DNA of 40,992 nt, taken from the NCBI GenBank assembly GCA_031275815.1, contig JAISOF010000025.1:1-40992 (forward strand), given 5' to 3'. A program made the position numbers and the translations under genes. The notes beneath the pieces are model-generated. The model searched no databases and was not told the DNA's origin. It saw only the letters and a program-made list of their open reading frames with translations. Shown here one piece after another: positions 1 to 40,992 of this stretch. The first letter of the stretch is position 1. The number at the start of each line of letters is the position of its first letter. The DNA comes from Candidatus Nomurabacteria bacterium (GTDB taxonomy: Bacteria; Patescibacteriota; Saccharimonadia; Saccharimonadales; Saccharimonadaceae).

Positions 1-1710
1 AGCAACGCCAACTCCTCCGAATGTCCCATCACTGCTCCTTGCACTCTCACGACCTCCCCGACCACCGTCCTCACCACAAACAACAATAATGCTGTCGCCA
101 CAGACGGCGAAACCACCACTTTTGAAGTCAAAATCACCATTCCTGCCAACTCCAACATCGGAGCTTATACTCTGGATATTGCCTATGACGAAACCGCTGA
201 CCAAACTCCCTATATCCCACCCGACCAACTCACTCCCACCAACAACTGGGTCAAAGCCGCCAGCGACAACACTAGCGCCATCAACTCCATCACTGGCGCT
301 AGCAAAGACCAGTTCGCCGTCGATATTGACGCTAACATGATACCAATCGTCAACAAAGCGGATGATGGCACTTACCCATCCAGCTGGTGCAACTATGATG
401 CCAAACAATGGTGCAATGCCGTGACCGTTAAGCCCACAACCCTCGCCAAATATCAATCCGACCCAGCCGGCACCGTGATTAACGAAGACGACATTCTAGG
501 CTACTGGACGTACATCCCCCGCTACGCCTATGAAGTAATGCGCCACAGCGCCATTGACCAAGTCGTTCAAGCCCAAAACTTCGACATCCACTTTGAAAAA
601 TCCACCACACCAAAGAAAGCTCCAGCCGCCACCTGCTCCTCTTCCAGTGGCAATGCAGCCAAAGACTACCGCACCGAATGTAGTATCAGCCGCACCTATC
701 CCACTGCCAGCCCTTACGACACCTCCACTTGGGCAACTCATCCAGCCTTCACACTCGGCACCACCGAACTAAACGGCCTCTGGGTCGGCAAGTTCGAAAC
801 CACCGGCGTCCAAAGAGCCCCGACCGTTAAACCTAACTCCCATGCCAACATCTTCAAACACACCGGCGAATTCTACTACGCCGCCCAAAGACTCGGCAAA
901 ACCGCTCTTGACCCGAGTGCTGGTAATACCGTATCTGGTATGACCCAAAACAGCCACAACCTCGCCAACCAAAACTCCATCATGCTTAAAAACGACCAAT
1001 GGGGAGCCATCGCCTACCTCAGCTCCTCAACTTACGGAGCGGGAGTCAACAACGTCCAAATCAACGCCGCTTACCCAACCACCAGCTCTGATGCTGACGG
1101 CACCAGTTCCAGATTTGGTATCACCGGCTGTGGTCCCAGTTCGTCCGGCAGCACCGGATCTTACACCGACGGCACAGCCCTAAGCTCCAGTGTCACCCAA
1201 TCCAACACGGCCTGCTCGCAAGACATCAGCCGCGCTTATCACGGCACACTCGGGCAGCTCGCCAGCTCCACTAATAATGTTTATGGTATTTATGACCTGT
1301 CGGGCGGAACTTATGAATACGTGATGGGCAACCTCAACGCCACCAGCTCCACAGCCTACATGGCGACCATGCCAAACGCCAACTACTTCAACATCTACCC
1401 AGCCCCACCATTTGGCACCCGCCCTAGTTGGAGCAGCAGCACAAGTGAACAATATTACAACAATGACATCTGCACGTGGTCGACGTGTGGCGGGCACGCC
1501 CTTCACGAAACCAAAACCGTCCAGTCCGTTTCGTCGGATGTTCAGTCGTGGGGCTCGGACTACTCGAGCTTTGCGTACTCCGGCTATCCGTGGTTTAGAC
1601 GCGGTGGCATTTCGGGTGTTGGTTCGGGTGATGGAGTGTTCGCGTTGCACTACGGCACTGGCTCTGCCGACCGTAGTCTTGGCTTTCGGGTAGTGGTTGG
1701 AGCGTTTTAG
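1..1710 (+). CDS. Surface protein with C-type-lectin-like C-terminus (5' truncated by window edge)
   Basis: The reading frame is open from base 1 without a start, so the 5' part lies outside the window. About 569 residues are visible. After an Ala/Thr/Asn-rich Ig-like stretch, residues from about 75 onward (WVKAA, FAVDIDANMIP, NYDAKQWCNAVTV, GYWTYIPRYAYEV, GKFETTG) align closely with the C-terminal half of the protein encoded at 36630-40697, so the two are paralogues. The last ~50 residues (PWFRRGG ... LGFRVV) have the RGG/GFRVV framing of C-type-lectin folds used by FGE-sulfatase-like proteins and by targets of diversity-generating retroelements. This is probably an exported, cell-surface binding protein. 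The coding strand changes style near base 1475: A falls to about 11% over 1561-1710, against about 27% a few hundred bases upstream. Ligand and partner are unknown. Confidence 0.8.
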   Translation, partial: SNANSSECPITAPCTLTTSPTTVLTTNNNNAVATDGETTTFEVKITIPANSNIGAYTLDIAYDETADQTPYIPPDQLTPTNNWVKAASDNTSAINSITGASKDQFAVDIDANMIPIVNKADDGTYPSSWCNYDAKQWCNAVTVKPTTLAKYQSDPAGTVINEDDILGYWTYIPRYAYEVMRHSAIDQVVQAQNFDIHFEKSTTPKKAPAATCSSSSGNAAKDYRTECSISRTYPTASPYDTSTWATHPAFTLGTTELNGLWVGKFETTGVQRAPTVKPNSHANIFKHTGEFYYAAQRLGKTALDPSAGNTVSGMTQNSHNLANQNSIMLKNDQWGAIAYLSSSTYGAGVNNVQINAAYPTTSSDADGTSSRFGITGCGPSSSGSTGSYTDGTALSSSVTQSNTACSQDISRAYHGTLGQLASSTNNVYGIYDLSGGTYEYVMGNLNATSSTAYMATMPNANYFNIYPAPPFGTRPSWSSSTSEQYYNNDICTWSTCGGHALHETKTVQSVSSDVQSWGSDYSSFAYSGYPWFRRGGISGVGSGDGVFALHYGTGSADRSLGFRVVVGAF

Positions 1711-1856
1711 GTCGTTTAGTCCTTCGGAACCCCTCCAGCCATTAGTTTGGTGTTCAAGCGTTTCGGCTCGGGGTGGTTTTCGTCGGCTTCTCATGTGCAG
1801 CCTACGCCACAAGAACGCGAAAAAAGAGCAACATCTATCCCCTCATTATATCACAC

Positions 1857-1885
1857 TTGACCAAAAAAGTCAACGCTGGTATACT
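1857..1885 (+). promoter_or_regulatory. tsaD promoter, leaderless
   Basis: TTGACC, a 17-nt spacer and TATACT. Six bases separate the -10 box from the tsaD ATG at 1892, so transcription should begin at or next to the start codon. Confidence 0.75.
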
Positions 1886-1891
1886 GGAGTC

Positions 1892-2917
1892 ATGAAGATT
1901 TTGGGGATTGAGAGCTCTTGTGATGAAACGGCGGCGGCGGTGGTGGAAAACGGCACCAAGATTATTTCCAACGTCGTGCACTCCCAGATTGATATTCACA
2001 AAAAATATGGTGGCGTGGTGCCGGAGGTGGCGGCGCGCAGCCACATTGAGGTGGTGAATGCGGTGGTGGACGAGGCGGTTTTGGATTGGGGCGAGATTGA
2101 CGCGATTGCTGTGACTTATGCGCCCGGTCTGATCGGCTCACTGATGGTGGGGACTTTGACGGCGCGCACGCTGGCGCTCCTGAAAAACAAGCCACTGTAT
2201 CCCATCCACCACATCAGAGCGCACATTTATGCGAATTTTATCGACCAGCCGGTTTTGCGGTTCCCGATTTTGGCTCTGGTGGTTTCGGGCGGGCACACGC
2301 AGTTGGTTTTCATGAAAAATCACCAAGATTTTCGGGTGATTGGTGGCACGCGCGACGACGCGGTGGGCGAATGTTTCGACAAGGTGGCGAAGATTTTGGG
2401 GTTGCCATATCCGGGCGGGCCGTCGATTGCAGAGGCTGCCAAATCGGGCGACGAGAATGCTTATCGCCTGCCCAAATCCAAGCTGGACACGCCCTATGAT
2501 TTTTCTTTTTCGGGGCTGAAGACCGCTGTTCTCAGAGCTTCACAGAGCGCCATTGGCGAAGATTTTGCGTTCCCATCCACCGAAATTGCGAAGCGCCTCA
2601 GCCAAAAGCAACGACAAGATTTTGCCGCCAGTTTCCAAAAAACCGCTGTGGCAACTTTGGTTGACGGTTTGCAAAAAGCCGCCAACGACTTTCACCCTGC
2701 CACCATCTTGTTGGCGGGCGGCGTCTCCGCCAACCAGAAATTGCGCGAAGAAGTCAAAAAACGCATCAAAAACCCGCCCATCCACTTCCCAAAACCCGCC
2801 CTCTGCACCGACAACGCCGCGATGGTCGCCGCCAGCGCCTTTTTCGACATCCAATCCGGCGCCCAGCCCGCCGACCCAAAAAACCTTGAGATTTTCCCGA
2901 CGAAACACCTTATTTGA
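1892..2917 (+). CDS. tsaD: tRNA N6-adenosine threonylcarbamoyltransferase TsaD
   Basis: 341 residues, the usual TsaD length. TsaD transfers the threonylcarbamoyl group from TC-AMP to A37 of ANN-decoding tRNAs, acting with TsaB/TsaE in the cytoplasm. Visible family motifs are the N-terminal GIESSCDET, the metal-binding HHIRAH segment near residue 110, SGGHTQL, the glycine-rich YPGGPS, GGVSAN near residue 290 and DNAAM. The open frame extends upstream to 1697, but the ATG at 1892 is chosen because homologues start MKILGIESSCDET and a strong promoter sits immediately before it with no room for a leader. It stands as a single transcription unit between two surface-protein genes. No abnormal features. 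Confidence 0.96.
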   Translation: MKILGIESSCDETAAAVVENGTKIISNVVHSQIDIHKKYGGVVPEVAARSHIEVVNAVVDEAVLDWGEIDAIAVTYAPGLIGSLMVGTLTARTLALLKNKPLYPIHHIRAHIYANFIDQPVLRFPILALVVSGGHTQLVFMKNHQDFRVIGGTRDDAVGECFDKVAKILGLPYPGGPSIAEAAKSGDENAYRLPKSKLDTPYDFSFSGLKTAVLRASQSAIGEDFAFPSTEIAKRLSQKQRQDFAASFQKTAVATLVDGLQKAANDFHPATILLAGGVSANQKLREEVKKRIKNPPIHFPKPALCTDNAAMVAASAFFDIQSGAQPADPKNLEIFPTKHLI

Positions 2918-2935
2918 AATTAGTAAGTACAATAC

Positions 2936-5900
2936 TTACTTGGATAAGCGCTTAATAGCCAGAGCCAACACTGAAGAAGCCCCAGCGAAAATCAGGATCA
3001 AAACGTATACAGGAAGAGCGTTGAAAGACGTGGGAGAAGTGGACGAGACTTTATGCCCAGTGTTGGGGACGCCGAGTTTATCATCATTATCATCCATGTT
3101 AACAGCATAAGTATAGGCGCCGATGTCAGCCGAAAAACGTGTGGCGCCAGTAATGTCAGTTTTGACATCAGACAGGGCAAGGGCGTTGGAGAATAGCGGC
3201 GACTGGTCAGTGATGCGGAAGCTGCCATTGAACGGGTCGAGGAAAGTGCGCTCAAAGTCATCAAGACCGGTGGTGATGTTGGTGGAGCCCAGCGCCACGG
3301 CTCCGCTGCTATTTTTGATGGTCGTGGCGGCTGAATAAGTGATTTGATCAAGCAGGGCGTCATCTGTCACATAGATATCCGTGCTGTCAATATCATCCGC
3401 CCGCCTGGCTCCCAGACTCGCCACATTGGTCAACGCTCCACCGGAGATATAGATGTTGTCACCGGAGCCGTTGACGATTCCGAGGCGGGGCGGTACTTGA
3501 TAGACGGACCATTCTCCGGTGATGGTGGCAATGGGAAGAATAGTAAAGTCTTTCCTATATGAATACATATAATAATAAAACGTTCTTTCAGCGTAGTAAT
3601 TATTGAGGAGCGTATCAGTATTAAGCTGTAGGCTATTATTGTCAGAACAACTTACTTCTATGTTATCATATTTTGAAAATGCTTGAAGTGACCGACCAGT
3701 AGCACCACTGTACTTAGGGTTATCATCAATTACATAATAATAGTAAGGTGAGGGTTTATTACGGATATATCTAGTAATATCGCTGCGTGTGTACACACTG
3801 CATGCGTAATGATATGATGCATCCACCACCCATTCTCCATCAAGGTCGGATTTGTAATCAGCCAGCGTTCCATCATCTGCTATAGTGATGTAATAAGCAT
3901 CAGATAAGTATTGAACCACCCACCAATAATTATAAGTTGTCGGTGTGTTTTTTGAGGAACTATTAATTCCAGCAACTGAGAAGCCATTAAAGTTTTCGGG
4001 CAAAATGTCATCTTCTGAGAACAAATGGTCATATATTGGTTGCAAAACCCCGTCCACGTACCAAGTGAAGATGTAATAATAAAAGATTGAGGACTCTTTA
4101 CGAGTGTATCTGATTGGTTGTGCAATCACTTCCCCCCACTCATAATCTATTTTTATGGTGGGGTGATAGCTATCATCTAAGACCCATTCTCCATCTAAAT
4201 CTGATTTATATCCATATCCGTACAAGTAACTATCTTCAGGTATCGTCAGCTTAAAGGTAAATGGTTCTCGCTCGGAGGCCGCTGAATTGCCAAAAACAGT
4301 GGAGTTCTTAAGGCTAGTCTTGTTGGCGTCGCTCAGCCATAAGCCACCGCCGTTGCCGCCCGGGGACGGCTCCATGCTGGTGGGAATGCCAAGGCTGTGA
4401 TTATTCACAATGACAGCGTTGACGATTTCCGGTGAGCTTTCGGAGTCGTTGTATTCCGTGCCGGTGTGAATGCCGCCGCCATCGTTGAAAGCATAGTTGT
4501 TGGCGATATAGCCGCCATACAGACTGGCGCCACTCAGCAAAATGCCGCCGCCGGTGGTCTCGGAGACATTGTCAGTGACCACAACATTTTCTAGCTTTCC
4601 TCCATTCATGAATATCCCTCCGCCGCACGTCAAAAAGTCGGCTTGGAAATTGGCGACGGCGTCATAATTATCATGCACCCAAGCGTTTTTTAATAGACCG
4701 CTATACATGAATACGCCAGCTCCTCCTTGGAAACCACTTTTGACACCGTGTTGCATGTTATCTACAAGTGTAGTTGGATAAACGGCGCTGAAGCCATTAC
4801 TCACTTCCACACCGTCCACCAGCGGTTGGTATTTTTGGGGTTCGACATCTTGGTGTCCGGCTTCGACTTGGCTGATGACATGCACGCCTTGCGAGGGAAG
4901 AGTGGGCTGCCGGTCGGTGGGGTTGTCTTGGTTGACGAGGTTCATATAATCCGGTTGGATGGGTACAAACGGGAGGTTGTAGTCAGGTTCAAAACCATTA
5001 TGAATTATGTACTGTCCCTCAAGCGTATACCCCCGCTCACCAATAAAATGTGTGGTTTGCCCCTGAGAAGAGCCAATCAGACTCAAACCAGTATCCGTCC
5101 CCTCAGAGTTTTGGTAAGTAAAATTGGGGCGTTGGTCAATGGAAGTTTCGTTGCCGACGAACCCGCCATACAATTTCATATCCATACGGTCGTTTGGGTC
5201 GTCACCAACAATCGGCGCCAACAACAGCCCCGACCACACGCCGCCCACCATGCCATCGTTGGCTTTATACCAGTGTGAAATAGTCCGAGTATACAGCAGC
5301 TCCCTGCCCGGCACCACATATTCGCCTTGCGCCACCCAAATCTGGTGGGCTTTGCCACGCACGGCGGCGATTAAGGCATTTTGGACGCCGCCTTTGGCGT
5401 TGCCGTCCATGGCATTCTCCCAACTGGTGCCATCTTTGGCGCCGGAACCGTGCTCCGTGACATAAACAATGTCACCTGGAAAAGTGGTGAAAGTTGGAGT
5501 GGCGCCAGGAGATTCATAAGCCCCAATGTCGGGGGCGTTGCCCAAAAAATGCGAACGACCAGCAAGGTCTTTTTGGATGACGGGATAAAACACGTCCGTG
5601 CCGGCGTCAATCAAGGGCGAACCCTCGCTGGGGGAATAGTCAAAATCCGGCTTGCCGGGCGAGCCGGGATAGTCCCACGCACCGATAGCGTCCAGCGGAA
5701 AATTGGTGAAATAGCTGGCGTAAGTGTTCAGTTGCTCGATTTCGTCAGTGTCGAGATAGATGGGGGTGAAGACATTGTTCTCGGTGTCTTTGTGGATCCA
5801 GTTGTTCATGTATTTTATGGCGCTTTCTTCTTTGGAAGAGTATGTCATAAAATTACGGTTTACGATAGAAATAGTAGAGGTGTCCTTATATTGCCTGCCA

Positions 5901-6937
5901 TTGCTGGCATCTGTTAGAGTTTGGCTGGTGCCAATAGAGTTATTGAAAAATACGTTATTTTCCAAAATAGAGTCTCCTCTTAGTTCAATAGGGACAGTGA
6001 CCCTGTCAGAATAGAAATAATTGGGACTTTGGTTGTTGACTATAGTATTCCCGACTATATGAGACGCTCCGTGGGATGTGATGATAATGCCACTAGGCCG
6101 CTCCGTAAGATACGAGTCGCCAGTACCGTTATGAGCTATCAAATTACCGCTCAAAGTTCCATCAGTTAATTTGATGACCGGAAACAGCGGAACATCAGTA
6201 ATGTTATTCATAATAATACAACGGTTAACAGTACCCCCATTGACATCAATCGAGCCTCCGCCGTAGTACGCCGGGCTAAAATGCGTCAAAGTCACCCCCT
6301 CCACCATCGCCCCAGCGTGCATGATCATAAGAGAATACCCCGGCTGAAAATCCTCTGCCTCGTCAAAATACGAGCCGCCGTCCATAATCACATCCTCCGG
6401 CGTCGTTCCCTCAGCTCCCCTCAACACCAATCGTCGCTCCATAATCAAATTGTCTGACAAGCGATAAGTGCCGGCAGGAAACTCAATCACAATATCATCC
6501 GGAAAATTATCAACGATGTCGTTAAGGCTGGCACCAGGGTTTTGAGAGAGGTATTGTTGGACTTCAGCGGCGGTGACTGTGATATCCTCAATTTCGACGG
6601 CTTCCGTCGGTTTCATCGCCACGAAGGCAACGCCGCCCAGAAGCAATAGCGCCACGGTCAGCACGACCGTGCGTAGCTTGCAGAAATTGGCTAGTTGGTG
6701 CGAAAGTTTATGTTTGATAATGAGCTTGGGCGGAAGAACCTTCCGGCTAGCGCCCTTTGGTTGGAACAATCCGCCAACAATCTTGTTTGACTTTTTCTTA
6801 ATAAATCGCAACATGCTGAAAATCTTCTTTCTCTCTCGCAAGCTATCAGGTTTTTTATTTGTAACTAAATCTCTACAGGGTAATTCTACCCCCCCCCCCC
6901 ACGTCAAGTAGCCGTGAGGCTTTTTGTCTTGGATCAT
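2936..6937 (-). CDS. Giant parallel beta-helix surface protein, phase-variable start (G12 tract)
   Basis: 1333 residues from the ATG at 6937, or 1292 from the ATG at 6814. A basic n-region and a hydrophobic segment (VVLTVALLLLGGVAFVAM) form an uncleaved or late-cleaved signal. The body holds repeated N-, T- and G-rich beta-helix rungs (GGSIDVNGGTVNRC, GGGIFMNGGKLENV, GGGILLSG) and a second start-like module (VYVTEHGSGAKDGTSWENA). The C-terminus has VPNTG, a hydrophobic helix and the basic tail KRLSK, which resembles a sortase-sorting signal. The ATG at 6937 lies 4 nt after TATAAT and puts the G12 tract in codons 13-17. With 11 or 13 G the frame stops within a few codons. The ATG at 6814 is the conservative alternative. 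A low-GC insert with duplicated GEWVxDxSYH units occupies about 3540-4260. Confidence 0.85.
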   Translation of the reverse strand: MIQDKKPHGYLTWGGGVELPCRDLVTNKKPDSLRERKKIFSMLRFIKKKSNKIVGGLFQPKGASRKVLPPKLIIKHKLSHQLANFCKLRTVVLTVALLLLGGVAFVAMKPTEAVEIEDITVTAAEVQQYLSQNPGASLNDIVDNFPDDIVIEFPAGTYRLSDNLIMERRLVLRGAEGTTPEDVIMDGGSYFDEAEDFQPGYSLMIMHAGAMVEGVTLTHFSPAYYGGGSIDVNGGTVNRCIIMNNITDVPLFPVIKLTDGTLSGNLIAHNGTGDSYLTERPSGIIITSHGASHIVGNTIVNNQSPNYFYSDRVTVPIELRGDSILENNVFFNNSIGTSQTLTDASNGRQYKDTSTISIVNRNFMTYSSKEESAIKYMNNWIHKDTENNVFTPIYLDTDEIEQLNTYASYFTNFPLDAIGAWDYPGSPGKPDFDYSPSEGSPLIDAGTDVFYPVIQKDLAGRSHFLGNAPDIGAYESPGATPTFTTFPGDIVYVTEHGSGAKDGTSWENAMDGNAKGGVQNALIAAVRGKAHQIWVAQGEYVVPGRELLYTRTISHWYKANDGMVGGVWSGLLLAPIVGDDPNDRMDMKLYGGFVGNETSIDQRPNFTYQNSEGTDTGLSLIGSSQGQTTHFIGERGYTLEGQYIIHNGFEPDYNLPFVPIQPDYMNLVNQDNPTDRQPTLPSQGVHVISQVEAGHQDVEPQKYQPLVDGVEVSNGFSAVYPTTLVDNMQHGVKSGFQGGAGVFMYSGLLKNAWVHDNYDAVANFQADFLTCGGGIFMNGGKLENVVVTDNVSETTGGGILLSGASLYGGYIANNYAFNDGGGIHTGTEYNDSESSPEIVNAVIVNNHSLGIPTSMEPSPGGNGGGLWLSDANKTSLKNSTVFGNSAASEREPFTFKLTIPEDSYLYGYGYKSDLDGEWVLDDSYHPTIKIDYEWGEVIAQPIRYTRKESSIFYYYIFTWYVDGVLQPIYDHLFSEDDILPENFNGFSVAGINSSSKNTPTTYNYWWVVQYLSDAYYITIADDGTLADYKSDLDGEWVVDASYHYACSVYTRSDITRYIRNKPSPYYYYVIDDNPKYSGATGRSLQAFSKYDNIEVSCSDNNSLQLNTDTLLNNYYAERTFYYYMYSYRKDFTILPIATITGEWSVYQVPPRLGIVNGSGDNIYISGGALTNVASLGARRADDIDSTDIYVTDDALLDQITYSAATTIKNSSGAVALGSTNITTGLDDFERTFLDPFNGSFRITDQSPLFSNALALSDVKTDITGATRFSADIGAYTYAVNMDDNDDKLGVPNTGHKVSSTSPTSFNALPVYVLILIFAGASSVLALAIKRLSK
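6889..6900 (-). repeat. Homopolymer G12 (minus strand) in 5' end of beta-helix gene
   Basis: Twelve consecutive C on the plus strand, read as G12 by the gene. It encodes the end of Trp plus Gly-Gly-Gly and the first base of Val when read from the ATG at 6937, and is in frame (ON) here. It also lies between TTGACG and TAGAAT with a 13-nt spacer, so a promoter-spacing role is the alternative reading. Confidence 0.9.
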
Positions 6938-6941
6938 AACT

Positions 6942-6974
6942 ATTATAGATACAAGTGTTGTAAATTTTACAACA
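6942..6974 (-). promoter_or_regulatory. Promoter and palindromic operator of beta-helix gene
   Basis: TATAAT at 6947-6942 lies 4 nt before the ATG at 6937. Just upstream is a perfect inverted repeat GTTGTAAA-T-TTTACAAC (8-bp arms, about 6957-6973) where the -35 region should be. A dimeric repressor site is plausible. The -35 itself is poor (TTGTAA with a 19-nt spacer). Confidence 0.5.
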
Positions 6975-6995
6975 AAAATCAAGACGCAGTGTCTA

Positions 6996-8177
6996 CTAAC
7001 CGGAATGGGTGTCAAACATACATAAAGTATAGCTTGCAAGTTCTCGCCAATTGACAAAACTCATTTTTGGGCTCTTCAGCGTTTGCCCGTCATAAACCAC
7101 CGCGCGGTGATGATTTTTGACTTTCAAGATGTTGGCAACTTCGCGCAAAGTTGTCTGGAACTCTGGTTTTGCAGTTTTGCCAGACTTGATTTCAAACATT
7201 TTTAGCTCTGAATCCGTATCATCAATGATATCGACTTCGTTTTTGTTGCTGTCGCGCCAGAAATATAAATCCGGCATAGTTTTTTGGTTCAAGTAATTTT
7301 TCATCATTTCGGTTATCACAAGATTTTCAAACAGCGCCCCGCGCATGCTGTCGTCTTGCAGGGCTTTTTCGCTTTTGATGCCCAATAAATAACTCGCTAG
7401 CCCCGTGTCATAAAAATATAATTTTGGCGATTTTATCAAACGTTTCCCGATGTTGGCGTAATATGGCATCAACTGAAGTACAATATAGCTGGACTCCAAA
7501 ACTGACAACCACGAAACGGCAGTTTTTCGATCAATCCCGCAATCACTCGCCAACGACGTGACATCCAAAACTTGTCCAATTCGCGTTGCGCAAAGCTTGA
7601 GAAACTTGTTAAAATTAGAAATCTCTTTGACGCTCAACAGACTGTCAACGTCCCGGTCGATATAAGTTTGCAAATAGTTTTCATAAAACTCTTGCGGAGG
7701 AATGTTTTTGTCGTATATTCTTGGGTAGCCGCCCTGAAGCATTAGTTTGTTCGTGCTTAGATCAATATGGTTTTTTGCAAGCTCCGAGTACGAAAAAGGC
7801 AATAGCCGAAAAATACTCACCCTGCCCGCCAAGCTTTGTTTGATGCTTTTCAACAATAGGAAGTTTTGCGAGCCGGACAGGACGTATTGTCCGGTTTTGC
7901 CCGTAAAGTCGGTTGCTGTTTGGATGTACGAGAACAAATCTGGTGCGTATTGCACCTCGTCAATAATGATTTTGTCGTTGTATCTTTCCAAGAAACCGCG
8001 CGGGTCGTCAATTGCAAACCTGCGCATATCTGGATTTTCCAGTGAAACGTATGCGTAATTTTTCAAAACGTTGGTTAGCAATGTAGACTTTCCGCTCTGC
8101 CTTGGACCGGTAACCGAAACAATCGGATACTTTTTCAATAGTTTAGTGAGATATGGGGTGACTTGGCGTTCTATCAT
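6996..8177 (-). CDS. ATP-binding protein, AAA_14 plus DUF4143 domains
   Basis: 393 residues. The N-terminal P-loop ATPase has Walker A GPRQSGKST near residue 25, Walker B IIIDEVQ near 71, and a sensor-like SGSQNF near 100. The C-terminal half is the DUF4143 region, ending in a PD-(D/E)XK-like set (NEVDIID ... FEIKSGK), suggestive of a nuclease fold. These proteins are frequent in host-associated bacteria and archaea and have no settled function; a role in mobile-element control is often guessed. The start at 8177 is supported by a strong promoter with a 6-nt gap. Its 3' end overlaps the upstream region of the beta-helix gene, including the ATG/promoter zone around 6996-7057 but not the TATAAT itself. 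Confidence 0.9.
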   Translation of the reverse strand: MIERQVTPYLTKLLKKYPIVSVTGPRQSGKSTLLTNVLKNYAYVSLENPDMRRFAIDDPRGFLERYNDKIIIDEVQYAPDLFSYIQTATDFTGKTGQYVLSGSQNFLLLKSIKQSLAGRVSIFRLLPFSYSELAKNHIDLSTNKLMLQGGYPRIYDKNIPPQEFYENYLQTYIDRDVDSLLSVKEISNFNKFLKLCATRIGQVLDVTSLASDCGIDRKTAVSWLSVLESSYIVLQLMPYYANIGKRLIKSPKLYFYDTGLASYLLGIKSEKALQDDSMRGALFENLVITEMMKNYLNQKTMPDLYFWRDSNKNEVDIIDDTDSELKMFEIKSGKTAKPEFQTTLREVANILKVKNHHRAVVYDGQTLKSPKMSFVNWRELASYTLCMFDTHSG

Positions 8178-8183
8178 GGGGGA

Positions 8184-8212
8184 ATTATAGCAAAAGAAGT
8201 TAGTTTATGCAA
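8184..8212 (-). promoter_or_regulatory. Promoter of DUF4143 ATPase gene, leaderless
   Basis: TTGCAT, a 17-nt spacer, TATAAT, then 6 nt to the ATG at 8177. The -35 lies inside the first unit of a dispersed ~23-nt repeat. Confidence 0.75.
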
Positions 8213-8274
8213 TATGTGGAATACATTTTATGTAATTTGAGGAATAGAAGCTATGTAATTTGGGGAGTGGGAGC
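8203..8274. repeat. Three degenerate ~23-nt direct repeats (fourth copy at 9125-9151)
   Basis: Units at about 8203, 8227 and 8252 share TTTATGYAATWTGRGGA. A fourth copy, GTTTATGCAATTTGGGAAAT, lies at 9125-9151, so the copies flank the Fic gene on both sides. The rest of 8178-8397 contains no convincing gene. Confidence 0.6.
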
Positions 8275-8361
8275 TGGAGAGGTGTTGACGCCCGTCCAAT
8301 ACTTTTCCCGACCACTCCACCGCCCACCAATCTGCCACCATAGCCGCCGTGCCAAAGCCCT

Positions 8362-8401
8362 TTTGCGACAAATTCGCGACAGTTTTCGCGACAAAAATTA
8401 C
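8362..8401. repeat. 40-nt direct repeat copy 1 (GTCGC-rich), after Fic stop codon
   Basis: This 40-nt segment matches 13215-13254 at 36 of 40 positions in the same orientation. Each copy contains three TGTCGC units and includes the TAA stop of the neighbouring gene (Fic here, rpoD there). Confidence 0.85.
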
Positions 8402-9072
8402 GGCTCTGGCTGCCAGATATAGTGGCTGTTTTTGGTTTCGCCCACGATTTTGAGCTGTCCGTCATCAACTAATTTTTTCAAACGACGTTGTACGGTGCGG
8501 CGATTGAGGTCGGGCAGTAGTTCGGTGGCGGTTTCAATGGTGATTGAGCCAAACTGTTTGACATAACTCAAAATCTGTATTGAATCACTTGACATTTTTT
8601 TTGTAAATCGCGTTGCGAGCGGTGTTTCAATCAAGGTCACCGACTCCAATACTTCAAGCGCTGAATAAGCAATTCCACCTATGAAATAGTCAATCCATGT
8701 CGTTAAGTCTGGAAACTGTTTGAGGTCATATTTTTTACCTTGCGCCGAACGGATGGCTTCATAATAAGCCGAACGGTCGGCAATATAGTAGTTTTCCGGC
8801 ACTAATGTGCCACGAAAATCATAATTGGTCAATCCCAACATCAACAAGGTCAGAAGTCGCGCCAAACGACCATTGCCGTCAGTAAAGGGATGGATGTCAA
8901 CAAATTCAATGTGCAGGATTGCGGCCAAAATCAGCGGATTAATCGACTGGAAGTTCAATTTGAGGTAATCAAGGAGCCGGACTGTCAAATCTTCCACGTG
9001 TTCGGGTGGCGGAGCGGTATAGATGACCTCTTCCAAAGTGTGACTGCGCCCGCCGCCAATGCCAAAGCGCAT
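8398..9072 (-). CDS. Fic-domain protein, N-terminally truncated and fused to an rpoD fragment
   Basis: 224 residues. The Fic motif HPFTDGNGRLAR near residue 62 matches HxFx(D/E)GNGRxxR of enzymes that transfer AMP or other nucleotide moieties to target proteins. A C-terminal winged-helix-like segment (NRRTVQRRLKKLVDDGQLK) is typical of Fic proteins with DNA-binding tails. The first ~16 residues ([16 protein letters not shown]) do not belong to Fic. They are translated from a 76-nt exact copy of the rpoD region-4 coding sequence. The normal Fic N-terminus, about 100 residues including where an inhibitory helix would be expected, is missing. No ribosome-binding site or -10 box is evident before the ATG, so it may be silent. 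It could be a decaying gene or a deregulated short Fic. Confidence 0.8.
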   Translation of the reverse strand: MRFGIGGGRSHTLEEVIYTAPPPEHVEDLTVRLLDYLKLNFQSINPLILAAILHIEFVDIHPFTDGNGRLARLLTLLMLGLTNYDFRGTLVPENYYIADRSAYYEAIRSAQGKKYDLKQFPDLTTWIDYFIGGIAYSALEVLESVTLIETPLATRFTKKMSSDSIQILSYVKQFGSITIETATELLPDLNRRTVQRRLKKLVDDGQLKIVGETKNSHYIWQPEP

Positions 9073-9100
9073 GCGGATGATTTTTTGTTCGCGTTCGCTG
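9025..9100 (-). repeat. Copied rpoD fragment (76 nt)
   Basis: Identical over 76 nt to 13362-13437, which encodes part of sigma region 4 in rpoD. It supplies the apparent start of the Fic reading frame. Confidence 0.9.
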
Positions 9101-9150
9101 TGGGTGGGTCAGATGGGGAGTGGAGTTTATGCAATTTGGGAAATAGCAAG

Positions 9151-12100
9151 CTAAACCTCCGGCGTCAAAGAGATTACCACCTCCCCTGTATATTCGCAAG
9201 CAGGCAAATCGTAAGTGGCTTTTGCGCCGAACCACACGACAGTGTCTTCGCCTTGCGACAAATCTGTGCTGGAGTCGGAGGTTTTGATGGGTGTTGGGAA
9301 AACGGTAATGCCTTGCCAGTTGTTGGGTGTGCTGTCGGTGTCGCCAACCGCATACCCCCAATGATTGTTCAACATCAAACCAACTTCTTCCAGCGCCTCA
9401 ATGTAGTATTTTTCATCACTAATAGTGCAAACAAGGTCTACTCCACTGTCACCAGCGGCAATATCAAGGTGATAACCTCCGGCATTATTGGTTTTGACAT
9501 TAGCGGTTAAATAACCCGACAACAACTGATTGGGCGTACCACTAAGGTTAATTTGGTTAAAGCTGAGTGACAGGGTGATGAAAGTAGAGGTGTATTCGTA
9601 GCCGTCTTCGACTGTCCATGCGTCGCCGGCGATTGAGACGTAGACGTCCACCGTCGCTGCTGCGTGCGCGGGGGTGGTCACGGTGAAGGTCGTGTCGTTC
9701 ACAATTGTGATGTTGGTGGCGGGCAGGTCGTCAAATTTCACTTCGATGTCGGCTGGTGTTAGGTTGGAGAAGTTGCCGCCTGTGAAGGTCACGGTTTCGC
9801 CGCCCAGGAAGGAGCCGGTTTTGGGGGCGAAGTCGACGTAGGTGTAGGTGCCGACGGTTACTAATTCATTGTTGGAAAAATTATTGTTTTGCACGTCTAC
9901 GCTGCCTGCTGGGTGTGCTGCTGGTGTGCAGGCAGTCAAATTCGCTGTTAGTGGGCACAATTCACCATCGATGAAGACTGATGCTAGAAGCGAAACTGTA
10001 GCGTATCCGTCACCGCTGTTGCCGGTGATTTGCGTGGAGTTGTCGGTGGGGCTGGGCATGCTGGAGTTGCCGGCGATGGTTTGCGCGCCGGAGAAGACTT
10101 TGCCGGAGTAATGTTCTGAGCATAAGGGGTCGGTGGTGCCATTGGCGCAAAGATTGTCACTACTATCTCGTCGTGGCGAACGGTCGCTTTGTCCGGCGAT
10201 GGCGACTGAGCCAATTAGTCCGGAAACATAAGACGAGCCGCCACCTCCGCCGCCAAAACAACACCCAGAATTGCCGCCACCTCCGCCGCCATAATATCCG
10301 CCGCCGCCGTTGCCTGTATTGATGTTAGTTACTCCAGCACCACCAACGCCAAATGTGCCAGCGGTTGCAGCAACAGCACCGCCATATGCCCCTGCCCCAG
10401 CTCCTCCGCTGGTTTGAGTGGCGCCACCACCGCCACCATCAGACCCACTTACTCCGCCACCAGTTAGTCCGCCACCGTATCCAGATTGACGAATATAGCT
10501 AAGATACTGACCATATCCTCCACCGCCAGCCGCTACCATAATGCGTGAGTTTAAGCCGGTTTCGCTGTCCCACGCGCCATTTTCTAAACGTACGTCTGTT
10601 GCGCCACCGCCACCACTCAAGCCTCCGGAAGCCCCGCCGTTATAACCGCCAGTCTTGCCAACACCTTGACCACCAACATTGATATATACAACTTCATTAG
10701 CATTCAGCCCAATGACACCTCTGGTATATCCACCTTTGGCGCCGTTTGTGGCGTTGTTTCCTTGCGCGCCCCAAAGTTGGAATGTGTAGTTGGCGTTAAT
10801 GGGGGCCGTAAACGTTGAGGTGCTTCCGGTGTACGGAAAACTATATTCTTTCATGCCGGAGAAATCTGACGCCACTCCACCTGTCGCTGGACCGAATTGT
10901 CGGGATAAAGAAGTATTGCCAAATGTTCCTATGGTGCCGAGGGTTTTGGCTTTATTGTTGATGGATAAAATTACGTCCCAATCTCCACTACTGAGAGAAG
11001 TGGGGATGTCAACTGTAAAAGTAGTATCATCAACAATGGTGATATTCTCACCAGTTTCCGTTCCGAAAGTCACTACAATATCGTTGCTGGATAAGCCACC
11101 AAGACTGCCACCGCTAAAAGTGATGGTCGCGGATAGGAGCGTACTTACATTTTTTGGCGAGTAGTCCCAATAAGTATAAGCGTCAGGTAAGGTAATAACG
11201 TCGTCATCAATGGTAATTTCGATATCCACTGCGCCGGTGGTGTGGGCTGGTGTTTTGCATTGAAAAGTCTGCACACTTATAATGGCGATGTCGGAGCATG
11301 GAGTGCCGTCAATAGTAACATTGTCTAGTGTGGTCGTGCCAATTAAATCTGCGTTGGTGATACGGGCGTAGCCGTTGCCAGCGTGACCGGTTTCAGTGCC
11401 ACCGCTCGGGGTGGGCATTTCGGCGTTGCCGGCAACGATTAAAGTATCTGAAAAAACTTTACCAGAGTAATGTTCTGAACATACGGGGTCGGTGGTGCCA
11501 TTGGCGCAAAGATTGTCACTACTATCTTGTCGTGGCGAACGGTCGCTCTGTCCGGCGATTGCTACTGAGCCGACTAGCCCGGAAACATAAGACGAGCCGC
11601 CACCACCGCCACCCCAGCAACAAGCAGAATTGCTACCACCTCCGCCACCATAGTATCCGCCACCTCCGCCACCCACAGAGGCATTAGTTATGCCAGCACC
11701 ACCAATGCCAAACGTGCCAGCGCTTCCAGCCCCAGCGCCACCGTATGCCGTGCCCCCAGATCCTCCACTGGTTTGAGTGGCGCCTCTACCATTCTCGTTG
11801 CCTGTCCCAGTGCCGCCGGTTAATCCGCCACCGTATCCAAAATTACGAACAATGTTTGAATATTGACCGTATCCACCGCCACCAGCTGCCACCATAATGC
11901 GTGAGTTTAAGCCAATTTCATCATTCCACGCGCCATTTTCTAAACGTACGTCCGTTGCGCCACCGCCACCACTCAAGCCGCCGGAAGCCCCGCCATTGTA
12001 GCCACCGACTGCGCCGACTCCTTGGGCGCCAACATGAAAATAAAGCGTGTCGCCGGCATTTAAGGAAATGGTGCCTTTGGTGTAGCCGCCTTTGGCGCCA

Positions 12101-12498
12101 TTGGTGGCGTTGTTTCCTTGCGCGCCCCAGAGTTCGATTTGGTAATCGCCGTCGGTGGGCGCGATGAAAGTTTGCGGGCTGCCGTCGGCGCCGTTTGTGC
12201 CGTTGTATGTATAATTTATGGGGTTGAACTGAAACTCTGGGCTGGTGAAGGTTAGGGTGTCGCCGCCGCTGGTTGGACCGAAGGTGCTGGAGATGATAAT
12301 ATTACTGGGATTGATATCCGCATAAGCCAACTCCCCCATTACCACATTGGCGACCGGACTAAAAACCATGATGAGGGCTATTGCAAGAAACTTAAGCGTT
12401 GACCATTTAGCCTTTCCATCTGGGGGGGGGGGGGTAGGCAACAGTACCTTACTTAATAAGGCAATATTAGCTGACTTCTCCTCACGTCTCTTAACCAT
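9151..12498 (-). CDS. Surface protein with two glycine-rich (ALK-type) and several IPT/TIG domains, phase-variable (C13 tract)
   Basis: 1115 residues from the ATG at 12498; the frame is open from 12531. The N-terminus is basic, then PTPPPP encoded by C13, then a signal helix (FLAIALIMVFSPVANVVM) ending near AYA. Two long modules (FxAPTDGDYQIELWGAQG ... GGATDVRLENGAW ... SRIMVAAGGGGYG ... GGGGGSSYVSG) match the Gly_rich family first defined in ALK/LTK receptors. They alternate with IPT/TIG Ig-like domains (FGPTSGGDTLTFTSP, FAPKTGSFLGGETVTFTGG). The last ~150 residues are a CPR-type domain (VKTNNAGGYHLDIAAG, WGYAV, WFGAKATYDLPACEYTGEV). No anchor helix is seen at the C-terminus. With 12 or 14 C the frame soon reaches TAG or TAA. 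Likely an adhesin or host-binding factor. Confidence 0.88.
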   Translation of the reverse strand: MVKRREEKSANIALLSKVLLPTPPPPDGKAKWSTLKFLAIALIMVFSPVANVVMGELAYADINPSNIIISSTFGPTSGGDTLTFTSPEFQFNPINYTYNGTNGADGSPQTFIAPTDGDYQIELWGAQGNNATNGAKGGYTKGTISLNAGDTLYFHVGAQGVGAVGGYNGGASGGLSGGGGATDVRLENGAWNDEIGLNSRIMVAAGGGGYGQYSNIVRNFGYGGGLTGGTGTGNENGRGATQTSGGSGGTAYGGAGAGSAGTFGIGGAGITNASVGGGGGGYYGGGGGSNSACCWGGGGGGSSYVSGLVGSVAIAGQSDRSPRQDSSDNLCANGTTDPVCSEHYSGKVFSDTLIVAGNAEMPTPSGGTETGHAGNGYARITNADLIGTTTLDNVTIDGTPCSDIAIISVQTFQCKTPAHTTGAVDIEITIDDDVITLPDAYTYWDYSPKNVSTLLSATITFSGGSLGGLSSNDIVVTFGTETGENITIVDDTTFTVDIPTSLSSGDWDVILSINNKAKTLGTIGTFGNTSLSRQFGPATGGVASDFSGMKEYSFPYTGSTSTFTAPINANYTFQLWGAQGNNATNGAKGGYTRGVIGLNANEVVYINVGGQGVGKTGGYNGGASGGLSGGGGATDVRLENGAWDSETGLNSRIMVAAGGGGYGQYLSYIRQSGYGGGLTGGGVSGSDGGGGGATQTSGGAGAGAYGGAVAATAGTFGVGGAGVTNINTGNGGGGYYGGGGGGNSGCCFGGGGGGSSYVSGLIGSVAIAGQSDRSPRRDSSDNLCANGTTDPLCSEHYSGKVFSGAQTIAGNSSMPSPTDNSTQITGNSGDGYATVSLLASVFIDGELCPLTANLTACTPAAHPAGSVDVQNNNFSNNELVTVGTYTYVDFAPKTGSFLGGETVTFTGGNFSNLTPADIEVKFDDLPATNITIVNDTTFTVTTPAHAAATVDVYVSIAGDAWTVEDGYEYTSTFITLSLSFNQINLSGTPNQLLSGYLTANVKTNNAGGYHLDIAAGDSGVDLVCTISDEKYYIEALEEVGLMLNNHWGYAVGDTDSTPNNWQGITVFPTPIKTSDSSTDLSQGEDTVVWFGAKATYDLPACEYTGEVVISLTPEV
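12422..12434 (-). repeat. Homopolymer C13 (coding strand) in signal-peptide region
   Basis: Thirteen G on the plus strand, read as C13 by the surface gene (Thr-Pro-Pro-Pro-Pro). It is in frame (ON) in this sequence. One base less leads to TAG about 19 codons on; one more leads to TAA within 6 codons. Confidence 0.92.
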
Positions 12499-12509
12499 AA
12501 CTGCCATAT

Positions 12510-12538
12510 ATTGTATGGTAAACGTTGCCATAATGCAA
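12510..12538 (-). promoter_or_regulatory. Promoter of glycine-rich surface gene
   Basis: TTGCAT, a 17-nt spacer and TACAAT. The predicted transcription start falls between the ATGs at 12507 and 12498, which favours 12498 as a near-leaderless start. Confidence 0.65.
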
Positions 12539-12599
12539 GCTTTTTACGAAGTTTTTTAAATGGGGTTGAGCGGATTAGAGTATTATGAGAAAACTGGGC

Positions 12600-12628
12600 T
12601 TGCATTTTAGAGCTGAGTGTAGTAATAT
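12600..12628 (+). promoter_or_regulatory. Promoter of toxin-antitoxin pair with possible operator
   Basis: TTGCAT, 17 nt and TAATAT. An imperfect palindrome with arms TAGTA and TACTA spans and follows the -10 box, as expected for an autoregulated antitoxin promoter. A Shine-Dalgarno-like GAAGAAAGGG precedes the ATG at 12671. Confidence 0.55.
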
Positions 12629-12670
12629 GGTAAATATACTAATAATAAATGGTGAAGAAAGGGTAAAGTT

Positions 12671-12931
12671 ATGGCTAAAGATGCAATGATGGTCATCAAA
12701 ACCACCTCTGAAACTAAGGAGTTGATTAAGTGTGCTGCGGAAAGATTGGGGTTGTCGGTTAATTCTTTTGTGATTATGGTGGCAAAAAATGCTGCTGGTA
12801 GTGACGAGATTGTTCTCAAAAACGACAGCGATGAGGCTGACCTCTCTGTAATTAGTCGCGCCGAAGAATATAACGCCAACCACAAAGCTTCAGCGACGTG
12901 GGACGAGCTGAAGGCGCAATATGGCGTATAA
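12671..12931 (+). CDS. Antitoxin, RelB/ribbon-helix-helix type
   Basis: 86 residues. The N-terminal half (IKTTSETKELIKCAAERLGLSVN, quoted in part: TSETKELIKCAAERLGLSV) has the beta-strand then helix-turn-helix pattern of ribbon-helix-helix antitoxins (RelB/DinJ/DUF1778-like). The C-terminal part is acidic, with an amphipathic tail (SRAEEYNANHKASATWDELK) that would wrap the toxin. Its stop overlaps the start of the downstream RelE-like gene by 11 nt, the usual type II layout. It should neutralise the toxin and repress its own promoter, where a palindrome is visible. Placement inside the putative island at the rpoD end suggests a maintenance role for the island; this is inference. Confidence 0.82.
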   Translation: MAKDAMMVIKTTSETKELIKCAAERLGLSVNSFVIMVAKNAAGSDEIVLKNDSDEADLSVISRAEEYNANHKASATWDELKAQYGV

Positions 12932-13187
12932 AATCGTTCCGACGGCACGCTTTGAGAAAGATTTAACCAAAATCGGTCGCGCAAATGCCACGCATGTTGT
13001 TCGATGGGTGGCTGAAAATCTGGAGGGAACCGACAATCCACGCTTGCGTGGCAAGCGACTGAAACATGATTTAAAACAATATTGGCGTTACCGGATTGGC
13101 GATTATCGGTTGTTGGTGGAGATTATTGATGATGAGTTAATTTTGGAGTTGATTACTATTGCGCATCGTCGTGAGGTTTATCGGTAG
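12921..13187 (+). CDS. Toxin, RelE/ParE family
   Basis: 88 residues. The pattern GKRLKHDLKQYWRYRIGDYR followed by hydrophobic strands and HRREVYR at the C-terminus is typical of RelE-type toxins. In RelE itself such basic and aromatic residues cleave mRNA in the ribosomal A site; other members act on gyrase, so the target cannot be fixed from sequence. It is translationally coupled to the antitoxin by an 11-nt overlap. The gene ends 28 nt before the 40-nt repeat that follows the rpoD stop, on the opposite strand. Confidence 0.87.
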   Translation: MAYKIVPTARFEKDLTKIGRANATHVVRWVAENLEGTDNPRLRGKRLKHDLKQYWRYRIGDYRLLVEIIDDELILELITIAHRREVYR

Positions 13188-13214
13188 AGGCATAAGGCGC
13201 AATGCTGAGTTAGT

Positions 13215-13254
13215 TTCGCGACATATTTGCGACAGTTTTTGCGACAAAAATTAC
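13215..13254. repeat. 40-nt direct repeat copy 2 (GTCGC-rich), after rpoD stop codon
   Basis: Partner of 8362-8401 in the same orientation, 36 of 40 identical. Together they bracket Fic, the glycine-rich surface gene and the toxin-antitoxin pair. Confidence 0.85.
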
Positions 13255-14207
13255 TTCAAATATTCATGCAATTTCTTCGTGTCGCGGTTCTTGCGCAGTT
13301 TCGCCAAGGCTTTCGCCTCGATTTGGCGAATGCGCTCGCGCGTCACCGAAAACTCGCTGCCGACCTCTTCCAAAGTGTGACTGCGCCCGCCGCCAATGCC
13401 AAAGCGCATGCGGATGATTTTTTGTTCGCGTTCGCTGAGGGTGGACAGCACAGCTTGGATTTGTTCTTTCAAAAGCTGCACGGACGCCGCCTCTTCAGGT
13501 GAAGTTTGCGCCTCGTCCTCGATGAAATCGCCAATCACCGAATCATCATCGTCGCTGTCTTTGCCAATCGCGGCGTCCAGCGACACCACATCTTGCTTGA
13601 TTTTCATGACGTGCTCAATTTTCGCGGGCTCCATGTCCAGCTCTTCCGCTAGCTCCTCAATCGTCGGCTCGTGGTTCAGCTCTTGCGTCATGCGCCGCTG
13701 TGTGCGCAACAGTTTGTTGATGGTCTCCACCATGTGCACCGGAATCCGGATGGTGCGCGCTTGGTCGGCAATCGCCCGTGTGATGGCTTGACGAATCCAC
13801 CACGTGGCATAAGTGGAAAACTTGAAACCCCTTTCAGGATCGAACTTGTCCACCGCCCTCAGTAGCCCCGTGTTGCCCTCTTGAATCAAATCCAAAAAGT
13901 CCAGCCCGCGCCCCGAATAGCGCTTGGCAATCGACACCACAAGGCGCATGTTGGACTCCACCATCTTGTCCTTCGCCTTTTTGTCGCCTTTCAAAATCCG
14001 TTTCGCCAACTCATACTCCTCCTCGTTGGTGAGCAGGGGTATTTTGCCAATTTCATGCAGATATAACTTCACAGAGTCGTCCGACACCTCATTAATGTCC
14101 GCCTCAATCGAAAGTTGCAACTCCTCCTCCGGAATCTCTTCCAATTCCGCCGGATCCAAATCGCCGCTGATATCTTCAAGTAATTCCAAATCGTCTTTAT
14201 CGCTCAT
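13251..14207 (-). CDS. rpoD: Primary sigma factor RpoD (SigA)
   Basis: 318 residues. An acidic N-terminal stretch is followed by region 1.2 ([16 protein letters not shown]), region 2 ([27 protein letters not shown], core 2.4 [15 protein letters not shown]), region 3, and region 4 ([16 protein letters not shown] ... [16 protein letters not shown]). It is shorter than Proteobacterial RpoD because region 1.1 and the non-conserved insert are reduced, as in many small-genome bacteria. It directs RNA polymerase to the TTGACA/TATAAT-type promoters seen throughout the window. Its ATG overlaps the end of dnaG by 11 nt (ATGAGCGATAA), so the two are translationally coupled in the classic dnaG-rpoD operon. 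A 76-nt piece of region 4 is duplicated at 9025-9100. Confidence 0.97.
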
Positions 14208-15951
14208 GATATTCCTTGTTTAATCCTTCTAATTGTTTGGTTAATGCTATTTTTTGTTTTTGCAGTTCTGTTACAGATTCCAAGTCATCCGATTCATCAG
14301 CTTCCCGAATTAAATTGGACAACTCGTCAATCTGTTGTTTGACTTTATTTTTCTCTACTTCTTTTAGCAGGGACTCCAATTCTTGCTGAAAATCAATGTT
14401 TTCCAAGACGGAGTATCTTCCCTCTGCTCGTAGGCTTAATACCTGTGCAGTAGTATAAACATCACCGGCTTTTTTGTCAAGTTTTTGCCCGTTGATGATG
14501 GCGCGCGCAACGGCGGCTTTCGCGTCTTCCGCAAACTCCAAACCTTCCAAGTGTGCGGTGGGCAGCCCGCCTTGCCACAAATAAATCCCAAGAATGGTGT
14601 CCAAAACCAAGTTTTCAGCGGGTGGCGGGGCGGCATGTTCTGCGATTTTCATCGGTTTTTTGGGGCGCGGCTTGATTGCTTGGTCAATCAAGGTTTGGGC
14701 TTTGTGCTTGATGGCGTCTTCGGACAATTTCAACTTTTCCGCCAATTTTCGCTCATATTCCGCTTTTTCCACTTCATCGACGATGTGGTTGATTAACTCC
14801 AGTGCCTTGGAGCTGTATTCCCGTTTCCCCGCGCCGGTCGACAAGTCCAATGTGGTTTCATATTGCGCGAGCACCCATTCCATGGCGGGTTGGGTGTTTT
14901 GCACGGCGGCCTGCCACAGCGCGGGGTCTTTTTGGATTAGTTCGTCGGGGTCTTTGGCACCATAATCAGCGATGATAGAGAGGTTAATGCCGAGTTTGCT
15001 GGCAACACCCACTGCTCTTTCCGCCGCCCGCACCCCCGCCGCGTCGCCGTCATAGGCCAGCCGGAGGTCGGTTGTCCAGCGCGAGAGAGTTTTCAGCTGC
15101 TCCTCAGTCATGGCAGTGCCGGCGGTCGCCACCGCCTCGCAAACGCCGGCTTGGTGCGACGAAATCACGTCCATGTTGCCCTCCACAATCACCGCAAAGC
15201 CGGATTTCCGGATGGCGTCTTTGGCTTGGCTCAGCCCAAACACGTGCCGGCTTTTGTCATACACGAAAGTCTGCGGGGAATTAAGGTATTTTGGGGCGTT
15301 TTTGTCTGCGTCGTCCACGATTCTGCCCGTAAACCCAATTGTTGCCCCCCCGCTGTCCATCAACGGTATCATCATTCGACCCTTGAACAAATCGCTTTTG
15401 AACCGGTTGAACAACCCCGCCGCCGTGATTTCCGCCTCCGAACAGCCGCGTTTTTTCAAGAAATCGGTCAAGGCCTTGCCGGAACTCGGTGCATAACCAA
15501 TGCGAAAATCGGTGACGGTTTTGCGGGCAAGGTTGCGCTTATAAAACACATATTCCATCACTTTTGGATTTTTTGTCAAGGTGAAACGGTAATATTTTTC
15601 CGCGAGCCCCAACACCGCCAGCAGTTTTTTGCGTTTTTTGGCGGCAGTTTCATCGGTGCGAAAGTTATACAGCTTGAGGTCGACGCCGGCCTTGTGCGCC
15701 AAGTGCTCCAAAGCCTCGCGAAAAGTCATGCCCTCCACCTCCATAATGAAAGAGAAAATATCGCCGCCCTTGCCCGAAGAATAATCGTGCCACACTCCCC
15801 TTTCAGGACTGACCATGAAACTGGGCGTTTTCTCATTGGTGAAAGGACTCAACGCCTTCAAATTGCGCCCCGCGCGCTTCAACTCCAAATACTGCCCGAT
15901 GACGTCCTCAACCGGCAGCCGACTTCTCACTTCTTCTTTGGCGTCTTGCAT
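14197..15951 (-). CDS. dnaG: DNA primase DnaG with degenerate zinc-binding domain
   Basis: 584 residues. DnaG makes RNA primers at the replication fork. The N-terminal CHC2 domain is recognisable ([19 protein letters not shown]), but all four expected zinc ligands are replaced: the CPFH position reads SPFT and the FGCxxC position reads DYSSGKGG. The TOPRIM core is intact, with EGNMD near residue 255 and AYDGDAAG near 310, so catalysis should be retained. A C-terminal helical region ([19 protein letters not shown]-type coiled coil) should contact the helicase. It heads the dnaG-rpoD operon. The ATG at 15951 follows a TAAAAT box with a 6-nt gap, indicating a leaderless message. Confidence 0.95.
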
Positions 15952-15957
15952 GGGTAT

Positions 15958-16032
15958 ATTTTATCACATATATAGTGACACCTCATCCGAAAAATGTGCA
16001 AAAAGCCTGCAAACTTCATCCGAAAAATGTGC
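15958..16032 (-). promoter_or_regulatory. dnaG promoter region with palindrome and two 17-nt iterons
   Basis: TAAAAT at 15963-15958 is preceded by TGA (extended -10). TCAC-N7-GTGA forms an inverted repeat at 15964-15978. Upstream, TCATCCGAAAAATGTGC (plus strand) occurs exactly twice, at 15983 and 16016. The copies are 33 bp apart, about three helical turns, which suggests binding sites for a regulator. Confidence 0.5.
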
Positions 16033-16158
16033 GATCGTCTCAGGCGGATTATAAACAGACGGGTAATTTATACGATGTGCCTTTGTATATGTTGAGTGAG
16101 TTTTTACGAAATAGATAGGCGGGTGGTTGTGGCAGCCTCTCTCACCGTTGTTAGTCGC

Positions 16159-16548
16159 TCAAGGCTCCTTGGCGGTGCCGGATTGCATGGCAAGTTTTTT
16201 GTCGAACGTCCAGAGGGGTTCGGACTGCTTGAGGCGGGCATATTCGGTGAGGCAGCAATCCACGAAGGAGAGTTTGGGGTGGGCGAGATAGATGGGGAGG
16301 GCGGATTGGAAGAGGGCGCGGTTGCATTTGATGTTGGGCAGATCGATAATGCTAAAAAGGGCTTCGTTGATGTGGGCGCGGTCGTAATGGTAGTAGTTTT
16401 CCAAAACGTAAACCAGCTCAACGATTGCTATGTCAGCGACGTGGTAATTTACCGGTCGATTGATGATGTGACGCGCTTTTTGGCATTGGTGTGGGATGTC
16501 CCCTGTGATTAATCTCACCAAAATGCTGGTATCAAGTGATTCAATCAT
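16159..16548 (-). CDS. PIN-domain toxin, VapC type
   Basis: 129 residues. PIN-domain acidic residues are visible in LDTSILV near residue 6, VELVYVL near 44, SFVDCCLTEYA near 95 and FDKKLA near 116, the order expected for a VapC ribonuclease that uses Mg2+ to cleave RNA (in known cases tRNA or 23S rRNA). It overlaps the upstream AbrB-type antitoxin gene by 8 nt. Nothing suggests inactivation. Confidence 0.88.
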   Translation of the reverse strand: MIESLDTSILVRLITGDIPHQCQKARHIINRPVNYHVADIAIVELVYVLENYYHYDRAHINEALFSIIDLPNIKCNRALFQSALPIYLAHPKLSFVDCCLTEYARLKQSEPLWTFDKKLAMQSGTAKEP

Positions 16549-16846
16549 AGAGTCCAGCCATTTCTTTTAGGCGTCGCTTACCGGCTTCGGTTTTGGCATA
16601 AGCTTCTTTCATTTCAGAGACCGTTAATCCAGCTTTGATGTGGTGTTTTTTAGCGATTTTTTTGGTGTATTCGTGCATTTTGGTCAAGACTTCATCTAAG
16701 TCCTCGACTTTCGTCATTACTATTTCGTCGTTATTTTTGTTGATTTCCAGCCGAGTTTTGTTGCCTGTGCTTAGCCCAAACATTTCGCGGATGGGCTTTG
16801 GTAAGGTAATTTGCCCCTTGCTGGAGACGGTTGCGATGTATGACAT
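16541..16846 (-). CDS. Antitoxin, AbrB/MazE swapped-hairpin type
   Basis: 101 residues. The N-terminus ATVSSKGQITLPKPIREMFG is the SpoVT-AbrB DNA-binding motif. The C-terminal 50 residues are helical and charged, suited to binding the PIN toxin encoded just downstream. A good Shine-Dalgarno (AAGGAG, 9 nt from ATG) and a consensus promoter precede it. The promoter is surrounded by repeated GTAAAG/CTTTAC half-sites, consistent with autorepression. Confidence 0.88.
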   Translation of the reverse strand: MSYIATVSSKGQITLPKPIREMFGLSTGNKTRLEINKNNDEIVMTKVEDLDEVLTKMHEYTKKIAKKHHIKAGLTVSEMKEAYAKTEAGKRRLKEMAGLYD

Positions 16847-16881
16847 ATTTGGTTGCTCCTTACTTTTATGTTATGGTAAAG

Positions 16882-16919
16882 AGTATATCAAATCGCTTTA
16901 CTTTTGTCAATAGGTAAAG
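16882..16919 (-). promoter_or_regulatory. Promoter/operator of VapBC-type operon
   Basis: TTGACA, 17 nt and TATACT. GTAAAG or its complement CTTTAC appears at least three times around the hexamers (near 16876, 16896 and 16913), forming inverted half-sites likely bound by the AbrB-type antitoxin. Confidence 0.7.
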
Positions 16920-16966
16920 TGGAAAAAACAGTAGCTTTTAAGTAAGTTTTGCTGTATGATAAGCGT

Positions 16967-17596
16967 ATGGATAATGCGGATTATTTAAATCAGATATCTG
17001 GCGGGAAGCTTGACAAGAAAGTCAACCCAAAGACCGGCAAGGTGGGATTTCAGTTGCCTTTTGGATTGGGGTTGAATCACAAGACTTTCATTATTTTGGG
17101 TGCGATTTTGGTGGCGGTGGTGGGGCTGATAGCGATGATGATGGTCGCTCAGCAGGCGACTTCGCGACTGAAGGGGCTGGCTTATTCGGTGGGCATGCGT
17201 TCAATTAATCTGAATGAGGTGGTGGGAAAATATCACTCCTCAATTAAAAATAGTAATTTGAAGTCTTTATCCAACGACCTCAAGACAGTTTTGGCCAATT
17301 TCAATCGCGATTACCCTGCGGTGTGGGCGTCGATTCAGGGAGCGGGGGATGGGACAGCGGAGGCGGTGGACACAGAGGAGAGCGTGAAGTTGTCGCTGGA
17401 TAATGCGTTCACTTCGGCGAGCATGAATGCGATTTTGGATCGGAACTTTGCGCTTGAGATGAGTTATCAGGCGGAATATATGGCGCTACGCATTCACGAG
17501 TTGCAGGAACAGACGGAGAATGCCAGTTTGCAAGCCTCTTATGACGAGTTTATGACGATTAAGCAGCGGTTTGATGATTGGATTGCGACGCATTGA
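16967..17596 (+). CDS. Hypothetical single-pass membrane protein
   Basis: 209 residues, not recognised beyond general layout. A short polar N-terminus (residues 1-38) precedes one strong membrane helix (TFIILGAILVAVVGLIAMMM, residues ~40-60). The remaining ~150 residues are helical, rich in Asn, Ser and Leu, and end in a coiled-coil-like segment (AEYMALRIHELQEQTENASL). The ATG at 16967 is chosen because TATGAT lies 6 nt before it; the frame is open back to 16949. A hairpin terminator follows. It is probably anchored in the membrane with the helical part outside. Confidence 0.75.
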   Translation: MDNADYLNQISGGKLDKKVNPKTGKVGFQLPFGLGLNHKTFIILGAILVAVVGLIAMMMVAQQATSRLKGLAYSVGMRSINLNEVVGKYHSSIKNSNLKSLSNDLKTVLANFNRDYPAVWASIQGAGDGTAEAVDTEESVKLSLDNAFTSASMNAILDRNFALEMSYQAEYMALRIHELQEQTENASLQASYDEFMTIKQRFDDWIATH

Positions 17597-17614
17597 TATA
17601 GCCTTAAAGCCGGC

Positions 17615-17640
17615 AAAAACCAGCTAATCACTGGCTTTTT
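17615..17640. terminator. Hairpin terminator between convergent genes
   Basis: AAAAACCAG-loop-CTGGCTTTTT. The A and T flanks allow it to serve the gene on the plus strand and possibly the deacetylase gene from the other side. Confidence 0.6.
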
Positions 17641-17663
17641 CGTGGCGGGTGGCGAGTTGCATG

Positions 17664-18848
17664 CTATGGCGCGGCTTGGCGATAAATGCCACCATTTTCC
17701 AGTTGCCTGCCCCGCGCGTCCATCAATTGTCGCACGGTCAAAAACACAAACCCGCGGCTACGCATTTCGGGGATGATTTTGGTGACGGCGTCCACTGTTG
17801 TGCCATACATGTCGTGTAATAAGACGATGGAGCCGTCGGTGGTGTGGTCGGTGACGTGGGTGAAGATTTGTTCGGTGTTGCGACTTTTCCAATCTTCTGG
17901 ATCGACTGACCACGTGATTAAGGGGGTGCCTGCCGCGTCCTTGACGGCTTGGTCGATGGCGCCGTATGGCGGGCGCATGAAGGCGGGTTTTCCACCGGTA
18001 ATCCGTTCGATGATGTTGGCGGTTTCGTCGATTTCATAACGCATGTCACTGGGGGATAACTTGGTCAAGTTTTTGTGGTTGAAGGTGTGGCTGGCGATTT
18101 GGTGTCCGGAGCTGGCGGCTCTTTGCACGATGTCTGGATAGTGGTTGGCGCGTGACCCCAAGACGAAAAAGGTCACAGGCACGTTTTCCCGTTGCAAAAT
18201 GTCCAAAAGAGTGTTCGTCCACTCGGGATGTGGGCCGTCGTCAAAAGTCAGGGCGACCAGTTTTTTGTTCTCCGTGCTTTCCGGTGTGACGACGCGGGCG
18301 TGTTCGGGGTTGGGGGTTTGCGCCACGATGGGTTGGTTGTTTTCGTCAAAATAGTTGTCAAAAGCCACTTCATCACCAGTGCGCAAGTTGAAACTGAGTT
18401 TTTGGGTTTCGTTTTTTACGCTGCCGCTGGCGTGGCGCTCAATGAGGTCAAATTGGAAACCGAGAATGTCTTCACCAGATTTATAGGTTCGAAAAGAAAC
18501 ATACAGCTCGGCATGACCATGGCCACTTGGAGCTTCCGTTTGTTTGAATTGGTTGACCAAGTCGTTTGCGTATTGCCGGAGGCGCTGGTTGACAGCGGGG
18601 TTGGTAGTGGTCGGATAATGCACCGCAATCATCATTTGCCCCCATTCAATAATCGATTCAATGCCGACGTTTTCGATGGTTTGGCTTTCCACCATTGAAA
18701 GTTGGAGGTCTTTGTTTGGTTCAAAAAAATGCAGCTCATACGCTGCAAACACTCCGATATAAACCAAAGTCATGCCCGACAAAGCCAGCAACATCATTTC
18801 CCACAAAAACCTCCACCGGTGTCGTGCGATTTTGAAAACTTGTTGCAT
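17664..18848 (-). CDS. Polysaccharide deacetylase (NodB domain), membrane-anchored
   Basis: 394 residues. An N-terminal membrane helix (MLLALSGMTLVYIGVFAAY) is followed by a PdaC-like region (DUF4163/DUF3298 style, residues ~50-170) and a C-terminal NodB domain. Catalytic motifs are TFDDGPH near residue 202, the metal-binding HTFNHKNL near 250, RPPYGA near 290 and IVLLHD near 345. The family removes acetyl groups from peptidoglycan GlcNAc/MurNAc or other polysaccharides outside the membrane. TATAAT lies 6 nt before the ATG, so translation is probably leaderless. It stands alone next to tRNA-Ala. Confidence 0.92.
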   Translation of the reverse strand: MQQVFKIARHRWRFLWEMMLLALSGMTLVYIGVFAAYELHFFEPNKDLQLSMVESQTIENVGIESIIEWGQMMIAVHYPTTTNPAVNQRLRQYANDLVNQFKQTEAPSGHGHAELYVSFRTYKSGEDILGFQFDLIERHASGSVKNETQKLSFNLRTGDEVAFDNYFDENNQPIVAQTPNPEHARVVTPESTENKKLVALTFDDGPHPEWTNTLLDILQRENVPVTFFVLGSRANHYPDIVQRAASSGHQIASHTFNHKNLTKLSPSDMRYEIDETANIIERITGGKPAFMRPPYGAIDQAVKDAAGTPLITWSVDPEDWKSRNTEQIFTHVTDHTTDGSIVLLHDMYGTTVDAVTKIIPEMRSRGFVFLTVRQLMDARGRQLENGGIYRQAAP

Positions 18849-18854
18849 GGGGGC

Positions 18855-18883
18855 ATTATAGCATAATTAAAGACATAACTAAA
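18855..18883 (-). promoter_or_regulatory. Promoter of polysaccharide deacetylase gene, leaderless
   Basis: TTTAGT, 17 nt, TATAAT, then 6 nt to the ATG at 18848. Confidence 0.65.
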
Positions 18884-18946
18884 GTAGTTACTACATAGTA
18901 ACCTTTTGGGCGGTTCAATCAAAAAAGGATGAACAGCGTTTTCGGT

Positions 18947-19022
18947 TGGTGGAGCATGGGGGACTTAAACCCCCGACCTCTACAATGCGAATGTAGCGCT
19001 CTATCAGCTGAGCTAATGCCCC
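18947..19022 (-). tRNA. tRNA-Ala (anticodon CGC)
   Basis: 76 nt including an encoded 3' CCA. Acceptor stem GGGGCAT pairs with ATGCTCC (one G-T). The D-arm begins AGCTCAGCTGATAGAGC. The anticodon stem CTACA/TGTAG encloses loop TTCGCAT, giving anticodon CGC for codon GCG. The T-arm GGGGG-TTTAAGT-CCCCC is intact. Confidence 0.96.
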
Positions 19023-19057
19023 AACCTCCCCAGTTTAGCATATTTGAGTGAAAAAAA

Positions 19058-19357
19058 CTAGCTTTGGGGAGCTGGTGTGGGTGGATTCTGAGCTTCGGAA
19101 AAATTATCTTGCAAGAACTCTATTTCATTGATGAGACGCATAAGCATCTCTTGTTTTTGGATGGGCTCTTGAACCTCATTGATGGCCGACAATGCCTGCT
19201 CAATGGTTTGTTTTTTGTATTCAAAACCGAGCAGACCTAGTGCTGACTCAAATTTTTGTTCTGGTGTTGCGTCTTCAGGTGTGGAAACTTTGTTTAATTC
19301 GGCTAGAGCGACGTTTTTCAATTCGTCTAGCTCCGACAGTGCTTTTTTATAATCCAT
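19058..19357 (-). CDS. Hypothetical small helical protein
   Basis: 99 residues, unrecognised. It is highly charged and helical (LSELDELKNVALAELNKV, SAINEVQEPIQKQEMLMR), with a Pro-rich tail NPPTPAPQS and no membrane helix. A strong Shine-Dalgarno (AAAAGGAGGAG) sits 3-5 nt before the ATG. It lies 12 nt after the stop of the 1395-aa gene and so is the last gene of that operon. Probably cytoplasmic and functionally linked to its large neighbour. Confidence 0.75.
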   Translation of the reverse strand: MDYKKALSELDELKNVALAELNKVSTPEDATPEQKFESALGLLGFEYKKQTIEQALSAINEVQEPIQKQEMLMRLINEIEFLQDNFSEAQNPPTPAPQS

Positions 19358-19369
19358 TTACTCCTCCTT

Positions 19370-22300
19370 TTAATATCTTTTTAAGAACCATGTGTCACGA
19401 TTTTCCGCGCGGTATCTGTTTAGTGCTGCTTTTAAGTTATCTAAAGTATTGATGTTTAGGTGTATATCGGTTTGATCAGGATTATAGACATCACTTGTTA
19501 ATGGCTGACCGTTTTTATCAGTCATTGAAATTGAATAATCTGCACTTTTGAAACCTAGTCCCCATAACATGCGTTTCACAGATTTTTCAACTTCTTTGGC
19601 AGAATGCATGGCTAAGTCATTTTTGATGTGAGTTGCCATACCTTTGAGGAAACCGGTGAACTTATCTTGGTTGTTATTATCAATTCGGGAGAGGTCTTGT
19701 ATGTCATCCAACATTTCTGTAATGGTCATGCTGCGAATCCGTTTTTCAAGTTCTTCATCCCCAAAGCCACTGTAAGTTTGTTTTCCTTCTATGACACCCA
19801 TTAATTCTCTACGAGGCAAAGATGATGAACGTGTTTTGACCCAGCCGATTACTTCCAAATTTTCTCCTCTCGGCGCTCCATCTCCACCTCGCATTTTTGT
19901 AACTTTTTCACCAAGTTGCATGTCTTCTCCCGATCTCACAGAGTTATATCCACCGGCTAAGGCATAGGATTCTGCAGAATACCCACTATTCCAGCCGTTC
20001 ATGTAGACACGGTTCCATTGGCTATTCCAGTTTGGGTTATTGAGGTTGCGCAACATTCTCCGTCCAGCCATTAGTTTTTGGGCGAAGTCGGTGGCGCGCC
20101 TCCTTAAGAACAAATAATCGTTTTGTTTCAGAATCTCTGGATCGCGATCATCCATGCCGCGAACCATATCCAAATGAGGATTTTTATCCAATGCTTCAAT
20201 CAAGTTCGAAATGGTGTGAGTGTCAATATGGGTGATATCAGCATCTTCGCTTTCTATATACAGGGGGCTTGTTTGGTTGGCGCGTTGCAAGTTGCGCATT
20301 AGTGTGGCGTCCGTAATCAGTTTGCGCGCATAACCCACGTTGGCATGACTTTCGTCCAGTTCAATGTCATAGTAGTTGATATTTGCTGGCGACCCCGCGT
20401 TATTAGTGTTGTAATCTCTAATAAATCGTTCAATTTCGCCCACTGTATTATCTGGAGGAGTCCCCTCTCTGCGATTTACCATAACGTTTATTTCAAAGGT
20501 TTGCGGGTTCAGCCGGTTGCCTTGTGGATCCTTTTGTTTCATATACTCTTCCAAGAAGTGATAAATATTCTTTTCTTCCATATAAGCTGGGACGTTTACG
20601 GCAACACGGACTTCGTTGCCGATAGGTGGTAATTTATTGGCAACTGCTTCTACTCTTGCGATATGAGCGGGGTCTCTTTGCCTTTGTCGTTCAATATAGG
20701 CACCGATATTTTGCCGCTCTCTTTGAACGTTGCGTTCTACGGGCGACCCATCTGCCTCCACCCATGTCCCTGCCTCATTTTGGTAACGCGGACTTATCAC
20801 GTCCGGCGTGGATTCTCCACCGTTATAGTAATAGCCATAGTCGATATCAATGGGGGGGGGCGCGGGGGAGCGTTCAGCGGCCTGCAAAGAACGGCGTGGG
20901 ACAATGGGAATAATCGGGGGCATTTCGGTTTCGGTGACATAGGTGGGAATTGGTTCAATGAGGTCAGGGGCAAGAATGTTGGTGTGGAAGATTTCGGTGG
21001 GGACGGGTTGGGTAGTTGTGACGGTGCTAGTGATAGCGTCCATGGCGTTTTGACCAGTTTGGGTGGCGAGGACGGCAATGTTGACTGGCCCGCCGTCAGC
21101 GGTGGTCAGTTGGGTCACACCGTCAATGACGGTTTTGGTGACTTCTTCTCTTGGGGTGAAGACTTCAATATAGGCGCCTTTGAACATCTCTTGGAAGGAG
21201 CGCCCACTGGTGGGACCGGTGGTTTGGCTGAGGTCAAAGGCTTGTCCGAATGCAGAATTGGGGTCGATGTGCAGTTTTCCGTCAATCAGTTCCGCCACGA
21301 TAGCTTGACTTTGGTGGCTGCCATCTGGCGTGATGGACACGAACAGCCTCCCAGCATCGGATAGTTCATGCAAGTTCAACACTTCACCGGCTTGGTGTGG
21401 CGCTGGAGCGTCAAGGTTGTAATCAAAAGACAGCAAACCGTTGTCATCGACACCGTTGTAATGGAACGCGAGCTCAGAGCCTTCATAAACGCCGGACGTG
21501 TCGTTGCCAAACCAAATTGTTCTTGAAACTTCGGTGCTGTTTTGGTTATTTTCCAGCCATTCTGACATGGGCTGAGTGATAGTTTCGGTGGTTGAAGTGT
21601 CAATCAGAACGTTTTCCGAGCTCACATCAACGGCGTAATTCAGCTCGCGCAGTCGGTCGAGCGATTCTTCGGTGAACTGTCCGGTTTGTTGGTCAATTGT
21701 CAGTCCGGCAACTCTCGTCTGCCCGCCTTGACGGGAGTCCAAAATCGAATATGTGCCGTCTTGGTCTTGCACGAGGTTGCTTTCACTACTGAGCCGCACG
21801 GTGCCATTGCCGCCGTGCTGAGTGTCATTCAAGGTGTCGCTGGTTTCAAGGGTGCGCGTGGCTCCCAACAGCGCTACTCCGCCCTCGCCTTCATTATTCA
21901 AAACACTGAAAAGCATAGTGCCTCTGGTGCCTGTGGCATTTGGATTGAACAGGTGTTCAATGCCGCCCACCACATTGTTGTTGGCGAACGCCATAGCTTC
22001 TTGCATCCCCGTGCCAATCATCAGTCCGGTCAGTCCGCCAACGGCTGCCGCTTTGGCAACACGACGATTGCGGAGTTTTTTGTATGCTTGGTCTTTGGTG
22101 GTAATTTCTTCTTGCTCAATAGTGGCCTCAACCCTCAGAGCGTCACTCGCCAACGCTTGCCTGAAGGCTTCATCACCACCCCGATTGTTATATTCATCAG
22201 GATTCAACCCGCGGCGTAAATCCATCAGGGCTTTGCGGGTTTCGGCGCGCGTTTTGTCCAACGCAAAACGTTCCGCCTCAACGTTCATCACATCTGAATA

Positions 22301-23557
22301 TGCCACAAGATCAATACCTTTTCGGTCTGAAAGCCTGATTCTCGCGTCAATTGCCGACAGCGCCTGCCGTGCCGCTTCAATCTGGCTCTGTTGCTCGGCA
22401 GTCGGCGCAGTTTCCCGCGACAAGCCGTTCAAAAACGCCAATGTGTCATTCAACTCTGCTGTCATCTCGCCCGCCCCGCGCATGTCATAAATCGTGGCGT
22501 CCAACTCCGCCCGCGCTTTGTCGGTTTCTGACATTTTCTTGCCTTGCGCCATCTCGCGCATGTGTTGGGCCCGCTCTTCTTTGAGTTTGACCTTTTCGTT
22601 CAAGCCCGCAAATAACGCCGCCGACACACCGGGCACAATAACTGATGCGGCTTTTCCAATCACACCGCGTTCAGCGAATTTCAAGGCGCACGCCACGGCA
22701 GATGCGCCGAGAGCGATGGTGGTGGGGTTGACTAGCCCGCGAGATTTCTCCTGCAATTTTTCAATCACTTTGTCCACTTTGCTCAATTTCGCTTCACTGC
22801 GCACACCCGAACGCGATTCACCGTTGATGACTTTCATGCCGTTCATAACATTTTCAATCGCAAAACCGTGATCCACCGCCAATCGTGCCTGTTCGGCAAT
22901 AGCCGTAAGATTGTCGACCATCACCATATCCCCTGCTTCTCCGTGCGCCTTGCTCCGTTCTCGGCGCTCTCTCCACGATTGCCCAGTTTCGTTAGAAGTA
23001 ATTTCATCAATGTCCATCGCATAATAATCTTTAAGAATGCGCTTTTTCGCCTCTTCCAAATTGGCTTTCGCCGTTTCGACATTGTCGGTTTCGGCATATG
23101 TCTTAATCGCTTCCTTAATAGCCACGACAGCTGGAGCATCCTGACCAAGTTCCTCTTTGTTTTCGCCTTCATGAATCATTTCTTCATATTCACTTTGAAA
23201 ACGTTGAATGGTCGCAAGTCGCGCCCTGCTTGCTTCACCCTCTTCACCTTGTTTGGCATAAATATTTTGCTGATGTTTAATGTCTTCTAAAGCTTCGCGA
23301 GCATATTTTGAACGATAATATTCTTTGGCGTAATTGCCTTTCCAGATTTTTTTCAAAAACCCGCGCACCCCTTTTGCGTCGCCCAACTCTTTATTTAGCC
23401 GATAATCTGCAAAATCTCGGGCAGACTCGCGTGCGTCATGGGATTGGTCAATCATCGCCACGCGCAACTGTTCGGGGTTGCCGTATTGTTCAATAAAGGC
23501 TTGACGTTCCTCATCCGTCATGGAATCAGGGTTTCTGGTGTAGCTATTGTGCTCCAT
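19370..23557 (-). CDS. Large multidomain protein with C-terminal GT-A-like glycosyltransferase domain
   Basis: 1395 residues. Residues 1-250 are charged and coiled-coil-like. Residues ~275-340 hold two hydrophobic helices (TIALGASAVACALKFAERGV, SVIVPGVSAALFAGL). Another lies near 535 (GGLTGLMIGTGMQEAMAF). A Thr/Asp-rich beta region and a Pro-rich linker follow. From about 985 a glycosyltransferase-2-like fold appears: VRVAVNVPAYMEEKNI, IESEDADITHI (DxD-like), GYARKLITDATL, and GEDMQLGEKV. A sugar-transfer or polysaccharide role is inferred. The start has GGAGG 6 nt upstream and lies 1 nt after the previous stop. A C9 run in the linker (20852-20860) could slip and remove the transferase part. 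It shares an operon with the 107-aa protein upstream and the 99-aa one downstream. Confidence 0.78.
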   Translation of the reverse strand: MEHNSYTRNPDSMTDEERQAFIEQYGNPEQLRVAMIDQSHDARESARDFADYRLNKELGDAKGVRGFLKKIWKGNYAKEYYRSKYAREALEDIKHQQNIYAKQGEEGEASRARLATIQRFQSEYEEMIHEGENKEELGQDAPAVVAIKEAIKTYAETDNVETAKANLEEAKKRILKDYYAMDIDEITSNETGQSWRERRERSKAHGEAGDMVMVDNLTAIAEQARLAVDHGFAIENVMNGMKVINGESRSGVRSEAKLSKVDKVIEKLQEKSRGLVNPTTIALGASAVACALKFAERGVIGKAASVIVPGVSAALFAGLNEKVKLKEERAQHMREMAQGKKMSETDKARAELDATIYDMRGAGEMTAELNDTLAFLNGLSRETAPTAEQQSQIEAARQALSAIDARIRLSDRKGIDLVAYSDVMNVEAERFALDKTRAETRKALMDLRRGLNPDEYNNRGGDEAFRQALASDALRVEATIEQEEITTKDQAYKKLRNRRVAKAAAVGGLTGLMIGTGMQEAMAFANNNVVGGIEHLFNPNATGTRGTMLFSVLNNEGEGGVALLGATRTLETSDTLNDTQHGGNGTVRLSSESNLVQDQDGTYSILDSRQGGQTRVAGLTIDQQTGQFTEESLDRLRELNYAVDVSSENVLIDTSTTETITQPMSEWLENNQNSTEVSRTIWFGNDTSGVYEGSELAFHYNGVDDNGLLSFDYNLDAPAPHQAGEVLNLHELSDAGRLFVSITPDGSHQSQAIVAELIDGKLHIDPNSAFGQAFDLSQTTGPTSGRSFQEMFKGAYIEVFTPREEVTKTVIDGVTQLTTADGGPVNIAVLATQTGQNAMDAITSTVTTTQPVPTEIFHTNILAPDLIEPIPTYVTETEMPPIIPIVPRRSLQAAERSPAPPPIDIDYGYYYNGGESTPDVISPRYQNEAGTWVEADGSPVERNVQRERQNIGAYIERQRQRDPAHIARVEAVANKLPPIGNEVRVAVNVPAYMEEKNIYHFLEEYMKQKDPQGNRLNPQTFEINVMVNRREGTPPDNTVGEIERFIRDYNTNNAGSPANINYYDIELDESHANVGYARKLITDATLMRNLQRANQTSPLYIESEDADITHIDTHTISNLIEALDKNPHLDMVRGMDDRDPEILKQNDYLFLRRRATDFAQKLMAGRRMLRNLNNPNWNSQWNRVYMNGWNSGYSAESYALAGGYNSVRSGEDMQLGEKVTKMRGGDGAPRGENLEVIGWVKTRSSSLPRRELMGVIEGKQTYSGFGDEELEKRIRSMTITEMLDDIQDLSRIDNNNQDKFTGFLKGMATHIKNDLAMHSAKEVEKSVKRMLWGLGFKSADYSISMTDKNGQPLTSDVYNPDQTDIHLNINTLDNLKAALNRYRAENRDTWFLKRY
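20852..20860 (-). repeat. C9 run in the Pro-rich linker of the 1395-aa gene
   Basis: Nine G on the plus strand followed by CGC and five more G. On the coding strand it encodes Pro-Pro-Pro before IDIDYGYYY, shortly before the glycosyltransferase-like domain. Confidence 0.85.
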
Positions 23558-23558
23558 C

Positions 23559-23882
23559 TCACGCCTCCGTCACCACCGCATTCCCAAGGTACAAGTCGCG
23601 GAAACGCAATAGAGTTTGGGCGGTGACTTGCGCCGCGTCCACGCCGGAGCTCGCGACGATGTTTTGGATGTCTTGGTCGGTGGCGTCGGGATTTTTGTCC
23701 AACAAATCGTTCAGCTCGTCAATTTTATCTTCCGGCATGGCGCTCACCACAGCGCGGTCGATCTGGTCAAGCAGCCGCGACTTCAAATCGGCATGCAGTT
23801 CGTCATACACATCATCCACCGCCTTGTCCATACCCTTTTGTTTCAAAATATCATCAATGAAATTATCTAACTCGTCACTCAT
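23559..23882 (-). CDS. Small acidic protein, DUF5663-like
   Basis: 107 residues, acidic and helical (DELDNFIDDILKQKGMDKAV, AMPEDKIDELNDLLDKNP, LLRFRDLYLGN). It resembles the DUF5663 family that I recall as common in Saccharibacteria; this assignment is from memory of the pattern and not a search. AAGGAGG lies 6 nt before the ATG. It is the first gene of a three-gene operon with the 1395-aa protein; a binding partner role is plausible. Confidence 0.75.
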   Translation of the reverse strand: MSDELDNFIDDILKQKGMDKAVDDVYDELHADLKSRLLDQIDRAVVSAMPEDKIDELNDLLDKNPDATDQDIQNIVASSGVDAAQVTAQTLLRFRDLYLGNAVVTEA

Positions 23883-23900
23883 CTGAACCTCCTTATCTTA

Positions 23901-23928
23901 AGTATAAGCCTTTTTCAGATTTTTGCAA
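23901..23928 (-). promoter_or_regulatory. Promoter of the 23882-19058 operon
   Basis: TTGCAA, 16 nt and TATACT, followed by a short leader with AAGGAGG. This operon therefore uses a Shine-Dalgarno, unlike many neighbours. Confidence 0.65.
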
Positions 23929-23971
23929 TAGGGAGGGGGTAATTTAAGGAAAGTTAGTAGTTTTCCACAAG

Positions 23972-24811
23972 CTACTGCTTGCTATTCACCACGTTATTAG
24001 CATTCAACCACCCCTCCAAACTCCCGCAATCCAACCACTGGCCGGTGGAGGGCACGACGCGCATTTTGCCACCGCGCTTTAAATATTCCGAGTAACCGTC
24101 GGTCAGCATGTATTCTTGGTCTTTGGGGCCGAAATGGTGGTTGTTGGTGTATTCCACCATCACTTTGATTAGCTCCGGCGACATTACAACGCGGTTCAAG
24201 TTCACCAAAGTGGAGGTGACTTCGCGAAGCGCCGGTTTTTCCACCACGCCCGTCAACATGCCGTCGGCGTTTTTTTCCAGCATGCCGTATCTTGGCACTT
24301 CCCTTTTCGGCACTTCATAGCCCATAATCGCGGATTCGTCGTCGGACTGCACGCCCTCAATCAAAGTCTTGACATCGGAGCCGTCTTTGGCGTTCCAAAA
24401 CGGGTCGTCGCCGTTGCACAACGCCACGTGTTCGTTCAACTTGAATTTTTCCGCGACCAGTGTCACGGGCACGCTGGTGCCGTAACGGTCGTTGACGTTT
24501 TGTTCCACATAATGCAGCCGCACACCCTTTGGCGCGGTCTGTAATTTCGCCAATTTTTCCTCCGCGCCGCGCGCTTGCAAAAACTCTTCAAGCCGGATGT
24601 TTTCGCCATAATAAGCTTTGATTTGCCCGTTTTTCGCGTCATTTACCACCAAGAAAATGTCCTTGATGCCCGCCAGCACGCACTCTTCCACCACATAATC
24701 AATCACCGGTCGATTGCCGATGGGCAGCATGTTTTTGTCGATGGTTTTGGTGATGGGCAGCCGCCGAGTGCCATAACCGGCGGTGGAAATGATGGCTTTT
24801 TCAATTTTCAT
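23972..24811 (-). CDS. galU: UTP--glucose-1-phosphate uridylyltransferase
   Basis: 279 residues, normal for GalU. It makes UDP-glucose from UTP and glucose-1-phosphate for cell-surface glycans. The nucleotide-binding signature is AGYGTRRLPITKTIDKNMLP at residues ~11-30, with D in place of the more common P in the PKEMLP segment. YGTSVPV near 110, CNGDDPFW near 132 and VVEKPA near 190 follow. The HD-domain gene ends about 30 nt upstream, so co-transcription is likely; only a distant AAAGG precedes the ATG. Gly in place of one Ala of the AAGxGTR signature is not expected to matter. A sister nucleotidyltransferase specificity cannot be fully excluded. Confidence 0.9.
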   Translation of the reverse strand: MKIEKAIISTAGYGTRRLPITKTIDKNMLPIGNRPVIDYVVEECVLAGIKDIFLVVNDAKNGQIKAYYGENIRLEEFLQARGAEEKLAKLQTAPKGVRLHYVEQNVNDRYGTSVPVTLVAEKFKLNEHVALCNGDDPFWNAKDGSDVKTLIEGVQSDDESAIMGYEVPKREVPRYGMLEKNADGMLTGVVEKPALREVTSTLVNLNRVVMSPELIKVMVEYTNNHHFGPKDQEYMLTDGYSEYLKRGGKMRVVPSTGQWLDCGSLEGWLNANNVVNSKQ

Positions 24812-24840
24812 AAAAATACAAACCTTTCATGTTTAGTTTA

Positions 24841-25578
24841 TCATGTTTTGGACCAGTTCATACTCAAATCTTCAAAATTAATCTGGTGCGCGCCCGTTTC
24901 TTTGTATTCAATTTCCGAGTTCAAGAGGCTTTGTTGTTTGCGCAGGCACTCCACCAGCTCAGGAAACTCTTCGCCAAAGTGATTCTCAAAGTTTTCAAGA
25001 TATTCTTTGTGGGCTTTCGCAAACTCTTGGTGGTCTTGGATTTTGAAAACATCTTTCAAGCGGTCGATAATTTGCGACCCATAACCGTTTTTCACCATCA
25101 AAATATCCACATTGGAGGGCAAAAGTTTGTCAACAGCGCGCACAAACCGCGATTCGCGCGTGGCCTCATCCTCGTATTCCAGCAATTTTTCCACAAAATA
25201 TTTCGGCAACTCGCCAGAGTTAATGATTTCTTGCAGTGCCAAGTGCTCTTTTTGAGTTTTCTCCTCGCGGTCTTTGTCGGTCAAGCGCAGGCTGGGCGTG
25301 TCGCCGACTTTGACCTCCACAAGGTCGTGCACAAACGCATAATCCGCGAGTAACCCCCGATCCAACTCCGGATAATACTCGTGAGCGAGATAAATCACAG
25401 AGGCGGACAACGCCAAAGAATGCTCCGCGTCGTTTTCTTGGCGTGCGGGCTGGTGGTCAGGCTTGATGAGAGGCGCGCGATAAATCCCCGCCAACCGCAC
25501 GGTTTCGGTGCCGATTTTGCGAATGTCATCAAGCATCAACTCAAGAGGTTTATCTTGTTCGTACCCTTTTTCATCCAT
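24841..25578 (-). CDS. HD-domain phosphohydrolase, YfbR/5'-deoxynucleotidase-like
   Basis: 245 residues. Metal-binding HD pattern: EHSLALS near residue 55 and HDLVEVKVGD near 88, with RFVRAVDKL near 150 supplying a later Asp. Members of this group hydrolyse nucleoside monophosphates or other phosphate esters; substrate not predictable. An in-frame TTG at 25587 exists, but the ATG at 25578 is preferred because TATATT lies 7 nt before it. The product is soluble and lies upstream of galU. Confidence 0.85.
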   Translation of the reverse strand: MDEKGYEQDKPLELMLDDIRKIGTETVRLAGIYRAPLIKPDHQPARQENDAEHSLALSASVIYLAHEYYPELDRGLLADYAFVHDLVEVKVGDTPSLRLTDKDREEKTQKEHLALQEIINSGELPKYFVEKLLEYEDEATRESRFVRAVDKLLPSNVDILMVKNGYGSQIIDRLKDVFKIQDHQEFAKAHKEYLENFENHFGEEFPELVECLRKQQSLLNSEIEYKETGAHQINFEDLSMNWSKT

Positions 25579-25585
25579 GTTGTGC

Positions 25586-25613
25586 AATATACCTCAAAAC
25601 GACGGTTTTTCAA
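25586..25613 (-). promoter_or_regulatory. Promoter of HD-domain gene, near-leaderless
   Basis: TTGAAA, 16 nt, TATATT, then 7 nt to the ATG at 25578. Confidence 0.65.
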
Positions 25614-25662
25614 AGCATGAGCTTGTAGCGACCCCGTCATTTTGGACTTTTGTAGTCTTATC

Positions 25663-25833
25663 ATGCCGGATTTGTTGGCGCAAGTTGAGGAGCGTCTGGA
25701 ACGGGCGGTCACGGATTATCGTGCGCGCATTGCAGACCTGCCGGTGGATATTCATCAGCGTGAGTTGGAGCGGGCGATTGAGGTGGCGAGAACCGTCCTC
25801 GTTTGCCCAACGGTAACATTTTTTATTGGGTAA
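25663..25833 (+). CDS. Short hypothetical ORF, possibly a gene remnant
   Basis: 56 residues from the ATG at 25663 (MPDLLAQVEERLERAVTDYR...), amphipathic and then broken after VLVCPTVTFFIG. In a neighbouring frame the 3' end reads PNGNIFYWVTGEVG before a stop, so this may be a frameshifted fragment of a longer gene. No clear promoter or ribosome-binding site. The rest of 25588-25877 contains nothing else I can support. Confidence 0.3.
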   Translation: MPDLLAQVEERLERAVTDYRARIADLPVDIHQRELERAIEVARTVLVCPTVTFFIG

Positions 25834-25877
25834 CCGGAGAGGTTGGGTGAGATTATTGATTATCTAATACGAAAAGG

Positions 25878-25906
25878 TTGACGCGCCGCGCATGATGGCA
25901 TATAAT
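25878..25906 (+). promoter_or_regulatory. Promoter of (CT)20 surface gene, leaderless
   Basis: TTGACG, 17 nt and TATAAT, near consensus. Six nucleotides separate TATAAT from the ATG at 25913, so the first transcribed base is at or next to the start codon. Confidence 0.8.
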
Positions 25907-25912
25907 GTGCTT

Positions 25913-28458
<2,546 letters not shown>

Positions 28459-28467
28459 CGCGCAAAC

Positions 28468-30288
28468 TTACGCACGATTCTCCCGCTTGCGCTTTGTCGG
28501 GTTCAGCTCGCGCTTTCGGAGACGCAGGTTTTTCGGTGTGACCTCCAACAGCTCGTCGTCGTTCAAAAAATCCAAACACTGCTCCAGAGACAAGCGCGTG
28601 AACGGCGTGAGCTGGATGGTGCCGTCGGAGGCTTTGGAACGCATGTTGGTCAGTTGTTTTTCTTTGCAGACGTTGATATCGAGGTCTTCTTTTTTGTTGT
28701 AGAGCCCGACAATCATGCCTTGATAAACTTCGGTGCCGGCGCCGATGAACAGAATGCCACGCGCTTCGGCGGCGGAGAGGGCGTAAGAGGTCGAAAGTCC
28801 CGCTTCAAAGGCGATGAGGGCGCCATTACGTTCTTGTTTGTATCTGGTGGTGGCGGGTTGATAGCCGCGCGGGATGGAGCTCATGATGACGGTACCTTTG
28901 GTGGCGGTGAGCAGCACGTTGCGCAGTCCAATCAGGGCGCTGGTGGCAATTTCATAGGCAAAGCGCATGGAGCCGCTGGAGGTGGTTTCTTGGTTGATGA
29001 GGCTGGCGTGGCGGAGCCCCAGCTCTTGGCTGACTGCCCCCACAAACTCCGGTGCCACTTCCACCGACAAATCTTCCACTGGTTCGTGTTTCACGCCGTC
29101 GATGTCTTTGTACACCACTTGAGGGCGCCCGACTTCCAATTCAAATCCTTCGCGGCGCATGGTTTCAATCAACACCGAGAGGTGGAGCTCGCCGCGCCCG
29201 CTGACTTTGAAGCCCAAACCGTCTTCGGCGAGTTTCAAAGCGATGTTGGTTTCCAGTTCTTTATGCAAGCGGTCGGCAATTTGCCTTGAGGTCGTGAACT
29301 CGCCCTCTCTGCCTTTGAGCGGAGAAGTGTTGGGTCCGACATAAATGCTCATGGTCGGTGCCTCAATTTCGATGGAGGGCAGGGCTTCTGGATGTTCGCC
29401 ACTTGCCAGCGTGTCGCCGATGTTGGCACCGGTGATGCCGCTGAGCGCCACGATGTCGCCCGCTTCCGCCTCTGGCATTTCTTCTTTGACCAGCCCGCGA
29501 TAGCCGAAAATCCGGTCGATTTTGCTTTTGGTGATGGTGCCGTTTGGTTGAATAATGCTGATGGCTTCGCCTTTTTTGGCTTTGCCGCGATAGATTTTGC
29601 CGATGACGTATTTGCCAACGTAATTGTCATAATCCAAAGAAGTGGCGAGCAACTGTAAGCCTTTTTCGGCGTCGCTGTCGATTTTCGGTTCGGGAATGTC
29701 GTGTACGATGGCGTCAAAAATCACCGTCAAATCTGCGGGCTCGCCGGTCGTTGCCGGCAAATCTCGCCACGCCTTGCCCTCGCGCGCAATCGCATAATAC
29801 ACCGGATATTCCAACTGGGCGTCATCAGTCGCAAGCTCCAAAAACAAGTCCGAAATCTCATTCAGCACCTCTGGAATGCGTGCGGCGGGCTTGTCGATTT
29901 TGTTGATCACCACCACCGGTTTCAAGCCCAACCCCAAAGCTTTTTGCAACACAAACTTGGTTTGTGGCATTGGGCCCTCCTGCGCGTCAACAATCAGCAA
30001 CACCCCGTCCGCCATGTTCAAAGTGCGCTCCACCTCGCCCGAAAAATCCGCGTGACCGGGTGTATCGATGATGTTGATTTTGCAGTCGCCCCAGTGCACG
30101 GCGGTCTGTTTCGCGGTAATCGTAATCCCCCGCTCGTGCTCCTGATCGCCGGAGTCCATAATCAGGGTCTGGCTCATCTCGGCTTGATTGTCGCGAAAAG
30201 TGTGCGACTGCTTCAACAGCCCATCAACCAAAGTGGTCTTGCCATGATCGACATGTGCGATAATCGCAACATTGCGGAGTTTTTTCAT
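28468..30288 (-). CDS. typA: Translational GTPase TypA/BipA
   Basis: 606 residues, the full TypA length. G motifs: HVDHGKTTL near residue 11, ERGITITAK near 52, DTPGHADF near 74, NKIDKP near 128. EF-G-like domains III and V (GRGELHLSVLIETMRREGFE near 370) and the TypA-specific C-terminal domain follow (TNMRSKASDGTIQL near 550). TypA binds the ribosome and supports 50S assembly and stress or low-temperature growth. TAAAAT lies 9 nt before the ATG, leaving a leader of only about 2-3 nt. It converges with the (CT)20 surface gene, with 9 nt between stops. Confidence 0.97.
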   Translation of the reverse strand: MKKLRNVAIIAHVDHGKTTLVDGLLKQSHTFRDNQAEMSQTLIMDSGDQEHERGITITAKQTAVHWGDCKINIIDTPGHADFSGEVERTLNMADGVLLIVDAQEGPMPQTKFVLQKALGLGLKPVVVINKIDKPAARIPEVLNEISDLFLELATDDAQLEYPVYYAIAREGKAWRDLPATTGEPADLTVIFDAIVHDIPEPKIDSDAEKGLQLLATSLDYDNYVGKYVIGKIYRGKAKKGEAISIIQPNGTITKSKIDRIFGYRGLVKEEMPEAEAGDIVALSGITGANIGDTLASGEHPEALPSIEIEAPTMSIYVGPNTSPLKGREGEFTTSRQIADRLHKELETNIALKLAEDGLGFKVSGRGELHLSVLIETMRREGFELEVGRPQVVYKDIDGVKHEPVEDLSVEVAPEFVGAVSQELGLRHASLINQETTSSGSMRFAYEIATSALIGLRNVLLTATKGTVIMSSIPRGYQPATTRYKQERNGALIAFEAGLSTSYALSAAEARGILFIGAGTEVYQGMIVGLYNKKEDLDINVCKEKQLTNMRSKASDGTIQLTPFTRLSLEQCLDFLNDDELLEVTPKNLRLRKRELNPTKRKRENRA

Positions 30289-30297
30289 ACTTGGTTG

Positions 30298-30326
30298 ATT
30301 TTAGCACAAAGGAGGGTTTGTTGCAA
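30298..30326 (-). promoter_or_regulatory. typA promoter
   Basis: TTGCAA, 17 nt, TAAAAT, and 9 nt to the ATG. Confidence 0.65.
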
Positions 30327-30378
30327 GGATATAGTTGGCGGTTGTGCTAGGCAACAGGGTTCAGTTACGTTATGCATA

Positions 30379-30408
30379 TTGACTTTTTTTGGTATTATAT
30401 GATACAAT
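30379..30408 (+). promoter_or_regulatory. Promoter of the 30534 cassette
   Basis: TTGACT, 18 nt, TACAAT. The message would carry a leader of about 120 nt, unusual in this window. Confidence 0.6.
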
Positions 30409-30415
30409 GGGAGGT

Positions 30416-30533
30416 ATGATGGTGGGGAGTTTGCCCGTTTCCACTGAGGTTGGTTTTTTGCATTTTGGGCATGGACATTAAGAATGAAGTTCTTCTTATT
30501 TGACCGTTTGCCCAGAGAAAAAGGAGGAAAGAC
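30416..30533 (+). promoter_or_regulatory. Structured leader with possible 21-codon upstream ORF
   Basis: GGGAGG directly precedes ATGATG, opening a short frame (MMVGSLPVSTEVGFLHFGHGH) that ends at 30481. GGGCA at 30467-30471 can pair with TGCCC at 30432 or with TGCCC at 30509, two mutually exclusive hairpins. AAGAA-N5-TTCTT at 30480-30495 forms another. The layout resembles an attenuator but is not a class I recognise. Confidence 0.4.
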
Positions 30534-30983
30534 ATGGAGAAGAGTAAAAATATCGCGGAGGAGTTCACAAAAAAGAAGCTGTACCTTTGTGGCTCATGGA
30601 AGGCCCTGTGGGGCGAATTCCAAAAGTTCTTGGTTGTGGAAACCGGACAGAGGGATGTCCGCGAGATTTTTCCTGCGTATCTTGCGAATGCCGCCCCCAA
30701 AGGTACGGAAGCGCTCCTCCAGGCGATTGAAAAAGTCTGCGCCCCCAAGAGGTGCGGGAGGCCTAGTGGTGGAGCATGGTTGCGACCATCAAAGGCCGCA
30801 CCTTACCTCAGCTATCTTCTCGCTTTTGCGGAGGTAGCGGAAGCTTTTCCTAGGACACTCGCTGCCCGCGAGGAAAAAAGAAAAAGTTTGGCGCGAGAGG
30901 AGGTGGCGGATGAGCGCGAAATCCGCGCCCTCCACCAGATGACCAAGAAAGACCTCCAAAGGGAGGAGTGGCTTTTCGAATAG
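30534..30983 (+). CDS. Hypothetical 149-aa basic protein
   Basis: 149 residues, unrecognised. It is highly charged, helical and Ala/Lys/Glu-rich, with a Cys pair (EKVCAPKRCGRPSGG) near residue 70 and a long charged C-terminal helix (TLAAREEKRKSLAREEVADE). It has no signal peptide or membrane helix. A strong AAAGGAGG lies 5-6 nt before the ATG, and the unit has its own promoter, long leader and a near-perfect terminator, so it behaves as a single-gene cassette. Nucleic-acid binding is possible from the basic charge, but this is only a guess. Confidence 0.75.
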   Translation: MEKSKNIAEEFTKKKLYLCGSWKALWGEFQKFLVVETGQRDVREIFPAYLANAAPKGTEALLQAIEKVCAPKRCGRPSGGAWLRPSKAAPYLSYLLAFAEVAEAFPRTLAAREEKRKSLAREEVADEREIRALHQMTKKDLQREEWLFE

Positions 30984-30989
30984 AACTTC

Positions 30990-31018
30990 AGAAAACCCGA
31001 CTTAAAGTCGGGTTTTCT
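30990..31018. terminator. Strong hairpin terminator
   Basis: Inverted repeat AGAAAACCCGACTT / AAGTCGGGTTTTCT between convergent genes. The T-rich arm on each strand lets it act in both directions. Confidence 0.85.
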
Positions 31019-31023
31019 GCTTT

Positions 31024-31431
31024 CTACTCAGCGCCGGCTTTGGCGATGGGTCTTGGTATTCTCAATGTGTCACCTGGGTGCAAGTAGCCGAGTTGGACGC
31101 TTGGGTTCAAAAAACGCACGATGTCCCCCGCCTCATCCATCGTAATGCCCAGATTGTCGGAGGTCTCGCGAATTGCGGTGTTCCATGCCGTATCGCCAGG
31201 CGCGATGTATACGGAATCGGTGTTGCGAAAATCATAGCCGTCATATTCTTGCTCCCATTCCGTCAATTGCTCTTCAGGGGTCAACTTGTCAGCCGACGCA
31301 TTGTGCGCCACCGCGCCCACCGTCAGACCCGCCGCGAGCAGCAACACCAACCCACGTTTCCTCAGCTTGGAGCTGTCAGATTTTTTATTTCTTTCGGTTT
31401 TATACCGGTATGTGTTTGTTTTGTTGTCCAC
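31024..31431 (-). CDS. Secreted LysM-domain protein
   Basis: 135 residues from the GTG at 31431. A basic n-region and hydrophobic core (RGLVLLLAAGLTVGAVAHNASA) form a signal peptide. The C-terminal ~55 residues are a LysM module (YIAPGDTAWNTAIRETSDNL ... YLHPGDTLRIP), which binds peptidoglycan or related glycans. The frame is open to 31449 (also GTG), but GTG 31431 lies exactly 6 nt after TATCAT, matching the leaderless pattern here. Role: wall-associated binding. Confidence 0.85.
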   Translation of the reverse strand: MDNKTNTYRYKTERNKKSDSSKLRKRGLVLLLAAGLTVGAVAHNASADKLTPEEQLTEWEQEYDGYDFRNTDSVYIAPGDTAWNTAIRETSDNLGITMDEAGDIVRFLNPSVQLGYLHPGDTLRIPRPIAKAGAE

Positions 31432-31437
31432 ACCCTC

Positions 31438-31466
31438 ATGATAGCACACTTTGTCAAAAAAGTCAA
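31438..31466 (-). promoter_or_regulatory. Promoter of LysM gene, leaderless GTG start
   Basis: TTGACT, 17 nt, TATCAT, then 6 nt to GTG 31431. Confidence 0.7.
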
Positions 31467-31478
31467 GGATAAGGGGGG

Positions 31479-31610
31479 GTAATCGCTCACTGACCCTGTC
31501 CCCACCCCCGTCATTCTGCGCGCAGTCGCAGAATCCAGTTTAAGATATTTTTAATTATTTTTTTCCTAGATTCTGCGACTGCGCGCAGAATGACGTTAGT
31601 GAGCGATTAC
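31479..31610. mobile_element. Palindromic MITE-like element
   Basis: Outer arms GTAATCGCTCACTGAC and GTTAGTGAGCGATTAC are inverted copies with one mismatch. Inner arms at 31509-31535 and 31569-31595 are a perfect 27-bp inverted repeat (ATTCTGCGCGCAGTCGCAGA core). A 15-nt insertion interrupts the left arm and an AT-rich loop separates the halves. No coding capacity; similar foldable intergenic repeats are known as MITE/REP-like elements. Confidence 0.65.
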
Positions 31611-31621
31611 TACTCGCCTAC

Positions 31622-31649
31622 TTGCAAGGTGCTTTTATTGTGCTATACT
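31622..31649 (+). promoter_or_regulatory. Promoter of LiaF-like gene
   Basis: TTGCAA, 16 nt, TATACT, followed by a 20-nt leader with AAGGAG. Confidence 0.65.
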
Positions 31650-31675
31650 TAAACCATAATCAACAAGGAGCCCAC

Positions 31676-32035
31676 ATGGATAAAAAGTTAACGTTTCGTA
31701 TTGCTTGGGGGGTGTTTTTCCTCCTCGGCGCTATTTTAATATTGTTGGCAGCTTTGGACGTGATTCCGATTACGCTCAATCCGTTTGCTTTGATGGCGGT
31801 GGTATTGCTCGCGGCCTTCGCGGCGTATAGCGCTTATAAGCTGTTTTGGTTTGGGGTTTTCTTTCCGATTGCCATCAGCCTGTCCATTATCGACGCGGGG
31901 ACGGAGCTTAGCATGAACACTACCGCTCACGTCGCGGTGTATATCACGGCGCTACTGCTTGCAATTGCGTTCACGGTGATTTTTCACAAAAAAGGCACGT
32001 GGGAGGTTTGGCACAAACCCACGCCGAAGAAATAA
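31676..32035 (+). CDS. Small four-helix membrane protein, LiaI/LiaF-TM-like
   Basis: 119 residues with four predicted membrane helices: IAWGVFFLLGAILILLAAL, FALMAVVLLAAFAAYSAY, FWFGVFFPIAISLSII and VAVYITALLLAIAFTVIF. The arrangement recalls the LiaF/LiaI-type transmembrane region linked to envelope-stress sensing. The zinc-ribbon and SPFH genes, another envelope-stress-type pair, lie just downstream on the other strand. The tail is basic (HKPTPKK). The ATG has AAGGAG 7 nt upstream; a hairpin terminator follows. Confidence 0.75.
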   Translation: MDKKLTFRIAWGVFFLLGAILILLAALDVIPITLNPFALMAVVLLAAFAAYSAYKLFWFGVFFPIAISLSIIDAGTELSMNTTAHVAVYITALLLAIAFTVIFHKKGTWEVWHKPTPKK

Positions 32036-32057
32036 CCTTCGTTTCGGGTTATAACCC

Positions 32058-32084
32058 AAAATGCCGCGAGTTGGCGGCATTTTT
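32058..32084. terminator. Hairpin terminator between convergent genes
   Basis: AAAATGCCGC-loop-GCGGCATTTTT, able to act on both strands. Confidence 0.8.
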
Positions 32085-32108
32085 GGTTGAGATTACTCTA
32101 TGCTCAAG

Positions 32109-33629
32109 TTATTTCGGAATAAACTTCCCAAACCCCGCATTCTTCACAAACTTCATCGCCAACTCGCCGGTTTTGCCGACGCCGGTGCCGGTGTTGTTGC
32201 GGCTGCCAGTTACAGCGGTGTTGTTTGCGCCGTCAATCGTGGGGTTTCTCAGTTTCAGCCGATGTTCCACAAAATCGTCGGTCTGCACCAAGTTTTCCAC
32301 CGTCGCTTTGGTTTCTTTTTCGTGAAAATGCCGCGCGTTGGTGTTGCGATATTTCAGCAACATCACCCAATAAAAGATGAATCCGGGCGTATAACCCAAC
32401 AGCCCCAACATTGTGGGGTCGTTGTCGCCCAAATCCATGTTCAAAAACGCAAATATCCAGCTTGTGCCCAGCACAATTCCCACAATTTCCACCACTAGCG
32501 CCACTGATATCAGCCGCTTTTTGTTCACTGGCACCGACCCCATCGTCTCGCCTGTCCGCGCATTCACGGCGCAATAATGCAACAGCTTCTTGTCCTTTTG
32601 GTAATAACTATACAGCCAAACTGGCAGGTACGCCGCTCTCCACGACAACCCCGCAATGTTCATGTTCTCATTTTGCCAATTCACACCCCTGTCATAAAAC
32701 GTCAAACTCTCATTCGCCTTGAACCGCGCCACATCTTTCGCTTGCAAAGTCAGCGTGGGTTTCAGCTGCTCGGTGTTCGTATCGCGTTTCTCGCTGGCAT
32801 ACCCTTTCAGATAGTTCGCGTTCCACTTCACGCAATTTTCCGTGTCGAACGGCATGATGGCGTTGATAATGTTGTTCGTGTTAGCTTTGGTGTCTTGGTT
32901 CAGCTTGTCCGCCGAAGATTCCACCGTCAGGCCATCAATCAAAATATCAAACTCGCGCCCCACATTGTATAAATCCGCGTCATAATAGGTCGTTTTTTTA
33001 TTGCCAACACCTTTGGTGTACGCCCGCACCAAATGCTCGCCCTGCCCCGTCAACTTGCTGTGGGCGTTGACGTCCACCACCATATACGGCAGATATACGC
33101 CAATCACGTTCTCAGTCGTGAACTCCTTGCGGAAAGTCGGGTGCGCGAAGAACTGGCGTTTCTTCACAAAGGCTTGAATCTTGCCCTCCGCCACCATCTT
33201 GTTCATCTTGAACGGCAACACCATGTCGGGCACTGCCCCGTTTGGTATCTGTTCGTTAATGGACAAGCTGTGCCGGCACCAATGACAGCGCGCACTGGTC
33301 GCCTCCGCTGTGTCAATCACGATTTCTGCCCCGCATGCCTCACACTTGAAAGTCATGATGTCTTTGGTGTCGGGGATGATGGCGGTCGCGCCGCCCCCCA
33401 CGATTTCACCTTTCAGTTGGTGAATGTCTTCTTCCGCCACCGTTTCGGGGTCGAAGACCGCGCGGCAATATTGGCACCGCAGTTTCCCAGTTGAGGGATC
33501 CAGCACCACATCAGTTGCACCGCAAAAAGGGCAACGGTTCAATCCGTTACCCTTTCCAGAGCTGGTGTTTGCCACCTGTGGCGCGGTTGCTGCCACTGGT
33601 TCAGTTGTTGGTTGATTGTTGTTTTCCAC
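32109..33629 (-). CDS. TFIIB-type zinc-ribbon membrane protein, YdjG-like
   Basis: 506 residues. Two zinc ribbons are evident: CPFCG ... CQYC near residues 33-54 and CEACG ... CHWC near 95-120. A long beta-rich middle follows (NVIGVYLPYMVVDVNAHSKL, SWRAAYLPVWLYSYYQKD). Two membrane helices near 375-430 (ISVALVVEIVGIVLGTSWIF, LGYTPGFIFYWVMLL) come next, then an Asn/Gly/Thr-rich end. The layout resembles Bacillus YdjG. The GTG start is used because AGGAGG lies 5 nt upstream. It sits 14 nt after the SPFH gene, the partner expected for YdjG-YdjI complexes at the membrane. No PspA homologue is in view. Confidence 0.82.
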   Translation of the reverse strand: MENNNQPTTEPVAATAPQVANTSSGKGNGLNRCPFCGATDVVLDPSTGKLRCQYCRAVFDPETVAEEDIHQLKGEIVGGGATAIIPDTKDIMTFKCEACGAEIVIDTAEATSARCHWCRHSLSINEQIPNGAVPDMVLPFKMNKMVAEGKIQAFVKKRQFFAHPTFRKEFTTENVIGVYLPYMVVDVNAHSKLTGQGEHLVRAYTKGVGNKKTTYYDADLYNVGREFDILIDGLTVESSADKLNQDTKANTNNIINAIMPFDTENCVKWNANYLKGYASEKRDTNTEQLKPTLTLQAKDVARFKANESLTFYDRGVNWQNENMNIAGLSWRAAYLPVWLYSYYQKDKKLLHYCAVNARTGETMGSVPVNKKRLISVALVVEIVGIVLGTSWIFAFLNMDLGDNDPTMLGLLGYTPGFIFYWVMLLKYRNTNARHFHEKETKATVENLVQTDDFVEHRLKLRNPTIDGANNTAVTGSRNNTGTGVGKTGELAMKFVKNAGFGKFIPK

Positions 33630-33643
33630 CCATACCTCCTGAC

Positions 33644-34936
33644 TTACGCCTCAGTCTGGGCTTTAGGGGTGTCTGGCGTTTCGGGAGCGGGCGGAGTTTC
33701 GGGTGTGGTTGGCGTCTCAGGCGCCGGAGTTTCTGGAGCTGGTGCTTCTGGGGCTGGAGTTTCTGGAGCTGGCGCCTCTTGAACCGGAGCTTCCGGAGTT
33801 GGAACTTCTGGCGCGGGAACCGGAGCCGGAGCGGCAACTGGCGCGGTGGGTGCCGGAGCTGGAGCTGGTGCCGGTGTCGGCTGTGCCGGCGCCACTGGGT
33901 TCATCCCCACTGGAGCCGTCATGCCAGCCGCACCGCCCATCATGCCAATACCCATGCCCATGCCCATCATGCCAGCTGTGCCGGCGTTGCTGCCCGCCGC
34001 GTTCACGCCCTCCGCAATTTGCGTCTGCGCATAAGCTGCGCCCACGCCACCTTGCATGAGATTGCCAGTATTGAATTTGTTGATAAGATCGACACTGGGC
34101 TGATCCCAGTCCAACCCCATCGGTTGCACATTCACAATAATCAAGCCATATCGCGATCCCCACTGGTAATTCGCCTCCACTGCCTCGTTGATAGCTTTGG
34201 CAAACTCCACCGTGCCGCCCTGAATGTCGTCAATTGATTTGCCACCCTTTGTATAAGCGGAAAGCGCTGCCGCCAAAGACCCGACAAACCCCGCGAACAG
34301 AGATTCTTCAACCCCTCCGTCGCCGTCACCCAAATCAAACTTGTCGCGCCCCTGTCCGCTGACAATGTCGGCGGGAACCAAGTTCTTGAACAACAGCACG
34401 GGGTCAACCACCTTAATCGTATAAGTGCCGTTGGAAGTCACCGCAAGCATGGTGTTCGCATAATTCGCGTCCTTGTAACGGATGGGGTTCTGCGTGCCGT
34501 ACTTCAAGCCAGCAATATCTTTCAAACTGACATAAAACACAAACTGTTGGTTGCCTGGCTGTCCGCCGTATTTGAATTGCTCAAAGCTGGCGCCCAAAGT
34601 CGACGCCAAAAAACCGTTGCCCGAAAACAACGATTTCGCCTCCGGCACGTTTTCGGAAGTGTAAGTATATCCGCCGGCCTCCGCAATCACCCCAGTAATG
34701 CCGCCATTTTCCACCGTCACTGCCGCCACGCCCTCTGGCACCAAGATTTTGGAACCGTTGGTGATGATATTCTCGCCGCCTTTGGTGTTCTCGCCGCGCC
34801 CCGCGTTCTGCCCAATCGGCACCCCGCGCGCGAGCAAAGTGTGGTCACGCATATCCGCCGGTGGCGCGATATAATCCAACCACTGATTAGCAAACTGCCC
34901 GCCGAGTGCTCCCGTAAATGCCTTGATAAAACCCAT
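33644..34936 (-). CDS. SPFH/band-7 domain protein, YdjI-like, with Pro/Ala-rich tail
   Basis: 430 residues. The first ~290 follow the virion-core/YdjI-type SPFH pattern (LLARGVPIGQNA, SKILVPEGVAAVTVENG, GGQPGNQQFVFYVSLKDIAG, VDPVLLFKNLVPADIV, GLIIVNVQPMGLDW). A Met/Gly-rich linker (GMMGMGMGIGMMGG) leads to a ~90-residue low-complexity tail of Pro-Ala-Glu-Thr repeats. SPFH proteins scaffold membrane microdomains. In Bacillus, YdjI works with the zinc-ribbon protein YdjG in recruiting PspA to the membrane. The gene has GGAGG 8 nt before the ATG and is first in a two-gene operon. Confidence 0.85.
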   Translation of the reverse strand: MGFIKAFTGALGGQFANQWLDYIAPPADMRDHTLLARGVPIGQNAGRGENTKGGENIITNGSKILVPEGVAAVTVENGGITGVIAEAGGYTYTSENVPEAKSLFSGNGFLASTLGASFEQFKYGGQPGNQQFVFYVSLKDIAGLKYGTQNPIRYKDANYANTMLAVTSNGTYTIKVVDPVLLFKNLVPADIVSGQGRDKFDLGDGDGGVEESLFAGFVGSLAAALSAYTKGGKSIDDIQGGTVEFAKAINEAVEANYQWGSRYGLIIVNVQPMGLDWDQPSVDLINKFNTGNLMQGGVGAAYAQTQIAEGVNAAGSNAGTAGMMGMGMGIGMMGGAAGMTAPVGMNPVAPAQPTPAPAPAPAPTAPVAAPAPVPAPEVPTPEAPVQEAPAPETPAPEAPAPETPAPETPTTPETPPAPETPDTPKAQTEA

Positions 34937-35032
34937 TTTGATACCTCCAATTTATCTTACGTTAATTATAGCACGCCTTTTGTAATTTATGCACAAAATT
35001 ATTACGAAAATGAGGTTAATATGTTTTCTGAG

Positions 35033-36335
35033 CTAACGAATGCACCGCATCGCAAACCCGTCGTACCGGTTGCCGAAGTTCTCCGGTTCGGAACTTCTGA
35101 CGTCGATGAAGAGGCTGAAAACACTGCTGGCACCATGCGTAGTATAAGCATTAGAAGACCAATAATGAGCATAGCTATTCTTATAGATTGAACCGTTGTA
35201 GTAGCGACCAGAATAAACGCCTCGCCACCTTGAACGCAGGCCGGCATCTGAGTTCTTGGAGCCGGAGTTTACAGCTTTATTTAGGGCTACGAATTCTCTG
35301 TTTGTGCCACCGGTGGGGAGACGCCAGTTGGCTGGGCAGATGGAGACAGTAGCGTCATAGCCTTTTGGGGCAGTGTTGAGATCAGTACAGGCACCGCTTT
35401 GCCCGCCCATGGCGGCACACCAGTTGTAAAGATAGCCGTATTGTCCGCCAGAACCAGAAGTAAGGCTGGGACTGGTTGGTTCAATGGTGTAGGAGACCGC
35501 AGAATCCTTGCCGCTACCGGTGTCTGTGAAGTATGGAAGAGTGTAGGCGTTAACCAGGGAGCCGCCGAAAAAAGCAGAAGAGCGATCCCAATAGGTGATG
35601 GACTTGACGTCGCCATAGGTGTCGGTGCCGCCGCCAGCATAGGCAAGATTGGTCAGCATCCAGCATTTATTATCGGCGAGTTTTGCAATATAATAGGAGT
35701 GTTGGTCCCTGCTGTCATAAACTCTGGAGATAACCTCAGTATTAGCCCCATTGAAAACGGTAGCATTTGTACAGTCAGCGGAGGTGACACTTTGAATCGC
35801 AGAGCCATCCGGAACAATCTTGTTGATGGGGACTGTATTGCTGACTGTCCACGTTCTTGATTGTGTGATTGACGCTCCACCGTCGGTTGAGCTACAGGCT
35901 ACATAATAGGTGTAGCTCCCGCCGTTGGTAAGGCCGGTGATGGTTTGTTGGTGTGATGTGGCGCCGGTGACCGCGAACGTGTGGGCACTCAGTGGAGTTG
36001 GCGTTGCTGATGCTGACGGTGGCGCCGGTGAGGGTGTAGCCATAGGTGGCGGTGCTGTCCTCAACTTTGACTTTGGAGGTTCTGGTGATGGCGGAATCTT
36101 GGGCGGTAGTGATAGTTTGGTGGTTGTCAGTGACTGTGATATTGGCAGTAGCAGCCTCAGTTGGGCGGATGGTATGATAAAAAACCACAGAAAGCGCACC
36201 AACCAAAAACAACGAAACAGCAACAAAAGTAAGCTTGTAACGCCTGAAGAAAGATAATTTGTTTAAAGTTAACTTCAAGCTTGATGTTGTTTTTAGTTTT
36301 TTATGATGTGCCTTGACGCCAAGTTTGTCCCTCAT
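35033..36335 (-). pseudogene. FISUMP-domain surface protein gene with internal frameshift
   Basis: The 5' part (36335 to ~35990) encodes a basic n-region, a signal helix (LTFVAVSLFLVGALSVVFY) followed by RPTEA as in the beta-helix protein, and an Ig-like start ending SISNANSTECP. The remainder continues in another frame (~35988 to 35033): LSAHTFAVTGATSHQQTITG, then a FISUMP domain (KCWMLTNLAY, QYGYLYNWCAAM, CPANWRLPTG, YDGFAMRCIR). A single one-base shift joins them into about 433 residues. No repeat tract lies at the break, so slipped-strand switching is not obvious. AAGGAGG precedes the ATG by 5 nt. It may be a true mutation or a sequencing error. Confidence 0.75.
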
Positions 36336-36629
36336 AGCAACCTCCTTATCTCCAATATATGCAGTATAGGTTTATTTTAATATAAGTATTAAAATAATAC
36401 TACTATTTTTAATTAATCTACGCGCTGCCCACAGGTTAATATGCGCCCGCCATTGCCCGCCAGTAACTGCAAGCTGGTTGGGAAACAGAAGACTTGGTGT
36501 CAAAAGTCAACTAAAATTAAAGCATTAATGTCAATAGTTTTGGCTCATAACCCGAAACTTTTTGATTTTTGGGGTTGGTTTTAAGGTTATAGGCAGAAAC
36601 TATTGATGAGCCAGCCGCCGCAAGAGGCT
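36336..36629. other. AT-rich intergenic region with nested inverted repeats
   Basis: No gene is apparent. The half next to the FISUMP gene is very AT-rich and contains its promoter region (TATACT near 36365). The other half (36532-36612) contains CAATAGTTT, GGCTCAT, ATAACC ... GGTTAT, AAACTATTG, ATGAGCC, whose pairing order is crossed (pseudoknot topology) or offers alternative hairpins. It lies just past the stop of the surface gene at 36630. Confidence 0.55.
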
Positions 36630-40697
<4,068 letters not shown>

Positions 40698-40992
40698 CCC
40701 CTGCTTAACTTAAGTTAACTATAAGTATTTTAACAACACCAAGCATAAAAGTAAATACCGGTTTTGTTGCATAATTCCCCTTTGTTTTATGGAGGAGGAG
40801 TTGTTGGTTTTTCTTTGCGGACGGAAAGCTGATTAAGATTGAGGCTGCTGGTTGCCTTGTTGGGTTTTGTCACGGACGAAAAGCTACTAATAGATAATTC
40901 TTGGGCATACCAACGTTGGGGGTATCGAGTGGTTGGTTTTGAAGTTTGTGGTGATAGTACTCCTGCCATCTACCCCAGACCCCTCAAGGGGC
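40698..40992. other. Intergenic region without supported gene
   Basis: An AT-rich upstream region of the surface gene with no convincing promoter hexamer pair. Further right, CGGACGGAAAGCT and CGGACGAAAAGCT occur 64 nt apart as an imperfect direct repeat. A short palindrome, CCCCTCAAGGGG, ends the window. A 60-codon frame on the minus strand has no family features. Confidence 0.4.

Follow-up and report, generated by a model that had tools for sequence, protein, structure and literature searches.

A C13 tract before a signal helix as a probable phase-variation locus in a Patescibacteria genome

The C13 tract and the other tracts of the window

The window analysed here, a 40,992-nucleotide stretch of DNA from Candidatus Nomurabacteria bacterium (Accession No. 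JAISOF010000025.1), carries four repeat tracts that represent two mechanisms, i.e. the C13 homopolymer and, besides it, G12 at position 6889, (CT)20 at 25983, and (CT)16 at 40639 (Table 1). C13 is a pure run located in frame within a minus-strand ORF of 1,126 codons (12531..9151), only a few codons 5' of a hydrophobic signal helix. The C13 region encodes Thr-Pro-Pro-Pro-Pro-Asp directly before KWSTLKFLAIALIMVFSPVANVV, and the helix begins no more than 10 residues past this peptide; the four prolines thus stand directly before the signal helix, as the initial annotation had proposed. Dinucleotide-preserving shuffles of the window gave an expectation of 0.01 G/C runs of at least 12, vs two tracts observed.

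Table 1. Features of the C13 locus and of the other repeat tracts in the window.
Feature	Position	Strand	Basis or remarks
C13 homopolymer (G13 on the plus strand), proposed translational switch	12422..12434	-	Sequence, simulated lengths, shuffles
Gene switched by C13, secreted protein, ON (in frame) in the assembly	9151..12498	-	Probable start ATG 12498, domain matches
Possible promoter TTGCAT-17-TACAAT (weak -35), 5' of ATG 12498	12510..12538	-	Predicted
Alternative start TTG directly before C13, TAAGG 5 nt upstream	12439..12441	-	Sequence
Proposed second switch, promoter TTGACG - t G12 (13-nt spacer) - TAGAAT; G12 (6889-6900) between -35 and -10	6883..6907	-	Sequence, paralogue
Gene under the G12 promoter, encoding a secreted protein of 1,301 aa from TTG 6841	2936..6841	-	Start predicted, as the ATG of the C38 paralogue aligns at this codon
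(CT)20.5 tract encoding (Ser-Leu)n	25983..26023	+	Promoter TTGACG/TATAAT (TATAAT 25901-25906), ATG 25913
Surface-type ORF (795 codons) behind (CT)20.5, intact, out of frame with ATG 25913	26071..28458	+	Reading of frames
(AG)16 of the ATGCGATTAGCC(AG)n start cassette ((CT)16 on the plus strand), start ATG 40682, in frame (ON)	40639..40670	-	ATG reading
Secreted-protein gene following the (AG)16 cassette	36630..40682	-	One ALK/LTK glycine-rich domain and four TIG domains

When tract lengths were simulated, the full protein was kept at C-run lengths of 10, 13, and 16, whereas any change of ±1 or ±2 in C13 resulted in a truncated protein. Lengths of 12 and 15 lead to a TAG located 14 codons past the prolines, and lengths of 11 and 14 lead to a TAA 4 codons past them. 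These stops agree with those given earlier for C12 (TAG about 19 codons on; ∼18–19 when counted from the tract start) and for C14 (TAA in 6 codons). The first in-frame ATG 3' of C13 lies 65 nt from the tract start, within the hydrophobic helix, where the initial annotation had also placed it. The locus therefore shows the frame-shift behaviour that defines translational phase variation by SSRs, with a start codon that is predicted. A promoter-spacer role for C13 was also considered and dropped, as no -10-like hexamer follows the tract on either strand.

The first ATGs of the listed ORF, at 12531 and 12507, are at or before the likely transcription start. Since the likely -10 element (TACAAT, ending at 12510) follows ATG 12531, the next usable starts are ATG 12498 and TTG 12441. 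The gene thus probably starts at one of these codons (MVKRREEK... from the former), both of which are 5' of the tract. A TTATG/TTATAG-TTA block located just after the -10 element recurs at many other loci. Likewise, only 7 nt separate TATAAT from the ATG at the (CT)20 locus of the window. The recurrent block and this spacing favour ATG 12498, which would leave a very short leader. The start is a prediction, because the -35 element is poor and the TTGCAT/TACAAT pair was not picked by a standard promoter scan. As regards the earlier claim that the promoter leaves little room for a start beyond the tract, both probable starts are upstream of C13, and the promoter itself is not strong.

In the product of the C13 gene, two glycine-rich domains of the ALK/LTK type (PF12810, E 3e-69) are combined with two TIG domains, a domain content that fits a secreted protein, as expected. 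In relatives, partial domain matches were the only ones seen, with no ortholog sharing the same 5' end. The glycine-rich domain in question is that of animal receptor kinases, and it is matched, joined with TIG domains, in the products of both 9151-12498 and 36630-40682 (E 3e-69 and 2e-33, respectively).

The G12 tract probably occupies a non-coding position. The promoter of a paralogue (G000:C38:6757-6785) reads TTGACA ttcG14 TAAGAT with a 17-nt spacer, and the ATG of this paralogue aligns with TTG 6841, which makes 6841, and not 7057, the probable start of the window gene. At (CT)20.5, the frame of ATG 25913 reaches a stop after 49 aa, and this locus is accordingly OFF in the assembly.

Repeat tracts and start cassettes across the genome

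The genome is a 1.07-Mb draft assembly of 43 contigs, in which tracts were listed by pattern searches for G/C and A/T homopolymers and AG/CT dinucleotides. In total, 12 G/C runs of at least 10 were identified, compared with one A/T run of that length, together with ∼30 AG/CT tracts of 6–33 units (two anchored AG patterns, complementary to each other, gave 31 matches, of which two belong to a single interrupted tract). The G/C and AG/CT runs together amount to ∼40 repeat tracts. Several G/C tracts of 10–11, e.g. those on C16, C29, and C30, are without a clear switch position.

Among the 30 dinucleotide tracts, 22 are located directly before a long ORF with a hydrophobic helix, vs 2.9% of random window positions, under a rule that required an open frame of at least 150 codons immediately after the tract and a hydrophobic stretch within its first 75 codons. 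Several of the remaining tracts are at contig ends or narrowly missed this rule. The targets are thus of a surface type: a helix follows these 22 tracts, ALK/LTK glycine-rich and TIG domains are present in the proteins P0001 and P0003, and surface display is predicted.

Judged from ATG starts only, 8 loci are ON, 15 are OFF, 2 are mixed, and 1 has no ATG, although the assembly is a draft of 43 contigs, so that individual tract lengths, and with them the ON/OFF calls, may be wrong. The 8 ON and 15 OFF loci, which are different loci in one assembly and not two alleles of one locus, are close to the one-third ON expected of freely slipping tracts. The ORFs past the OFF tracts remain open for 250–500 codons or to the end of the stretch read (133 codons in one ORF cut by a contig end).

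Three further sites were recorded in the course of this census. A G10 tract (L002/L235, G000:C9:8009) lies between ∼500 codons upstream and 366 downstream, the two stretches being open in different frames; it seemingly splits one gene mid-course and may be either a mid-gene switch or an assembly slip. At L236 (G000:C38:6763 and 7026), a pair of divergently oriented genes, separated by 260 bp, carries one tract on each side, i.e. a G14 promoter spacer and an N-terminal coding G15, and on the G15 side the ATG with the best ribosome site is out of frame. Two contig ends with near-identical flanks (L052 and L058; G000:C2:95 and G000:C24:77809) bear (AG)15 and (AG)12, respectively, indicating that AG repeats also break the assembly.

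A ATGCGATT leader precedes (AG)n at ten loci. The exact combination ATGCGATTNNCC-AGAGAGAG is present in 8 copies in the genome, and the ten leaders are completed by the variants at L062, which is one base shorter, and L055 (ATGCGATTAACTGCGATTAACC). The proteins behind these leaders fall into five mutually unrelated groups by blastp, namely a large group of modular surface proteins related to one another, and four further groups (L065, L055, L062, and L063). The exact cassette pattern was found in none of the 150 other family genomes, and a search of 84,980 genomes yielded only four single matches to the AG cassette, in unrelated phyla, which we read as chance; none was found in viral contigs. 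We tentatively suggest that start modules consisting of a promoter, the ATGCGATT leader, and (AG)n, or corresponding modules with (CT)n, are transferable and may have spread onto unrelated surface genes, such that ∼30–40 independent switches would give a combinatorial surface, probably varying host-cell attachment or escape from host resistance, phages, or predators; we consider this possible, with the balance somewhat against it.

Poly-G promoters and mismatch repair in the family

Of 151 family genomes, 37 contain G tracts of at least 10 and 26 contain (AG)6, indicating that the trait is patchy in the family, where the source genome has the most AG tracts. Same-genus and other family members (L137, L148, and L150) likewise carry G tracts immediately 5' of signal helices. 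A MutS_V match was obtained in one of the 151 genomes and not in the source genome. Most of the family genomes lacking MutS are also without such tracts, and missing mismatch repair is thus permissive but not sufficient. The sole MutS_V match (G072 C1:38598-39149) is weak (31 bits) and lies in a 1,169-codon frame; G072 is also the genome with the most poly-G tracts (41).

A search of 394 family genomes from 61 genera with the pattern TTGAC-N1-9-G8-N0-8-TANNNT returned 161 sites, spread over 60 genomes and 21 genera, compared with 5 for a reversed pattern control, the total having been summed by hand and including a few tracts counted twice owing to the variable gaps. Although the middle three bases of the last hexamer are free in the pattern, 31 of 113 parsed sites read TATAAT, vs ∼2 expected. 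Spacer lengths cluster at 15–18, a range that the search pattern itself favours. Across a phylum sample that included the source family, the pattern is rarer (18 of 379 genomes). A homopolymer lies between the -35 and -10 elements at 6883-6907 of the window, C38:6757-6785, and C26:6858-6885, which is the porA-type layout.

Phase variation, alternative explanations, and known systems

The proposal of the initial annotation that C13 switches the glycine-rich surface protein is supported by the frame arithmetic, the ∼40 similar tracts of the genome, the clustering of the dinucleotide tracts before signal helices, their mixed frames, the intact ORFs, the 12-to-1 excess of G/C over A/T runs, and the lack of a MutS match. 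It is very probable, in our judgement, that C13 is a contingency locus within a genome-wide phasome in which surface proteins undergo slipped-strand phase variation. Replication slippage would add bases to C13 or remove them. As the tract follows the start codon and precedes the signal helix, only one length in three would preserve the frame, and the others would truncate the product and turn the secreted glycine-rich protein reversibly OFF. In-frame tracts before a signal helix (poly-C/G, (AG)n encoding Arg-Glu repeats, and (CT)n encoding Ser-Leu repeats) would form one class of switches, and poly-G in the -35/-10 spacer, which would tune transcription, the other. Slipped-strand mispairing with frame or promoter switching is preferred because it explains the place, the base preference, the mixed frames, and the intact ORFs together. 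The role of the switches may be to vary host-cell contact or to evade phages or predators.

The tracts could alternatively reflect neutral slippage, whereby repeats grow anywhere in a genome without mismatch repair and C13 has no switching role. The scarcity of MutS_V matches in the family (1 of 151 genomes) would agree with this explanation, since long tracts would then generally be repaired poorly. However, the tracts concentrate before signal helices far above background (22/30 vs 2.9%) and also between promoter hexamers (161 vs 5 reversed), G/C runs outnumber A/T runs by 12 to 1, and most MutS-lacking family genomes have no such tracts. Neutral slippage is disfavoured above all by tract position, and we regard it as improbable.

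Homopolymers of the length of C13 provoke transcript slippage, and RNA polymerase slippage on C13 or on the dinucleotide runs, or programmed ribosomal frameshifting, might therefore yield some full-length protein at any tract length, making the tract a dimmer instead of an on/off switch. The out-of-frame genes do remain intact, which agrees with read-through, but reversible switching equally predicts intact out-of-frame ORFs. Moreover, transcript slippage in 2-nt units on (AG)n is no usual mechanism, and the promoter-spacer tracts do not need translation. Read-through as the main explanation is thus decidedly improbable, although transcript slippage or frameshifting could make the OFF state leaky.

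Selection at the protein level, under which Pro, Arg-Glu, and Ser-Leu repeats would serve as structural N-regions of the signal peptide's 5' side, with the repetitive DNA as a by-product, agrees with the simple peptides encoded directly before the hydrophobic helix. It is nevertheless very hard to credit, given that three chemically unlike peptides occupy one place, that the DNA is perfectly repetitive and uses no synonymous codons, and that, of the 23 loci callable from an ATG, 15 read out of frame; loci keeping frame and peptide with scrambled codons were not seen among the tracts. An assembly or sequencing artefact, e.g. two-colour poly-G calls, can practically be discounted despite the draft state of the 43 contigs and the location of some poly-G tracts of relatives near contig ends, since C13 lies inside a 41-kb contig and is flanked to either side by an open frame, G12 and G14 occupy equivalent positions in paralogous promoters, AG/CT repeats cannot stem from poly-G miscalls, and sites flanked by both promoter hexamers were found in 60 genomes.

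Phase variation by slipped-strand mispairing is a known mechanism, and on our best reading it takes the form here of a large phasome in a lineage of Patescibacteria, probably Saccharibacteria. A phylum sample of ∼150 families with small genomes agrees with placement in Patescibacteria, and Saccharibacteria is the likely name within it. No report of repeat-mediated phase variation in Saccharibacteria, Patescibacteria, or the candidate phyla radiation (CPR) was found in a provisional search that covered neither bioRxiv preprints nor most subscription papers. An episymbiotic lifestyle of the source bacterium is suggested by cultivated Patescibacteria (PMC12206443). The bacterium is very small and probably host-dependent, and its tracts suggest a random reshuffling of its surface. 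A life attached to other microbes is generally assumed for CPR bacteria, whose recognition of hosts and response to host resistance are little understood. If the phasome of secreted proteins is real, surface variation in CPR bacteria could be tested by long-read sequencing of existing samples or co-cultures, and gene calls from single genomes, in which many such genes seem truncated or start-less, would misrepresent the surface repertoire.

The nearest report from a CPR bacterium concerns the PTD-repeat protein of Gracilibacterium BD1-5, a predicted surface protein with a hypervariable repeat (PMC6851277), but its in-frame 9-mers keep the protein sequence and involve no frame or promoter switching. 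In Neisseria, the many scattered opa surface-protein genes have their reading frame set by CTCTT leader repeats (PMC3745409). The present loci resemble opa in that a short repeat near the gene start sets the frame of scattered surface-protein genes, but the opa pentamer lies inside the signal peptide of one protein family, whereas mono- and dinucleotide tracts are located here in a pre-helix extension of unrelated proteins in a CPR genome. The closest parallel to the (CT)n loci is oipA of Helicobacter pylori, an outer-membrane adhesin switched by slipped-strand mispairing through the number of CT repeats near its 5' end (PMC10564699); the proteins are unrelated and the phylum is another, and AG-strand cassettes with the shared ATGCGATT leader occur here as well. 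Campylobacter jejuni NCTC11168 contains 29 poly-G/C loci of 7 or more (PMC4965091), and many surface-glycan-modifying enzymes are among the Campylobacter targets (PMC8437040). The likeness consists in many poly-G/C tracts in one small genome, and the difference in the targets, which include glycan-modifying enzymes there and are secreted proteins here.

In Neisseria meningitidis, poly-G in the -35/-10 spacer of porA alters expression (PMC3639595). The site at 6883-6907 of the window and the family-wide sites have this layout; in contrast to porA, they are known from the sequence pattern only, in 60 genomes of one CPR family. In one family genome (G034), poly-G promoter tracts at L152, L156, L159, L160, and L163 precede proteins starting with MTRLPTPG(S/G)D, some of which contain collagen-like repeats.
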